DNA of 56,886 nt, from assembly GCA_947598585.1 (NCBI GenBank), contig CANQFK010000009.1:1-56886 (forward strand). The letters are read 5' to 3'. Below, piece by piece: positions 1-56,886 of this stretch. The notes below the pieces were generated by a model that did not search any database, was not told the DNA's origin, and saw only the letters and a list, made by a program, of their open reading frames with translations. The translations under genes were made by a program, and so were the position numbers. How positions within the stretch are numbered: the stretch's first letter is position 1; each line of letters starts with the position of its first letter. This stretch comes from an uncultured Clostridia bacterium. GTDB lineage: Bacteria > Bacillota > Clostridia > Christensenellales > Pumilibacteraceae.

Positions 1-3000
1 TATAACTTTGAAGTGGAGATGAACGGACAAGGTGCGGATTACGAGACCAAGACTGACTTCATGATCATGCCGGGCGCGACCGTAAAAGTCGGCGCGGGCG
101 CAACGCTTACACTTAATGCGAATACGTGGGTGTACGACGGCTTTGTACAAACTGCGCTTCACTCTAAAAGCTATCCCACGGCTGATAATCTCAAAGCGGT
201 GGGATACAGTAAGAGCGGAAATCTTATCGTAGACGGCACACTTATAATAGGCGAAAAAACTACGGTAAAAGATTTTAGCTTAGATGAAATGTTTGGCGGC
301 GGTAAGCCGTTTGTGCCAAAAGTCATTCCCGCTATATTCCTTGGAGTCGTTCAGACAAACGGAACGGGTCGGATTGAAATCCCCGCCGAAACTGTACTTC
401 AAGAAACAATTTCAGACGGTATTAGCGGTTCTAATTATTTTGAATACACGACCACGGCTCGCGTATGGGACGCCGTTCACGAATGTTTCGGAGTTCTTGA
501 GGCAGGCAGAAATTATAACGCGACATCGAGCGAGGAATTTACTCTTACAAATCGCACTTATACAAATACCAAAGGCGGCGTGGAGACTCTTACGTTAAAA
601 CTCGATCAAACAATGCAGGGTTCTTGGAAAGTGGAACATGGCGACAGTCACATTCTCGATTGGAGCAAGCAGGATAGCGACAATTTACCCGATGAGCAAA
701 CTAAGCACACCACTATCACACGTCAATGCTCCGAACTCGGTTGCGATCACAGTGAATCTCGCGAGTTGCTCTATGTACCGGAGAGTTGGGGCGACATTAC
801 CTACACGGGCGACAACTTTACCGATGAGCAACTGCAAGCCGCTATCAACAAGCTATTTGGAGATGATTATGATTTATTCGAAAAAGCGGGTGCAAGTTTG
901 AGCCACGAAACGATCAAGGACGTCAACGAAATGGGCTACGATATTACCGTTACCCTTACCAAAGGATTTTGGGTAAGCAGCAGTAATTATACTACGGATA
1001 ACGTCGCACGCACACTTAAAATCAAGGTAAAAGCGGCAGAGTTGACTGCTGAAAACGTGGAAGTGATCGGTAACGTCACTTACAGCGGACAGGCGCAAAG
1101 ACCCACGATCAAAGTCACTTACAACGGACATGAGCTTACCCTTGACACGCACTACAATGTTGAATACCGCGACAATACCAATGCGGGGCAAGCGACTATT
1201 ACCGTCACCATGATAGACGACAATTACACGGGCGAGTTCGAAGTGCATTTCACTATCGATCCGTTAGAAATAACCGACGCACAAATCGACGGCATTGCGG
1301 ATAGCTACACCTATACAGGCAAGGCGCAAAAACCCGTTCCGTCGTTGACAGTGAACGGACTTGCCGTTCCGCAAGGCGACTATAATGTGGTTTACAGCCA
1401 CGACGGCAAAGACGCCACCTGCACCAATGTGGGTAAGGTGACAGTGACCGTTACAATGCAGGAAAACAAGAACTTTATCGGCACCGTATCCAAGACGTTT
1501 GAGATCACAAAGGCAAATGCCAATGGCGCGCAAGTAACCGTAAAGGGCGAATACACATACAGCGGCAGTGCGCAAACTCCTGAAAGCGGCAATGTACAAG
1601 TGACGCTTGACGGCTTTGAAACGCTTGTGTACGAACAGGACTACACATTTACCGCAACGACCAATACCAATGCGGGCGCGGCGACCGTTACCGTTACGTT
1701 CAAAGGTAACTTCGAGGGTAGCGCTATCGGAACTTTCCAAATAAATAAAAAAGATATTGCCGACATTACCTTTAACGGGGTAAACAACAGCTACGAGTAT
1801 ACGGGCAAGAAAATCAAGCCGCAACCCACAGTGAAGTTTGGCGAGATCGAACTTAAAACAAACAGCGACTTTACCGTGACCTATAACAGCGACAAGGACG
1901 GCGATAAGTGCGTTGACGTTGGCGAAGTTACCGTTACAGTTAGCGGACAAGGCAACTATACGGGCAGTAAGACGTTGAAGTTCACTATCACCCCCAAGAC
2001 CGCAAGCGACGCGCAGATCGAAGTGACGGGCAACTACGTCTACAACAGTCAAGCGCAATCCGTTACTTTGGCGGTTACGTTAGCTGACTATACAATTACG
2101 TCAAGCGACTACACCGTAGATTATGAAACGTCCGATCGTGTAAATGTTGGCACAGTGAACTTTACCGTTAAATTCCAGGGCAATTTCAGCGGTAGCAAAG
2201 AAGCTACTTTCCAAATTGCCAAAGCCAAAGTAACAGTCAAGCCGCAAGCCAAGGAATCTCCCGAGGGCGAGGCACAAGTAACTCTTACCTACGACATAGA
2301 GGGAACAATGTACAACAACGACGAGGACACCCTCAAAAGCGGCATTACGCTCAAACTGAACGGTGACCTTTCCTCCAAGAAAGCAGGCGAAACGCTTAAA
2401 ATCATTGTTGAACTCAGTGAAGATGTAAAGGCACAGCTATCCAACTACGAAATCGATGTATCGCAAACGGCTGACTACACTTTAACGGATGCGGTGTTCA
2501 AGGACGTAACGGTGGAAAACGTGAACGTCACCTACGACGGAGTCGCACACCCCGTAACGGTCAATGGCAAACCCGATAGAGCGCAAGTGACAATAGAGTA
2601 CAAGCAAGACGGTCAAGCGGTGCAGGGCGAACCCAAGGACGCGGGAGTTTACGACGTAACGGTTACGGTTACTCTCGACAGCTACAAAGAGTTGACCGTG
2701 CAACGCAAAGTGACTATTTCCGTTAAAAAACTTACAATAACAGTGCAAAAACAGACCGTGACTTACAGCGGAACGGAACAGCATCCGAACTCAAGCGGTA
2801 GCTATTGGTCTGTGACGGGCGCAGTACAGGGCGAGAGCGTTACTTTGAACCTAAGTGCGTCGCTCACCGACGTGGGCAAGACGGATATTGTTGCTACCGT
2901 TGAGGCAGGCAACAATACCAAACTTTCCAACTACACATACGAAGAATCTTCGCTTACAGTCAAGGACGGTTTTGAAGTGATTGCTAAGGACATCGACGGA

Positions 3001-5091
3001 TTGACATTCGGCGGAGTAGACGAAAGTTACGAGTATACGGGCAAGGAAATCAAGCCGCAACCCACAGTGAAGTTTGGCGAGATCGAACTTAAAACAAACA
3101 GCGACTTTACCGTGACCTATAACAGCGACAAGGACGGCGATAAGTGCGTTGACGTTGGCGAAGTTACCGTTACAGTTAGCGGACAAGGCAACTATACGGG
3201 CAGTAAGATGTTGACGTTTGCTATCACCCCCAAGACCGCAAGCGACGCGCAGATCGAAGTGACGGGCAACTACGTTTACAACGGCGAAGAGCAAAGTGTT
3301 GATTTGGCGGTTACGTTAGCAGACTACACAATTACGTCAAGCGACTACACCGTAGATTATGGAACATCCGATCGCATAAATGTTGGCACAGTGAACTTTA
3401 CCGTTAAATTCCAGGGCAATTTCAGCGGAAACAAAGAACTTACTTTCCGAATCACAACCAAGAACGCGTCATTAACAGTAGACGAAGTCAAGTTTACTTT
3501 TGACCGCACCGAACACAACGCAACGTCCGCGACTTACACATTTACCGATGTGTTGCCCGACGATCAAAAGGATATCACAGTTATCCTCAACGGCAGCGGC
3601 ACAAACGTTGGCAGTTATGATGTCACCGCAACTTTCGGCGGCGACAAAGCTGGCAACTACAACATTACCGTCAACGGTAGCAAAAAGCTGGTAATAGAGG
3701 CGGCAGAGATAGACAGCGTTAACGTTACGAGTACCCACACCTATAACGGTGAGGAACAAACTCCCACTCTTACGGTCAAGGCCGGCGAGATCGAACTCAA
3801 TTCCGACGAGTACAGCGTTAGCTATGTTGGCAACCGTATCAATGCGAGCGAGGAAGTGACTGTCAGGGTGGAAGCGAAAGGACAAAACTTTGTCGGCAAC
3901 GGTAGCGCGACATTCCAAATTGCAAAAGCGCCTGTTACCGTGACGGTAAACAACCAACAAAGCGTTTATGGTGAAAACTTTGTTAGCGAGTTTACATTCG
4001 ACGAAGATGGCGTGCTTGCAGTGGACCAAGACAGAGTACGCATAAAAGATTACCTGAATATAGTGTGCAACGCAAGCGCGACCAAAAATGTCGGAGATTA
4101 CGAAATAACCGCGACCATAACATCACAACCGGATAATTATGTGATAACGGTAGCTAAGCAAGGCACATATACGGTGACCGCGCGACCGGTTACGGTGACT
4201 GTAAACGATCAAGACAACGTATACGGCTACAACAAGGACTACGCTTTTGTCGCCGGAGCTTGGAGTGTTACCGAGGGCACGCTTGCATACGACGAAACCG
4301 ATGAGATTCTCGGAATAACACTCACCAAGCCGCAGATTACCGGTGCCGGTACCTATGCTATCACGGCTTCTTGGGACAACAACAATTATGAGGTGACATT
4401 TGAAGGCAGCTGGGCAGGCGAGGACGAACACAAAGATCATGCAGGCACATACACGGTGACCAAATTGCAGTTGACCGACGGTGAAAATGCAACTCACTTC
4501 GTTCTCAGCGTAGACGACGACGTGTTCAACGAGCAGTCGCCCGAGCCTTACAATTATGACGGGACCGCGATAAAACTCACCGCACAGGTGGCTGTCGATG
4601 AGGGCGACGATTATCGTATGCTCGAAGCGACAGTGGATCCCGCGGAGATCACGCAAAGCGGCGTTATAGAGGTGACCGTAACAATAAATGACAACAACTA
4701 TTACGGAAGCAAGACATTTACTCTCCTCGTGCTGGACGAAAGCGGTTACACTACCAATATTCACACTGTGCTTGCCGCTCTCGATGAGTTGGTGGGCGAT
4801 GTGACGATCGATACGCTCGCTTCTACCGAGGAATACTTCGTTATGGTAAAGGGCATTATCGAGGAAATCAATAAACTTACCGAGGAAGAAAAACAGATCG
4901 CTTCCGAAGAACTTCAAAAGTATATCGACCTTGTCGACGCTTGGAATAGCGCTGCCGACCTTAACGAGAACGTCATTGAAACCGCAAAGGCATTGGCTGA
5001 CGCACCTATCAAGTGGCTGTTCTTGGTCGCTTCGATCAACGCACTGCTTGCCGCTATCATTATATTTTCAAAAGGAGGGATAAGATTATGA
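1..5091 (+). CDS. Giant repeat-built surface protein, 3' part (N-terminus outside window)
   Basis: The frame is open to the left edge, so this is the C-terminal part (about 1,696 residues) of a larger protein; the GTG at 13 is not a convincing start. Most of it is a chain of beta-rich modules of about 80-90 residues with recurring signatures (YTGKAQKP, NVGTVNFTV, ITKA/ITPK joints), followed by MBG-like modules (VTVNDQDNVYGYN). This resembles bacterial surface Ig-like/MBG repeat proteins. A charged helical stretch precedes a C-terminal hydrophobic segment ending in Lys/Arg, consistent with a membrane anchor; no LPXTG motif is seen. Modules at 1792-2198 and 3028-3434 are nearly identical in DNA. 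The stop overlaps the next gene's start (ATGA), so the two are translationally coupled. Role inferred: adhesin or cell-envelope scaffold. Confidence 0.85.
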   Translation, partial: YNFEVEMNGQGADYETKTDFMIMPGATVKVGAGATLTLNANTWVYDGFVQTALHSKSYPTADNLKAVGYSKSGNLIVDGTLIIGEKTTVKDFSLDEMFGGGKPFVPKVIPAIFLGVVQTNGTGRIEIPAETVLQETISDGISGSNYFEYTTTARVWDAVHECFGVLEAGRNYNATSSEEFTLTNRTYTNTKGGVETLTLKLDQTMQGSWKVEHGDSHILDWSKQDSDNLPDEQTKHTTITRQCSELGCDHSESRELLYVPESWGDITYTGDNFTDEQLQAAINKLFGDDYDLFEKAGASLSHETIKDVNEMGYDITVTLTKGFWVSSSNYTTDNVARTLKIKVKAAELTAENVEVIGNVTYSGQAQRPTIKVTYNGHELTLDTHYNVEYRDNTNAGQATITVTMIDDNYTGEFEVHFTIDPLEITDAQIDGIADSYTYTGKAQKPVPSLTVNGLAVPQGDYNVVYSHDGKDATCTNVGKVTVTVTMQENKNFIGTVSKTFEITKANANGAQVTVKGEYTYSGSAQTPESGNVQVTLDGFETLVYEQDYTFTATTNTNAGAATVTVTFKGNFEGSAIGTFQINKKDIADITFNGVNNSYEYTGKKIKPQPTVKFGEIELKTNSDFTVTYNSDKDGDKCVDVGEVTVTVSGQGNYTGSKTLKFTITPKTASDAQIEVTGNYVYNSQAQSVTLAVTLADYTITSSDYTVDYETSDRVNVGTVNFTVKFQGNFSGSKEATFQIAKAKVTVKPQAKESPEGEAQVTLTYDIEGTMYNNDEDTLKSGITLKLNGDLSSKKAGETLKIIVELSEDVKAQLSNYEIDVSQTADYTLTDAVFKDVTVENVNVTYDGVAHPVTVNGKPDRAQVTIEYKQDGQAVQGEPKDAGVYDVTVTVTLDSYKELTVQRKVTISVKKLTITVQKQTVTYSGTEQHPNSSGSYWSVTGAVQGESVTLNLSASLTDVGKTDIVATVEAGNNTKLSNYTYEESSLTVKDGFEVIAKDIDGLTFGGVDESYEYTGKEIKPQPTVKFGEIELKTNSDFTVTYNSDKDGDKCVDVGEVTVTVSGQGNYTGSKMLTFAITPKTASDAQIEVTGNYVYNGEEQSVDLAVTLADYTITSSDYTVDYGTSDRINVGTVNFTVKFQGNFSGNKELTFRITTKNASLTVDEVKFTFDRTEHNATSATYTFTDVLPDDQKDITVILNGSGTNVGSYDVTATFGGDKAGNYNITVNGSKKLVIEAAEIDSVNVTSTHTYNGEEQTPTLTVKAGEIELNSDEYSVSYVGNRINASEEVTVRVEAKGQNFVGNGSATFQIAKAPVTVTVNNQQSVYGENFVSEFTFDEDGVLAVDQDRVRIKDYLNIVCNASATKNVGDYEITATITSQPDNYVITVAKQGTYTVTARPVTVTVNDQDNVYGYNKDYAFVAGAWSVTEGTLAYDETDEILGITLTKPQITGAGTYAITASWDNNNYEVTFEGSWAGEDEHKDHAGTYTVTKLQLTDGENATHFVLSVDDDVFNEQSPEPYNYDGTAIKLTAQVAVDEGDDYRMLEATVDPAEITQSGVIEVTVTINDNNYYGSKTFTLLVLDESGYTTNIHTVLAALDELVGDVTIDTLASTEEYFVMVKGIIEEINKLTEEEKQIASEELQKYIDLVDAWNSAADLNENVIETAKALADAPIKWLFLVASINALLAAIIIFSKGGIRL

Positions 5092-5654
5092 AAAAGAGAT
5101 TGGCAATTCTTACGATTTTGTTTATGCTGGCGGCGGTAATGCTTGCCGCTTGTGCAGATCCTAAACTCACGGCAATAGAAATTTTGCAACAACGGTATAA
5201 TGATATAGCGACAGCCAAGACGATCAAACAGGAAATAACGATAACACAGGGCAACTTTACGCAATATGAGAGTACTGTGACCTATACCAAAACAGAATCG
5301 GGTTATAACGTTACGGGAAGCGAAAAGAGACTCAATGACGCAAACGCCGAACAGATGTATTCCGTCACGCAAGTAAACGAACAAGTTAGCAGCGCTTCGG
5401 AAGCCAAACCCACGATCAAGTTGGACGAAAGCTACTTTGAAGAAGGTTACCGTCTGACTGAAACAGGGCTTGCGGCAACGGTCAAAGCGGAATACGTCAA
5501 AGAGGTGTTCGGAACTACGGACGAGGATCTGAAAGCGCCTACAAACAACCTTACGGTTGAAATGGACGTGACTGACGAGCATCTCGCAACTATGCGAATC
5601 GGTTATGTTTCGGACGGCAGCAACGTTACGATAGTTCTCACCATGAGTTATTGA
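5088..5654 (+). CDS. Small lipoprotein coupled to the giant surface protein
   Basis: Protein of 188 aa. The start at 5088 is chosen because AAAGGAGGG lies about 8 bases upstream and the ATG overlaps the previous stop; an upstream in-frame start at 5013 would add residues inside the previous gene and destroy the signal peptide. The N-terminus is a lipoprotein signal (MKKR, hydrophobic run, LAAC lipobox), so the mature protein should begin at Cys20 and be lipid-anchored outside the cell. The rest is Thr/Glu-rich and probably beta-structured; I recognise no family. Coupling suggests it works with the surface protein, perhaps in its folding or anchoring; that is inference. Confidence 0.85.
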   Translation: MKKRLAILTILFMLAAVMLAACADPKLTAIEILQQRYNDIATAKTIKQEITITQGNFTQYESTVTYTKTESGYNVTGSEKRLNDANAEQMYSVTQVNEQVSSASEAKPTIKLDESYFEEGYRLTETGLAATVKAEYVKEVFGTTDEDLKAPTNNLTVEMDVTDEHLATMRIGYVSDGSNVTIVLTMSY

Positions 5655-5717
5655 TTTGATATTTTTCGTTTTCAAATCGTTCAATATACCCGAACTTTAA
5701 TAGGAATATTACTAAAC

Positions 5718-5755
5718 AGTTACTTTGCGGTCGTCATTGCTTCCGCAAAGTAACT
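5718..5755 (+). terminator. Hairpin after lipoprotein gene
   Basis: A perfect 13-bp stem (AGTTACTTTGCGG pairing with CCGCAAAGTAACT) with a 12-base loop lies 63 bases after the lipoprotein stop. It is followed by TATGTAAT rather than a strong T run, so it may be a weak terminator or an mRNA 3'-end stabiliser. It separates the surface-protein operon from the ABC transporter operon. Confidence 0.6.
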
Positions 5756-5858
5756 TATGTAATACTCATTCATTGGATAAATAGGGAATAATCACGAATA
5801 ATATTTATAAGAAAATTCGGAAACTATTTTACGAATAATTTAATCAAGGAGAAAAACT

Positions 5859-6728
5859 GTGCATAATACCAAGGCATTCGCTCAACTCAATAATGACAGT
5901 TCAACGCCGAAAAAATTCTCGGAAAATGCAGATAAATCGGATCGAAAAACCCCGATAGTGGAAATAGACGGACTATGTAAAAAGTATTCAAAAAAGGCAG
6001 ATTACGCCGTTCGCAACGTTTCATTCAACTGTTATGCGGGCGAAATAGTGGGCTTGTTGGGTCATAATGGCGCAGGCAAATCTACGACTCTTAAATGTTT
6101 GGAAGGAATGTTGCCCTTTGATGAGGGCAAAATTATGATCGACGGTCATGATGTAAAAAAAGAACCCATTGCAGCAAAAGCCAACATGGGCTTCGTGACT
6201 GATAATCATGCGGTGTTTGTTAAAATGACAGGCATGGAATATCTATCCTTTATGGCAACGGTTTATAAGGTCCCGCAGGATATAAGACGCGAGCGTTATG
6301 AGCAGTTGGAAAAAATATTTTGTTTAGGCGACGCCGTCAACAACCTCATCAGTAGCTATTCGCACGGTATGCGACAAAAAATATGTATGATGGGCTCGCT
6401 TATGCATTGGCCCAGGCTATGGATTTTGGACGAACCGTTGACGGGACTCGATCCGCGCACGATGAAAGCGGTTCGTGAATTTATGAAAGATTACGCCGCC
6501 GAAGGCAACTGTATAATATTCAGTTCTCACGCTTTGGCAAGCGTTGCTCAGATCTGCGACAGAGTGGTGCTCATTCGCCGAGGGCAACAAATAGACGCGC
6601 TGAATATACGGCAAATGATGAATGACGATCCCAACTTCGACTTCGAAAGTTTTTTCTTGGAGGGCGAGCGCCGTGCGGAAGAGGAAATGGAGCGCAAAGA
6701 GCAGGTGGACGACAATGAAAAAAATTGA
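5859..6728 (+). CDS. ABC transporter ATP-binding protein
   Basis: A 289-aa cytoplasmic ATPase that would power the permease encoded next. Walker A GHNGAGKST is at about residues 68-76, the signature SYSHGMRQ at 166-173, Walker B LWILDEP at 187-193, the D-loop GLDPR at 196-200 and the switch His at 224. The usual Q-loop glutamine appears replaced (GFVTDNH). A 30-residue polar N-terminal extension precedes the domain. The start is GTG, preceded by AAGGAG. The 3' end overlaps the permease start by 14 bases. Organisation resembles ABC-2-type exporters with one ATPase and one permease. Substrate unknown; neighbouring secreted proteins make export or envelope work plausible. Confidence 0.93.
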   Translation: MHNTKAFAQLNNDSSTPKKFSENADKSDRKTPIVEIDGLCKKYSKKADYAVRNVSFNCYAGEIVGLLGHNGAGKSTTLKCLEGMLPFDEGKIMIDGHDVKKEPIAAKANMGFVTDNHAVFVKMTGMEYLSFMATVYKVPQDIRRERYEQLEKIFCLGDAVNNLISSYSHGMRQKICMMGSLMHWPRLWILDEPLTGLDPRTMKAVREFMKDYAAEGNCIIFSSHALASVAQICDRVVLIRRGQQIDALNIRQMMNDDPNFDFESFFLEGERRAEEEMERKEQVDDNEKN

Positions 6729-8463
6729 CACCGAATTGGTGGGCGCTCTTCTCAAAAAACAGCGTATCGAATCAATTTATCGCTATCGTCGCGGACGATT
6801 TGACATTACGGGCTTTTTACTCGGAACTTTGCTTGTGGCAGCTATCATTGCGCTTTTTGTTGTGTTTTTCGGGAAATTTGTCGGAATTTATACGCAAGTA
6901 AAAGGCGTGTTCGGGGTAGAGGGCGTCGAAAACAGACCTGCTTTTCATTACGATTTACGCCTGTACGAATTGCTGACGCTTTTATATGCGGTGGTATTTG
7001 TGTTTATGACGTTGAGCGCGATCTCTCAAATCAATCGCCAAATTTTCGATGCGGACGGAGCCAGACTGTATTCTGCGATGCCGATAGACGCCGTAAGCCT
7101 GTATATAGCAAAAATATGCACAATATATTTGTCGCAATTATTTGTTTCGACGGCAGTAGTGCTTACAATAAATATTACCGTGGCATATAATGTTTTTCAA
7201 AACATAACTTTGGGTTGGCAATTTTGGGTCATTACCGCTGTTATTTGTTTGATATTGCCGCTATTGACGATCGCGATCGGCTCGTTGCTCGCAATACCTG
7301 TCAATGCTGTAAAGCGCTTTTTGAAGGACAAGTTTTTGCTCAACTTTGTGCTGGTAACGCTCGTAACGGGAGTGGCTTTTTGGTTATATTCCATTGTGCT
7401 GGACGCCGTAAGGCAAATGTTGCTTGGAGATGATCTCAAATTCTTTTTCGACGAGGTCAAGATGACAGCGATCGTCGGGCTCGTTCAATGCTTGTATCCC
7501 GTAAAGTGGCTGATCGATCTGCTGCTTGTAAGCATTTCCCCTGCGACGCTCGGGATCGGACACAATGTGATCGTTGCAGGTTTGGGCATTGCGGGAGTTT
7601 TGGTCGTATGTATTGCTTTGTCGCTTGTAATGTTGCGATTTATGTTGCAACGGGCATTGCAATCCCGAAATATCGGAAACGGCAACTATCTAAGACGGAG
7701 CGGCAATCTGCAAAGCGGCAAGTACGGTTTTTTTGCCCTGGTCAAAAAGGATTTTTTGCTTATTTTCCGCACTCCGTCATACATGTTCAGTTATCTTTCG
7801 GTGGCTGTTGTAACGCCGCTTATGGTTTATTTTTGCATGACGGTAGGTTCGTCTTTGATAGAAAGTCTTGTCGGATTGCAACTTGACCTGGAACTTTCGC
7901 TGTTTCTCACGCTGTTGTTTGGCGCTCTCACCAATGTTTTCTGCGCTACAAACATAAGTCGCGACGGCGAGATGTTTTACTCTGTCAAAGCATACCCGTT
8001 GGGCTATAAACCTGTATTTTTCTCCAAAGTCTTTATGTGTATGATGGTGACCGCGCTGTCGCAATTGGCCAACGCGATCGTGTTATCCTGCACGGGGCTG
8101 GTCAGCTGGTATGGAGGATTATTTGTTTTTGCGGTAGGTACGGTTTTTGGTTTTGTCAATATTTGCGTTGCAACGCGTTACGACTTTAACCATGCGCGAT
8201 TCTCCACCGACGAGGACGGCGAAATCAAGGAATCGGGCGGAGTTGTATCTACGATCATAGTCTTTGGTATGATAACGGCGTTTGCGGTAGGCGGCACACT
8301 TTTTATCGGACGTGTGTTGTCCGAACTCACGCAACAAAGCATGGCATGGCTGACCTATGTAGTGGGTGGAGCGGTTGCCGCTCTGTGCGCGATATTTGCC
8401 TACTTGTATTTTGTAAGAAACTTGGGCAACAAGTACTATCAATTTGAAGGAGGGGAAATCTGA
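6715..8463 (+). CDS. ABC transporter permease (ABC-2-like)
   Basis: Membrane protein of 582 aa with many hydrophobic segments in two halves (roughly residues 35-60, 90-120, 140-250, 290-320, then a second set from about 355 onward), as in large ABC-2-type exporter permeases. The start at 6715 (MKKIDTELVG) is chosen over an in-frame position at 6622 because the latter lies deep inside the ATPase gene and would add a hydrophilic, out-of-family stretch. The stop overlaps the next start by one base (TGATG). Together with the ATPase it forms a transporter; the cargo is unknown. Confidence 0.88.
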   Translation: MKKIDTELVGALLKKQRIESIYRYRRGRFDITGFLLGTLLVAAIIALFVVFFGKFVGIYTQVKGVFGVEGVENRPAFHYDLRLYELLTLLYAVVFVFMTLSAISQINRQIFDADGARLYSAMPIDAVSLYIAKICTIYLSQLFVSTAVVLTINITVAYNVFQNITLGWQFWVITAVICLILPLLTIAIGSLLAIPVNAVKRFLKDKFLLNFVLVTLVTGVAFWLYSIVLDAVRQMLLGDDLKFFFDEVKMTAIVGLVQCLYPVKWLIDLLLVSISPATLGIGHNVIVAGLGIAGVLVVCIALSLVMLRFMLQRALQSRNIGNGNYLRRSGNLQSGKYGFFALVKKDFLLIFRTPSYMFSYLSVAVVTPLMVYFCMTVGSSLIESLVGLQLDLELSLFLTLLFGALTNVFCATNISRDGEMFYSVKAYPLGYKPVFFSKVFMCMMVTALSQLANAIVLSCTGLVSWYGGLFVFAVGTVFGFVNICVATRYDFNHARFSTDEDGEIKESGGVVSTIIVFGMITAFAVGGTLFIGRVLSELTQQSMAWLTYVVGGAVAALCAIFAYLYFVRNLGNKYYQFEGGEI

Positions 8464-11400
8464 TGAGAAAAACCATTATATCGCTCATAATAGTTCTGCC
8501 TATGATCTTTGTATTAGTGATATTTTCTTCTCTTAATTTAGTAAGTATCAACGTTCCCGTGTCCGTAAGCGGAATACGGGTATATGCCGACGGGGATTTG
8601 TTATCGGAGGGAAACGCACTGTATGTAGATATGGCGGATCAAAAAGATCATACCATAACGGCGCAGGTAGAGCCCGCCAATGCCTCCGAAAAAGGATATA
8701 TACTCGAAAGCGACAACACGGAAGTGCTGATAGTCAATGACGACGGCTTTATAAAAGCAGTCGGCGAAGGCACCGCCAATATCAAAGCGACAAGTAAGGA
8801 TAAGGGGTACACGGATAGCGTTCCCGTCGTGGTCACTTCCTCCAAACCTTACGGAATGTCTTTTTCGCTGTTTAATAGCGATGGCGATGCCGTGCCTATG
8901 AAGTACAATCAAGCAACGTCTACTTACACGGTAGCTTCCGATCTGAAAGTTGGGACGTACACTTATAAGGTGAATATTTCGGGAGGCACATCTGCCGAAT
9001 ATTCGCTCATTGCCACGGATAGTATTCGAGCGGTGATCAATAAAGGCAACCAAAGTATAATGTTGCCTTTCAGCGGCAAGACGTCTTTGCGGCTTCAAAT
9101 AGAGGACGCGGTAGTCAACGGCATGCTCAATCAAACGCTTACAAGTACGATCGGTTTGGAAGTTAGCAAGGTGACGACCGATAGCGGCATAGTTGTAAAC
9201 GGAGTTGCGGACGGTAATACCGTATTGCTTGCAAAGGGTGCAACACAAGCGACTATGTATGTGGAATGCGAAGGCGAACCTATGCTTAGCGGCGCGGGGA
9301 TACAAAGCGCAAGGTGTATCGTCCACGACGAAGCAAGGGCAATCTCGGACAACTGTCACATTATCGAAGTCACGTTGGACAACAACTTTTCGGGTGAAAA
9401 AATCGACGCCCGATTGACCGCAAACGGTCATAGCGTACCTGTAAAATTCAGTTTTTCGGATTTTGATTTTAAGCTGCAATCCTCGATAATCAAAGAACAA
9501 GCAGGCACATATACCTCGGTCATACTCAAAGATACAATGACGACTTTTTACGCGGTACCCGCCGTGGATCTTTCGGGCGTTGAATTTGAGTGGACTACGG
9601 AGAATAAAGAGCTTATATTAAAGCCCGATGAGGACGGATATACATGCTCATTCAAGGCGAGCAAGAATGGCACTTATAAAGTTGCTGTTCAGGCGTTGCG
9701 CGATGGCGCAAATTACGGCGATCCAAAGGAACTTACGGTCACGGTGACGACCAAGATCAACAGCATATGGATAAACAATAAGGTAAATGTCGATCTATCC
9801 GAACGTTATACCGTGGGCGGGCAAAAGTACGGTCCGAACGGTAGTTTGATCGATAACACGGACTATGTTATAGAGTTTACCGTCACCAAGAAAGGACAGC
9901 CCGTACCCGTTAAGAATGATTTTGAAAGCCTGGAATTTGTTGTATCCGATCCGTCGTTAGCGGCGGTTACCATACATGACGGAAAGGCATACCTTGACGT
10001 AAAAGGCACAGGAGCGATCACTGTCACGGTACAGTGGGAATATAACGATGAGTTCGGCGGCAACGCAAAACAATCGATAAACCTTAACGTAGTGAGCGAC
10101 GCGGTCGAAGTGGATAATTATCCCGATCTTGTAAAGGCTACGGACGAGGGGTATAAGGTGGTGCTAACGAAAAATATCATGCTTGGTACCAAAGCCGACG
10201 GCGAGGTAATGTCGCTTGATGAGCGCAAAAGCATAGTGGCGCAACACCGATATAAATCGACATATAATACTGTTTTTTACGGAGAGGACAAAAATCACAA
10301 CTCCGAGGAAGCCTATGTAATGTATGCTATGGAATTTAAGGCAGACGTCTACGGCAACGGGTTCGATCTGAATGCGGAATACTTCACCAATGCGGTGGAC
10401 GCCGCAGGTACGCCGACGATATTCCGCGGTCCGCTGGTATTTGTGGAATATAAGGCTGTCGCGTCTGTGGCAGGGCAGGACAACATTGCTTTCCTTATAC
10501 GCACCGACGGGGTCAAACTCTACGGCGTCAATCTTTTGGGTTGCAGTGACGAATCGCTCTATGAGTATGACCGTAACGGCAATGCCACCTATCAGCTTAA
10601 TAATCTGAACAAGTTAGGCACCACGTTGGAGATCAACGCGGATTGCAGTGTGGTCAATTGCCGCATACGCAACGGCCGCAACGTGGTACGCGTCTATGGC
10701 GGCAACAGCGACGGAAATAAATATTTTGTCACCGCTATACCGTCCAACGGTTTGGACGCAAGCGAGCAGATCAATGTCACTATCGATGGTTGCATCATCA
10801 CGCAGGGTAGAGAATTTCTTGTCAAGGTAGGCGCCAACAAAGCGCTTCAAGCAAATCGGATCAATGGTCAGGAACCTGTTTTGAAAGATGAAAACGGCAA
10901 AGCCTACACGGAAAAAAGCAAGGTAGTCAACGGTAAAACATATTATACAAACAATTACGACGTGGGGAGCATCGCCGCCGACAGCTTCTTTTACAAGCAC
11001 TACGTCATGACAGATCTGACATTGCGCAATACGGTCCTCGAAACCAGCGGTCTGTTTTGCGTGGGAGTAGAAAGCAACTTCTCGGGAGCGTTGCTCTACG
11101 AGGGAGTGGATACAATGACAGGCGACGTAGCTACTTATGCCAAGATAACGCCTTCGTGGCGCAAATCCGGCGCAACTTCTTTTGCAAGTATATTGCGTCT
11201 TGAAGGTGATGTGCGAACCTATGATTGGAAAGACGTGGCGCATGTGGATAGCAGCACTTTGATCGAACCTGTGGGCGATGGCGTACTCAGTGATCTGATG
11301 AAATTCGATATCGCCGCTATGCTTAAAGAAGTAGACGGCAATCCCGATTATGCCAAGTTGCTTTACAAAACAAATGACGGAAAGACCTTTGTTCACGGCG

Positions 11401-11687
11401 GTATTGCTTTTTACGGCGGCGGACGCAACTATTCTCAGATAGTGCTCGATCTGAATGAAAATATAAATCATTTAGAACATTTGTCCATCAATATCGGACA
11501 ATTCGGCACCGAAAACAATGCAATAGTAAAAAGACAGGCACAACTGCTTCCATTTGCGGCAGGAACGCATGATTTCAATTTCTGGATGTACGGTGCGGAG
11601 GGTCCTAACAATTACTCCAAGCAACAACAAGATATAAACGATGGCGTCAAATATTCGGGCGTCACTTCGGTTCCGTTGTTTGATTAA
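8463..11687 (+). CDS. Large anchored extracellular protein with Ig-like (Big_2) and beta-helix regions
   Basis: Protein of 1,074 aa preceded by a strong GGAGGGG site. Residues about 3-30 form one hydrophobic segment (signal anchor). Residues about 35-125 look like a bacterial Ig-like group 2 domain (AVGEGTANIKATS pattern). Further beta-rich modules follow, with another Big_2-like segment near 480-545. The region of about 620-800 has the repeating short strands of a right-handed beta-helix (GVKLYGVNLLGC, NCRIRNGRNVV, VTIDGCIITQG), as in pectate-lyase-like folds. No catalytic residues can be assigned. It is the last gene of the ABC operon, so it may be the transporter's partner or act at the cell surface with the giant protein. 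Confidence 0.85.
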   Translation: MRKTIISLIIVLPMIFVLVIFSSLNLVSINVPVSVSGIRVYADGDLLSEGNALYVDMADQKDHTITAQVEPANASEKGYILESDNTEVLIVNDDGFIKAVGEGTANIKATSKDKGYTDSVPVVVTSSKPYGMSFSLFNSDGDAVPMKYNQATSTYTVASDLKVGTYTYKVNISGGTSAEYSLIATDSIRAVINKGNQSIMLPFSGKTSLRLQIEDAVVNGMLNQTLTSTIGLEVSKVTTDSGIVVNGVADGNTVLLAKGATQATMYVECEGEPMLSGAGIQSARCIVHDEARAISDNCHIIEVTLDNNFSGEKIDARLTANGHSVPVKFSFSDFDFKLQSSIIKEQAGTYTSVILKDTMTTFYAVPAVDLSGVEFEWTTENKELILKPDEDGYTCSFKASKNGTYKVAVQALRDGANYGDPKELTVTVTTKINSIWINNKVNVDLSERYTVGGQKYGPNGSLIDNTDYVIEFTVTKKGQPVPVKNDFESLEFVVSDPSLAAVTIHDGKAYLDVKGTGAITVTVQWEYNDEFGGNAKQSINLNVVSDAVEVDNYPDLVKATDEGYKVVLTKNIMLGTKADGEVMSLDERKSIVAQHRYKSTYNTVFYGEDKNHNSEEAYVMYAMEFKADVYGNGFDLNAEYFTNAVDAAGTPTIFRGPLVFVEYKAVASVAGQDNIAFLIRTDGVKLYGVNLLGCSDESLYEYDRNGNATYQLNNLNKLGTTLEINADCSVVNCRIRNGRNVVRVYGGNSDGNKYFVTAIPSNGLDASEQINVTIDGCIITQGREFLVKVGANKALQANRINGQEPVLKDENGKAYTEKSKVVNGKTYYTNNYDVGSIAADSFFYKHYVMTDLTLRNTVLETSGLFCVGVESNFSGALLYEGVDTMTGDVATYAKITPSWRKSGATSFASILRLEGDVRTYDWKDVAHVDSSTLIEPVGDGVLSDLMKFDIAAMLKEVDGNPDYAKLLYKTNDGKTFVHGGIAFYGGGRNYSQIVLDLNENINHLEHLSINIGQFGTENNAIVKRQAQLLPFAAGTHDFNFWMYGAEGPNNYSKQQQDINDGVKYSGVTSVPLFD

Positions 11688-11714
11688 AAGATCGTAACAA
11701 ATTATATATTTTTT

Positions 11715-11758
11715 AAAAGACGTCCTGTCTATGTCTGGCATAAGTTGGACGTCTTTTT
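11715..11758 (+). terminator. Intrinsic terminator of the ABC/exoprotein operon
   Basis: Stem AAAAGACGTCC pairs with GGACGTCTTTT and runs into a T tract, 28 bases after the stop. The loop contains CTATGTCTGGCATAA (11729-11743), a match to a TATGTCnnnCATA motif found at several other intergenic places in this window. Confidence 0.85.
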
Positions 11759-11817
11759 GTAGTTGAGCCGTAATTTAGTCGAAGTTCTGTAAAAATTCTC
11801 GTCTAAAAGAAAATCGC

Positions 11818-12231
11818 TTATTTAATTTCGTTTAAAAGTGTTCGGCATAGAATCAAAGCGGCAATATCTACCGCGGAAACGGAAAATGCCATTATGGGGA
11901 CTTCTATAAAGATATGCAGCGCCGCAATGGCTATAAAGGCATTGAATAATGTGAACGGGAGCAACACGCACAGGATAACAAATGTGCTTTTTATAACAGC
12001 TCTTTTGTTTTTTGCGACCAAAAGCAAAACAAACATAATTGCAGAAGCCGTGCCGAGAATTATCATTGCCAACAACGGCAGCATATTCAACAATATTGCA
12101 ATTGCATAAAGCATGCCGTTTTCGCTATCGTTATGAATATCCAAACACTTTATTTCAAATATAAGCGTTGCTATGATCAAAGCCACTAAAACAGGCAAAA
12201 GAACTTTCAGTGCAAGTTGTTTTCTGTTCAT
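11818..12231 (-). CDS. Small membrane protein, unknown function
   Basis: Protein of 137 aa. The start at 12231 (MNRKQLALK) is chosen because GGGGAG lies about 7 bases upstream; a longer in-frame version to 12300 has no site. Four hydrophobic segments are visible, starting with a Lys/Arg-flanked N-terminal one, and the fold looks like a compact integral membrane protein. No family recognised. It stands alone on the minus strand between the exoprotein operon and the recombinase module. Confidence 0.7.
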   Translation of the reverse strand: MNRKQLALKVLLPVLVALIIATLIFEIKCLDIHNDSENGMLYAIAILLNMLPLLAMIILGTASAIMFVLLLVAKNKRAVIKSTFVILCVLLPFTLFNAFIAIAALHIFIEVPIMAFSVSAVDIAALILCRTLLNEIK

Positions 12232-12397
12232 TGATTTCTCCCCAAGAAGCGTTTTTGTGTGCCGTGAAATTATTATAGCATAAAGACGTCTTTTGAGCAA
12301 GTGATCGGAGCGGGACGGAGAATAAACCGTTGCGTTTTATTTAAAATCATCATAAAAACAAATCGAAAATAAAGGCAACAAAAAAATATATTACACT

Positions 12398-12431
12398 ATA
12401 ACCGTGGGGCGAGAGCCTATACGGTTATTTT
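12398..12431 (+). promoter_or_regulatory. Leader hairpin with T run before recombinase gene
   Basis: ATAACCGT pairs with ACGGTTAT; inside it GGC-GAGA-GCC forms a GNRA-like tetraloop hairpin. The outer stem is followed directly by TTTT, and the recombinase ribosome site (AGGAG) and ATG come 12-25 bases later. It looks like an attenuator or leader terminator that could keep recombinase levels low. It matches no riboswitch that I know. Confidence 0.55.
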
Positions 12432-12453
12432 CATAATAGGAGAGAAGAAGGAA

Positions 12454-13404
12454 ATGAAATTAAAGGAATGGCTTAACGAGTGGCTCGATAAGCAAGTCAG
12501 GATAACGTCGAAAGAGCGGACTTACAAAAAGTACCGCGGACAAGCGGAAAAATATATTATTCCCATTTTGGGAGATTACGATCTCGGATCGCTCACGCAA
12601 AAGGAAATGTATGAGTTTTCGAGCGTGGTAAAGGCAAAAGGGCTTTCTTCATCGACGATAAATTGTATCATAACGATTTTGAAATCCGCCTGGAAAGCGG
12701 CAATGATCATGGGATTTGTATCAAAACCGATAGCAAACGTCATCATTCGTCCGCCTGTAATGTGGAAAAAGACGGAATGTTTCACTAATGCCGAGCAGCA
12801 AAAAATAGAAAAATACATATTCGGTTGCAACGATCCGAAGCTGTTCGGGATATTGTTATCCTTATATACCGGGCTCCGTATCGGCGAACTTCTCGCACTC
12901 ACCTGGGAGGACATAGATCTAAAAAAAGGAACAATGTCCATAAATAAATCCTGTCATGATTGTTGGGTGAACGGAAATTATTTTAAGATAATCGACGAAA
13001 CAAAGACTACAAGTTCCGAAAGAATAATACCATTGCCACGACAGATATTATATTATATGAGAGAATTAAAACGCAAAACGAAAAGTAAATTTGTAGTGGT
13101 GGGCAAATCGATATACGGTGCGCAGATACGCTCATATCAACGCACCTTTGAACATATGTTGATTAAACTGAACATAAAGAAAAAATGCTTTCATTCGCTC
13201 AGACATACGTTCGCGACGAGAGCATTGGAAGTCGGAATGGACGTAAAGACGCTTTCGGAAATACTCGGGCATAAAAATCCGATGATAACGTTACGGCGTT
13301 ATGCCCATTCGCTTATGGAGCACAAGGCGGAGATGATGAACAGAGTAGGGCAAATATTGAATTGCGAAATACAAAAAAAGCGGCAACCTATATGCCGCAA
13401 TTAA
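12454..13404 (+). CDS. Tyrosine recombinase/integrase, candidate invertase of the adjacent promoter switch
   Basis: Protein of 316 aa with an N-terminal SAM-like DNA-binding domain (about 1-95) and a C-terminal catalytic domain. The catalytic set is complete: Arg142 (TGLRIGE), Lys184 (ETKTTSSE beta-hairpin), His247 and Arg250 (HSLRHTF), His273 (LGHKN) and nucleophile Tyr283 (RRYAHS). The start ATG follows AGGAGAGAAGAAGG. The stop codon is immediately followed by the left 24-bp inverted repeat, so gene and recombination site are one unit. Phage/ICE integrases have the same fold, but no other mobile-element genes are nearby. Its likely job is inverting 13431-13554; that is inference from position and site architecture. 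Confidence 0.93.
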   Translation: MKLKEWLNEWLDKQVRITSKERTYKKYRGQAEKYIIPILGDYDLGSLTQKEMYEFSSVVKAKGLSSSTINCIITILKSAWKAAMIMGFVSKPIANVIIRPPVMWKKTECFTNAEQQKIEKYIFGCNDPKLFGILLSLYTGLRIGELLALTWEDIDLKKGTMSINKSCHDCWVNGNYFKIIDETKTTSSERIIPLPRQILYYMRELKRKTKSKFVVVGKSIYGAQIRSYQRTFEHMLIKLNIKKKCFHSLRHTFATRALEVGMDVKTLSEILGHKNPMITLRRYAHSLMEHKAEMMNRVGQILNCEIQKKRQPICRN

Positions 13405-13406
13405 GT

Positions 13407-13430
13407 ACATAGAATATATTGTTCTATGTA
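13407..13430 (+). repeat. Left inverted repeat of the invertible switch (IRL)
   Basis: A 24-bp sequence that recurs, reverse-complemented and without mismatch, at 13555-13578. It is itself built like a tyrosine-recombinase core site: opposing arms ACATAGAA and TTCTATGT around a 7-base asymmetric spacer (TATATTG). It starts three bases after the recombinase stop codon. Confidence 0.92.
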
Positions 13431-13442
13431 GTTTTTTTATAG

Positions 13443-13468
13443 AAAAAAGCGTCTTGCGACGCTTTTTT
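13443..13468. terminator. Bidirectional terminator inside the invertible segment
   Basis: A perfect 11-bp stem, AAAAAAGCGTC with GACGCTTTTTT, and a 4-base loop (TTGC). T runs exist on both strands, so it can end transcription from either side and would work in both orientations of the switch. Confidence 0.92.
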
Positions 13469-13513
13469 AGGAGAATTATATTGCGTTTTTATAGAATAAT
13501 TTACTTTTTTTAC

Positions 13514-13542
13514 TTGACAATCGGATAATTTTGTTATATAAT
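13514..13542 (+). promoter_or_regulatory. Consensus sigma-A promoter inside the invertible segment
   Basis: TTGACA at 13514-13519, a 17-base spacer, and TATAAT at 13537-13542: a perfect match to the housekeeping consensus. The expected transcription start is about 13549, just before the right repeat, giving a leader of about 120 bases to the pilin ATG. Confidence 0.93.
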
Positions 13543-13554
13543 AAATGCACAAAG

Positions 13555-13578
13555 TACATAGAACAATATATTCTATGT
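13555..13578 (-). repeat. Right inverted repeat of the invertible switch (IRR)
   Basis: The exact reverse complement of 13407-13430 (24 of 24). The asymmetric spacer reads CAATATA here, so the two sites point toward each other, and recombination between them would invert rather than delete the segment. Confidence 0.92.
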
Positions 13579-13635
13579 CATTTTTATGGTTCAGGTAGTA
13601 ATGCCGCGAAACGTCCCTAAACGGCTTTATATACA

Positions 13636-13653
13636 AAAAAATCATGATTTTTT
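13636..13653. repeat. AT-rich perfect palindrome in the pilin leader
   Basis: An 18-bp perfect palindrome: six A, TCATGA, six T. It lies in the untranslated leader just before the pilin ribosome site (AAAAGGAG). It could bind a dimeric regulator or form a short hairpin masking the ribosome site. Confidence 0.6.
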
Positions 13654-13670
13654 AAAAGGAGAACGAAAAA

Positions 13671-14093
13671 ATGAAGAAACAAAACAAGAAAGGCTTTACG
13701 CTTGCGGAACTTTTGATAGTAGTAGCTATCATAGCAGTTCTTACCGCTATTGCAGTTCCTCTCTTTGTAGGAGCGCTTAATAGAGCAGAAGAAAATGTTG
13801 AGGCAGCTAATATCCGTGCGGTTCGCGGTGCTGCGGTAGAAGAAATTTTGATGAATGGCGATGAGAAGGGCTATTTCGATTGCTTGGGCACTCCTGCAAA
13901 AGCGTGGAATGTTGAAGCATATGTAACAGCGAGTGGAGAAATCCATGATATGACAATTATGCCAAAGCCCTTTGTAGAAACTACAACGTCAGAATGCAAA
14001 AAATTGTCGAAAGCAGATGAAAAGGGCAAACAGGGTGAATATAAGGTAGTGCTTGTGATAACGGAATTAGATGCTACCAATTCCTTAAATTAA
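13671..14093 (+). CDS. Type IV pilin-like protein (orphan prepilin/pseudopilin), target of the switch
   Basis: Protein of 140 aa with a textbook class III signal: KKG then FTLAE, cleavage expected between Gly8 and Phe9, Glu at +5, and a 20-residue hydrophobic helix ending in IAVP. The C-terminal domain is short, with two cysteines (in DCLG and ECKK) that could form a disulfide loop. AAAGGAG precedes the ATG. No prepilin peptidase, PilB, PilC or other pilin is in the window, so assembly would rely on machinery elsewhere. It would be processed and inserted in the membrane, then built into a pilus or pseudopilus. Its only visible promoter is inside the invertible segment, predicting ON/OFF expression. 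Confidence 0.9.
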   Translation: MKKQNKKGFTLAELLIVVAIIAVLTAIAVPLFVGALNRAEENVEAANIRAVRGAAVEEILMNGDEKGYFDCLGTPAKAWNVEAYVTASGEIHDMTIMPKPFVETTTSECKKLSKADEKGKQGEYKVVLVITELDATNSLN

Positions 14094-14099
14094 CATATC

Positions 14100-14221
14100 T
14101 TTTCTCCGTTAGGGATAATGACACGGAGAAAAATGTTTTACAACCTAAAAGCCCAATGCGGCATTGCAAGGGTATGTCGCATTAGCTTAAATATCGTATC
14201 CGACAGGGATGTAAGGATACG
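14100..14221 (+). ncRNA. Candidate CsrA-type hairpin array in the pilin 3' UTR
   Basis: Three successive hairpins present similar loops. Hairpin 1 (14100-14132, stem TTTTCTCCGT) has TAGGGATAATG. Hairpin 2 (14149-14188, stem AATGCG with an AAGC extension) has CAAGGGTATGT. Hairpin 3 (14195-14221, stem CGTATCC) has ACAGGGATGT. The last matches the ACARGGAUGU core of the published CsrA SELEX consensus, in the favoured loop position. It could be a 3' UTR or a processed small RNA that binds or titrates a CsrA-like protein. No csrA gene is in the window, so this rests on pattern only. Confidence 0.4.
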
Positions 14222-14255
14222 AAAAACAGCGGAACTGAATTGTTTCGCTGTTTTT
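14222..14255 (+). terminator. Intrinsic terminator after the pilin gene
   Basis: AAAAACAGCG pairs with CGCTGTTTTT, ending in five T. It closes the pilin transcript and the hairpin array. Confidence 0.85.
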
Positions 14256-14261
14256 CGTCTG

Positions 14262-14281
14262 TTTATGCGTGACATAATAAG
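14262..14281 (+). repeat. 20-bp direct repeat, copy 1
   Basis: Identical to 17471-17490. On the minus strand it contains TTATGTCACGCATAA, a member of the TATGTCnnnCATA family. The two copies flank the rnhA to NERD block. Confidence 0.75.
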
Positions 14282-14375
14282 GACATAATTTAATAATATA
14301 AAAGACCGTCACTAAGATCGAAAATTTCATATCAAAAAAATTTTCGTCTTTTGATCGGGATAACGCAATAAAGAT

Positions 14376-14404
14376 TTGATTGCTTCGCTCACATGTGATA
14401 TAAT
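14376..14404 (+). promoter_or_regulatory. Promoter of rnhA
   Basis: TTGATT, a 17-base spacer and TATAAT, followed by a leader of about 66 bases to the rnhA ATG. Confidence 0.75.
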
Positions 14405-14476
14405 ACAAGCATAAATGCTTGCTTGCAAGGGAAAATTTGCAATAAAAAGAGTTATCACAAATTATAAGGTGTTTAA

Positions 14477-14920
14477 ATGAAACAGGTTACAATATATACC
14501 GACGGGGCTTGCAGCGGGAATCCGGGCATGGGCGGATATTGCGCTATACTTACTTATTTGGGGCATCAAAAAACGGTGAGCGGCTTTGAGGATATGACGA
14601 CAAATAACAAAATGGAACTTACAGCCATTATCGAGGGCCTGAAAGCCTTAAAAGAGCCTTGTAAAGTCGAAATTTACAGCGATTCAAGTTATTGCGTAAA
14701 TGCCATAAATAACAATTGGATAACAGCCTGGCGATCCAACGGCTGGAAAACGAGCGATAAAAAAGAAGTTAAGAATATTGAATTGTGGCAAGAACTTTTG
14801 GAATATATGAAAAAACACGAGGTGACTTTTATCAAAGTCAAGGGACACGCGGACAATGAACTGAATAATCTGTGCGATAAAATCGCTCGAAAAGAAATCG
14901 AGGCACATTCCAAGCAATAA
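14477..14920 (+). CDS. rnhA: Ribonuclease HI
   Basis: A 147-aa RNase H1 that cuts the RNA strand of RNA-DNA hybrids (Okazaki primers, R-loops). The four acidic catalytic positions are visible: Asp9 (YTDGACSGNPG), Glu in NKMEL, Asp in YSDSSY and Asp in LCDKIA. The WRSNGWKTSDKK stretch is the basic-handle region of bacterial RNase HI, and KVKGHADNELNN holds the conserved His. Length is usual. AAGGTG precedes the ATG. Confidence 0.96.
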   Translation: MKQVTIYTDGACSGNPGMGGYCAILTYLGHQKTVSGFEDMTTNNKMELTAIIEGLKALKEPCKVEIYSDSSYCVNAINNNWITAWRSNGWKTSDKKEVKNIELWQELLEYMKKHEVTFIKVKGHADNELNNLCDKIARKEIEAHSKQ

Positions 14921-14949
14921 TATCGGGCTCGATAACATAAAATAATATT

Positions 14950-15789
14950 ATGGGATCTAAAAGGGGATTGATATACAGAACGCTTCTTGCATTACTTTGC
15001 ACGGTAATGATAGTTTTGTCGTGTATCTTTTTGAATTCTCTCAACCGCGCGCTGAAAGTGACGGTTGTTTTCATGTTCACTATCGGCTTTATAATTTTTT
15101 GTCTTATAGAGGATAAATATAAGATCCCGCTAAGAATAACGACAGTAATTATTATAGGCGCCTCGATAATCGTTGCGATTTATATCGTTATGGAACTTTT
15201 CGACCTGATCAAGTACTTCGAGGACTTCGAAGTAATAAGAGATTTCGTGCTGAACACCAAGCAATGGGGCGTGATCGTTTATTTGCTGTTGACTGTTTTC
15301 CAAGTTGTTTTTTTGCCGATACCTGCCGCGGTAACGATTTTGATAGGCGTAGCGATCTACGGTCCTTTTATTGCGTTCGTTCTGTCGCTTGCGGGAACAT
15401 ATTTGGGCGCCGTGATCTGCTTTGCGCTGGGCAAAACTTTCGGCAGAAAACTTATCTCCTGGATGATAGGTAAGGAAAATTCCGAAAAATACGGTAAACT
15501 GCTTAACGACAAGGGCAGGTGGGTGTTTGTCTTGATGCTTTTGTTTCCGTTTTTTCCCGACGACACATTGTGTCTGGTAGCAGGCACAACTTCCATGAGT
15601 TGGAAATTCTTTTTGCTTTCGACGCTTTTCACGCGTCCCGAAACGATAGCGTTTATCAGCTTTTTCGGCAGCGGACAGATAATTCCTTATTCCGGCTGGG
15701 GGATCCCTGTTTGGATAGGGATTTTTGTTCTGTGCATAGCGTTGCTGATCATAGCCGCCAAAATAAAGAAAAAACTTACAAGTAAATGA
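14950..15789 (+). CDS. TVP38/TMEM64 (VTT domain) membrane protein
   Basis: A 279-aa protein with about six hydrophobic segments. Two N-terminal helices are followed by the VTT core (about 105-240), with the re-entrant signature GTYLGAVICFALGKTFGR and the motif FPFFPDDTLCLVAG, typical of TVP38/TMEM64 proteins related to DedA and thought to act in lipid scrambling or envelope homeostasis. There is no Shine-Dalgarno site; a TAAAAT box ends 6 bases before the ATG, so the message may be leaderless, although the -35 is poor and coupling to rnhA is possible. Confidence 0.88.
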   Translation: MGSKRGLIYRTLLALLCTVMIVLSCIFLNSLNRALKVTVVFMFTIGFIIFCLIEDKYKIPLRITTVIIIGASIIVAIYIVMELFDLIKYFEDFEVIRDFVLNTKQWGVIVYLLLTVFQVVFLPIPAAVTILIGVAIYGPFIAFVLSLAGTYLGAVICFALGKTFGRKLISWMIGKENSEKYGKLLNDKGRWVFVLMLLFPFFPDDTLCLVAGTTSMSWKFFLLSTLFTRPETIAFISFFGSGQIIPYSGWGIPVWIGIFVLCIALLIIAAKIKKKLTSK

Positions 15790-15828
15790 TTATTTTTCGC
15801 TACCAACACTTTTTTTTCGATTTTTTGC

Positions 15829-15858
15829 TTGACAAATATAACAATTATATAGTAATAT
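15829..15858 (+). promoter_or_regulatory. Promoter placed for a leaderless mRNA
   Basis: TTGACA at 15829-15834, an 18-base spacer and TAATAT at 15853-15858. The ATG follows 6 bases after the -10 box, so transcription should begin at the start codon. Confidence 0.75.
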
Positions 15859-15864
15859 AAATCT

Positions 15865-16323
15865 ATGGAAATTTATGATGTCCTCTTCATTATAAATTTG
15901 TTGTTGCTTGGAGCGATAACGATTTGGAACTGCTTTAAAAAAGAATGGAAAGCGGTCATTTATAATGTTGTGATATTATTATTTTTCATAACGGTACGAG
16001 CGTTAGACGTTCATTATGTGACTATCCGTACCAATCTTTATTACGCGTTGGGCGAGGAGCGTTTCAACATTCTCAAAGAATTGTTGAGCGTTGTCCTGTT
16101 CTTCGGTACGTCTTTAACCTTGGGTGTGCAACTGATAAGCGACATTGTAAGTATCGTTCTGTTGGTTCTTTTGGCGACTAAGGTTGCGGTTTATTTCGTG
16201 AAAAAGGTTTCAAAAGATATCTTTTCCATGGATCTTTCTTACGAAGATGATTGCGCAAAAAGACATTTTGCGCCCAACGACAGTAAATTATTATTCCTTG
16301 TTTTGGGTAGGTTGTTGAATTGA
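15865..16323 (+). CDS. Small membrane protein, unknown function
   Basis: Protein of 152 aa with about four hydrophobic segments and a cytoplasmic-looking C-terminal tail. The layout is vaguely like CvpA-type proteins, but I cannot claim the family. No ribosome binding site precedes the ATG; its promoter is positioned for leaderless transcription. A hairpin terminator follows at 16534-16570. Confidence 0.75.
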   Translation: MEIYDVLFIINLLLLGAITIWNCFKKEWKAVIYNVVILLFFITVRALDVHYVTIRTNLYYALGEERFNILKELLSVVLFFGTSLTLGVQLISDIVSIVLLVLLATKVAVYFVKKVSKDIFSMDLSYEDDCAKRHFAPNDSKLLFLVLGRLLN

Positions 16324-16533
16324 CCGTTTTTCATAAATGAGAGTTTCGGCGTTTGACTTGTATAAAAGCGCCATGTTTCGTTTATGAAGAATGATGAGAT
16401 AATTTATTGATGATATATTATTGCTCGGGCTTGGGGAAGCCAAATAATAATTGTCATCGTATAAGATAACTTGTCAAATTATGGGGAAAATATAATAAAC
16501 AAGATAGGACAAGTTATAAAAAAGTAAAACCAA

Positions 16534-16570
16534 AAAGAAGTCATTGGATAGACCGATGGCTTCTTTCTTT
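16534..16570. terminator. Bidirectional terminator between convergent genes
   Basis: AAAGAAG-CAT-GG pairs with CC-ATG-CTTCTTT around a 5-6 base loop, with T-rich tails on both strands. It serves the membrane protein gene (+) and the NERD gene (-). Confidence 0.75.
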
Positions 16571-16586
16571 ATGGAAATGGTACAGA

Positions 16587-17378
16587 TTATTTTATTTCCT
16601 TGGTAAATTTGCACTTCGGATAATTTTCGCAGCCGTAAAATTTTCCGTAATTTCCTTTGCGCAAAACAAGTTTGCCGCCGCAACGAGGACAGATATTGTT
16701 TTGGATCTTGTATTGCGCCGATTTGATATTTTCGATATGCTCGTCTAAATCTATGCTGCACGACTGCTTTAATGACATCAATATCGAATAATATTTCTCC
16801 ATTTCTTTGGGCGAGAGCAGGCTCTTATTACTGCTGTCGGAGAGTATTTTTCTTAACTTGGTCACACCGCAGACGTGGTCGGATCGTACGCCGCTTATGT
16901 CCGCGTCATACATAAATACAACAATGTTATGGAAAACCGATTTCTTTTTGATGTAATTCGTCAGACGATCGATGTGAGTGGCGTTTTGCATTACGGGATT
17001 GTAAAATTCAAACTTTTCATTGCCCAAATAATGCAGCCATTCTCTGGCATTTTCTTTTCCGATTATCTTTCCTGCGAAATTTTTGGTTTCGATTATCCAT
17101 ATGCCGTATTGATTTATTAAAACGTGGTCAATTTGACAAGAGTTGCCGTATTTATCCTCGAAGAGTAGGTTATTTATAACGTATTGCTTGCCGTCGATGT
17201 TTTTGCCCAAAATATTCGAAACAAATTGTTCTCCGCGTTCTCCTATGGCTTTCTTTTTGGCCTCTGACGGTCTTTCGGAATAATCATGTCTATTTTTATT
17301 TTTTCCGCGAGAGAGTAAGACGCCGACAAAGATGGCTACAATAATAACGATCACAAAATATAGGAACGATAATTGCAT
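16587..17378 (-). CDS. NERD-domain protein with topoisomerase-type zinc finger
   Basis: A 263-aa protein: one N-terminal transmembrane helix (residues about 4-24), a NERD (nuclease-related) domain at about 45-155 with GERGEQFVSNIL and the IIETKNFAGKIIG core, and a C-terminal C4 zinc finger (CPRCGGKLVLR...CENYPKC) as in topoisomerase I tails. NERD domains share the restriction-endonuclease-like fold; here the E-T-K triad is kept. Start 17378 is chosen for the AAGGAAAT site; the longer frame to 17438 lacks one. Function is probably DNA processing or binding at the membrane. It could be a defence or DNA-uptake factor, but nothing adjacent shows that. Confidence 0.88.
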   Translation of the reverse strand: MQLSFLYFVIVIIVAIFVGVLLSRGKNKNRHDYSERPSEAKKKAIGERGEQFVSNILGKNIDGKQYVINNLLFEDKYGNSCQIDHVLINQYGIWIIETKNFAGKIIGKENAREWLHYLGNEKFEFYNPVMQNATHIDRLTNYIKKKSVFHNIVVFMYDADISGVRSDHVCGVTKLRKILSDSSNKSLLSPKEMEKYYSILMSLKQSCSIDLDEHIENIKSAQYKIQNNICPRCGGKLVLRKGNYGKFYGCENYPKCKFTKEIK

Positions 17379-17470
17379 TTGAATTTCCTTAAATGTTATT
17401 ACAAGTAAATTATAAAATAAGAAAAGGCGTTGTGTCAAGTGCGCCGATATTTAAATAGCAAATTTTCTTA

Positions 17471-17490
17471 TTTATGCGTGACATAATAAG
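17471..17490 (+). repeat. 20-bp direct repeat, copy 2
   Basis: Identical to 14262-14281, 3.2 kb away in the same orientation. The surrounding bases differ, so the identity is limited to this short block. Confidence 0.75.
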
Positions 17491-17807
17491 AAATGAACAT
17501 ATTATTGTAGCTTTTATTAAAGAGAAAGATCTCCATGAAAAACTCTTCTAAGAGGTTTGCAAAAAAATTGCGAAAGTAGTAAACTTATTGTACCTGAAAT
17601 TTTATCTTATGGCTGAAAAGGCAAGCTAAATCCCTTTGTTTCATTTCAAGGCTTCAAAAAACAACTAAGCAGTTGTCCGTGTAGTCAGAAAAGACAAATT
17701 TGCAGCCTATATTTCGATAAAAAAGGAAAAACCTCATAAAAAACTTATTCGTAAAGACAAAAAGGAAATAGAGTGTACCGCTCCCGTCCTCAAACACACA
17801 TACCGTA

Positions 17808-17841
17808 AACTATGCGTAAAAGACAGCTTTTACGCATAGTT
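17808..17841. repeat. Perfect 15-bp stem hairpin in the gene-free region
   Basis: AACTATGCGTAAAAG pairs perfectly with CTTTTACGCATAGTT around a 4-base loop (ACAG). There is no T run, so it is a poor terminator. It could be a remnant of a mobile element or the stem of an unknown RNA. Confidence 0.7.
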
Positions 17842-18086
17842 AAACGAAAAATAAGGGCAAATAGCAGGGCTGTCCGCAAAATCCTAATTACTTACGCGTT
17901 TTTTGATATTTTCATTCCGAATTGCAGCCGTTATATGTAATTATTATATGGATTTAAATTTATTTATCAGAAAGAATTGCAATTATCAAAAACTAATTAC
18001 TGATGACCGATCAAATATTATCGGCAATTATCAAAAAAGATAAGCTGAAATCGAAAAAACTTTTTGATTTTTATATTCTTATATGA

Positions 18087-18092
18087 TATAAT
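18087..18092 (+). promoter_or_regulatory. -10 box of the XerS-like gene
   Basis: TATAAT ends 6 bases before the ATG at 18099 with no ribosome site between, which implies a leaderless transcript. The -35 region is AT-rich and not consensus. Confidence 0.6.
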
Positions 18093-18098
18093 ATCACT

Positions 18099-19202
18099 AT
18101 GGAAAGCAAAAAAGATAATTTCTACGCCCAGCGTGACGAAAATAATTTAGCAAAGATAAAATCGATCTGTCAAGAACTGCCTTCTTATGTAAAAGAATTT
18201 ATTGTGGGGATCCAGATGCGAACGTCTACTCTTACAAGATTGAACTACGTTTACGATTTACGCATCTTTTATGATTATTTATCCAAAGAAGTCTTTCCGC
18301 AATTAAAGCCAAACGAGATCGAACTCGCCGATTTAGAACAACTTAAAGCGTTTGATATAGAATTATATATGGATTATCTTTCTTCTTACGAATTTAAAGG
18401 AAAAAGATATCAATGCGGCGAACGTGCCAAAGAACGTAAATTATGCTCTTTGAGATCGTTCTTTAAATACTTCTTTAACAAAGATCGCCTTTCGAGCAAC
18501 ATTTGTACAAAGGTCGACCTTCCCAAAAAACATGAAAAACCCATAATAAGGCTCGAATCGGACGAGGTCGTAAAACTGTTGGATCGCGCTGATTCGAATA
18601 CTCTGACAGACATAAGCAAGCGTGAAAACTCTTATCATGACATTACCCGCACTCGCGACGTCGCTATTTTGACTTTGTTTTTAGGCACGGGTATTCGTAT
18701 TTCGGAATTGGTCGGACTCAATCACGAAGATTTCGATTTCAGTATGAATAGCTTTTCGGTCACTCGCAAAGGCGGCAACAGATCGGTCCTGTATTTTACC
18801 GACGAGATCGCAAACGCTTTGAAAGCCTATTGCGCATGGCAGCAAGAGCAAATCGATGAGCAAAATGAGTTCGGATTGAAGATCGCGGATCAAAAAGCCA
18901 TGTTCTATTCTATCCAAGGTAAACGCATTTCGGTCAGAGCAGTTGAAAACCTTGTAAAAAAATACGCTAAACACATCACTCCGTTAAAAAAGATCACGCC
19001 GCACAAACTTCGAAGCACTTTCGGCACCGAACTTTATCACAACACTCAGGACATTTACGTCGTCGCCGCAGTTTTGGGTCATAAGGATATAAACACCACA
19101 AGACGCCACTATGCCGCTACAAGCGAAGATATAAAACGAAGAGCCGCTCGTTCGGTCAAACTCCGTGATGACAGCGACAAAAATGACGATGACACCAAAT
19201 AG
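18099..19202 (+). CDS. XerS-like tyrosine recombinase
   Basis: A 367-aa site-specific recombinase. The catalytic residues are complete: Arg200 (GTGIRISE), Lys224 (TRKGG), His302 and Arg305 (PHKLRSTFG), His328 (LGHKD) and Tyr338 (RRHYAA). The long N-terminal core-binding domain (about 25-140) and overall length match the XerS type used as a single chromosome-dimer resolvase in streptococci, rather than XerC/XerD of about 300 aa. HKLRST replaces the usual HxLRHT. It may be the chromosomal Xer recombinase of this organism. It stands alone, between the gene-free stretch and the PadR gene. No dif site could be identified with confidence. Confidence 0.88.
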   Translation: MESKKDNFYAQRDENNLAKIKSICQELPSYVKEFIVGIQMRTSTLTRLNYVYDLRIFYDYLSKEVFPQLKPNEIELADLEQLKAFDIELYMDYLSSYEFKGKRYQCGERAKERKLCSLRSFFKYFFNKDRLSSNICTKVDLPKKHEKPIIRLESDEVVKLLDRADSNTLTDISKRENSYHDITRTRDVAILTLFLGTGIRISELVGLNHEDFDFSMNSFSVTRKGGNRSVLYFTDEIANALKAYCAWQQEQIDEQNEFGLKIADQKAMFYSIQGKRISVRAVENLVKKYAKHITPLKKITPHKLRSTFGTELYHNTQDIYVVAAVLGHKDINTTRRHYAATSEDIKRRAARSVKLRDDSDKNDDDTK

Positions 19203-19240
19203 CGATATTTGAGCCGCCTTATGCCCAATATTTTGTATTA

Positions 19241-19298
19241 TTATGTCTAACATAGATAAAAATTTTTTATAATTTCCTATTTTTTATGTCAGACATAA
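19241..19298. promoter_or_regulatory. Paired palindromic operators upstream of the PadR gene
   Basis: TTATGTCTAACATAG (19241-19255) and TTATGTCAGACATAA (19284-19298) are ATGT-N3-ACAT palindromes spaced 43 bp apart, about four helical turns. The second ends 10 bases before the -35 box. PadR regulators often bind ATGT/ACAT dyads, although usually with a longer spacer, so autoregulation is plausible. Confidence 0.55.
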
Positions 19299-19308
19299 TA
19301 CTAAATAT

Positions 19309-19337
19309 TTGACAATTTTTTTTGTGTATTGTATAAT
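19309..19337 (+). promoter_or_regulatory. Consensus promoter of the PadR gene
   Basis: TTGACA, a 17-base spacer and TATAAT: a perfect sigma-A consensus, with expected start at about 19344 and a leader of about 36 bases. Confidence 0.88.
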
Positions 19338-19379
19338 GTAGTAGCTGATAAATAAATTTATTTGTTGCATGAGGTTAAT

Positions 19380-21614
19380 GTGAATCAAAACGAAGAAATA
19401 AATTCTATAAACAGCGACTTGATCCGTGGGCATATCGATACGATTATCCTGAAAGCGTTGCAAGCCGGCGACAGATACGGTTATGATATCATCAAGGAGA
19501 TCGAGCATAAAAGCGGAGGTCAATATGTTATTAAGCAGCCTACTCTATACAGCTGCTTGAAACGTTTGGAAGTCCAAGGCTTTGTAAAATCTTATTGGGG
19601 TACCAAATCTATCGGCGGTCGTAAAAAATATTTTACTCTTACCGAGCTGGGCAAAGAGTTGTTTTTGCGCAACAAGAGCGATTGGGACTATTCGCGCGAC
19701 GTCATAAACAAATTGATCTCGGACGATGATTACTCCGCGGCTTATCCTGCTCAAACCGATAACGTCGAAGAAAATGACACCGCTATGGAAACGCCCGTTA
19801 TTGCTTCGGAGGACATGCCCTCAAATGAGAGCGATAATGAGAACGAAATCGTTTCCGAAAACGACGAGGAGTCCGAACCGCCTATCATCAATGCGGATAC
19901 ATACAATGCCGTTGTCAATGAGGCGACCGAGGAAGAGGAACTTATTGAGACCGAAATAACCGACGACGGGTACAAACAGCTTTCCTTGTTCGATATAAAC
20001 GAAGAGCCTCTCCCGCTTTCGGATACGGAACAGAATCAAAACGTTATCGACTCTGTTATCGAGGACGATAAAACCGATTTCATCGACGAAGTTTACGGAA
20101 AGCAAAGTCAGGAAAGCTATCTCAGCAATGTCGGCAATGCAAAATACGAGCCGCCTCAGAGTAACGATATCATAGACGTAAACGACTATTTTACGGATAT
20201 CAACGAATATGATTATTCCGAGGAAGAAACAGCCGCGTCCGCAGCGTCGATGAACGAGGAAGATCCTGCGATTATTCTTCCGCCACCCGAGCCCGAGGCA
20301 CAACCCGAACCCATAGTCGATGACGGCATAGTTTTGCCGCCCGAACCCGAGGAGCCGGAAACCGTATCGGAAGTTTTGTCCGACGACGCAGTTGTTCTGC
20401 CTATGCAGGAATTACCGCAGGACGAGCCTGTTGAGGACGACGCAGTCGTATTGCCCATGCAGGAGTTGCCACAGGACGAGCCTGTTGAGGACGATGCAGT
20501 CGTTCTGCCCATGCAGGAGTTGCCACAGGAAGAACCTGTTGAGGACGACGCTGTCGTATTGCCCATGCAGGATGACAGCCCGTCGATAATAAATGACGAC
20601 GCCAAGATCCTGCCTCCCCCCGATGAAGAGGAACAATACGGCGACGCAAAGATCTTGCCGCGTGAAGAAGAGGTCGATAACGACCTTAAAGTTGAGGAGC
20701 GATCGGAAGAAAAGAATGACGCAGTCGTTTTGCCTATGCAGGAGTTGCCTTCCGAAGATACGCAGAAGTCCGATAATAAGACCATATTCTTGGGTTACAA
20801 CGACAGCTTATCCGATCTGAATGAAAACGCTTCCATAATAGATAAGGAATATCGCGACGTCATCAATAAACTCATATCCGACAACATAGTCAATTCGGAC
20901 TTTGAGCAGCAACCTGTCAAAGATATCGATTATACCAACGTCAAATATTATAAACAGGAAGAAAAACCGCAAAACAATGATCTGCCGTTGATCGAAGAAG
21001 AACCGCCCGTTATCCGCGAACCTATCGAGGAGCGACCGACGGAACCTGTAAAGGAAGAGATCGATCAAAGCAACAACTATGTATCGGAAACTAAAAACGA
21101 TGTCGATCTGAGAGTACATAATCAAAATACCGTTAAATCTTACAATAACAAGCATTATTATTACAGTAATCGATTAAGGTTGTTACAATGCGGAATATTG
21201 TTCGCTATAATGATCTTGGAGATCGCAATTTGTTTCTATTCGATCGAAGTGGTTCATAACGGAATGAAGATAACGAGTTTGAATCTTGCGCTCTACATAA
21301 TAGCGGTCGCAATTGCCGCGCTCTTCCCCATCGTTTCGTTCTTTATGGCAAGTTCGAATTATTACAAACGAAAACGGATAAATTACAGCGGAAGAAGCAG
21401 CGCTATATTCTCTGTGTCGGCAACATTGTTATTATCGCTCATTGTGTTCTTTGCAAACGTTTACGGCGGATTGTTGATAAAAGATATAAACAATTACTTA
21501 TCATCGCTGATTATGCCTATCGTACTCTCTACAAACGTGATCGTAAATGCGATAATATTCCACTGTTTGTATAAGTCGGGCAAATATAATGTCAATGAAG
21601 AAGATTTGAAATAA
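19380..21614 (+). CDS. PadR-type regulator fused to an acidic repeat region and a membrane domain
   Basis: A 744-aa protein. Residues about 12-95 are a PadR winged helix (LQAGDRYGYDIIKEIE, QPTLYSCLKRLEVQG, GRKKYFTLTELG). Residues about 115-580 are very acidic and probably disordered, including four tandem 18-residue units (DDAVVLPMQELPQDEPVE type) at 20382-20573 and a fifth diverged copy near 20720. The C-terminus (about 595-735) has four transmembrane helices and a short tail. The start GTG at 19380 is chosen for GAGG five bases upstream; no ATG fits. PadR proteins are normally about 100-200 aa and soluble, so a membrane-tethered version with a long spacer suggests a receptor-like regulator acting from the membrane. 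No frameshift is seen. Confidence 0.88.
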   Translation: MNQNEEINSINSDLIRGHIDTIILKALQAGDRYGYDIIKEIEHKSGGQYVIKQPTLYSCLKRLEVQGFVKSYWGTKSIGGRKKYFTLTELGKELFLRNKSDWDYSRDVINKLISDDDYSAAYPAQTDNVEENDTAMETPVIASEDMPSNESDNENEIVSENDEESEPPIINADTYNAVVNEATEEEELIETEITDDGYKQLSLFDINEEPLPLSDTEQNQNVIDSVIEDDKTDFIDEVYGKQSQESYLSNVGNAKYEPPQSNDIIDVNDYFTDINEYDYSEEETAASAASMNEEDPAIILPPPEPEAQPEPIVDDGIVLPPEPEEPETVSEVLSDDAVVLPMQELPQDEPVEDDAVVLPMQELPQDEPVEDDAVVLPMQELPQEEPVEDDAVVLPMQDDSPSIINDDAKILPPPDEEEQYGDAKILPREEEVDNDLKVEERSEEKNDAVVLPMQELPSEDTQKSDNKTIFLGYNDSLSDLNENASIIDKEYRDVINKLISDNIVNSDFEQQPVKDIDYTNVKYYKQEEKPQNNDLPLIEEEPPVIREPIEERPTEPVKEEIDQSNNYVSETKNDVDLRVHNQNTVKSYNNKHYYYSNRLRLLQCGILFAIMILEIAICFYSIEVVHNGMKITSLNLALYIIAVAIAALFPIVSFFMASSNYYKRKRINYSGRSSAIFSVSATLLLSLIVFFANVYGGLLIKDINNYLSSLIMPIVLSTNVIVNAIIFHCLYKSGKYNVNEEDLK
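20382..20573 (+). repeat. 54-bp tandem repeat inside the PadR-fusion gene
   Basis: Units start at 20382, 20436, 20490 and 20544 (the last partial), each encoding 18 residues and highly similar in DNA, so copy number could vary by slippage without breaking the frame. Confidence 0.85.
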
Positions 21615-21629
21615 ACAAGGTTTTGTTAC

Positions 21630-21661
21630 AAAAAAGACGGCAATTGTATGTCGTCTTTTTT
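21630..21661 (+). terminator. Intrinsic terminator after the PadR-fusion gene
   Basis: AAAAAAGACG pairs with CGTCTTTTTT around a 12-base loop. Because T runs exist on both strands it may also help end the convergent clpX transcript. Confidence 0.85.
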
Positions 21662-21710
21662 CTGTATAAATATAAACACACCCGAACCACGAATGTGTTT
21701 ACTTTATTAT

Positions 21711-22934
21711 TTATACTGCTTTTTTCTTTGATATGATCTTAGGCGGATAGGATTTCAATATGCAATCTTTACCTACTATGATCTTTCCGACATCGCCTTT
21801 TGACGGCGCAGAATACATTATGTCCGTCATGCAATTTTCGATTATGGATCGCAACCCTCTTGCGCCCGTTTTCAACGCTATGGCTTTATCCGCGATCGCT
21901 TCAAGACAACCGTCTTCGAAAGTAAGTTCGATACCGTCCATTTCCATAAGTTTTTTGTATTGCTTTATAAGTGCGTCCTTAGGCTCGCAAAGTATTCTTA
22001 TAAGGTCGGATTTTTCGAGCGCGTCCAAACTTACCGTAACGGGTATTCTGCCCACAAATTCGGGTATTAAGCCGTATTTGATAAGGTCGGTGGGCTGTAT
22101 AGATTCGTTGGTGAGTTTAATCGCCTCCGATAATTGTGCTCCGAACCCGAGAGATTTGTTTTGAGTTCGTTTTTCTATTATCTTGTCAAGTCCCACAAAG
22201 GCGCCGCCGAATATGAATAAAATATTTGTTGTGTCGATCTGAATGAATTCCTGTTGAGGATGCTTTCGTCCGCCTTGCGGTGGAACATTTGCGATCGTAC
22301 TTTCAACTATTTTAAGCAACGCTTGCTGTACGCCCTCACCCGAAACATCACGCGTAATACTTACGTTTTCGCTTTTTCGTGCGATCTTATCTATCTCGTC
22401 TATATAAATTATTCCCTTTTCGGCTTTCTTTACGTCATAGTCTGCATTCTGAATGAGTTTTAAGAGAATGTTTTCGACGTCCTCTCCGACATAACCGGCT
22501 TCTGTAAGCGTCGTAGCGTCCGCAACGGCGAACGGTACGTTAAGTATGCGTGACAGAGTCTGGGCAAGCAACGTCTTTCCGCTGCCTGTTGGACCCAACA
22601 TAAGGATATTTGTCTTTTTAAGTTCCATATCATCCTTTTCGTTCGCACGGGCAAGGTTGTAATTTACGCGCTTATAATGGTTGTATACGGCGACCGACAA
22701 AACCTTTTTGGCAGCTTCCTGACCTACAATATATTCGTCAAGGCGAGCCTTGATCTCCATAGGTTTGGGCAAGTTGAAAGAACAGCTATCCTCTTTTTCT
22801 TTCATGTGAAATTCATTGCTGCAAATTTCGGTACAATCCTTGCAAATATAAACATTATTAGGTCCGTGTATCAGATCTACCGCCGACTCAGGTCTACCGC
22901 AAAAAGAACATTTCGGTCCCATATTATAATTCAA
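21711..22934 (-). CDS. clpX: ATP-dependent Clp protease ATP-binding subunit ClpX
   Basis: A 407-aa AAA+ unfoldase that feeds tagged proteins to ClpP. The N-terminal C4 zinc finger (CSFCGRPE...CKDC), Walker A GPTGSGKT, Walker [11 protein letters not shown], the pore loop region GYVGEDVE, and the sensor-2 GARGLRSI are all present. The start is a TTG at 22934, chosen because AGGAGG lies 7 bases upstream; the ATG at 22922 would be too far. It is the last gene of tig-clpP-clpX, with a 12-base gap after clpP. Confidence 0.97.
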
Positions 22935-22946
22935 ATATTTATCCTC

Positions 22947-23540
22947 CTACGATCTTTTATCGTATATCGCGTCTATAAGCCCATATTCGAGAGCTTCTTC
23001 GGCGCTCATATAATTATCTCTGTCGACATCGCGTTCGACTTTTTCAACAGACTGTCCGCAGTTTTCGGCGAGAATTTTGATCATTTTTTCTTTTGTTCTC
23101 ATAATATGTTTGGCTACGATTTCGATATCGCTTGCCTGCCCTTGCGCACCGCCCAAAGGTTGGTGGATCATGACTTCGCTGTTACGCAAAGCAAATCGTT
23201 TACCTTTGGCGCCCGACGAAAGCAGAAACGCGCCCATAGACGCCGCCATACCTACGCAAACCGTGCTTACGTCGCACTTGATATAGTTCATGGTGTCGTA
23301 TATTCCCATGCCGGCAGTAACGCTTCCTCCGGGGCTGTTGATATAAAGACAAATATCCTTGTCGGCGTCCTTGCTTTCAAGATAAATGAGTTGCGCGATC
23401 ACTATATTGGCAGACGTATCGTCTATTTCGCCCGAGAGGAACACTATTCTGTCCTCTAACAGTCTTGAATAAATGTCATACGATCTTTCGCCGCGATCGA
23501 GTTGCTCAACAACCATAGGTACTAATTGATTTTTGATCAT
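22947..23540 (-). CDS. clpP: ATP-dependent Clp protease proteolytic subunit ClpP
   Basis: A 197-aa serine protease that assembles into a tetradecamer and works with ClpX. The catalytic Ser lies in GMAASMGA, the His in MIHQPLGG, and the Asp follows in the C-terminal third. Two ATGs, 23546 and 23540, are possible; 23540 (MIKNQLVP) has the better spacing to AGGAG. Length is normal. Confidence 0.96.
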
Positions 23541-23564
23541 TGCCATTCTCCTGTTAATTATATA

Positions 23565-24995
23565 CTATTTTGTTTCGGATTTTTTTGTTCTCTTTACTTT
23601 CGGTTTTTCTTCTTTTAAAGTATCTTCTTTTACTTCTTCCGATTTGGCTTTGGATTCGCTTTTTTCGGATTTTTTAGTTTCTTCCGCCTTTTTGGATTTG
23701 TTTGCGGGCTTAGTGAACGTATTGTTGTCCATAAGGAACTTTGTCAGTTTATCCATGGCGATCTGATGTTTGAAATATTCGGTTTGACCACTCTTCTTGA
23801 TATCCTCAGCAGACATTTTGCCTCCCTCGGCAAATTGATTTATCCTGTCCTCGATTTCCTTATCCGTAACTTCGATCTTTCCGTTTGCTTCGAGTTCTTT
23901 CATAAGGGCTTCGATGACCAATCTGGTCTTTACGGAAGTGAGCGCGTCGTTGCGACGTTCCTGCTTGAATTCCTCTACGCTCGAACCCGTATATTTGAAG
24001 TAGTCCTCGATTTTAAGTCCGCTCGCCTGCAATCTGTAAGCTAAATCGTTGAGTTCATAGTTGAGTTCGGTTTCCACCATGCAGTCGGGAACGGTAAATT
24101 CGGCATTTGCCACTACCGCTTCTATGATATTGTTTTCGTCCGCTATGCGCGCGCGATTTTTAGCGTCCTCTTTAAGTTGCTTTTCAACATCTTTTTTATA
24201 TTCGGCAAATGTTTCATACGGACCCATTTCCTGAGCGAAATCGTCTGTTTCTTCGGGAACTTGTTCCACAACGCCGGAATGTACCTTTACGGTAAATATC
24301 GCGTCTTTGCCGGCAAGTTCTTTTGCATGATATTCTTCGGGGAACTTTACCGAAATGTCCTTGGTTTCGCCGATGTTCATGCCAATAAGCTGCTCTTCGA
24401 ATCCGGGTATAAAGGTTTTGCTGCCAATGACGAGTTCCTGCTTTTCAGCCGTTCCGCCGTCGAATTTTTTGCCGTTCACCTTTCCGCTGTAATCGATCGT
24501 AAGTTTATCGCCGTCTTGAACGGGTCTGTCTTTGATCTCGATTTTACGCGTATGAGCCTTGCGATCGCGCTCTATTCTGGACTTGATCTCGTCCTGCTTA
24601 ACAGTATACTCAACTTTTTCCAAAATAATACCTGTGTAAGCGCCGAGCTTGACTTCGGGTTTTAAGGTCACTTCGAGCGTGAACTTGATCTCTTTTTCAT
24701 CGAACTTTTCCACATCTACCTTAGGTTCGTCCACGGGATAGATCTCGGCATGTTCGTCAAGCGCCTTTGTGTAAGACTTTTTGATGCAATTGTTGATCGC
24801 ATCATCAAAGAAAACGCCTTTGCCGTAATAGTTCTCGATGATCTTGCGAGGCGCATGTCCTTTTCGGAATCCGGGTACGGTAAACCTGTTCTTGGACTTA
24901 AAGTAAACGTTGTTGATTTCTTCTTCCCATTCGTCGGGAAGTATCGTGAAGGTAAATTTTGCTTTTCCTTCCGACTTTTCTAATTCGTAATTCAT
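23565..24995 (-). CDS. tig: Trigger factor
   Basis: A 476-aa ribosome-associated chaperone and peptidyl-prolyl isomerase. The ribosome-binding loop (VPGFRKGHAPRKIIE) is near residue 40, the FKBP-type domain is at about 160-245 (DGDKLTIDYSGK), and a long helical C-terminal domain follows. The last 50 or so residues form an unusual Lys/Glu/Ser-rich tail that is absent from E. coli or B. subtilis trigger factor. AAAGGAG precedes the ATG. It is the first gene of the operon with clpP and clpX. Confidence 0.96.
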   Translation of the reverse strand: MNYELEKSEGKAKFTFTILPDEWEEEINNVYFKSKNRFTVPGFRKGHAPRKIIENYYGKGVFFDDAINNCIKKSYTKALDEHAEIYPVDEPKVDVEKFDEKEIKFTLEVTLKPEVKLGAYTGIILEKVEYTVKQDEIKSRIERDRKAHTRKIEIKDRPVQDGDKLTIDYSGKVNGKKFDGGTAEKQELVIGSKTFIPGFEEQLIGMNIGETKDISVKFPEEYHAKELAGKDAIFTVKVHSGVVEQVPEETDDFAQEMGPYETFAEYKKDVEKQLKEDAKNRARIADENNIIEAVVANAEFTVPDCMVETELNYELNDLAYRLQASGLKIEDYFKYTGSSVEEFKQERRNDALTSVKTRLVIEALMKELEANGKIEVTDKEIEDRINQFAEGGKMSAEDIKKSGQTEYFKHQIAMDKLTKFLMDNNTFTKPANKSKKAEETKKSEKSESKAKSEEVKEDTLKEEKPKVKRTKKSETK

Positions 24996-25038
24996 ACTGC
25001 TCCTTTGCTAAATTATTCTTTTTATTTACGCGAAGTAT

Positions 25039-25067
25039 ATATTATCACAAACAAAATCTTTTGTCAA
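25039..25067 (-). promoter_or_regulatory. Promoter of the tig-clpP-clpX operon
   Basis: On the minus strand: TTGACA (25067-25062), a 17-base spacer and TAATAT (25044-25039). It is divergent from the rqcH promoter; the two -35 boxes are only 7 bases apart. Confidence 0.8.
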
Positions 25068-25074
25068 ATTTCTA

Positions 25075-25103
25075 TTGACTTAAATATCGTTTTTGATTAT
25101 AAT
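25075..25103 (+). promoter_or_regulatory. Promoter of rqcH
   Basis: TTGACT, a 17-base spacer and TATAAT. An in-frame ATG at 25108 lies only 4 bases after the -10, so transcription probably starts within it and translation uses the ATG at 25138. Confidence 0.78.
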
Positions 25104-25137
25104 AAAAATGAAAATTTACGGTAAAAAGCGAGATAAT

Positions 25138-26829
25138 ATGCCAAACGACGCACTGAATTATTCATTTATTGCAAAAGAACTTAACGAGCGCCTCAAAGAC
25201 AGCCGAATAGAAAAGATCTATATGCCGGACAGCAATGAAATCATTCTCAAATGTCATAACGGCAAGAACACCGATTTATTGCTTATTTCAGCCGTTTCGT
25301 CATCGCCGCGTATCCACCTTACACGCGCACCGAAAGAGAATCCGATAGTCGCGCCATCGTTTTTAATGCACCTACGAAAACATATCGGTAACGGCGTTAT
25401 TCTCGGCGTATACTCTCAACCTTATGAGCGTGTAGTCGTTATCGATATTCTCTGCAAAAACGAATTTGCTTTGAATAAACGCAAGATCATAGTGGAAATT
25501 ACGGGAACTTATTCCAATATCATCTTGGTCGACGAAAATAACATCATTTCGGAGGCGGTCAAACATATAACTCCCGATATTTCTCCCAAACGTCTAATTT
25601 TGCCCGGATTGCCTTATTCACCTATCCCACCGCAAGACAAATTGCTTCCCGACGATCCGAAGATCATAGACTTGCTTACGGCGTTTGACGGAGATCGACC
25701 CGATAAATATATCCTGTCCGTCATGAGCGGTATGGCGCCTGTCACCATAACCGAATGTGTGGTAAGAGCGATCGGCGAAGTGAGAAAATTGAATGGCAAA
25801 GAGGAAGCGAAAGCTATATTTGATTCGCTTAACAAAATTTACGGCGTTTACAAACCTTGTCTTATAAAGCAAAACGGAAAATATCTCGATTTTTACACTT
25901 CTCCTTTTATTTCCGTTGTCGGCGAGATCGAAGAACATGATTCGCTGAGCGAATGTATGGATCTGTACTATGCCGACAAAAACGACCATGGCGAATTGGG
26001 CAATCAAATAAAAAGACTTATGACTATATTGAATAATGCCATTAAGCGCACGAAGAAAAAACTCGAAGATTTTTCGCTGAAAAAAATCGAATGTATGGAC
26101 TGCGAAAACGATCGTATAAAAGGCGAATTGATCACCGCAAATATTTATCGCATAAAAAAAGGCGAACGTACAATTTCGGTTTTGAACTATTATACCAATG
26201 AGAATGTACAGATTATGTTAGACATAAACAAGACTCCTGCGGAAAATGCGCAAGCATATTACAAGAAATATAACAAAAAAAAGAATACGCTCGTCGCTCT
26301 GAAAAATCAAATTGAAGAAGCCGAAAAGTTGCTTGTCAAGTACGAAAACGCAATGAATTCATTTGAACTTTGCTCTACCCGATCCGATCTCGAAGATATA
26401 GAAACAGAACTTTATCAATTGAAATTATTGCAAAACAAAGAGATAAAAAACAGGAAAAAAGCAACGTCGGATTATCTCTCCGTAAAGATAGACGGTTATA
26501 AGATAGATATAGGTAAAAACAATATCCAAAATGAAAGATTATACAAAAGCGCGGGCAACAAAGATATATGGTTACACGTTCTCGGCGCGCATGGAAGCCA
26601 TGTTATCATACGTTGCGGTGAAAACGACGCTACCGACGATGTCATCGTAAAAGCCGCTCAACTTGCCGCATACTACTCCAAAAGCAGGATGGCAGATAAA
26701 GTTGCGGTAGATTATACTCTCGCCAAATTCGTAAAACCTATAAACGGCGGCGGCCCCGGACGAGTAAATTACAGCAATCAAAAGACCGTATATGTTGCGC
26801 CAAAAAGCGTTTTGGATTTCAAAAATTGA
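25138..26829 (+). CDS. rqcH: Rqc2/NFACT-family ribosome quality control protein RqcH
   Basis: A 563-aa homolog of B. subtilis RqcH (YloA), which binds stalled 50S subunits and directs alanine tailing of nascent chains. The NFACT-N domain (about 1-220, with HLTRAPKENP and FLMHLRKHIG), a coiled-coil middle (about 295-430), and the C-terminal NFACT-R domain (DIWLHVLGAHGSHVIIR) are in order. Start 25138 (MPNDALNYSF) aligns with the family start; an upstream ATG at 25108 is possible. Relatives are also annotated as fibronectin-binding proteins (FbpA). Confidence 0.93.
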   Translation: MPNDALNYSFIAKELNERLKDSRIEKIYMPDSNEIILKCHNGKNTDLLLISAVSSSPRIHLTRAPKENPIVAPSFLMHLRKHIGNGVILGVYSQPYERVVVIDILCKNEFALNKRKIIVEITGTYSNIILVDENNIISEAVKHITPDISPKRLILPGLPYSPIPPQDKLLPDDPKIIDLLTAFDGDRPDKYILSVMSGMAPVTITECVVRAIGEVRKLNGKEEAKAIFDSLNKIYGVYKPCLIKQNGKYLDFYTSPFISVVGEIEEHDSLSECMDLYYADKNDHGELGNQIKRLMTILNNAIKRTKKKLEDFSLKKIECMDCENDRIKGELITANIYRIKKGERTISVLNYYTNENVQIMLDINKTPAENAQAYYKKYNKKKNTLVALKNQIEEAEKLLVKYENAMNSFELCSTRSDLEDIETELYQLKLLQNKEIKNRKKATSDYLSVKIDGYKIDIGKNNIQNERLYKSAGNKDIWLHVLGAHGSHVIIRCGENDATDDVIVKAAQLAAYYSKSRMADKVAVDYTLAKFVKPINGGGPGRVNYSNQKTVYVAPKSVLDFKN

Positions 26830-26838
26830 TTTTGGTTT

Positions 26839-26870
26839 AAAAAAATGCCCGACTAAACGAGCATTTTTTT
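26839..26870. terminator. Bidirectional terminator between rqcH and ftsY
   Basis: AAAAAAATGC pairs with GCATTTTTTT; an internal CG/CG pair extends the stem. It lies between convergent genes and has T runs on both strands. Confidence 0.88.
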
Positions 26871-26888
26871 ATGCAATTTTTTCGTTTA

Positions 26889-27803
26889 TTATTCTTGCGA
26901 CCCCTCATCAAATAACGCCTCGACAAAACTTTCGCTGTCAAAATCTTCAAGGTCGTTTAGGCCTTCGCCTACGCCTATATATACGACGGGGACATTGAGT
27001 TGACCTGCGATCGAAAGCACGACGCCGCCCTTTGCGGTCCCGTCGAGTTTTGTCAAGATAATGCCGTCAATATCTATTATTTCATCAAATACGTCCACTT
27101 GCGAAACGGCATTCTGTCCTGTCGTAGCGTCCAAAACAATATAATTCAAGCGCATTGCTTCGGGATATTCCCTGTCTATGACACGCATAATCTTGTTAAG
27201 CTCGTTCATTAAGTTCTTTTTATTGTGCAATCTGCCCGCAGTATCTATAAGTAGTACATCGGTATTTTTGCTTTTCGCGCTTGCGATCGCATCGTATACC
27301 ACGGCGGCAGGGTCAGCCCCCTCTGCGTGCTTTATGATGCGAACCTTGGCTCTGTCCGCCCATATGGACAATTGTTCGGATGCTGCCGCTCTGAATGTAT
27401 CCGCCGCAGCCAATGTTACGGATTTGCCCATAAGTCGAAATTTATTTGCAAGTTTGCCGATAGCGGTCGTCTTGCCCACTCCGTTAACTCCCGCTACCAT
27501 TATAACAAGCGGATAAGTATATTCGGGCAATTCGTTTTCGTCGAGCAATTCGCGCAAAATATTTTTAAGTTCGTCTTTTACCTCTTCGCGGGTGCGTATC
27601 AGTTTTTCGTCAACGGCGTCTTTTAATCTATCGAGGATCTCTTCGGTAGTTTCTACGCCGACATCTGCCGAAATCAAGACTTCTTCGAGTTCATCGTAAA
27701 ATTCATCGTTTAACGCACCGCCTGTAAACAATTTGTTAAACGAATAAGCTATTTTATCTCTGGTTTTCTTCAAACCTTCTTTGATCTTACTGAAAAGTCC
27801 CAT
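26889..27803 (-). CDS. ftsY: Signal recognition particle receptor FtsY
   Basis: A 304-aa GTPase that docks SRP-ribosome complexes at the membrane. The N domain is at about 1-90, then the NG GTPase: P-loop GVNGVGKTT, DTFRAAASEQL, DTAGR and TKLDGTAKGG. The acidic A domain of E. coli FtsY is absent, as in many Firmicutes. Only 2 bases separate it from the smc stop, and its ribosome site (GAGGGAG) lies in the smc 3' end, so the pair is one operon in the usual Firmicute order. Confidence 0.97.
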   Translation of the reverse strand: MGLFSKIKEGLKKTRDKIAYSFNKLFTGGALNDEFYDELEEVLISADVGVETTEEILDRLKDAVDEKLIRTREEVKDELKNILRELLDENELPEYTYPLVIMVAGVNGVGKTTAIGKLANKFRLMGKSVTLAAADTFRAAASEQLSIWADRAKVRIIKHAEGADPAAVVYDAIASAKSKNTDVLLIDTAGRLHNKKNLMNELNKIMRVIDREYPEAMRLNYIVLDATTGQNAVSQVDVFDEIIDIDGIILTKLDGTAKGGVVLSIAGQLNVPVVYIGVGEGLNDLEDFDSESFVEALFDEGSQE

Positions 27804-27805
27804 TT

Positions 27806-30800
27806 TTATGCTCCCTCTGCCGTTGTTTTAGTAGCTTGTTTTACTGCCTCGCTGAGTTTGACCGAAACGATTTTGCTTACTCCGCGTTCTTCCATTGTTA
27901 CGCCATAGAGATTGTCCGAAAGTTCCATAGTGGGCTTACGGTGCGTTATGACGATAAATTGCGTTTCTTCCGAAAATCTTCGGAGATATTGAGCAAATCT
28001 CGAAGCATTTGCGTCATCGAGCGCAGCCTCGATTTCGTCAAGCACGCAGAATGGCATGGGTTTAAGACGAAGTATCGCGAAGAGGATCGCAATAGCGGTA
28101 AGCGCTCTTTCGCCTCCGGACAAAAGTGAAATGCTTTGCAATTTCTTTTGCGGAGGCTGTGCAACGATCTCAACGCCTGCGGCAAGAGGATCCTCGCTTT
28201 CCAACAAAATCAGATCCGCATTTCCGCCATCGAACAACTCTTTGAAAATCTTTATGAAATTGATCCTTATTTGCTCGAATTGCGTCGAAAATATCTTGAT
28301 CATATCTGCGGAAAGATCGTTGATTATTTTTACGAGATCAGCCTCCGCCTTTTCGAGATCTATGCGTTGATTATCGAGGTTGTGGTATTCTTCGTACACT
28401 ACCTTGCATTGCTCTATGGCGTCGATGTTGATATTGCCGAGAGCCGCGATCTGTCGTTTTATCTTGTTTATCGCGGAAGTCCCCTCCGAAATTTCGAATG
28501 AATCCGACTTGTAAGCAAGGCAACCGTTATAATCGAGATCGTACTGTTCGCGTATATTGTTTTCCATCGTTTCGATATCGGTATCGACCTTTTGCAATTG
28601 ATATTCTTCCGACATTCGTTTTTCGTTCAGCTCCTGCAAAAGCGAAGTGTAATATGTACGCTTATTGTCGATAGAGTCTATTTCGCTTATGAGATTATTT
28701 TTGTATTCGCTAAGTTCTGCCAAACGTTTTTTGACGGATTTGACTTTATCGGTTTCGCTTTCGCCCGACACAGCGGTCAATGCGCTCAATTTTTGATCTA
28801 TGGTTTTCTTTTCTGCCTCGTTGGCAGCAATTTGAGTCGCATTTGTTTCGATCTTTTCGAGTTCATCGAGGATATCGTGTTTTAAACGTTTTATCTCTTC
28901 TGAAATCGTATCGTACGAATTTCGACATGAGTTTTTCTTGATGAGCAAATCAGTTACTTCTTCGCGCAATTTATCATGTCGCGAGCGCAATTCGTCGGTA
29001 TATTTCTGCTTGTTTTCATTGAGTTCGCTCGCTTCGGTCCGTTTGGACTTAATGATCTCTTCGAGTTTGCCCACGCTGTTTATCGAAGTTGTTATCTCAT
29101 CGATCCGTGCATTGTCGCGGTCGTATTGATATTCCACCGCGATCAGATCTTTTTGGGCTTGCTCGCACTCGCTCACCATTGAAGAAAGACTTTCCGATTT
29201 TGACGCCTCTTCGACTTCCCAACCGTGTAGAAGTTCGCGCAGATCTTTTATTTCGTTATCTACCGATTTTTGTTCTTGCGAAAGCGAATTGCGACGGTCG
29301 TTTAACTTCGACAGCTCGGATTCTATCTTCTTTACTTCAACAGAAAGTTCTTTTTGTTCCCTTTCGTAAGTGAAGATATTGCTTATATTACGATCGCCCG
29401 TCTTGCTACCGCCCGTGATATACCCTTGCGGATTTATAACATCGCCGTCCAATGTAACGATCTTATAAGAATATTTGGTAGCTTTGCTGAGGTTTATGGC
29501 AACGTCCATGTTGTCAACTATCACGGTCGAACCGAGCAGACTTTGGAATACTCTCGAATATTTGGGATCGTATTTTATTATGTCGCTCGCTTTGCCGTAA
29601 CAGCCTGTGCTTTGGAGCGTTTCGTAATATTTGACGTCTATATCGCGCGGCTTGACGGCATTCATGGGCAAAAACGTAACACGGCCGTGCTTTGTCCGTT
29701 TCAAATGCTCTATAAGGTATTTGGCATCGTCTTCGTTTCTTACGACAATATTCTGGACTGCGCCGCCGAGAGCCATTTCGATCGCCGTTTCGAATTTCGG
29801 TTCTACCGTTATGAGTTCGGCAACAACGCCCTCTATGCGCGATGAAATTTCCTTGTCTTTTTTGGCGTCGGTAAAAAGATTTTTTACGCTGTTGTTGTAT
29901 GCGTCATACGATTCTTTCATATCGCGCAAAATTTTATATTGACCGCTCTTTGTATGATACAAATTGCTCAGTTTGTCCGTTTCGGCAGTAATTGAATTGA
30001 GCGAAAATATCAATTCGTTATTTTTTGTATAAAGTTCGTCGAGTTTGGTTTTGGCGTCGCCCTTATAAGCGGCGATCTCATTGACGGAATTTTCAAGTTC
30101 GTTTATCTTTGGTTCGAGTTCTTTTATTTTGCTTTTTAGTTCGATTATTCGCTTGCCATAATCGTCGGTGTTTCTTTCAAGCGCCTCACGTTCGGCAAGA
30201 TAGCCCGACATATTCGCCTTGATGTCGGATAATTTTTCAATTGCGTCGAGTTCTTCTTTACGCGCCGAAGCGATCTCGTCGGCGTTTGACGATAATTCCT
30301 CCGAAACAGTAAGATATTCGGCGTTTTTCTCTTCGTACATGCTGTCCAAACGGATCAATTCTTCGTTCAACTTTTTTAACTCTTTGCTCTTGTCCTCTAC
30401 GCGCTCCGAGTTTTCCGACTGCAAAGTTGCAAGGCGGGAATTTTCTTCTTTCAACGAAGAGGTGCTTTCATTTATATGAGTCAATTGTTGATTTAAAAGC
30501 CTTATATCAGCCGCTTGATTGGCTATGCCCACCGTGAGTTCGACAAGTTTATCCCTTAAAGATTCGATATCCTTATCAATGGTTTCTCGGCTACCGAGAG
30601 TTTTTTTGTAATCGACGAGCAATTCATCGAATTCGCGTTGACGCAAAACTATTTCTTCGTTAACGCCGCTGAGCCTGTTGTTTATGGCGTCTTTCGCCTG
30701 GTTTGCGGTATCATATTGGTAAATATATGTATTTATTTCGTTATATTTCAGTTGCTCGCGCAAATTGAGATATTTTTGCGCCGTTTCCGCTTGTTTGGTA

Positions 30801-31417
30801 AGAGGTTCGAGTTGACGACCTTTTTCGGACAGTATGTCATTCACTCTGTTCATGTTGTCGCGTGTGCGAATAAGTTTACGCTCGGATTCGATCTTTCGCG
30901 CTTTGAATTTGGATATCCCCGCCGCTTCTTCGAAAATGGCTCTGCGATCCTCGGGTTTTGCCGACAAAAGCTCGTCTATTCGCCCCTGTCCTATTATGCT
31001 GTATCCCTCGCGTCCCATTCCGCCGTCACGCAAAAGATCGGTGATGTCTTTCAGTCTGCACGGCGTGCCGTTTATAAGATATTGGCTTTCGCCCGAACGG
31101 TAAAGTTTACGCGACAAAACGACCTCGGAAAATTCGAGCGACGGAAAAAGTTTTTCGCTGTTATCGAAATATAACAAAACTTCGCAAAAAGACATGGATT
31201 TGCGCTTTTCCGTACCTTTGAAGATAACGTCCTGCATATTTGTGCCGCGAAGCAATTTTGCGGACTGTTCGCCCAGCACCCACCTTATGGCGTCGGCGAC
31301 GTTACTTTTTCCGCAGCCGTTCGGACCCACTATGGCGGTTATGCCCTCTCCGAATTCCACGGACAATTTATCTGCGAACGATTTAAATCCGTAAACTTCA
31401 ATTTTTTTGAATTTCAA
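27806..31417 (-). CDS. smc: Chromosome segregation protein SMC
   Basis: A 1,203-aa condensin subunit. The N-terminal ATPase half has Walker A GPNGCGKSN, two coiled coils flank the hinge (about 500-680, with GYITGG near its end), and the C-terminal half has the signature LLSGGERALTAIA and Walker B FCVLDEIEAALD. Start is TTG at 31417 with AGAGGAAA upstream. Length is typical. It works with ScpA/ScpB, which are not in this window. Confidence 0.97.
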   Translation of the reverse strand: MKFKKIEVYGFKSFADKLSVEFGEGITAIVGPNGCGKSNVADAIRWVLGEQSAKLLRGTNMQDVIFKGTEKRKSMSFCEVLLYFDNSEKLFPSLEFSEVVLSRKLYRSGESQYLINGTPCRLKDITDLLRDGGMGREGYSIIGQGRIDELLSAKPEDRRAIFEEAAGISKFKARKIESERKLIRTRDNMNRVNDILSEKGRQLEPLTKQAETAQKYLNLREQLKYNEINTYIYQYDTANQAKDAINNRLSGVNEEIVLRQREFDELLVDYKKTLGSRETIDKDIESLRDKLVELTVGIANQAADIRLLNQQLTHINESTSSLKEENSRLATLQSENSERVEDKSKELKKLNEELIRLDSMYEEKNAEYLTVSEELSSNADEIASARKEELDAIEKLSDIKANMSGYLAEREALERNTDDYGKRIIELKSKIKELEPKINELENSVNEIAAYKGDAKTKLDELYTKNNELIFSLNSITAETDKLSNLYHTKSGQYKILRDMKESYDAYNNSVKNLFTDAKKDKEISSRIEGVVAELITVEPKFETAIEMALGGAVQNIVVRNEDDAKYLIEHLKRTKHGRVTFLPMNAVKPRDIDVKYYETLQSTGCYGKASDIIKYDPKYSRVFQSLLGSTVIVDNMDVAINLSKATKYSYKIVTLDGDVINPQGYITGGSKTGDRNISNIFTYEREQKELSVEVKKIESELSKLNDRRNSLSQEQKSVDNEIKDLRELLHGWEVEEASKSESLSSMVSECEQAQKDLIAVEYQYDRDNARIDEITTSINSVGKLEEIIKSKRTEASELNENKQKYTDELRSRHDKLREEVTDLLIKKNSCRNSYDTISEEIKRLKHDILDELEKIETNATQIAANEAEKKTIDQKLSALTAVSGESETDKVKSVKKRLAELSEYKNNLISEIDSIDNKRTYYTSLLQELNEKRMSEEYQLQKVDTDIETMENNIREQYDLDYNGCLAYKSDSFEISEGTSAINKIKRQIAALGNINIDAIEQCKVVYEEYHNLDNQRIDLEKAEADLVKIINDLSADMIKIFSTQFEQIRINFIKIFKELFDGGNADLILLESEDPLAAGVEIVAQPPQKKLQSISLLSGGERALTAIAILFAILRLKPMPFCVLDEIEAALDDANASRFAQYLRRFSEETQFIVITHRKPTMELSDNLYGVTMEERGVSKIVSVKLSEAVKQATKTTAEGA

Positions 31418-31453
31418 GTTGATTTCCTCTTACTTATGAACCGATTACGTTTG

Positions 31454-31482
31454 ATTATATCATTTTTTCGGAAATAAAGCAA
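31454..31482 (-). promoter_or_regulatory. Promoter of smc-ftsY
   Basis: Minus strand: TTGCTT (31482-31477), a 17-base spacer and TATAAT (31459-31454), 37 bases before the TTG start. Confidence 0.7.
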
Positions 31483-31488
31483 TCGTTT

Positions 31489-31508
31489 AAGTGTTAAGTT
31501 GAACACTT
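31489..31508 (-). terminator. Small hairpin between the SDR gene and smc
   Basis: AAGTGTT pairs with AACACTT around 6 bases. It lies after the SDR stop and just upstream of the smc -35 box, so it may be a weak terminator or an operator. Confidence 0.45.
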
Positions 31509-31562
31509 GAAAGTCGTATTTTGCGAATTGTTTATTTTGGCCGAATAAAATGATAAACCGTT

Positions 31563-32216
31563 CTACCAAACGAATTTAGCCTTTGAACTTTCGCCGTTAT
31601 CGATCACTATATTTTGAGCGGTCATCGATTTATTTATCACGGATACGAAATAAGCCCAGTCGGCGATCTCCTCCGCCGTTGCCCATTTTCTCAGCGGTGT
31701 TTCGTCCATGACCTCGTCCCAAAGTTTGGGATCTTTGATTATATGATCGTTGAGCGGAGTCAATACTCCTCCCGGCGAAAGGCTGTTGGAAGTTGCTCCG
31801 AACCTCGCTATCCTCAATGCGATATTCTTCATATAAGAAATCACGCCGCCCTTGCTTGCAGCATAAGCCGGAAATTCTGCGCCCGTAACAGCGCTTGCCG
31901 AGGCGATAAATACCACGCTCTTTATATCGGGTTGGATAGCATATTCTTCGGTGACGCGGATAGTTCCTTTGAGGTTGATATCTATATCGCCCATTTTCGG
32001 AGTATCCTGCACTCCCGCGTTGTTGATAAGGACCTGTACGTTTTCGATAGTGGGCAGATCGTCCGAATAAATGTCTGCAATATAATGCGTATAGTTTTTG
32101 TGGATTATAGCCGAATAATCCTTATCCAATCCTACAACGTTGTGACCTCGGCTCAAAAACTTTTTTGCAATAGCCTTGCCTATACCATTGCTCGAACCCG
32201 TAATTACTATATTCAT
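31563..32216 (-). CDS. Short-chain dehydrogenase/reductase
   Basis: A 217-aa NAD(P)-dependent oxidoreductase of unknown substrate. The Rossmann motif TGSSNGIGKAIA starts at residue 6, NNAG follows at about 75, and the catalytic Ser and YAASK (Tyr-x-x-x-Lys) are at about 115-130. It is shorter than the usual 250 aa because the region between strand 1 and NNAG is compact. The start at 32216 is chosen for GGAGG just upstream; a longer in-frame stretch reaches into the neighbouring transporter gene and is spurious. ATGA overlap with that gene shows coupling. Confidence 0.93.
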   Translation of the reverse strand: MNIVITGSSNGIGKAIAKKFLSRGHNVVGLDKDYSAIIHKNYTHYIADIYSDDLPTIENVQVLINNAGVQDTPKMGDIDINLKGTIRVTEEYAIQPDIKSVVFIASASAVTGAEFPAYAASKGGVISYMKNIALRIARFGATSNSLSPGGVLTPLNDHIIKDPKLWDEVMDETPLRKWATAEEIADWAYFVSVINKSMTAQNIVIDNGESSKAKFVW

Positions 32217-32947
32217 ATTTCCTCCATTCGGCTGAGATATTCTTTGCCGACTCCGTCTTTTTTCCATCTTTTGCAAACGGCGTACCCGATAGGTGAAAAC
32301 ACTGCTTCGCACAACAATTCCACTATCATGCCCGTAAAGGCGCAAGTGAAGCATTGTATGATCGTCCAACCAAAGAAAAAATGACTGACCAAAAAAGAAA
32401 ATATCAAATTGTCGCAAAATTGCCCTATTCCGGTGGAAACATATGTACGGCATATATAAGCGACAAAACTGTCTTTTTTGAAGATTTTTCCTATGCCCCA
32501 ATTGGTAAAGTTGTTGATTATGGCAGACATAACAAAGGCCACAGCGCTTCCGACGACCACATACCACGAGCCGGCGATAGTTCCGTCAAGGGCTGTATTG
32601 ACTATCGGCAATTCGCCCAAGTCGAAAAATTGTCCCCAAAGACCGGGTATTTTGCTTGCCAAAAAGAACACAAGACAAGCAAATAAATTCAAAAATAATG
32701 CGAACAATGAGATCTGAGTTGCGGCTTTTGGTCCGAAGTGTTTTGTCAAAATATCCATGCACAAAAACGCCACCCATGAAACAATTATTCCGCAATCCAA
32801 CGCAAGCCAATCTACTCCTATAATAATGCTTTTGTTTGCAAGCAAATTCATTGCAAGCACCGCCATGACAAATGCGGATACGATGGTCGCGGGGACCGAT
32901 CTCAATAAAAGTTTGAAATTTGCAAAACTTTCTTTGATCTTATTCAT
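32213..32947 (-). CDS. VUT/YhhQ-family transporter (queuosine-precursor type)
   Basis: A 244-aa membrane protein with about six to seven helices, resembling the COG1738 family (YhhQ), whose members import queuosine precursors. Supporting features are the length, the FLCMDILTKHFGPKAAT segment (the family has D-x-x-x-E/K-x-x-G near here), and NNFTNWGIGK followed by C-terminal helices. The coupled reductase is not a known queuosine enzyme, so the substrate stays open. A three-hairpin leader precedes it, with no match to preQ1 aptamers I know. Confidence 0.8.
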   Translation of the reverse strand: MNKIKESFANFKLLLRSVPATIVSAFVMAVLAMNLLANKSIIIGVDWLALDCGIIVSWVAFLCMDILTKHFGPKAATQISLFALFLNLFACLVFFLASKIPGLWGQFFDLGELPIVNTALDGTIAGSWYVVVGSAVAFVMSAIINNFTNWGIGKIFKKDSFVAYICRTYVSTGIGQFCDNLIFSFLVSHFFFGWTIIQCFTCAFTGMIVELLCEAVFSPIGYAVCKRWKKDGVGKEYLSRMEEI

Positions 32948-32973
32948 TGTATAAAAAAATCCTTGTTTTTTAT

Positions 32974-33047
32974 TTCTCGATAAAGCGAGATGCTTCGATT
33001 TCCGAAGTATAAAAGATGGTTAGGCAAGGTAACATCTTCTAACTCTT
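32974..33047 (-). promoter_or_regulatory. Hairpin-rich leader of the transporter-reductase operon
   Basis: Read on the minus strand: AAGATG-TTA pairs with TAA-C-CATCTT around a CCTTGCC loop (a bulged C), then CTTCG/CGAAG and CTCG/CGAG hairpins follow before the ATG. It could be the rnc terminator region or a cis-regulatory RNA. There is no A-rich preQ1-I tail and no class II layout. Confidence 0.35.
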
Positions 33048-33073
33048 ATAAAATTTTAAATTGAATATTTCGT

Positions 33074-33730
33074 TTAAAAGAAATTCAATTTTTTCAAAGC
33101 GACTTTTGCGGCTTCTCTTTCGGCAAGTTTTTTCTTTTTGCCTTTTCCTTCGCCAAGCAATTCGTCGCCGAGAAAGACTTTTGAGCAGAACTCTCTGCGC
33201 CCGTTATCCGTTGTGACATATTCGAGTTTCTGATCGTTGAATTTCGCCTGTTTGAGTTCCTGCAATCTTGATTTATAATCTATCGCGGCGCTGTGTGCTA
33301 TATCCTGACCGAGATGATTATAAACGAAATGCTTTGCGCTTTCCATTCCGCCGTCGAGATATATAGCGCCTAAAATAGCTTCAAACAGATTGGATTTGAA
33401 TTTAGTGGACCAATTTCTTGTGCGCAACACGCCTATGCCCACTCTCAAATACTTTAATAGTCCGAGTTTTTCAATTTCCGCCGCCAAAGGTTCTCTCGAA
33501 ACGATAGACGCACGACTGACCGTCATAGCGCCTTCATCTTCGAGCGAAGTCAAATATAACAGTTCGGCAATCACGAAATTGAGAACGCTGTCGCCCAAAA
33601 ATTCAAGTTTTTCATTGTTTTCGACGTGTTTTTCGTTGGAAAACGACGAATGGGTAAACGCAGTTTCGAGAAGATCTTTATCTCTGAAAGTATAGCCTAT
33701 TATATTTTCGATCTCAGCTATTCGATTCAT
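33074..33730 (-). CDS. rnc: Ribonuclease III
   Basis: A 218-aa double-strand RNA endonuclease for rRNA and mRNA processing. The signature NEKLEFLGDSVLNFVIAE is at about 38-55, the second acidic cluster (FEAILGAIYLDGG) is at about 112-124, and the C-terminal dsRNA-binding domain ends in KKKKLAEREAAKVAL. It starts inside the plsX 3' end (17-base overlap). The usual acpP gene between plsX and rnc is absent. Confidence 0.96.
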   Translation of the reverse strand: MNRIAEIENIIGYTFRDKDLLETAFTHSSFSNEKHVENNEKLEFLGDSVLNFVIAELLYLTSLEDEGAMTVSRASIVSREPLAAEIEKLGLLKYLRVGIGVLRTRNWSTKFKSNLFEAILGAIYLDGGMESAKHFVYNHLGQDIAHSAAIDYKSRLQELKQAKFNDQKLEYVTTDNGRREFCSKVFLGDELLGEGKGKKKKLAEREAAKVALKKLNFF

Positions 33731-34733
33731 TTACAGAAAGATTCTCCAAATCTTCGAGTCCCGATCTTATATTTCCGATAAGGTTGCCGACATACATCTT
33801 TTGTATTTGCTTTATAGCGGCTTGAACGGCGTTTGAATTGGAGGCTCCGTGCGCTTTCACGACGATTTTTTCCACTCCGAGCAAAGGAGCTCCGCCTTTG
33901 AGCTGATAGTCCATATCATTCTTTACGCTGTTAAAAGCCTTTTTCATAAATAAGGCGCCGATTTTAGCCATGCCGTCGTCCATAATAGCGTTTTTGAGCG
34001 TTTTCATTACCATGTTTGCGGTGCCCTCTACCGATTTAAGAAGAACATTTCCGATAAATCCGTCGCAAACCAAAACATCGTATTCGCCGCTCAAAGCCTC
34101 GCGCGCTTCCATATTGCCTACAAAATTTATGGGCAATTTTTTCAACCTTGAAAAAACTTCTTTTGTAAGCGCATTACCTTTCTTGTCCTCGACTCCGTTG
34201 GAAACAAGCCCCACTCTCGGCGCTTCTATGCCGTATACCGATTTCATATATGCAACGCCCATCATGGCAAATTCCACCAGATATTCAGGTCTGCAATCTA
34301 CGTTGGCGCCGCAATCTATAAGACAAACTTCCTTATTGTTCAAAGTAGGCAAAACAGGCGCGAGCGCAGGACGGTGAATGCCGCGTATCCTGCCGAGTCT
34401 GAACACGCCTCCCGACAAAACGGCTCCCGTGCTGCCTGCGGAGATAAGTCCCATAACATCATCGCGTTTAAGGGCGTCATATGCTTTGACAAGCGACGAT
34501 TCGGTTTTTCGCCTTATAGCCAAAGTGGGCTCGTCCTCATTGGTTATGACCTCTTTAGCATCTATTATCTCCAACTTTGTCCTGTCTATGTTATATAAGG
34601 ATAAAACCTTATTGATAGTATTCTCATCGCCCGTCAAAATGAGTTCACATTGCTCCTTTTGAATAGCGAGCGCGCAACCCCTTATGATCTCTTCGGGATC
34701 GTCGCACGCAGCGGTATCTACGACTATCTTCAT
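33714..34733 (-). CDS. plsX: Phosphate acyltransferase PlsX
   Basis: A 339-aa enzyme making acyl-phosphate from acyl-ACP for phospholipid synthesis. The family blocks SAGSTGAVLSGG, CGANVDCRPEYLVEFA, LVSNGVEDKKGN and DGFIGNVLLKSVEG are all present. Start 34733 (MKIVVDTAACDD) follows AGGAG by 7 bases; a 7-residue longer version lacks a site. It lies between rpmF and rnc in the common Firmicute order, but fabD/fabG/acpP are not here. Confidence 0.96.
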   Translation of the reverse strand: MKIVVDTAACDDPEEIIRGCALAIQKEQCELILTGDENTINKVLSLYNIDRTKLEIIDAKEVITNEDEPTLAIRRKTESSLVKAYDALKRDDVMGLISAGSTGAVLSGGVFRLGRIRGIHRPALAPVLPTLNNKEVCLIDCGANVDCRPEYLVEFAMMGVAYMKSVYGIEAPRVGLVSNGVEDKKGNALTKEVFSRLKKLPINFVGNMEAREALSGEYDVLVCDGFIGNVLLKSVEGTANMVMKTLKNAIMDDGMAKIGALFMKKAFNSVKNDMDYQLKGGAPLLGVEKIVVKAHGASNSNAVQAAIKQIQKMYVGNLIGNIRSGLEDLENLSVNESNS

Positions 34734-34792
34734 AAATAAACTCCTATAAATCAACTTTGCCCCGGGAGTACCGGGGCAAAGACGTTTTTGAA

Positions 34793-34987
34793 TTAGTCTT
34801 CCTTGTCTTGCTTGATTTGAATAATAGATTCACCCTTATAGTAACCGCAATGACTGCAAGCTCTGTGTGTCGGGATCATTTCGCCGCACTTGGGGCAAGC
34901 CACTAAGGTCGGCGCATCAATATTCCTGTTGGCGGATCTTCTTGTATGCGTCCTTTGTTTAGATGTTTTATGCTTGGGTACTGCCAT
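34793..34987 (-). CDS. rpmF: 50S ribosomal protein L32
   Basis: A 64-aa ribosomal protein with the conserved start MAVPKHKTSKQRTHTRR and a zinc ribbon (CPKC...CSHC). Start 34987 is set by AGGAGG 8 bases upstream; the upstream ATG at 34996 is not used. The usual upstream partner yceD (DUF177) is absent. It is the first gene of rpmF-plsX-rnc. Confidence 0.97.
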   Translation of the reverse strand: MAVPKHKTSKQRTHTRRSANRNIDAPTLVACPKCGEMIPTHRACSHCGYYKGESIIQIKQDKED

Positions 34988-35014
34988 AACACGCACCTCC
35001 TATAATAATCAAAA

Positions 35015-35054
35015 TTGCTATATAAGTATATAGCAATCAAATTCATTTTGTCAA
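35015..35054 (-). promoter_or_regulatory. rpmF-plsX-rnc promoter overlapped by a 22-bp palindrome
   Basis: On the minus strand, TTGACA is at 35054-35049 and a TATACT or TATATA -10 lies 16-18 bases on. The -10 sits inside a perfect palindrome (35015-35036), TTGCTATATA-AG-TATATAGCAA. That position would let a dimeric repressor block the promoter. It does not resemble the B. subtilis FapR box. Confidence 0.6.
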
Positions 35055-35152
35055 GAAATTTGACATAAAATTTCGTGAAAATGAGAATTATTTTCCGTTT
35101 TTAAGCAAAATCAATAAATAATTGCAGACTTTGCCATTGCCGCAAAAATAAG

Positions 35153-36013
35153 TTAAAAACTTTTTACGAGTTCTTTTAAGTAATCTTTCAAAGGCTCTCC
35201 GAAATCTTTTCGATTCAGCGAAAGTTCTATATCCGCCTTTAACGATCCGAATTTATCGCCCATATCATATCGCTTGCCTTCGAACTCATAAGCATAAACT
35301 TTTTGATGCTTGCATTGAAGCATAAGCGCGTCGGTAAGTTGATATTCCCCGCCCCTGCCTATGCAAATTTTGTCTATGTATTCGTAAATGTCGCTCAGGA
35401 TATATCTGCCATAACAAGCAAGCCTCGACGGCAAAGCGTCGAGAGAAGGCTTTTCGACTATGCCTTTTAACAAATTATATCTTCCGTCAGTACTTTCTAC
35501 GTCCGCAACTCCGTATTTGACTATGTCCTCGCCCGCGCACGTCTGAACGCCTATTACAGAAGTTCCCACCTTTTCGTATGCGTCGACAAGTTGTTTTGCG
35601 ACGGGCACATCGCTTACCGTAAGATCATCTCCGAGCGCAAGACAGAACGCACTGTCGCCCGTAAAATCCTTTGCGAGCGATACGGCGTGCGCCGAACCGA
35701 GCGGCTCGTACTGAGTGACAAAACGGATATCGGCTTTGCTTAAAGCGGTTCTTAATTGTTCGGCGAGTTCCGTTTTGCCCGCGCGCATAAGATCGTCATA
35801 CAATTTGTCGTCGCGTTTGAAATATTCTTTGATCATTTCCTTATGAGGGCTAATAATTATAAGAATTTCATTCAATCCGCTATCTACGCATTCGTCTACG
35901 ATATGGGAGATCACAGGCACGTCAACGACAGGCAAAAGCTCTTTGGGGACCGCTTTCGTGATGGGCAGAAATCTTGTGCCCAATCCGCCGCAAGGGATAA
36001 CAGCTTTGTTCAT
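35153..36013 (-). CDS. galU: UTP-glucose-1-phosphate uridylyltransferase
   Basis: A 286-aa enzyme making UDP-glucose for glycans and glycolipids. The nucleotidyltransferase motif GGLGTRFLPITKAVPKELLP is at about 9-28, with ALGDDL at about 125 and the VEKP segment at about 187. Length is usual. AGAGGT precedes the ATG, and 2 bases separate it from the zinc-ribbon gene, so it is the tail of the dnaG-rpoD operon; that location is not the common one. Confidence 0.95.
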   Translation of the reverse strand: MNKAVIPCGGLGTRFLPITKAVPKELLPVVDVPVISHIVDECVDSGLNEILIIISPHKEMIKEYFKRDDKLYDDLMRAGKTELAEQLRTALSKADIRFVTQYEPLGSAHAVSLAKDFTGDSAFCLALGDDLTVSDVPVAKQLVDAYEKVGTSVIGVQTCAGEDIVKYGVADVESTDGRYNLLKGIVEKPSLDALPSRLACYGRYILSDIYEYIDKICIGRGGEYQLTDALMLQCKHQKVYAYEFEGKRYDMGDKFGSLKADIELSLNRKDFGEPLKDYLKELVKSF

Positions 36014-36015
36014 TG

Positions 36016-36723
36016 TTACCTCTTATAAATTATGCGCCTGCAAGTTTCGCAAGTACATACACCGTTTTCGTTCAACGTGCTGGTATTCTTTTGAGAAAGC
36101 TGCAAGCCGCACGCGCCGCAAGAATACGTTCCGTCGCTCAGGCGCACCTCTACAAATGCCGGATATTTATTTTCCTTTACTATGGACTTGTATTTTTTCA
36201 TTGTTTCTTCGTCGATCTGAGGTTCGAGCGCTTTCAATTGTTTTTTGAGCATGGCGATATCGGGTTCGGAAGCCTTTACAAGTTCGCTGTACGACGCCTT
36301 TGCCGTATTGAAATATCCGAGCATTTTGTGTCCTATGGCGTTAGCTTCCTGATAGCTTCTTACGATACGCTCCGATGCCAATCTGCATTCGGCGACTTTT
36401 TTCTCCAATGCGGTCAATTTGCTTCGTAACGACTCCAACTGCGCGATAAAAGCCGCGATATCTTCAACGGACTCCGCATTGTTTATAAGTTCATTGAGTT
36501 TGCTTTCGATCTCTTTAAGCTGAGGAGCAGTCTGTTCATAATACGAAACTACACTTTCGGCTTCCTTTTCGCTGTCCTGCACCGTCTTTTTTGCGTTGTT
36601 GAATTCTACGCGAACTTGTTCCATTCTTTTGTTTGCGTCGCTCTTTTCCAAGGAATCGAGGATCCTTTTGAGTTTGATATCGTATTCCTGATATTTAAGC
36701 ATAGTTTCGAAATTTTTATTCAT
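36016..36723 (-). CDS. Coiled-coil protein with C4 zinc ribbon (COG1579 type)
   Basis: A 235-aa cytoplasmic protein: a long coiled coil (about 1-180) and a C-terminal zinc ribbon (CGACG...CETCRRI). This COG1579-like family is commonly found next to the nif3-like gene, as here. Function is not established; nucleic-acid or protein binding is a guess. A good AAGGAG lies before the ATG. Confidence 0.88.
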   Translation of the reverse strand: MNKNFETMLKYQEYDIKLKRILDSLEKSDANKRMEQVRVEFNNAKKTVQDSEKEAESVVSYYEQTAPQLKEIESKLNELINNAESVEDIAAFIAQLESLRSKLTALEKKVAECRLASERIVRSYQEANAIGHKMLGYFNTAKASYSELVKASEPDIAMLKKQLKALEPQIDEETMKKYKSIVKENKYPAFVEVRLSDGTYSCGACGLQLSQKNTSTLNENGVCTCETCRRIIYKR

Positions 36724-36736
36724 AGCTTTCTCCTTT

Positions 36737-37543
36737 TTAAAACCTGGGATTTACTTCGGTTGCGGATTGCAAGATCTCCAATTTGATCTTTCTTGCAACG
36801 CACTCCATTTTCAATATTTTTACCAATCTTATTATGTATGCGTGTTCCATGGTAAAATGCTGCGGTTCGATAATCGTTATCTTATTATCATATGCGTATA
36901 CAGCCACATGATGTTTGACGTCCGCCGTAATAAGACAGTCCGCACCCGCCTGCATTGCCATATCGACATAAGAAATGTCGCCGCCGCCTGCGCCGTTGAT
37001 AACGGCAATACGCTTGACTTCTCTGTTCGGCTCTCCGACGATACGAACATAATCGTCTTTGAGCAAAGCCTTTACCTCGGCTTTCAGCGCCATACAATTC
37101 GTTCTTACCGAAAGATTTCCGACACGCCCAAAACCTGCCGTATCGTCAATGTATGGGTCGAGCGGCTTAATATCCATTAGCCCCAACGCATTGGCGAGAA
37201 AATCGTTTATGCCGTCCCTTACAAAATCGAGATTTGTGTGAGCGGCGTAAATCGCAATTCCTTTTTGGATAGCCTTGATGATTTTTCTGCCTTGCGAATC
37301 TGCCGCGCTTATATTTTTTATGGGACGAAATATCATCGGATGATGACTTATTATCATATTGGCGCCTACTTTTACGGCTTCGTCCAAGACATTATCGGTC
37401 ACGTCCAAACAGCATAAAACGCGCTCGACTTCGGCTTCGGGATCGCCGACTATCAACCCGATATTATCATATTCTTTATTGTAAGCAAATTCTTCGGGCG
37501 CGATCTGCTTCATTATATCTATTACATCTTTGATTTTAGACAT
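36737..37543 (-). CDS. Nif3-like dinuclear metal centre protein (YqfO type)
   Basis: A 268-aa member of the Nif3/GTP cyclohydrolase I type 2 family. Metal-ligand motifs are ISHHPMIFRP at about 65-74, the AHTNLD segment at about 100, and the C-terminal HVAVYA and EPQHFTMEH regions. It lacks the inserted PII-like domain of B. subtilis YqfO (about 370 aa), so it is the short form. It overlaps trmK by 22 bases, as in the conserved trmK-yqfO pair. Confidence 0.92.
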   Translation of the reverse strand: MSKIKDVIDIMKQIAPEEFAYNKEYDNIGLIVGDPEAEVERVLCCLDVTDNVLDEAVKVGANMIISHHPMIFRPIKNISAADSQGRKIIKAIQKGIAIYAAHTNLDFVRDGINDFLANALGLMDIKPLDPYIDDTAGFGRVGNLSVRTNCMALKAEVKALLKDDYVRIVGEPNREVKRIAVINGAGGGDISYVDMAMQAGADCLITADVKHHVAVYAYDNKITIIEPQHFTMEHAYIIRLVKILKMECVARKIKLEILQSATEVNPRF

Positions 37544-38136
37544 TGTTCCACCTCTGAGATTCTCTGCAATTTGATTTCATTCTCCGCGGTACGCTTATAA
37601 GAGAGAATTTTTTTCTTATACAAGGCGAGCCTTTGCAAAAACACTTTGTCGCCTCTGTCGAAAAAAACTCCGAAAGTCTTTTGTAACTCTGTCAAATTTT
37701 GCGCGCCGGGAACAAGTTTTATAATGTCGTAAAACTTTCCGCTATCGAAGATCACTTTATCCTCTGTTATTTTATAACCTTCGGATGTCAAATTCTCTCT
37801 GACCTTGTAAACGTCGTTATGCGGCGATATGATCAGCTTCGGCAACAATCTACCCTTTAAAATATGAAGTATAGTGTTGCCGCCCATGCCGCTGATTACG
37901 GTAATATCGGGAACAATATCTTTCAGCGGTTGCAAACCATCTCCGCAATAGTATTCGGCATTATCTTTGAGCAGCGCTCTTGCTTTATTCAGGCACGCTT
38001 CGCTGATATCCGAGGCGATGATCCGTTCTGCTTTTCCCGAATCATAAACCATTTTACACAGTTGTCCGTGATCGCAACCTATGTCGGCGAATATTTTTGT
38101 CTTATCGATAAGAGCAAAAATTTCGTTCAATCTCAT
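37522..38136 (-). CDS. trmK: tRNA (adenine22-N1)-methyltransferase TrmK
   Basis: A 204-aa SAM-dependent methyltransferase for A22 of tRNA. The SAM motif [11 protein letters not shown] is at about 18-28, then ASDIS and [16 protein letters not shown]-terminal helical part follows, as in B. subtilis YqfN. Its place between rpoD and nif3 is the classic Firmicute arrangement. The start overlaps the rpoD stop by 4 bases. Confidence 0.94.
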
Positions 38137-39458
38137 TGATCGATATATTCCTTTAATTTTTTGCTGCGGGACGGATGTCTTAATTTGCGCAATGCTTTCG
38201 CTTCGATCTGTCTAATACGTTCACGAGTTACGCCAAACTCCTTGCCGACTTCTTCAAGCGTTCGGGGATGACCGTCCTCGATGCCGTATCTCAATCTAAG
38301 TACCATCTCCTCGCGCGGCGTAAGCGTATCCAAAACCGCAATGAGGTGTTCTTTGAGGATCGTAAACGACGCAACGTCCTGAGGCGCGGTGGCGTTCGTG
38401 TCCTCGATGAAATCGGACAGGTGGCTGTCGTCCTCTTCGCCGATAGGCGTTTCGAGAGATACGGGGTCAAGAGAGATCCTCTGAATTTCTCTGACGCGTT
38501 CTTCGCTAATGCCCATTTCCTGAGCGATCTCTTCGGGCGTGGGATCCCTACCGTATTCTTGCACAAGCAATCTGGTCGTTCGAGTAAGTTTGTTTATCGT
38601 TTCGACCATATGAACGGGGATCCTTATGGTTCTTGCCTGGTCCGCAATGGCTCTTGTTATCGCTTGTCTTATCCACCAGGTGGCATATGTGGAAAATCTG
38701 AAACCTTTGGTGTAATCGAATTTTTCCACCGCTTTCATCAAGCCAAGGTTGCCCTCTTGTATAAGATCCAAAAAGAGCATTCCGCGTCCCGTATAGCGCT
38801 TTGCAATGTTTACGACAAGACGCAAATTTGCCTCGCACAGCTTTCGCTTGGCGTCTTCATCGCCCTCTTGCATCTTTTTGGCGAGTTCGATTTCTTCCTC
38901 CATTGTGAGCAACGGAACTCTGCCGATATCTTTTAGATACACCTTTACGGGGTCATCGATATTGACGTCGGATATGAGCTTATCAAAGGATTCCGTTTTC
39001 AGATCCAATGTGGAATTGACGACTTCGATCTTGTTCTCGGCAAGCAATCTGAAAACCTCGTCGACTTCGAAAGCCGACGCTTCGCAAACGACGGCAAGTC
39101 TTTCGCAAATTTCGTCGTAGCTCAATGCTCTGGTTTTGCCTATCGACAAAAATCTTTCGAGTTCTTTTGCGACGGCTTCACTCAATCCGCCGTTTTCCGA
39201 TTTCTTATCTTCATTGTTTTCGGCTTTGTTATCGACAATGCTATCGATCTTTTTATCTTCCTTTGCGCTTTGCTTGTTTATTTTTATCCCTTGCTGTTCG
39301 AGCAATGAAATAACTTCTTCCATTGCCTCGGGCGAAGGATTGTATTGCGATATTTTATCGCTGATCTGCTCGTAAGTCAATCCTTCGGAAGAGCCTTGAA
39401 TGATAAGGTCGGTCACCGCACTAAGCAAATTGATATCCAATTTTGATTTGTCAGCCAT
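38133..39458 (-). CDS. rpoD: RNA polymerase primary sigma factor RpoD/SigA
   Basis: A 441-aa primary sigma factor. Region 1.1-like sequence with a charged linker covers about 1-165, region 1.2 begins at [11 protein letters not shown], region 2 ([29 protein letters not shown]) binds the -10, region 3 starts at [10 protein letters not shown], and region 4 ([34 protein letters not shown]) binds the -35. Promoters in this window fit its consensus. The first 165 residues include an inserted Lys/Asp/Glu-rich stretch (about 60-85). Start overlaps dnaG stop by one base, with GGAGG upstream. Confidence 0.97.
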
Positions 39459-41227
39459 TATAAACCTCCACTTTTTTTCATTTGCCTTAATTGCAATTCT
39501 ATCGCATTGATTTGGTTAAGAATATCATGCTCTTTTGTCTTTTCGTATTCTTCTCCGAGTTGTTCCTTTTGCCGCTCCAAACTTTTCCGCTTTATAAGGT
39601 TAACGCATTCGTCGAATTTTCTTTTATCGTCGGTATTCGTAAACTCATAGCCGATCATGCTTTTCAAATAATCTTCGATCTCGGGGCTGCCCCGATTGAA
39701 CAGAGATTGCACCGAATAACCGTTTTTGTATTTTTCTATCGCAAGATCGTAAATTTGCCGTTGAGCGTCATTGCTCAGATATGTGAAGATCTCTTCCGAA
39801 AAATCCGCATACGGCTTCGCATTGATTAGAGAAGCAAGTATAAAATCCTGCGCTATGGTCAAAGAATCGCTCTTATTGACCTCTTCTTCCTTTTGTATCT
39901 CTTTCGGCGTTTCGGGTTCGACGCGGTCCACTTGCGCTTGTTTGTACAGGATCGCCATTGAATAGCCCGTCAGCTTATGGATAAGCCCCAAATATTCTTC
40001 CTGTTCCACGGGATTGTCGAGTTTTTTTATGATCTTTATCGCTTCCACGGCGAATTTGCTTTTTTCATCGGGATCGTCGAAATCGTATTTCTCGGCAAGA
40101 TTGTTTATCTTGAACGTCGTAAGCGTTACAGCCTTATCGAGAAGTTGTCTGTATCCCTCGGCACCGCTCGTCTTTATCACGTCGTCGGGATCCATTCCTC
40201 CCGACAAAGGAACGACGCGGACATTAAGTCCGACGGATTCGAGGATATCCAACCCCCTTAAAGTCGCTTTTTGCCCTGCACCGTCACCATCGTAACTTAT
40301 GTAGATCTTGTTGCAATAATTTTTCAGCTGTCTGGCTTGTTCAAATGTAAGCGAAGTGCCCATGCTGGCTACCGTGTTGTCAAATCCCGCCTTGTATAAG
40401 GATATTGCGTCCATATACCCCTCGGTCACTATGATGGAATCCAAATTTTCCCGCTGTTTTTTCTTTTTGACAAGATTCAATGCGAATAAAACTTTGGACT
40501 TATCGAAAAGAACAGTCTGGCACGAATTTCTGTATTTCGCGAATTTCGTGTTTTTATCGAGGATCCTGCCGCCGAACGCAATCACTCCGCCGTATGGATT
40601 TATGATCGGAATGATCAATCTGTTCATAAAAACATCGTAATAACTGTCGCCGCTCTGTTCGGCAATTCCCGCCTCTTTCATTTCGCGATAAGTGTATCCT
40701 TTCGTTTTGAGAAAATCGAGTATTTCCGTTCTTCCGACCGAATATCCGAGACCGAACTTGTTTACCATCGAAGTTATCTGTCGTTGTTCGATATAGGCTC
40801 TCGCCGCTGCGGCGGCATCGGTAGAAAGGTTTTCATGATAGTGCATTGCGGCTTCGCGCATAAGCGTGGATAATCTTTCGCGCTTTTTCTTTAAATCGAA
40901 ATACTTTTTATCCCCTTGATATTCGGGGATAGTCATGTGAGCCGCTTCTGCCAATAGCTTTATAGCCTCGCCGCTTTCGATATTTTCGATCTTTTTTATA
41001 AATGTTATGGCGTTGCCGCCCTCGTGGCAACCGTGGCAATAATAGAGTTGCTTGTCGGGAGAGATCTGAAACGACGGAGTTTTTTCATGATGAAACGGGC
41101 AGCAAGCCCAATAGTTGTTGCCCTTTTTCGTCAAAGAAACGTATTTTGAAGCAAGTTGCACCAAATCCGTCTTGGATAGTAATTCTTCCAACCAATCTCT
41201 CTCCAATACTGCGATTATAACCCCCAA
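39458..41227 (-). CDS. dnaG: DNA primase DnaG
   Basis: A 589-aa primase. The CHC2 zinc ribbon ([11 protein letters not shown]...CHGCHEGG) is at about 40-70, the TOPRIM core ([20 protein letters not shown]) at about 255-320, and a C-terminal helicase-interacting region from about 430. The start is uncertain: TTG at 41227 or TTG at 41206 ([10 protein letters not shown]) are the options, and neither has ideal spacing to the GGGGG upstream. It overlaps dgt by 13 bases in the longer form. Confidence 0.95.
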
Positions 41228-42204
41228 TTTTTAGGAATAGTGATATTTTCGTACGTCATGACGGCATATCTGTCGCTCATGCCCGCTATGTGATCGCACA
41301 CTTTTTGTTCCTTAGTACTGTCCATTTCACGCAACTTTTCAGGTATCAATTCGATATGGTTATAATAGTATTCAAAAAGATATTTTATCATATCGATAGC
41401 TTTGCTTTCTTCCTCTTTTGCGGGGCTGTTGAAATATACTTTTTCGAAAAGAAATTCGCGTAAACCGTTTATATATTCCAAAAATTCCGGGCTCGGAGAA
41501 ACGTCTTTTTTTCCAAAGCTATGATTTATTATGTCCAAAATCATATTGTTGATACGCTTTCCATGCGAAGTGCCGACTTTTCGGTGATAAATATCGGGTA
41601 TATCCGATTCTTTGATTATACCTCCGTGTATCGCGTCATCTATGTCGTGATTTATATATGCGATCCGATCGCTCCATGAAACTATTATTCCCTCATTTGT
41701 ACACGGCGTGCAATCGGACGGATGATTCAGAATGCCGTCGCGCACCTCGAAACAAAGATTCATGCCTTTACCGTCGTATTCGAGCTTGTCCACTATTCTT
41801 AGCGACTGTTCGTTGTGTCTGAATTTCGTAAAACAGTTCAACGCGCGTTCGCCCGCGTGCCCGTACGGAGTATGACCGAGGTCGTGTCCGAGCGCTATCG
41901 CTTCGGTGAGATCCTCGTTCATTCTCAAAGCCCTGGCTATCGTTCGCGCTATCTGACTTACTTCCAGAGTATGAGTAAGTCTTGTGCGATAGTGGTCGCC
42001 TTCGGGTGAAAGAAAGACCTGCGTCTTATGTTTTAGCCGCCTGAACGACTTGCAATGCAAGATCCTGTCGCGATCGCGCTGAAAATCGGTCCTTATCGGA
42101 CAAGGCGTCATCGGAAACATGCGCCCTTTTGTGTCACGCGCTTTTGTCGCATAAGGAGAAAGATATTTATCTTCGTATTCGTATGTAATCAGGTTGTATT
42201 CCAT
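41215..42204 (-). CDS. dgt: Deoxyguanosinetriphosphate triphosphohydrolase-like protein
   Basis: A 329-aa HD-domain dNTPase. HD motifs are RTRLTHTLEVSQIAR, the ALGHDLGHTPYGHAGE block, and the later Asp in SDRIAYINHDIDD. The short form matches the Firmicute dgt-like proteins that sit before dnaG. ATG at 42204 is used; a GTG four codons upstream is equally possible, and neither has a clear ribosome site. Confidence 0.93.
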   Translation of the reverse strand: MEYNLITYEYEDKYLSPYATKARDTKGRMFPMTPCPIRTDFQRDRDRILHCKSFRRLKHKTQVFLSPEGDHYRTRLTHTLEVSQIARTIARALRMNEDLTEAIALGHDLGHTPYGHAGERALNCFTKFRHNEQSLRIVDKLEYDGKGMNLCFEVRDGILNHPSDCTPCTNEGIIVSWSDRIAYINHDIDDAIHGGIIKESDIPDIYHRKVGTSHGKRINNMILDIINHSFGKKDVSPSPEFLEYINGLREFLFEKVYFNSPAKEEESKAIDMIKYLFEYYYNHIELIPEKLREMDSTKEQKVCDHIAGMSDRYAVMTYENITIPKNWGL

Positions 42205-42239
42205 AAACGTCGCCACACTATGAACCTAAAATCCACTTC

Positions 42240-42264
42240 AAGGACGACGCCGTGCGCCGTCCTT
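42240..42264 (-). terminator. Hairpin after ppdK
   Basis: AAGGACG-CG pairs with CG-CGTCCTT (one internal mismatch); flanking CACTT/AAGTG extends the stem. On the minus strand a weak T run (GGATTTTAGG) follows. It separates ppdK from dgt. Confidence 0.65.
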
Positions 42265-42277
42265 GTAAAGTGCGTTT

Positions 42278-44923
42278 TTATTTATTTTTGCGTGGAAATT
42301 TTATTGCCGCTTGCGCTGCGCTCAATCGCGCTATGGGCACTCTGTACGGCGAGCAAGAAACATATGTGAGTCCGACCTTATGGCAGAATTCTATCGTCGA
42401 CGGATCTCCGCCATGTTCGCCACAAATACCGAGTTTGATATCGGGGCGTGTCTTTCTGCCTCGTTCGCAAGCCATATCCACGAGCAATCCAACGCCCGTT
42501 TCATCTATCTTGGCAAACGGATCGGATTCGAAGATCTTCTTATCGTAATATTCGCTCAAAAATTTACCTGCGTCGTCACGGCTGAAACCGAACGTCATCT
42601 GGGTAAGATCGTTTGTTCCGAATGAGAAGAACTGAGCTTCTTCCGCGATCTTATCTGCCGTAAGCGCTGCGCGGGGTATTTCTATCATCGTTCCGACAAG
42701 GTATTTCAAATTCACCTTTTCTCTCTCGATGATCGCGTCCGCCGTCTTTACGATGATGTCTTTGACGAATTTGAGTTCCTTTACATCTCCGACGAGCGGG
42801 ACCATGATCTCGGGAACAATGTTGTATCCCTTTTCGCGATTTACTTCGATAGCAGCCTCGATGACCGCCGTCGTCTGCATTTCCGCGATCTCGGGATATG
42901 TCACGCTTAGTCTGCAACCTCTGTGTCCCATCATGGGGTTGAATTCGTGAAGCCCGACTATCGTGCTCTTCAATTCGTTAAAGCCGAGTCCCATTTCCTT
43001 GGCGAGAAGTTTGATATCCTCGTCGTCGTGAGGAACAAATTCGTGAAGAGGCGGATCGAGGAATCTTATGGTAGCCGGTCTGCCTTCGAGAGCCTCGTAA
43101 ATTCCCTTGAAATCTTGTTTTTGCATGGGAAGCAACTTTGCGAGCGCTTTTTTGCGTTCCTCGACGTTTTTGCTGACTATCATTTCGCGCATTGCCATGA
43201 TACGATCGGAATCGAAGAACATATGTTCCGTTCTCGTAAGACCAATACCCTCGGCGCCGAATTTGACTGCCTGAGCGGCGTCCTTGGGCGTATCGGCATT
43301 TGTGCGTACTTTAAGTTGACGGTACTTGTCCGACCAATCCATTATGGTTTTGAAGTCGCCCGTAAGAGATGCCGGTTCCGTTTCAATCGCTTGATCGTAA
43401 ATATTTCCCGTGCTGCCGTCAAGGCTGAGCCAATCGCCCTCTTTGAGCGTCTTGCCTTTTATAACAAAATATCCTTTGTCCTCGTCGATCTCGGTTATAT
43501 CGTGGCAACCTGATACACAGCATGTCCCCATGCCTCTTGCAACTACCGCAGCATGAGAAGTCATGCCACCTCTTGCCGTCAGAACGCCTTGACAAACGTT
43601 CATTCCTTCGATATCTTCGGGGCTTGTTTCAAGTCTTACCAAAATAAGTTTTGCGTTCTTATCCTGTTTTTTGAGTTCGCATGCTTTATCGGCGGTAAAT
43701 ACTATGCGACCGCATGCCGCTCCCGGAGATGCGGGCAACGCCGAACTTATGGGAGATGCCTTTTTGAGCGCCTCGGCTACGAATTGCGGATGAAGCAATG
43801 CGTCGAGTTGTTTGGGATCGATCATGCAAAGGGCTTGCTTTTCGTCTATCATGCCCTCGTTTACAAGGTCAACCGCGATTTTCAAAGCGGCTTTTGCCGT
43901 GCGTTTTCCGTTACGCGTTTGGAGCATATAGAGTTTGCCCTCTTCTATGGTGAACTCCATATCCTGCATATCTTTATAATGATTTTCAAGCGTATGGCAA
44001 ATTTCGGTAAATTGATCGTAAAGGGCTTCGTTCTGCTTTTTAAGTTCGCTTATGTGCTTGGGAGTCCTTATACCCGCAACGACGTCTTCGCCTTGCGCGT
44101 TCATAAGGTATTCACCGAAAAGTCCTTTTTCACCCGTGGCGGGATTACGCGTGAACGCAACGCCCGTACCCGATGTTTCGCCCTTGTTGCCGAATACCAT
44201 TATCTGGATATTTACTGCCGTGCCCCAACTGTACGGAATATCGTTCATTCTGCGATATACGTTTGCGCGGGGGTTGTCCCAGGAACGGAATACCGCTTTT
44301 GTGGCTTCGAGAAGCTGAGTGCGGGGATCCTGCGGGAACTCTACGCCTTGATGCTTTTTGTAGTTTGCTTTGAATAACGTTACGATCTCTTTAAGATCGT
44401 CGGCGGTAAGATCCGTATCCGAAGTATAACCCTTGGATTTCTTTATCGAGTCGAGAATGTCCTCGTAAACTTTTTTGGGCTGTTCCATAACGACGTCGGA
44501 GAACATCTGAATGAATCTACGATAAGAGTCGTATGCAAATCTCGGATTTCCCGTTTTCTTTGCAAGACCCTCTACCGACTTATCGTTTAAGCCGAGGTTA
44601 AGAATTGTGTCCATCATGCCGGGCATGGAGGCTCTTGCTCCGCTTCTTACCGACACAAGCAACGGATCGTTCTCGTCGCCGAACTTTTTAGCACTGATCT
44701 TCTCTATCTTGGCAAGCGCTGTGAAAATCTGCTCCTCGATTTCCTTGTTGATCTTTCTGCCGTCCTCATAATATTGGGTGCATGCTTCGGTACTTACCGT
44801 AAAACCTTGCGGTACCGGCAAACCCAAATTGGTCATTTCCGCGAGGTTGGCGCCCTTGCCGCCGAGCAATTCGCGCATGGAACTTTTGCCCTCGCTGAAC
44901 AAATATACAAATTTTTTCGACAT
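42278..44923 (-). CDS. ppdK: Pyruvate, phosphate dikinase
   Basis: An 881-aa enzyme interconverting pyruvate, ATP and phosphate with PEP, AMP and pyrophosphate; typical of anaerobic glycolysis/gluconeogenesis. The N-terminal ATP-grasp part begins with LLGGKGANLAEM, the phospho-histidine domain has GGMTSHAAVVARGMG (catalytic His) at about 450, and the C-terminal PEP/pyruvate barrel ends with FSFGTNDLTQMTFG and CGEHGGDP. Full length. It has its own promoter and terminator. The usual regulator (DUF299/yqfL) is not beside it. Confidence 0.97.
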   Translation of the reverse strand: MSKKFVYLFSEGKSSMRELLGGKGANLAEMTNLGLPVPQGFTVSTEACTQYYEDGRKINKEIEEQIFTALAKIEKISAKKFGDENDPLLVSVRSGARASMPGMMDTILNLGLNDKSVEGLAKKTGNPRFAYDSYRRFIQMFSDVVMEQPKKVYEDILDSIKKSKGYTSDTDLTADDLKEIVTLFKANYKKHQGVEFPQDPRTQLLEATKAVFRSWDNPRANVYRRMNDIPYSWGTAVNIQIMVFGNKGETSGTGVAFTRNPATGEKGLFGEYLMNAQGEDVVAGIRTPKHISELKKQNEALYDQFTEICHTLENHYKDMQDMEFTIEEGKLYMLQTRNGKRTAKAALKIAVDLVNEGMIDEKQALCMIDPKQLDALLHPQFVAEALKKASPISSALPASPGAACGRIVFTADKACELKKQDKNAKLILVRLETSPEDIEGMNVCQGVLTARGGMTSHAAVVARGMGTCCVSGCHDITEIDEDKGYFVIKGKTLKEGDWLSLDGSTGNIYDQAIETEPASLTGDFKTIMDWSDKYRQLKVRTNADTPKDAAQAVKFGAEGIGLTRTEHMFFDSDRIMAMREMIVSKNVEERKKALAKLLPMQKQDFKGIYEALEGRPATIRFLDPPLHEFVPHDDEDIKLLAKEMGLGFNELKSTIVGLHEFNPMMGHRGCRLSVTYPEIAEMQTTAVIEAAIEVNREKGYNIVPEIMVPLVGDVKELKFVKDIIVKTADAIIEREKVNLKYLVGTMIEIPRAALTADKIAEEAQFFSFGTNDLTQMTFGFSRDDAGKFLSEYYDKKIFESDPFAKIDETGVGLLVDMACERGRKTRPDIKLGICGEHGGDPSTIEFCHKVGLTYVSCSPYRVPIARLSAAQAAIKFPRKNK

Positions 44924-44954
44924 TTGTAAAACTCCTTATTATTTAAATCGGTTT

Positions 44955-44983
44955 ATTATAGCACTTTTGTCAAATATTTGCAA
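44955..44983 (-). promoter_or_regulatory. Promoter of ppdK
   Basis: Minus strand: TTGCAA (44983-44978), a 17-base spacer and TATAAT (44960-44955), about 30 bases before the ATG, which follows AAGGAG. Confidence 0.75.
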
Positions 44984-45041
44984 GCAATTTTTTACCATAA
45001 TTGCATTTTCTTGATTAAGTCGGCATAAAGCGACAAATTGA

Positions 45042-45662
45042 TCATATAAGCGCGGATTTGCTTACAAGAACGCATGAAAATTTATCTTCGAAATTCGACG
45101 CGATCTTTCGGAACGCTTTGTCTATCAATGCGGCGGGAGCAATAAATTCCGTATCGAGATCTTCCGTACAAGCCAAAAGTTCCAAAACCGTTTCGGGCTC
45201 GGACTTCGGCGCGGCATATGTATAGGAATATCCGCTTTTATGTATGATGTTCTGCAAATACGAGATCGCGCAGATCTTATACGGAAAATTGTCGTAAATA
45301 AGATTTTTCAGCCTTTTCAACAGAAGCAAAAACAATTCCGCGTTGGGCTGGATCGAACAAGCCTTATCGGCTGCTTCGAGCATGACGCACCCCTCGAAAT
45401 ATTTGTCGCTTGCGCTAACGCCGAAAAGGTCTTCTATCGCCATGGCGCCCGTAACTACATGCGACGATCCGCTATGCCCGCTCAATTCGTAATTGCAAAA
45501 TGCAAATGGTTGCGCGGCAAAACGCAATTTCGCTCCCGAACGCTTGACTCCCCTGATTATGACACGCATAATCTCGCCTTCTTCCGTGAAAAGCGTCAAT
45601 TTTTTATCAAAATCATGATAATCTTCGCTTCTGATAACAATCGCCGTTATGCTTTTATTCAT
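45042..45662 (-). CDS. recO: DNA repair protein RecO
   Basis: A 206-aa recombination mediator working with RecR/RecF in loading RecA. The N-terminal OB fold (about 1-80, AIVIRSEDYHDFDKKLTLFTEEGE) and helical C-terminal part are visible. It is shorter than B. subtilis RecO (about 255 aa), and the four-cysteine zinc finger is not seen. It overlaps yqzL by 8 bases and closes the yqfC-to-recO operon. Confidence 0.9.
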   Translation of the reverse strand: MNKSITAIVIRSEDYHDFDKKLTLFTEEGEIMRVIIRGVKRSGAKLRFAAQPFAFCNYELSGHSGSSHVVTGAMAIEDLFGVSASDKYFEGCVMLEAADKACSIQPNAELFLLLLKRLKNLIYDNFPYKICAISYLQNIIHKSGYSYTYAAPKSEPETVLELLACTEDLDTEFIAPAALIDKAFRKIASNFEDKFSCVLVSKSALI

Positions 45663-45753
45663 CGTCTTTCAAATTCTTGTACAACATATAATAGCCTGTT
45701 TCTCCCGTTTTTACAAACAGTTCCCAGGCAATATCCTTTGGCTTTTTTTCCAT
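45655..45753 (-). CDS. yqzL: YqzL-like micro-protein
   Basis: A 32-aa protein, too short for usual gene-calling cut-offs. The sequence (WELFVKTGETGYYMLYKNL) shows the W-x-x-F-x-x-T-G...Y-x-L-x-K pattern of the YqzL family, and the position between era and recO is the same as in B. subtilis. It overlaps the recO start. No strong ribosome site is seen. Function is unknown in the family. B. subtilis YqzL has about 47 residues, so this is a short version. Confidence 0.8.
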   Translation of the reverse strand: MEKKPKDIAWELFVKTGETGYYMLYKNLKDDE

Positions 45754-45770
45754 AAATATAGCTTACGCAT

Positions 45771-46658
45771 TTATTTGTCCGAATAACCGACATCTCTGAT
45801 AAAATTACTGTTATTTCGCCAATCGTCGCGAACTTTGACAAAGAGTTTGAGATATATTTTTCCGTCTATAAGTTTTTCCATATCCTTTCTCGCGCTTTCG
45901 CCTATTTTTTTTATCATGCTGCCGTTATCGCCTATAACAATCTGTTTATGAGAATTTTTTTCGCAGATGATATCGCACTCCACATTAACGACATCGCCTT
46001 TCTTTTCGTATGATTGCATTACGACGCCGAGCCCGTGCGGAATTTCGTCGCTGAGCAGCAATAGCGCCTTTTCCCTTATTATTTCGCACATCATATAGCT
46101 TATGGGCTTGTCCGAAATTTCGTCGTCAAAGAAATATTGTTCGCCTTCGGGGAGCAGATCGACCAATGATTTTTTAAGCGTTTCGATATTGGATTTTTTG
46201 CGACATGAGCATGGGATCACGTCCACGATATCGCCTTGAATAAACGGATTCAATTGGCTCAAAAGTTCGAAAACTCTTTCTCGCGTGACAAGATCTATCT
46301 TGTTTAATACGACTACTACGGGATAACCTTTGCCCGCATACGAAGAAAGTCTTTTCAGATCCTCGTCGAAAAGCCCTCTGCTTGCGTCAAAGACATAAAC
46401 AAGCGCGTCGACATCGTCTGTCGCCTTTTTTATCGCCTTGTTCATATACTCTCCGAGTTTTGTCCTCGGCTTGTGGATCCCCGGCGTATCGACGAAAATC
46501 ATCTGCACATTCGGCTCGTTGAGTATGCCCATGATCCTATCGCGAGTTGTCTGCGGCTTGGGTGAAACGATACTGACCTTTTCTCCCACCAATGCGTTTA
46601 TCAAACTGCTCTTTCCTACGTTTGGTCGTCCGACAAAAGTTACGAATCCGGATCTCAT
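45771..46658 (-). CDS. era: GTPase Era
   Basis: A 295-aa GTPase for 16S rRNA maturation and 30S assembly. G1 GRPNVGKSS, G3 DTPGIH, G4 NKID, and a C-terminal KH domain (KIGESARKDMEKLI, region of about 235-290). It overlaps ybeY by 4 bases, and its ribosome site GGGAG lies in ybeY. The 17 bases between era and yqzL are free. Confidence 0.97.
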   Translation of the reverse strand: MRSGFVTFVGRPNVGKSSLINALVGEKVSIVSPKPQTTRDRIMGILNEPNVQMIFVDTPGIHKPRTKLGEYMNKAIKKATDDVDALVYVFDASRGLFDEDLKRLSSYAGKGYPVVVVLNKIDLVTRERVFELLSQLNPFIQGDIVDVIPCSCRKKSNIETLKKSLVDLLPEGEQYFFDDEISDKPISYMMCEIIREKALLLLSDEIPHGLGVVMQSYEKKGDVVNVECDIICEKNSHKQIVIGDNGSMIKKIGESARKDMEKLIDGKIYLKLFVKVRDDWRNNSNFIRDVGYSDK

Positions 46659-47116
46659 CTGCTCACTCCCATCTGTCCCAAAATTTCTTCCTCCTTGGCT
46701 CTCATTTTGACCTTATCTTCATCGTCGATATGATCGTAACCCAACAAATGCAAAAGTCCGTGCAAAAAAAGATATGCGTGTTCTCTGCGTTCCGAGTGGC
46801 CGTATTCTTCGGCTTGACGCTTTGCTATTACATCGCATATAACGATACTGCCCAAAAAAACCGAATTATTTTCCACGTTATAATCGAACGGGTAATTTTC
46901 CTTGGTAAACGGTTTTATTTCCGTGAGATTGGGATAACTTAAAACGTCGGTGCTTTTATCTATTCCGCGGGTTGCGAGATTCAACTTATGTATGCTTTCT
47001 TCGTCATAAAATAACAATTCCACATCGGCGTCGCCTTTAAGCGACAGATCGTCGCATACGAGTTTGCAAATTTCGCCGAAAAGCGGATCGTCCTGTTCCG
47101 AATAAAGATTTATCAT
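46655..47116 (-). CDS. ybeY: Endoribonuclease YbeY
   Basis: A 153-aa zinc metallo-endoribonuclease in rRNA maturation. The metal-binding HGLLHLLGYDH motif is at about 118-128. A normal-length member; overlaps the HD phosphohydrolase gene by 4 bases. B. subtilis has dgkA and cdd between ybeY and era; both are missing here. Confidence 0.96.
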   Translation of the reverse strand: MINLYSEQDDPLFGEICKLVCDDLSLKGDADVELLFYDEESIHKLNLATRGIDKSTDVLSYPNLTEIKPFTKENYPFDYNVENNSVFLGSIVICDVIAKRQAEEYGHSERREHAYLFLHGLLHLLGYDHIDDEDKVKMRAKEEEILGQMGVSR

Positions 47117-48534
47117 TTGCCCTCCGGATATTTAAGCCTCTTATGGAACAAACCGCCGTAAGCGCTTATGATCGTTTCACGAATGGAATTCAATTCGCGC
47201 ATGGTGATCTCGCAATTATCGAATTGTCCGCGCGCAAGACGATCGTTTATAAGATTTTTCAATAACCTGTCCACTTTGTCGCCATCGGGCTGATCCATTG
47301 CTCTTATCGCCGCCTCACTGCTGTCGCATATCATAACGAGAGCCGCCAATTTCGTAGTGGGTATTTCGCCGTGGTAACAATAATCCGTGGGATCGACTGT
47401 GCCGTCGGTCAATTTTTGCGCTTTATAGTAAAACACGGGGATAAGCATAGTGCCATGATGCTGTATGGTTACATGGCTTATCTCTTCGGGGATATGGTAT
47501 TGCTTGCAAAGTTTTAAGCCCTCTTCGGTATGCGATCGCAAAATGGCGGCGCTTACTTCGGGCAATATATCGTCGTGCGGGTTATAATCCGATTGATTTT
47601 CTTTGAAATATTGCGGATTGGTGAGTTTGCCCACATCGTGATAATATGCGCACGCTCTTGCCAAATAAGGATTTTCGCCTATGTTTGCCGCGCACATTTC
47701 GGCAAACGAAGCCACCGCCAGCGAATGATTGAATGTTCCCGGCGCCTCGTTGAGCAATCTTTTTATAAGCGGTGAAGTATGGTTGGTAAGTTCCATCAAT
47801 CGCACGTTTGTGATCAGATTGAAAACTCTTTCCACTATCGGCGGCAATATCATACCCAAAGCAAAGTGAGCAAATGCGCAAATACACATATATAATAATT
47901 CTTCGAGATATTCTTTGCCCGCCAATATCAAGGACAAGACCGACATTATTCCCACTGTCGAAACGCAGATAAGAAAACTCTTTAACATGAACATAAGTCG
48001 CGACGCGTCGCCGCTCAATGAAAGCGCAGCCAATCCGCCGCACAACAAGCCCGAAACCATCATTACAAGTATGGGAAGAAGCGAAGTGCCCATTATAAGA
48101 CTTATTATCATATGGGCGTAAGTAATGAATATTATCGTCAGAAAGTTTGCAAGCAACGCTTGATTTTTTTGTCCCAGCTGCGCCAGGATAAGTGCGCACA
48201 AAAATATCGGCATCAAATAAATACTTATCAATGATGAATACAGCGCCACCGTATAAGTGAATGCTATTACGCAAATAGTGGCAAGTTGCTCTTTCAACTT
48301 TCTTTTGTTGAATTGAAGAGCAAAATACAAATATAGCATCAAACCGTTTATCAAAAACAAAAATCCTACGCTGATGGCTGCGTATGACAAATACGGGATC
48401 TCCAACCTGCTGCTCATTTTATCGATAAAAATGAATCTGATCAGTGTTACCGCAATTATCCATAAACTCAGACCGATAAGCATGATCACGGCATAGAAAA
48501 CGGATTTTTGAGCTTCTTCGTTTCTCGTCGTCAT
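47113..48534 (-). CDS. Membrane HD-domain phosphohydrolase, short PgpH-like protein
   Basis: A 473-aa protein: seven or so transmembrane helices (about 15-235) followed by a cytoplasmic HDIG-type domain (about 255-450) with FNHSLAVASFAE, YHDVGK, HDDIL and HHGT. B. subtilis PgpH (YqfF), a c-di-AMP phosphodiesterase at the same position in the operon, has about 700 residues because of a large extracellular 7TMR-HDED domain; that domain is missing here. The HD metal ligands are kept, so c-di-AMP hydrolysis is the likely activity but its sensory input must differ. Confidence 0.9.
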   Translation of the reverse strand: MTTRNEEAQKSVFYAVIMLIGLSLWIIAVTLIRFIFIDKMSSRLEIPYLSYAAISVGFLFLINGLMLYLYFALQFNKRKLKEQLATICVIAFTYTVALYSSLISIYLMPIFLCALILAQLGQKNQALLANFLTIIFITYAHMIISLIMGTSLLPILVMMVSGLLCGGLAALSLSGDASRLMFMLKSFLICVSTVGIMSVLSLILAGKEYLEELLYMCICAFAHFALGMILPPIVERVFNLITNVRLMELTNHTSPLIKRLLNEAPGTFNHSLAVASFAEMCAANIGENPYLARACAYYHDVGKLTNPQYFKENQSDYNPHDDILPEVSAAILRSHTEEGLKLCKQYHIPEEISHVTIQHHGTMLIPVFYYKAQKLTDGTVDPTDYCYHGEIPTTKLAALVMICDSSEAAIRAMDQPDGDKVDRLLKNLINDRLARGQFDNCEITMRELNSIRETIISAYGGLFHKRLKYPEGK

Positions 48535-48543
48535 AATAAATAA

Positions 48544-49494
48544 TCACTCCTCTTTTTTGAAAGCTTTTTCGTATGCAAGCACAATTTTTTGAACAAGTTC
48601 ATGCCTTACGACATCTTTGTCCGTAAATCTGCATATCGCGATCTCATCTATATCCCTCAATATCTTAGCGGCTTCGAGCCCGCTCGACTTGCCGAAAGGC
48701 AGATCGATCTGCGTATCGTCGCCGGTGATGACCATTTTACTGTTTTCGCCGAGTCTTGTCAAAAACATTTTCATTTGTTCTTGCGTGGTATTCTGCGCTT
48801 CGTCGAGTATAATAAATGACGACGTGAGCGTCCTGCCGCGCATATATGCAAGCGGCGCGATCTCTATAATGCCTCGGTCGAGCAATCTTTGATAGCTGTC
48901 CACTCCGAACATTTCGCGCAGAGCGTCGTACAAAGGACGCAAATAAGGATCTACTTTCGTTTGAAGATCGCCGGGTAAAAAGCCGAGTTTTTCTCCCGCT
49001 TCTATCGCGGGACGCGTAAGGATTATCTTATCCACCTCATTTGCTTTAAGCGCTGCTACGGCAAGGGCGACAGCCAAATAAGTTTTGCCCGTGCCCGCGG
49101 GACCGATGCCGAACACGATGGTTTTATTTTTTATGGCACGGACGTAATTTCTTTGTCCGAGCGTCTTGCACCTTATTTGTGCGCCTCTTGCGGTAACCAT
49201 GACGACATCGTTGCTCAGATTCAATATTTCATCGGGCATATCGTCTTTTATAAGGTCCACGGACTGACGTATCTTGCTCTTATCGATTTCGTGTCCCGAT
49301 TTTATGAGCGTTTTCAAATTATCGAGCAATACGATAGCTTTCGAAACGTTTTCTTCGTCACCGATAACTTTCAGACCTTCTTCGCATGTATTTACGGTAA
49401 CATTCAAAAGTTTTTGGATAAGCTCGATATTTTCATCGAGTTTACCGAAAAGTTTTATAATGCTATCTGCATCGAATTGTATATTTTCAGTCAA
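48544..49494 (-). CDS. phoH: PhoH family protein
   Basis: A 316-aa P-loop ATPase of the PhoH type. Walker A GPAGTGKT is at about 142, Walker B ILDEAQNTT at about 240, and a small KH-like N-terminal part precedes the ATPase. Often linked to RNA metabolism with ybeY. The start is a TTG that overlaps the yqfD stop by 8 bases, with GGAGG upstream. Confidence 0.95.
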   Translation of the reverse strand: MTENIQFDADSIIKLFGKLDENIELIQKLLNVTVNTCEEGLKVIGDEENVSKAIVLLDNLKTLIKSGHEIDKSKIRQSVDLIKDDMPDEILNLSNDVVMVTARGAQIRCKTLGQRNYVRAIKNKTIVFGIGPAGTGKTYLAVALAVAALKANEVDKIILTRPAIEAGEKLGFLPGDLQTKVDPYLRPLYDALREMFGVDSYQRLLDRGIIEIAPLAYMRGRTLTSSFIILDEAQNTTQEQMKMFLTRLGENSKMVITGDDTQIDLPFGKSSGLEAAKILRDIDEIAICRFTDKDVVRHELVQKIVLAYEKAFKKEE

Positions 49495-50599
49495 TCCTTT
49501 TGCCTCCGATCGAAACTTCCGCTTCGATATGTACAGTAATTTTAAAAATTTTATCCGATATATTAAACGAATTTGCGGTCGCTGTTATTTCACTGCCGCC
49601 CGCGCATATCACAAGAGCGTTGACCGCCTTATCCTTGATCTCTTGTACAAGCTGTTCGGGCGTTTTCTCGGGCAATTGTTCGAGTTCGTAATATCTCGTG
49701 GTGATCGCGTATAAAGGCAATATATCGCCGATACGCGTCACGGTCGTTTCCGATTCAAAACCGGGGATATCTTTCGGTTCTTTGCCTATGTTGAACCCGA
49801 AAAACTTTATGACGGTGGCGGACTTTACTTTGCCCGTTCGCCTGTATCCGTTTGACAGTGAGGCCATTTCGCAATATGTGAAATTTACCTTTCCATAGAT
49901 CTTACCCTGCGCGTCTGCTTCTTTCAAAGGTTCGCCCGCAGTGTTGTATTCAATTCCCTCGATAAGAACAGAGCCTATGGGAACTCTGTCGCCTATTTTA
50001 ACTTTTGCCGTTCCGCTGTTTACGACGATCCGCGTTATTTCGGCGTCGTACAAAGATACGATATCACCCTTTTGTTTCGGCGGCGAGATCTCGGCACTTT
50101 CGATGATCTCTATCTTCAATGTCGTTCCGACGAGTTCCGCCGACGCGGCGGATATTTCGTCAAGTTGCAGTAGCGTTTCCTCTACATCGGAAACATCGAA
50201 ATTCACTCTTTTGCCTACCGAAATGTCGCCGTTTTTCAATGCCCGTATTATCGTTAGTTCGTCCAATCTCGAATTGCCGATTATCTCGATCTTCCATAAA
50301 AACGATGAAAGATATATCGAAACGACGATCATTGCGATAAGTCCAACGACAGTCCCGAGCCTTGGGATAACCTTTTTTATCGCAACGGAAAGATTTTTTT
50401 CTTCGACTATCTCATAAGAAAAACCGAGTTTTTCCATTATGGAGATAGTTTTCGACTTATCCTTTTCATTTACCGAAAAGCGAATAAGTTTAGCGGATCG
50501 TCTTGACGGATCCTTGATATGAATACCGTCCTTTACCAGCGTATTCAACAATCTGAGCTGATTCAATCCCACGACTTCGAATCTTACCGAGGCTTTCAT
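49487..50599 (-). CDS. yqfD: Sporulation-family protein YqfD
   Basis: A 370-aa member of the YqfD family: cytoplasmic N-terminal part (about 1-85), one transmembrane helix (about 90-115), and a long extracytoplasmic domain. In endospore formers the gene is sigma-E controlled and lies between yqfC and phoH, as here. GGGAGG precedes the ATG. Its presence suggests the lineage sporulates or descends from spore formers. Confidence 0.92.
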   Translation of the reverse strand: MKASVRFEVVGLNQLRLLNTLVKDGIHIKDPSRRSAKLIRFSVNEKDKSKTISIMEKLGFSYEIVEEKNLSVAIKKVIPRLGTVVGLIAMIVVSIYLSSFLWKIEIIGNSRLDELTIIRALKNGDISVGKRVNFDVSDVEETLLQLDEISAASAELVGTTLKIEIIESAEISPPKQKGDIVSLYDAEITRIVVNSGTAKVKIGDRVPIGSVLIEGIEYNTAGEPLKEADAQGKIYGKVNFTYCEMASLSNGYRRTGKVKSATVIKFFGFNIGKEPKDIPGFESETTVTRIGDILPLYAITTRYYELEQLPEKTPEQLVQEIKDKAVNALVICAGGSEITATANSFNISDKIFKITVHIEAEVSIGGKRID

Positions 50600-50862
50600 T
50601 TAAGCCTCCCCGAAGATACATTGTCTATCCTACCTGTGATAACGATAGTATTTTCCGAAATAGCCTCGATTTTGAGTTCGCCGCAGACTTCGATCTCCGC
50701 CTTTTGCGTTCTTATCATCACGCATTCGGAAGATATTTTTTCGAGTTTCTTGACGCCCTCTATATACAGAGTTTCGCCGCAAAAATTCACATACGAAAAT
50801 CCGTTGAGCATTTGCAGATCCGTTATCCCGACTTCCCTTTTTATTTCATCGAAAAAGCTCAT
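50596..50862 (-). CDS. yqfC: Sporulation-family protein YqfC (YabP-like)
   Basis: An 88-aa protein of the YabP/YqfC family (CGETLYIEGVKKLEKIS and IRTQKAEIEVCGE match the family core). Start 50862 (MSFFDEIKREVG) is chosen for GAGGTAA upstream; a longer frame to 50988 lacks family similarity. First gene of the yqfC-to-recO operon; 4-base overlap with yqfD. Confidence 0.9.
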   Translation of the reverse strand: MSFFDEIKREVGITDLQMLNGFSYVNFCGETLYIEGVKKLEKISSECVMIRTQKAEIEVCGELKIEAISENTIVITGRIDNVSSGRLK

Positions 50863-50919
50863 ATAATTACCTCGGGATATTATATGCCGCTCTTTATCGT
50901 CGTATGAAAAGCGCAGAAT

Positions 50920-50943
50920 AAAAGAGAGCAAACGCTCTCTTTT
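50920..50943 (-). terminator. Hairpin terminator between the small membrane protein and yqfC
   Basis: AAAAGAGAGC pairs with GCTCTCTTTT around a 4-base loop, 2 bases after the stop of the minus-strand membrane protein gene. Confidence 0.82.
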
Positions 50944-50945
50944 GA

Positions 50946-51290
50946 TCAATTGGTCGCAGGTAATGCGTAGCCTACCGCAAGTCCCCAAATCAATGCGAAC
51001 AAAGCGACGGCAAAGAATGCAAGCATTATGATAATATTTACGACAGCGGCACGTCTTTCGGGCGAACGCTTATTGGGTTCGTTACGAATTATGCCTATGC
51101 ATCTGATAATACTCAATGCAGACGTAAAAACGAATAGTGCAAATGAAACGGTAAGTATAATTTCGGTGGTTTTCCACAAAATCCAACCTACGATAAGCAA
51201 GATCCATGCGACTATCATCATGATATCGCATATTTGTTTAAGTCCGAAATTTTCAAAGTATCTCAGAAAAATATTTTTCTTTTTTGCCAT
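50946..51290 (-). CDS. Small membrane protein, unknown function
   Basis: A 114-aa protein with three hydrophobic helices: about 20-40, 42-60 and 85-110. Its basic, charged N-terminus (MAKKKNIFLRYF) faces the cytosol. Start 51290 follows AGGAG by 8 bases. No family recognised. It is a single-gene unit with its own promoter and terminator. Confidence 0.8.
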   Translation of the reverse strand: MAKKKNIFLRYFENFGLKQICDIMMIVAWILLIVGWILWKTTEIILTVSFALFVFTSALSIIRCIGIIRNEPNKRSPERRAAVVNIIIMLAFFAVALFALIWGLAVGYALPATN

Positions 51291-51323
51291 TTCCAAATCT
51301 CCTAAATAATATAAGCAGTATAT

Positions 51324-51352
51324 ATTGTACAACAATTACAAAATAATGTCAA
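51324..51352 (-). promoter_or_regulatory. Promoter of the small membrane protein gene
   Basis: Minus strand: TTGACA (51352-51347), a 17-base spacer and TACAAT (51329-51324), about 33 bases before the ATG. Confidence 0.8.
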
Positions 51353-51503
51353 TTGATTGTGGTGCAGTTTGTCAAATTTGCTTTTTTTGGGCGAATAATA
51401 TAAAAAGTAACGTTACATACTATTATTACCAAACAAATGCGGCTATAAACATTATATCGTGCAGTTTGGAATTTTTCCGCGAAACAGAAATTGTGGCGCG
51501 GAA

Positions 51504-52418
51504 TTATTTCATTTGCGCTCTTCGGAGTTTATCGAGAATTTCCGAAAAATCCTCGGGTAGCGGTGCCGTAAAAGTCATTTCTTCTTTTAACGTCGGATGT
51601 ACGAACGTAAGCGAATAAGAATGGAGCAATTGACCGTTCGTTGCGAACTTTTGCTTTTTATATCCGTATGCCGTATCACCCACTACGGGATGCTGCAAGT
51701 ATTTTGCATGGACCCTTATCTGGTGAGTGCGTCCCGTATGTATCCTGAATTCCACCATGCAATTGTCGGGGAACCTTTCCAAAACTTTATAATCAGTGAT
51801 AGCTTTGCGCCCAACTTGCGCTACGGTCATAAGTTTACGGTCTTTTTCGCTGCGCGCTATATTGGTCACGATGCTGCCTTGATCCTGCGGCAAATTGCCT
51901 TCGAGCAAAGCGAGATATTTTTTTATGACAGTTCGTTCGGAAATTTGTTTTGAAAGTTCGAGATGCGCAAAATTGTTCTTTGCAACGACCATAACTCCTG
52001 TCGTATCTTTGTCGAGCCTGTGAACGATCCCCGGTCTTACAACTCCGTTTATCGTGGAAAGTTCTTTCAAATGGTACAAAAGCGCATTGACAAGCGTTCC
52101 CGAGTATATATTGCCCGACGGGTGCACCGAAATGCCTCTTTGTTTATTGATGACCGCCAGATCCTTATCTTCGTATAAAATATCGAGCGGGATATCCTCG
52201 GGTTTGGCTTCGAGGCTTGCCGCGGGCGGGATATTGACGGTTATCACGTCGCCTGCCTTTAACGATTTTCCGCATTTGACGTTCGCACCGTTTACCGTAA
52301 CGTTGCCACCGTCTATAAGATTTTTTATATAAGAGCGCGTATAAGGCAAAACCAAAGCAAGATAAACGTCCAGCCTGTAATTTTCATCGTTTTCAATTAC
52401 AAAGATCTCTTCGTTCAT
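51504..52418 (-). CDS. RluA-family 23S rRNA pseudouridine synthase (RluD type)
   Basis: A 304-aa enzyme: N-terminal S4 domain (about 13-75, YRLDVYLALVL, VTVNGANVKCGKSLKAGD) and catalytic domain with RLDKDTTGVMVVAKN holding the nucleophile Asp. RIHTGRTHQIRVH is the conserved substrate-binding block. It lies directly after lspA with a 4-base overlap, the common lspA-rluD pair. Confidence 0.95.
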   Translation of the reverse strand: MNEEIFVIENDENYRLDVYLALVLPYTRSYIKNLIDGGNVTVNGANVKCGKSLKAGDVITVNIPPAASLEAKPEDIPLDILYEDKDLAVINKQRGISVHPSGNIYSGTLVNALLYHLKELSTINGVVRPGIVHRLDKDTTGVMVVAKNNFAHLELSKQISERTVIKKYLALLEGNLPQDQGSIVTNIARSEKDRKLMTVAQVGRKAITDYKVLERFPDNCMVEFRIHTGRTHQIRVHAKYLQHPVVGDTAYGYKKQKFATNGQLLHSYSLTFVHPTLKEEMTFTAPLPEDFSEILDKLRRAQMK

Positions 52419-53101
52419 TTGTTGTCGATCTCTTCGCTCGTTTCGGTCGTGATTTCAGAGGTATTTGCTATTTCATTGCTTTCATTATTATCGACGTCGT
52501 TATTATTTTGATCCGTTTGAGGCAGATCCACGCCTTCGTCTTTGATCGGCTCTTTGAAAGTCTTATCAAAGAAGATAATGAATACAAGCAAAAGCACGGT
52601 GCCTACAACGACGCAAGAATCCGCTATATTAAAAATCGCGAACGTCTTGCTTCCGAACAATTCGAGCCCGAAATATTCGATCTGGATAAAATCCCTCACT
52701 CCGCTTAAAAAAATGCGGTCATACAGATTGCCGAGCGCGCCCGCGATTATAAGCGAAAACGAGATACGATACAGTATCCCTTTTTTGTGATTTTTGAAAA
52801 GCAAAAAGCCGAAAAAACCGACCGCAACGACAGTCAGCACGATAAAAAATATCATTGTGCCCCGTCCGCCGAATATCTTATCAAGTCCGAAATCCGATCC
52901 GAATGCCGCCCTCGTATTCACAGTATAACTGAAATTCAGAAATTTCGGAATGATCGTCACGGTCTGCCCCAACTCCATATTGGCGGCGACAATGGCTTTG
53001 CTTACAAGGTCCAAAATCAAGCCGCCCAAAATTATGGCAATTTCGGGTAAGATCCTTATCAGCGTAGTTTTGGCTTTTTCCCAAAATTCCTTACTTTTCA
53101 T
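52415..53101 (-). CDS. lspA: Lipoprotein signal peptidase (signal peptidase II)
   Basis: A 228-aa aspartic protease that removes lipoprotein signals, such as that of the 5088 gene. Four transmembrane helices; conserved NTRAAFG, the first Asp in NLYDRI and the second in FNIADS. After helix 4 it has an extra tail of about 50 residues, rich in Asp, Asn and Glu, which the family lacks. It overlaps sepF by 11 bases. Confidence 0.95.
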   Translation of the reverse strand: MKSKEFWEKAKTTLIRILPEIAIILGGLILDLVSKAIVAANMELGQTVTIIPKFLNFSYTVNTRAAFGSDFGLDKIFGGRGTMIFFIVLTVVAVGFFGFLLFKNHKKGILYRISFSLIIAGALGNLYDRIFLSGVRDFIQIEYFGLELFGSKTFAIFNIADSCVVVGTVLLLVFIIFFDKTFKEPIKDEGVDLPQTDQNNNDVDNNESNEIANTSEITTETSEEIDNK

Positions 53102-53546
53102 ACGGTATAGTGATCTCTACGCCTTGCGGAGAAAGCAAAAACAAATTGCCCGAAATCCTATGCACGGTCCCAGAAAGCGCGCAAACGGCTCCCGAAAGGA
53201 AATCGAGAATACGTTGAGCGGTAACTTCGTCAAGATCATCGTCGAGATTAACAACGGCGGGATTTTTCATTTTGAGATGTTTGATAAGCACCATGACGTC
53301 CTCGGGAGTCTTGGGAAAATAAACGATAATGCGCTGTCCGTTGCCCATGGGCATAGCGACATTGTCGTTTCTTTTCATAGTGTCATATTGAGGGACCGAA
53401 ATGTTTACGTCGCCGCGAGTATTGAAGCCCTGCAAGTTTTTCTTGCCTATATATTCGCCTCTTTCGTTATGCGTGTCCTCGTAAAATTCCAATTCCTCGA
53501 AAGAATCCGCCCCACGACCTTCGCGTGCTCTCTTATTCAATGCCAT
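53091..53546 (-). CDS. sepF: Cell division protein SepF
   Basis: A 151-aa FtsZ-interacting ring protein. The SepF core domain (about 70-145) with IIVYFPKTPEDV, AVVNLDDDLDEVTAQRILDFLSGAV and RISGNLFLLSP is clear. The N-terminal membrane-binding amphipathic helix is not obvious; the N-terminus starts MALNKRAREG. It sits in the yggS-sepF-lspA order typical of Firmicutes, without the YggT gene. Confidence 0.94.
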   Translation of the reverse strand: MALNKRAREGRGADSFEELEFYEDTHNERGEYIGKKNLQGFNTRGDVNISVPQYDTMKRNDNVAMPMGNGQRIIVYFPKTPEDVMVLIKHLKMKNPAVVNLDDDLDEVTAQRILDFLSGAVCALSGTVHRISGNLFLLSPQGVEITIPYEK

Positions 53547-53564
53547 ATTTTTATATCCACCTTG

Positions 53565-54212
53565 TTATTTTGTATAATCTCTCCGACCAAACAGACAGGT
53601 CCCGAGTCTTACCATATTCGCACCGTTTTTTACCGCCGACACATAATCGGCGCTCATGCCCATAGACAAAATCTCCGCATTGTCGAATTTGTTTTTTACT
53701 TGCAAATGAAGTTCGTTGAGCCGAGAATACATTTCCTCGGGCGCGTCTTTGGGCAAAACGCTCATTATTCCTTTCAAACGAAGATAAGGCAATTTGTCGA
53801 TATATTCGCATAAACTTGCAACGGAATCGAAAGCGACTCCACCCTTTGCTTCTTCGCCCATGTTTACTTCTACAAGCACCGACATCGTTTTGTTTATCTT
53901 TGCGCAACGATTATTTATCTCGTCTGCGAGCGCGGTACTGTCTACCGAATGGATCATATCCACTTTATCGACAATATATTTCACTTTGTTGCGTTGCAAC
54001 CTGCCTATGAAATGCCAGGTAACGCCTTTGACCGCGTCGTATTTGGACAAAAGTTCTTGCACTTTGTTCTCGCCCGCAATCGTTATCCCGTATTTGGGAA
54101 GCGAAGAAATAACTTCGGGCGAAACGGTCTTAGTGGCAGCCACAATAATTACATTATGTCCACCTGCGAGTTCGATATTCTTTTTTGCGATCTCGATATT
54201 ATCCGAAAGCAT
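53565..54212 (-). CDS. YggS/PLPBP family pyridoxal-phosphate homeostasis protein
   Basis: A 215-aa alanine-racemase-fold protein. The PLP lysine is in VAATKTVSPE near residue 27; the family blocks GENKVQEL, WHFIGRLQRNKVKYI, and C-terminal SMGMSADY...VRLGTCLFG follow. Slightly short. 18 bases from sepF, so probably one operon. Confidence 0.95.
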   Translation of the reverse strand: MLSDNIEIAKKNIELAGGHNVIIVAATKTVSPEVISSLPKYGITIAGENKVQELLSKYDAVKGVTWHFIGRLQRNKVKYIVDKVDMIHSVDSTALADEINNRCAKINKTMSVLVEVNMGEEAKGGVAFDSVASLCEYIDKLPYLRLKGIMSVLPKDAPEEMYSRLNELHLQVKNKFDNAEILSMGMSADYVSAVKNGANMVRLGTCLFGRRDYTK

Positions 54213-54229
54213 AAGATTTCCCGTAAAAG

Positions 54230-55465
54230 TTATTTATTTTCGCTCATAAATTTTTCGATATCATCTACTTCTTTTATAATGTTTGCCGAAAGGTTTACCG
54301 CCTTTGATTTGAGCAAATAAAGATCGTCCTCTATCCTTACGCCTATACCGAGTTCGGGGAAATAAAGTCCCGGTTCGTCCGAGATCACGGCGCCGACAGG
54401 CAGCGGAACGTTACGATCTATCGGGTCGTGAGTGTCAAGACCTATCGAATGCGAAACGCCGTGGAAATAATATTTTTTAAGTTCCTCGGCATTTTTTATA
54501 AGCCCCGCTTTAAGGCAACCTTTTGTAAGAGTATCGATACAAATAGCTTGAAGTTCGGCGATAGTCATGCCTGCTTTTGCCACTTTTGCTATCTTTTTGT
54601 TGGCGGCAAGGACGATATTGTATACCGTCTTTTGTATTTCGGTAAACTTGCCGTTTATGGGAAAAGTACGCGATATATCCGCGCAATATCCGTTGGAACG
54701 AGCGCCGAGATCGAACAAGATCATGTCGCCGTCTTTCATGACGCTGTTGTTGGTGGAATAATGCAAAGTAGTCGCATTTATGCCCGACGCGGCAATGGTC
54801 TTAAACGCAAATTCCCTGTTGCCGTTCTGCTTTATCGAAAAGTTGTAGTAGGCTTCCAATTGATATTCGTACATTCCGGGCTTGGAATGACGCATAAGTT
54901 CCATAATTCCCTTGTTTGTAGCGTCTATCGCGTCCGAAAGGAGTTCTATCTCGCAGCTTTGCTTTGCGGATCGAAGTCCCACAATTATAGGATAAACGTC
55001 CTCGATCTCGTTGGCGGTGAGTTTTTCGGCAAGGGTCAAGCCGAATGAATTGTAATTGATATTCTTGCCCTTTTCAAGATCGAGATAAACTACCTTGTAT
55101 TGCTCGCAAAGAGCATTGAGCGTGCTTTCGTAATCTTTTTTGTAGTATATATCCTTTTGAGCAATGCCGCAAATATCCGACGCTTCTTTTTTCGTTATCT
55201 TATGACCTATCCACTTTGCATATCTTTCGTCATATTCGTCTATAAATAATTTTTCGGAGCAATTTTTGCCGTCTTTGATCATTATAAGATGAACTTCGGC
55301 TTGTCGAATTCCGGCAAGATAGACAAAATTGTTGTTGGCTGTAAAGTCATAATCTTCATCGGCGCTGCGATTGATCGAATAGCCGCTCGAAAGAACCGTT
55401 ATACATTTTTCGGGCAATAATTCAAAAAGTCTTTTACGATTGTTCTTATAAAATTTTTTATCCAT
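54230..55465 (-). CDS. pepP: Xaa-Pro aminopeptidase (M24 family)
   Basis: A 411-aa metallopeptidase removing N-terminal residues before proline. N-terminal creatinase-like domain (about 1-165), then the pita-bread fold with metal ligands in DLGARSNGYCADISRTF, HGVSHSIGLDTHD, and a C-terminal Glu region (SDEPGLYFPELGIGVRIEDD). Start 55465 (MDKKFYKNNRKRL) follows AAGGAG by 6 bases; the upstream frame to 55492 lacks one. Confidence 0.95.
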   Translation of the reverse strand: MDKKFYKNNRKRLFELLPEKCITVLSSGYSINRSADEDYDFTANNNFVYLAGIRQAEVHLIMIKDGKNCSEKLFIDEYDERYAKWIGHKITKKEASDICGIAQKDIYYKKDYESTLNALCEQYKVVYLDLEKGKNINYNSFGLTLAEKLTANEIEDVYPIIVGLRSAKQSCEIELLSDAIDATNKGIMELMRHSKPGMYEYQLEAYYNFSIKQNGNREFAFKTIAASGINATTLHYSTNNSVMKDGDMILFDLGARSNGYCADISRTFPINGKFTEIQKTVYNIVLAANKKIAKVAKAGMTIAELQAICIDTLTKGCLKAGLIKNAEELKKYYFHGVSHSIGLDTHDPIDRNVPLPVGAVISDEPGLYFPELGIGVRIEDDLYLLKSKAVNLSANIIKEVDDIEKFMSENK

Positions 55466-55507
55466 GATCCGCTCCTTATATCCGATATACATATATTGTA
55501 TGGATAT

Positions 55508-55536
55508 ATTTTAGCACATACCGAAAAAGAATGCAA
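55508..55536 (-). promoter_or_regulatory. Promoter of pepP operon
   Basis: Minus strand: TTGCAT (55536-55531), a 17-base spacer and TAAAAT (55513-55508), about 42 bases before the ATG. Confidence 0.6.
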
Positions 55537-55643
55537 GCGAAAATTATTATTGCATAAAATTCTTCGGAATATCGCTCGATAAACCACACTTCGACTTTTA
55601 TATCGCATTACTTAACGGCATATAACTTTTCCGAAAATAAAAT

Positions 55644-56105
55644 CTACGAAAACCTTAGTTTAAGCAAAGTGTCATACGGAAGTTTACAATCTATCGGTTT
55701 TAAATTACTTATCTTCAATGTTTTGCAGCTTATTTTCTTGTCGGGAGAATTACCCAGCCACCTTTGTAAAAGATACAGTTCGTTGCCGTTTTTAATTTGC
55801 AACGATAAAAAACGTATGAACCATTCACTAAGCTGTAACGAAGCCTCGTATAGGTCGGGACATGTTTCTTGATTTTTGCTTTCGTAATCAAATAACATTA
55901 CATTGGATCTTACCTCATACCACTTATATTTTGAATAATACCGACCGATATGTTGTCTGTTTGGTTCGAATATATCATCATCGAAAGAAATGCCGTCACG
56001 AAAAAATAATGAGTTTGGATATTTAATGTCCGAATAAACTTCATTTGCGCCGTATTCGGATCTATATAAAGCATTTTTAACTCCCAAAAAAAGTATTGCG
56101 CTCAT
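55644..56105 (-). CDS. Hypothetical protein with its own promoter
   Basis: A 153-aa soluble-looking protein rich in Tyr, Leu and Asp/Lys, with no signal peptide or transmembrane helix. I recognise no family. GGAGG is 13 bases upstream of the ATG, a bit far, but a strong promoter supports expression. It lies between the housekeeping block and the mobile element edge, so it could be accessory. Confidence 0.65.
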   Translation of the reverse strand: MSAILFLGVKNALYRSEYGANEVYSDIKYPNSLFFRDGISFDDDIFEPNRQHIGRYYSKYKWYEVRSNVMLFDYESKNQETCPDLYEASLQLSEWFIRFLSLQIKNGNELYLLQRWLGNSPDKKISCKTLKISNLKPIDCKLPYDTLLKLRFS

Positions 56106-56150
56106 GACCGTATTTTTTCCTCCGACTTTTTCATTCTGTTTGTTATCTGA

Positions 56151-56179
56151 ATTATACCATATAAAAGCGTATAAATCAA
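56151..56179 (-). promoter_or_regulatory. Promoter of the hypothetical gene, with flanking inverted repeat
   Basis: Minus strand: TTGATT (56179-56174), a 17-base spacer and TATAAT (56156-56151). An imperfect inverted repeat, AAGCGT-ATA with TATAACGCTT (56165-56190), surrounds the -35 box and may be an operator. Confidence 0.75.
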
Positions 56180-56289
56180 GTATAACGCTTCCCTGCCAAA
56201 CGCCTACTGCTCTTTCACGTTGGGCATCTTGCTTGGTCGCCTTTATTCTTTATTGCTTTTTTCTCATCTACCTACTGGCGACCGCGAAC

Positions 56290-56312
56290 CCCATTTTGCT
56301 TCGCAAAATGGG
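56290..56312. repeat. Hairpin CCCATTTTGC/GCAAAATGGG at the element edge
   Basis: A perfect 10-bp stem with a TTC loop. No strong T run on either side. It lies between the hypothetical gene and the recombinase. Confidence 0.65.
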
Positions 56313-56373
56313 ATTCGTTCCCCAAGTACCAAAAAAAGAGAACCCTGAAGGGTGGCTTCGATAGGGATTCTAT

Positions 56374-56410
56374 GAATAAGCGGTTTGGCGGTTAGTCAGA
56401 CCGCTTATTC
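56374..56410 (-). terminator. Hairpin after the serine recombinase gene
   Basis: GAATAAGCGGT pairs perfectly with ACCGCTTATTC around 15 bases, 11 bases after the recombinase stop on the minus strand. There is no clear T run, so it is a stem-loop 3' end rather than a canonical terminator. Confidence 0.6.
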
Positions 56411-56421
56411 TATTGTCCTTG

Positions 56422-56886
56422 TTACGCCGCAACTTCCGCTTGCGCGAAGTCAGGAATCATTCCCACGCAGTTATAGATGATTTCCACCGCCTGCGTCCGC
56501 TTGCCGCCGTCAATCTTTTCTTTCTCATGTACGATAACCTTTTCTATAAAGTCCCGCACGATTTCGGGTGTAAGTTCCGTAATGTCCGTGTACTTCCGTA
56601 CAATTCGCATGAAGCGCGTCACGTTGTCGGATTGCTCCTTTGCCTTCATTAAGATTTCCTGCAATTCTCGGATCCGTGCGTTCAGCGTTTTCTGCTCTTC
56701 TTCGTATTCCTGTGATAATTTGCGGAAGCGTTCGTCGGAGAGGTTGCCGTTCACTTTGTCCTCATAGAGGTTTCGGATGATACGGTCAAGAGCCTGTACG
56801 CGCCGTTCGGCGTTCTCTTTCTCCTGCGCGGATGCCAAAAGTTTTCTTCTGCTTTCCTTATCGGTATTCCGCTTTAACAACGCCAA
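56422..56886 (-). CDS. Large serine recombinase, C-terminal part (runs off right edge)
   Basis: About 154 residues of the C-terminal end of a large serine recombinase of the kind found in Tn4451/Tn5397-like elements. A long coiled coil (LQEILMKAKEQ, KLSQEYEEEQKTLNAR) is followed by a DUF4368-like tail (ITELTPEIVRDFIEKVIVHE, GKRTQAVEIIYNCVG). The catalytic serine domain lies beyond the window. Higher GC and different codon choice from the neighbours point to horizontal transfer. The frame is open to the edge. Confidence 0.85.
   Translation of the reverse strand: MALLKRNTDKESRRKLLASAQEKENAERRVQALDRIIRNLYEDKVNGNLSDERFRKLSQEYEEEQKTLNARIRELQEILMKAKEQSDNVTRFMRIVRKYTDITELTPEIVRDFIEKVIVHEKEKIDGGKRTQAVEIIYNCVGMIPDFAQAEVAA

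What the first reader, a model, noticed from the sequence alone, without database searches (positions are those of the whole stretch)
12454..14093. Self-contained phase-variable promoter switch controlling an orphan type IV pilin
Two perfect 24-bp inverted repeats (13407-13430 and 13555-13578) enclose 124 bp with a perfect TTGACA-17-TATAAT promoter pointing out toward a pilin gene, plus a bidirectional terminator. A complete tyrosine recombinase gene ends 3 bases before the left repeat. Each repeat has two opposed 8-9 bp arms around an asymmetric 7-base spacer, as expected of tyrosine-recombinase core sites, and the spacers are in inverse orientation. Invertible promoters with tyrosine recombinases are known (fim switch, Clostridioides difficile RecV-controlled switches), but a three-part cassette of recombinase, switch and single pilin is, as far as I know, not a described system.
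Basis: partly seen in the sequence, partly recalled or inferred. Interest (0 to 1): 0.93.

Follow-up and report, generated by a model that had tools for sequence, protein, structure and literature searches.

The report
Genome-wide invertible switches for pilin genes
In a bacterium of the class Clostridia, likely a gut dweller, several closely related promoter segments, found in both orientations, sit in front of scattered type IV pilin genes with shared starts and divergent ends, and one adjacent recombinase is predicted to flip them all, which would let the cell change the pili on its surface.

Summary
Confirmed: perfect 24-bp inverted repeats, a consensus promoter aimed at a pilin gene, a two-way hairpin, and an adjacent tyrosine recombinase gene with the expected catalytic residues. 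The reading as a self-contained cassette for one orphan pilin is too small. The same genome holds five complete switches with these arms before short pilin genes (one pilin cut by a contig end), and seven pilin genes share this cassette's 3'UTR element. Five pilins compared are 81-90% identical at their starts, 19-37% beyond. A same-genus genome has 15 complete switches, 14 sharing one core (one in reverse), before pilins, large pilin-like proteins and lipoproteins. Inversion is visible: the window's 124-bp segment matches two paralogues 119/124 only when inverted, with collinear right flanks (149/152). In a related cassette, Pumilibacter muris and another genome, flanks >99.7% identical, carry opposite orientations. 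In the OFF state the promoter would fire into a terminator. Action in trans, expression and pilus assembly are inferred. The logic is closest to Mycoplasma penetrans mpl and Clostridioides difficile RecV; I found no report of type IV pilins as targets in a limited search. Verdict: new variant of a known kind.

The parts
12454..13404 (+). tyrosine recombinase gene (316 aa; Phage_integrase + Phage_int_SAM_3), predicted DNA invertase
   Evidence: Pfam; R142, K184, H247, R250, H273, Y283 invariant in the 14 aligned sequences, the window's included (catalytic roles recalled); nearest solved chains 'Int protein' 6en0/6emy
13380..13398 (-). terminator-like hairpin facing leftward, just outside the left repeat, inside the 3' end of the recombinase gene; would stop the OFF-state transcript
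   Evidence: GCGGCATATAGGTTGCCGC then T7; -11.0 kcal/mol, 4 of 200 shuffles as good; same hairpin at C46 (L021 1123-1141), a different one at C35 (L020 670-653)
13407..13430 (+). left recombination site (24-bp inverted repeat, spacer TATATTG)
13431..13554 (.). 124-bp invertible segment
   Evidence: 119/124 identical to the C46 and C33 segments only when inverted
13443..13468 (.). hairpin inside the invertible segment, terminator-like on both strands; would insulate the pilin from recombinase read-through in either orientation
   Evidence: not listed by the pattern scan (its T run pairs in the stem)
13514..13542 (+). sigma-70 consensus promoter TTGACA-17-TATAAT pointing to the pilin (ON in this assembly)
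13555..13578 (-). right recombination site (24-bp inverted repeat)
13657..13661 (+). ribosome-binding site AGGAG
   Evidence: read from the sequence
13671..14093 (+). type IV pilin gene (140 aa, N_methyl motif, long helix plus four strands in the predicted model)
   Evidence: no confident PDB match by fold
14157..14222 (+). conserved 3'UTR RNA element (two hairpins with AGGG-containing loops) shared by this pilin family
14219..14258 (+). terminator-like hairpin after the pilin

Best explanation
The window carries the recombinase-bearing member of a set of closely related promoter segments, found in both orientations and scattered over one genome, each of which would switch its own type IV pilin gene on or off, and the adjacent tyrosine recombinase is predicted to flip all of them. 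Shown: perfect inverted recombination sites with a promoter inside; the same segment in opposite orientations at three paralogous loci with collinear right flanks; a pilin or pilin-like gene start after each of the six complete switches of this genome; and, in a same-genus genome, 14 switches sharing one core sequence before three families of surface-type proteins. Inferred: the recombinase binds the 8-9 bp arms, exchanges strands in the 7-base spacer and inverts the segment between the two sites; in the ON state the promoter reads into the pilin; in the OFF state it fires leftward into the terminator at the end of the recombinase gene while the internal hairpin keeps the pilin silent. Because the loci have separate sites, cells would carry different ON/OFF combinations, mostly OFF if the assemblies are typical, and pilus machinery encoded elsewhere in the genome would assemble whichever pilins are ON.
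For: Sites, promoter and hairpins. 15 genomic sites against 0 in the control pattern. Paralogous inversion: C9 against C46 and C33, inner segment 119/124 inverted but 67/124 and 66/124 as is, right flank 149/152 collinear. Counterpart cassette in same-genus G007 (recombinase 76% identical) in the opposite state. Natural inversion in the family: L177 (Pumilibacter muris) against L176, recombinase-side flank 899/901, target-side flank 998/1000, inner 116/119 inverted and 67 of 143 alignment columns as is. G007: 15 complete switches, 14 with spacer TAAGTTA (one of them in reverse polarity), 3 ON and 12 OFF. Pilins C9, C46, C35, C19 and the unswitched C39: residues 1-52 81-90%, rest 19-37% identical. 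Recombinase hits in G000 lie on C9, C27, C17, C5 and C47 only, none on C46, C33, C35, C19. Sites track the recombinase: in the 31-row clade holding the window's protein (support 94/88, below the starred level), 14 of 16 rows with a detected site match my label (TAGAAT, TAGATT or complements) and the other two (L083, L183) have AGAAT/ATTCT cores; outside it 2 of 33 match the label. Pilus machinery: T2SSE-family ATPases and, by my reading of translations, PilC, prepilin peptidase and PilM/N/O around the unswitched C39 pilin.
Against: No reads were available, so both orientations at this very locus in one population were not seen. Among switches with these arms only C9 and C27 have a recombinase gene beside them; C17 has an intact paralogue, C5 one with stops beside a diverged switch, C47 a partial one, so trans action by the window's enzyme is an inference. 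Two G000 switches use the spacer TAAATTG instead of TATATTG and C27 uses TAAACTA; they may need another enzyme. Only 38 of 72 recombinase loci with at least 300 bp downstream show a scored inverted repeat there, and 12 of 76 upstream controls also do (shuffles 0 of 72). C27's state is a tie by promoter score and G007 C20's a near tie, 2.0 against 2.5. States are those of assembled consensus. Foldseek found no confident PDB match for the pilin model (0 at E <= 0.001), though the sequence profile matches solved pilins, mostly over their N-termini. Pfam gave no hit for the G007 large pilin-like and lipoprotein-like proteins tested.
Confidence: 0.78

Rival explanations
1. A local switch only: the window's recombinase flips just its own neighbour, and the other switches are served by other paralogues or are idle.
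For: In about half of the relatives found (38 of 72) a recombinase gene is followed directly by its own switch-like repeat; this genome has further recombinase paralogues.
Against: C9, C46 and C33 have identical 24-bp sites and near-identical segments, C46 and C33 lie inverted relative to C9, and no recombinase hit lies on contigs C46 or C33 (C33 is cut just after its switch). In G007, 14 switches share one core, and of the four strong recombinase paralogues only C27 has that core beside it (C13 and C3: no repeat found; C71: another core).
Confidence: 0.12
2. The recombinase is mainly a mobility enzyme: it spreads terminator-switch-pilin cassettes between loci and species, and promoter inversion is a by-product.
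For: The C9 and G007:C27 cassettes share recombinase, leader, pilin start and 3'UTR, but four other window genes tested were not found in the 9-kb G007 stretch. Left-flank homology stops after 34 bp (C9/C46) or 161 bp (C33/C27 start); for C35/C19 it runs about 150 bp to C19's contig end. The L176/L177 cassette is almost identical in more diverged near surroundings. The nearest solved relatives are integrases.
Against: The two sites enclose only the promoter segment and not the pilin gene, and they are inverted, which gives inversion and not excision. A promoter match with at most 2 mismatches lies inside 20 of the 21 switches scored, C27 having 3, and OFF-side terminators lie outside the three checked.
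Confidence: 0.1
3. Assembly artefact or fossil: the opposite orientations come from misassembly, or the switches are no longer active.
For: The genome is in 59 contigs and several pilin copies lie at contig ends.
Against: Opposite orientations are also seen between L177, on a 212,698-bp contig of a named strain, and another assembly; the window's repeats are perfect, 119/124 identity implies inversion since a recent duplication, and catalytic residues are intact.
Confidence: 0.04

Closest known systems
Mycoplasma penetrans mpl (P35) lipoprotein family
   Same: Paralogous surface-protein genes, most of 38 thought to be switched by their own adjacent invertible promoter, at several chromosomal loci, with a tyrosine recombinase as the agent (passages seen in PMC2268961 and PMC8593674; the original papers were not seen).
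   Different: Targets there are lipoproteins; here the window's targets are type IV pilins (G007 has lipoprotein-like targets as well). The host here is a Clostridia bacterium. Homology of the recombinases was not tested.
Clostridioides difficile RecV switches
   Same: One tyrosine recombinase with a role in several dispersed invertible regions of a Clostridia genome (passages of PMC5903667).
   Different: According to the passages the repeats differ between sites except Cdi2 and Cdi5, and only Cdi7, which RecV did not affect, has a recombinase nearby; here the sites are shared across loci and the targets are paralogous families. Relation of the enzymes was not tested.
Bacteroides fragilis Mpi global invertase
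   Same: One enzyme, at least thirteen scattered invertible regions (as told in a passage of PMC5903667).
   Different: Mpi is a serine recombinase; the passage names polysaccharide loci as targets.
Clostridia invertons of group 139 with invertase group 35
   Same: Tyrosine-type recombinases beside invertons, 32 of 33 invertons from Clostridia (PMC11892184 section 8).
   Different: The terms 'pilin' and 'pili' do not occur in that paper's main text; whether its enzymes are relatives of this one was not tested.
Escherichia coli fim switch; Moraxella Piv; Neisseria pilE; R64 shufflon (all recalled)
   Same: Recombination that varies pili.
   Different: fim controls chaperone-usher pili at one locus; Piv and the shufflon invert coding sequence; Neisseria uses gene conversion.

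Membership tests
Invertible promoter (phase-variable switch) | promoter enclosed by inverted repeats | tested here: met
Invertible promoter (phase-variable switch) | both orientations occur in nature | tested here: met
   Paralogues C9 against C46/C33 and L177 against L176 in the same recombinase family. Not at the window's own locus within one population.
Invertible promoter (phase-variable switch) | inversion depends on a recombinase and changes expression | not testable with these tools
   needs the bench
Tyrosine recombinase | catalytic domain and R-K-H-R-H-Y residues | tested here: met
   PF00589 99.7 bits; residues invariant in the 14 aligned sequences (roles recalled)
Type IV pilin | prepilin N-terminal motif and hydrophobic helix | tested here: met
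   PF07963, TIGR02532; profile matches solved pilins, mostly over the N-terminus
Type IV pilin | globular domain like a solved pilin | tested here: inconclusive
   Model of long helix and four strands at mean pLDDT 87.8, but Foldseek against PDB gave 0 matches at E <= 0.001 and no type IV pilin among the 50 of 720 matches shown
mpl-type multi-promoter inversion regulon | paralogous surface genes each with its own switch | tested here: met
   surface location itself inferred
mpl-type multi-promoter inversion regulon | one recombinase flips all | tested here: inconclusive
   Same sites at several loci and site type follows the enzyme clade, but no activity test
mpl-type multi-promoter inversion regulon | recombinase homologous to that of M. 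penetrans | not tested
   the M. penetrans sequence was not fetched
Shufflon / coding-sequence inversion | invertible segment carries coding sequence of the target | tested here: not met
   The segment 13431-13554 holds promoter and hairpin; the pilin starts at 13671

The most novel reading that the evidence does not exclude
A recombinase-driven combinatorial pilin system: one tyrosine recombinase independently flips a promoter in front of each member of a dispersed type IV pilin family (and, in a sister species, of large pilin-like and lipoprotein families, up to 18 loci), so that each cell displays its own mixture of pilins. The unit terminator-switch-pilin-3'UTR RNA behaves as a mobile cassette that multiplies within a genome and recombines between species, and the shared sites also allow exchange between loci. 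It would be a route to type IV pilus antigenic variation distinct from gene conversion and coding-sequence inversion.
Probability: 0.5. Interest if true: 0.78.

Novelty: new variant of a known kind. Interest (0 to 1): 0.68.

Why it matters
It would give Clostridia of the gut a way to diversify type IV pili, structures used for adhesion and as phage receptors (recalled), by switching whole pilin genes on and off at many loci with one enzyme. Relatives of the recombinase were found in many Clostridia genomes, many from gut samples by their titles, and one, Pumilibacter muris, is a named strain with a cassette caught in one orientation while another genome has the other. So inversion, trans action and switching rate can be tested in a commensal culture.

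Tried and rejected
CsrA: the 3'UTR loops resemble CsrA sites (recalled), but no CsrA match was found in the genome, so this was dropped. Rfam: no match in 12300-15000 at E up to 1 and none in the window at gathering score. tRNA: none in the window. Pfam on G007 targets: no hit for L129, L131 (large pilin-like) and L135 (lipoprotein-like), so those labels rest on the N-terminal motif and lipobox read by eye and regex (recalled motifs). Foldseek for the pilin model: no useful match. Literature: ten searches (two of them only on Pumilibacter). None of the titles and abstract starts shown describes invertible promoters driving type IV pilin genes; the library holds only openly licensed papers, and searches showed 20 of 30, 20 of 48, 20 of 74 and 12 of 31 papers. 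The first idea, a single self-contained cassette, was given up. The tree used 93 of 116 sequences (duplicates and rows with internal stops dropped; matches shorter than 270 residues were not taken in); its site labels come from my regex and are noisy (for example L017's 'site' looks like a dispersed repeat), and the bootstrap had not settled. In one search, 10 of 82 loci with under 300 bp after the recombinase were left out of the count. Of the 35 G007 sites, 2 were not seen in the fetched stretches.

Full report
OBSERVATION. The finding is in the sequence as described. Two perfect 24-bp inverted repeats (13407-13430, 13555-13578) enclose 124 bp. Each is a near-palindrome of 8-9 bp arms around a 7-base asymmetric spacer, TATATTG, inverted in the partner. 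The enclosed promoter is a 12-of-12 match, TTGACA-17-TATAAT, pointing to the pilin. A hairpin at 13443-13468 folds about equally well on both strands. The recombinase ORF 12454-13404 ends two bases before the left repeat and the pilin ORF runs 13671-14093. The recombinase has Phage_integrase and Phage_int_SAM_3 domains, and the residues expected of the active site (R142, K184, H247, R250, H273, Y283; assignment recalled) are invariant in 14 aligned sequences, the window's included.

NOT A SINGLE CASSETTE. The window is contig C9 of a 1.43-Mb, 59-contig genome, G000. The site pattern occurs 15 times there with up to 2 mismatches against 0 for the reversed control. Thirteen of the fifteen fall into six complete switches (C9, C46, C33, C35, C19, C27) plus one half switch at the start of C27; the other two (C51, C3) are single sites. 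C9, C46, C35 and C19 precede a complete short pilin gene; C33 runs into a pilin start at its contig end; C27 has its own recombinase (59% identical) and a 1,863-aa protein with a pilin-like start. Recombinase hits lie on C9, C27, C17, C5 and C47 only. Among pilins C9, C46, C35, C19 and the unswitched C39, residues 1-52 are 81-90% identical and the rest 19-37%. A 3'UTR element occurs seven times in G000, each time after a pilin gene, and not on C39, whose pilin lies in an operon that by my reading encodes PilC, prepilin peptidase and PilM/N/O. T2SSE-family ATPases are present.

INVERSION SEEN IN PARALOGUES. Compared with C9, the 124-bp segment of C46 and of C33 is 119/124 identical when inverted but only 67/124 and 66/124 as it stands, while the flank on the pilin side is 149/152 collinear in both. 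The switches of G000 are in different states: C9 ON; C46, C33, C35 and C19 OFF; C27 a tie by score and probably OFF. The half switch at the start of C27 has its -10 region next to the outer flank, so by eye it is OFF.

INVERSION SEEN AT ONE LOCUS. A recombinase of the same family (52% identical) in Pumilibacter muris (L177) and in another genome (L176) is followed by a switch and the same 339-aa lipoprotein-like gene. The recombinase-side flank is 899/901 and the target-side flank 998/1000 identical, and the inner segment is 116/119 identical only when inverted. In 300-base steps, identity is 99.7-100% from about 3900 to 6000 outside the switch, 73-92% in the 2.4 kb before it, 94-99.7% further upstream (1-1500), and 76-96% after it. 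The cassette was therefore probably exchanged between the two lineages recently and inverted after that (inference).

A SAME-GENUS GENOME. Of these, 33 were seen in the stretches fetched: 15 complete switches and 3 halves at contig ends. Targets of the 15: 2 short pilins, 6 large proteins with a pilin-like N-terminus, 6 lipoprotein-like proteins of one family, and 1 zinc-ribbon protein. Thirteen have the spacer TAAGTTA reading toward the target, one has it reversed, one has TATATTA; 3 are ON and 12 OFF, C20 by a narrow margin. G007:C27 is the counterpart of the window's cassette (recombinase 76% identical) and is OFF; four other window genes tested were not found in its 9-kb stretch. Across the family, 9 of 74 genomes have a site with up to 1 mismatch; 3 of 74 have a control hit.

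THE RECOMBINASE FAMILY. In 38 of 72 loci with at least 300 bp after the gene, a scored inverted repeat follows it, against 12 of 76 upstream controls and 0 of 72 shuffles. Targets seen include lipoprotein-like proteins, a NusG-like protein (Pfam) and, by eye, transporters and regulators. In the tree, 14 of 16 rows with a detected site in the 31-row clade of the window's enzyme match my site label and the other two have AGAAT/ATTCT cores; outside it 2 of 33 match the label (clade support 94/88, bootstrap not settled). This fits site preference following the enzyme.

MECHANISM. In the ON state the promoter would read into the pilin (AGGAG stands 9 bases before the ATG). In the OFF state it would read out through the left site into a leftward terminator at 13398-13380 that lies inside the last codons of the recombinase gene. 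The same hairpin stands at the OFF side of C46 and another terminator at that of C35, and a hairpin with a T run is visible at the OFF side of G007 loci L132, L133 and L136 (by eye). The internal hairpin would stop read-through from the recombinase gene in either orientation. That the enzyme acts in trans on all loci, that expression follows orientation, and that the pilins enter a pilus are inferences.

COMPARISON. By logic this is nearest to Mycoplasma penetrans mpl, where most of 38 lipoprotein genes are thought to be switched independently by adjacent invertible promoters (passages of PMC2268961) through a site-specific tyrosine recombinase (passage of PMC8593674), and to C. difficile RecV and B. 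fragilis Mpi (passages of PMC5903667). Invertase-inverton pairing in Clostridia is known (PMC11892184 section 8). I saw no description of type IV pilins as the targets in the listings of ten searches of an open-licence library, which is a limited search.

VERDICT. The mechanism class is known; the arrangement (a dispersed pilin repertoire under shared switch sites, with cassettes that appear to multiply and move) is a new variant. What is missing is read-level proof at this locus and a trans-action test.

Noticed in passing
window 14157-14222; G000 C9, C10, C19, C26, C28, C35, C46; G007 C3, C27, C47; G001 C44, C74: A conserved two-hairpin 3'UTR element (GGCATNGCAAGGGTATGYCG, then a hairpin with AGGGATG in its loop) occurs in 3 of 74 family genomes, 12 places, control 0; 11 of 12 have a pilin ORF upstream and the twelfth is 5 bases from the start of the stretch held. 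Of 19 predicted pairs, 6 show changes on both sides and 6 have at least one sequence broken or gapped; no Rfam match.
   Followed up: partly
window 18099-19202: A second tyrosine recombinase, scoring best against XerS and XerC models but below their cut-offs, is probably the chromosomal Xer enzyme; not evidently related to the switch.
   Followed up: no
L176 and L177, about 3900-6000: A recombinase-switch-lipoprotein cassette 99.7-100% identical outside the switch between two genomes whose near surroundings are 73-96% identical, suggesting recent exchange of the whole cassette.
   Followed up: partly
G007 C32 (L136): One of 14 switches has the spacer in reverse polarity relative to its target, possibly a trace of exchange between loci.
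   Followed up: no
L205 (same record as L089), L194, L088: Some switches of the family stand before NusG-like genes (Pfam for L205; the others by eye), which could make an antiterminator phase-variable.
   Followed up: no
L018 (G000 C5) 1268-1414: A recombinase copy with stops is followed by a diverged switch with promoter ON before a non-pilin gene of unknown function.
   Followed up: no
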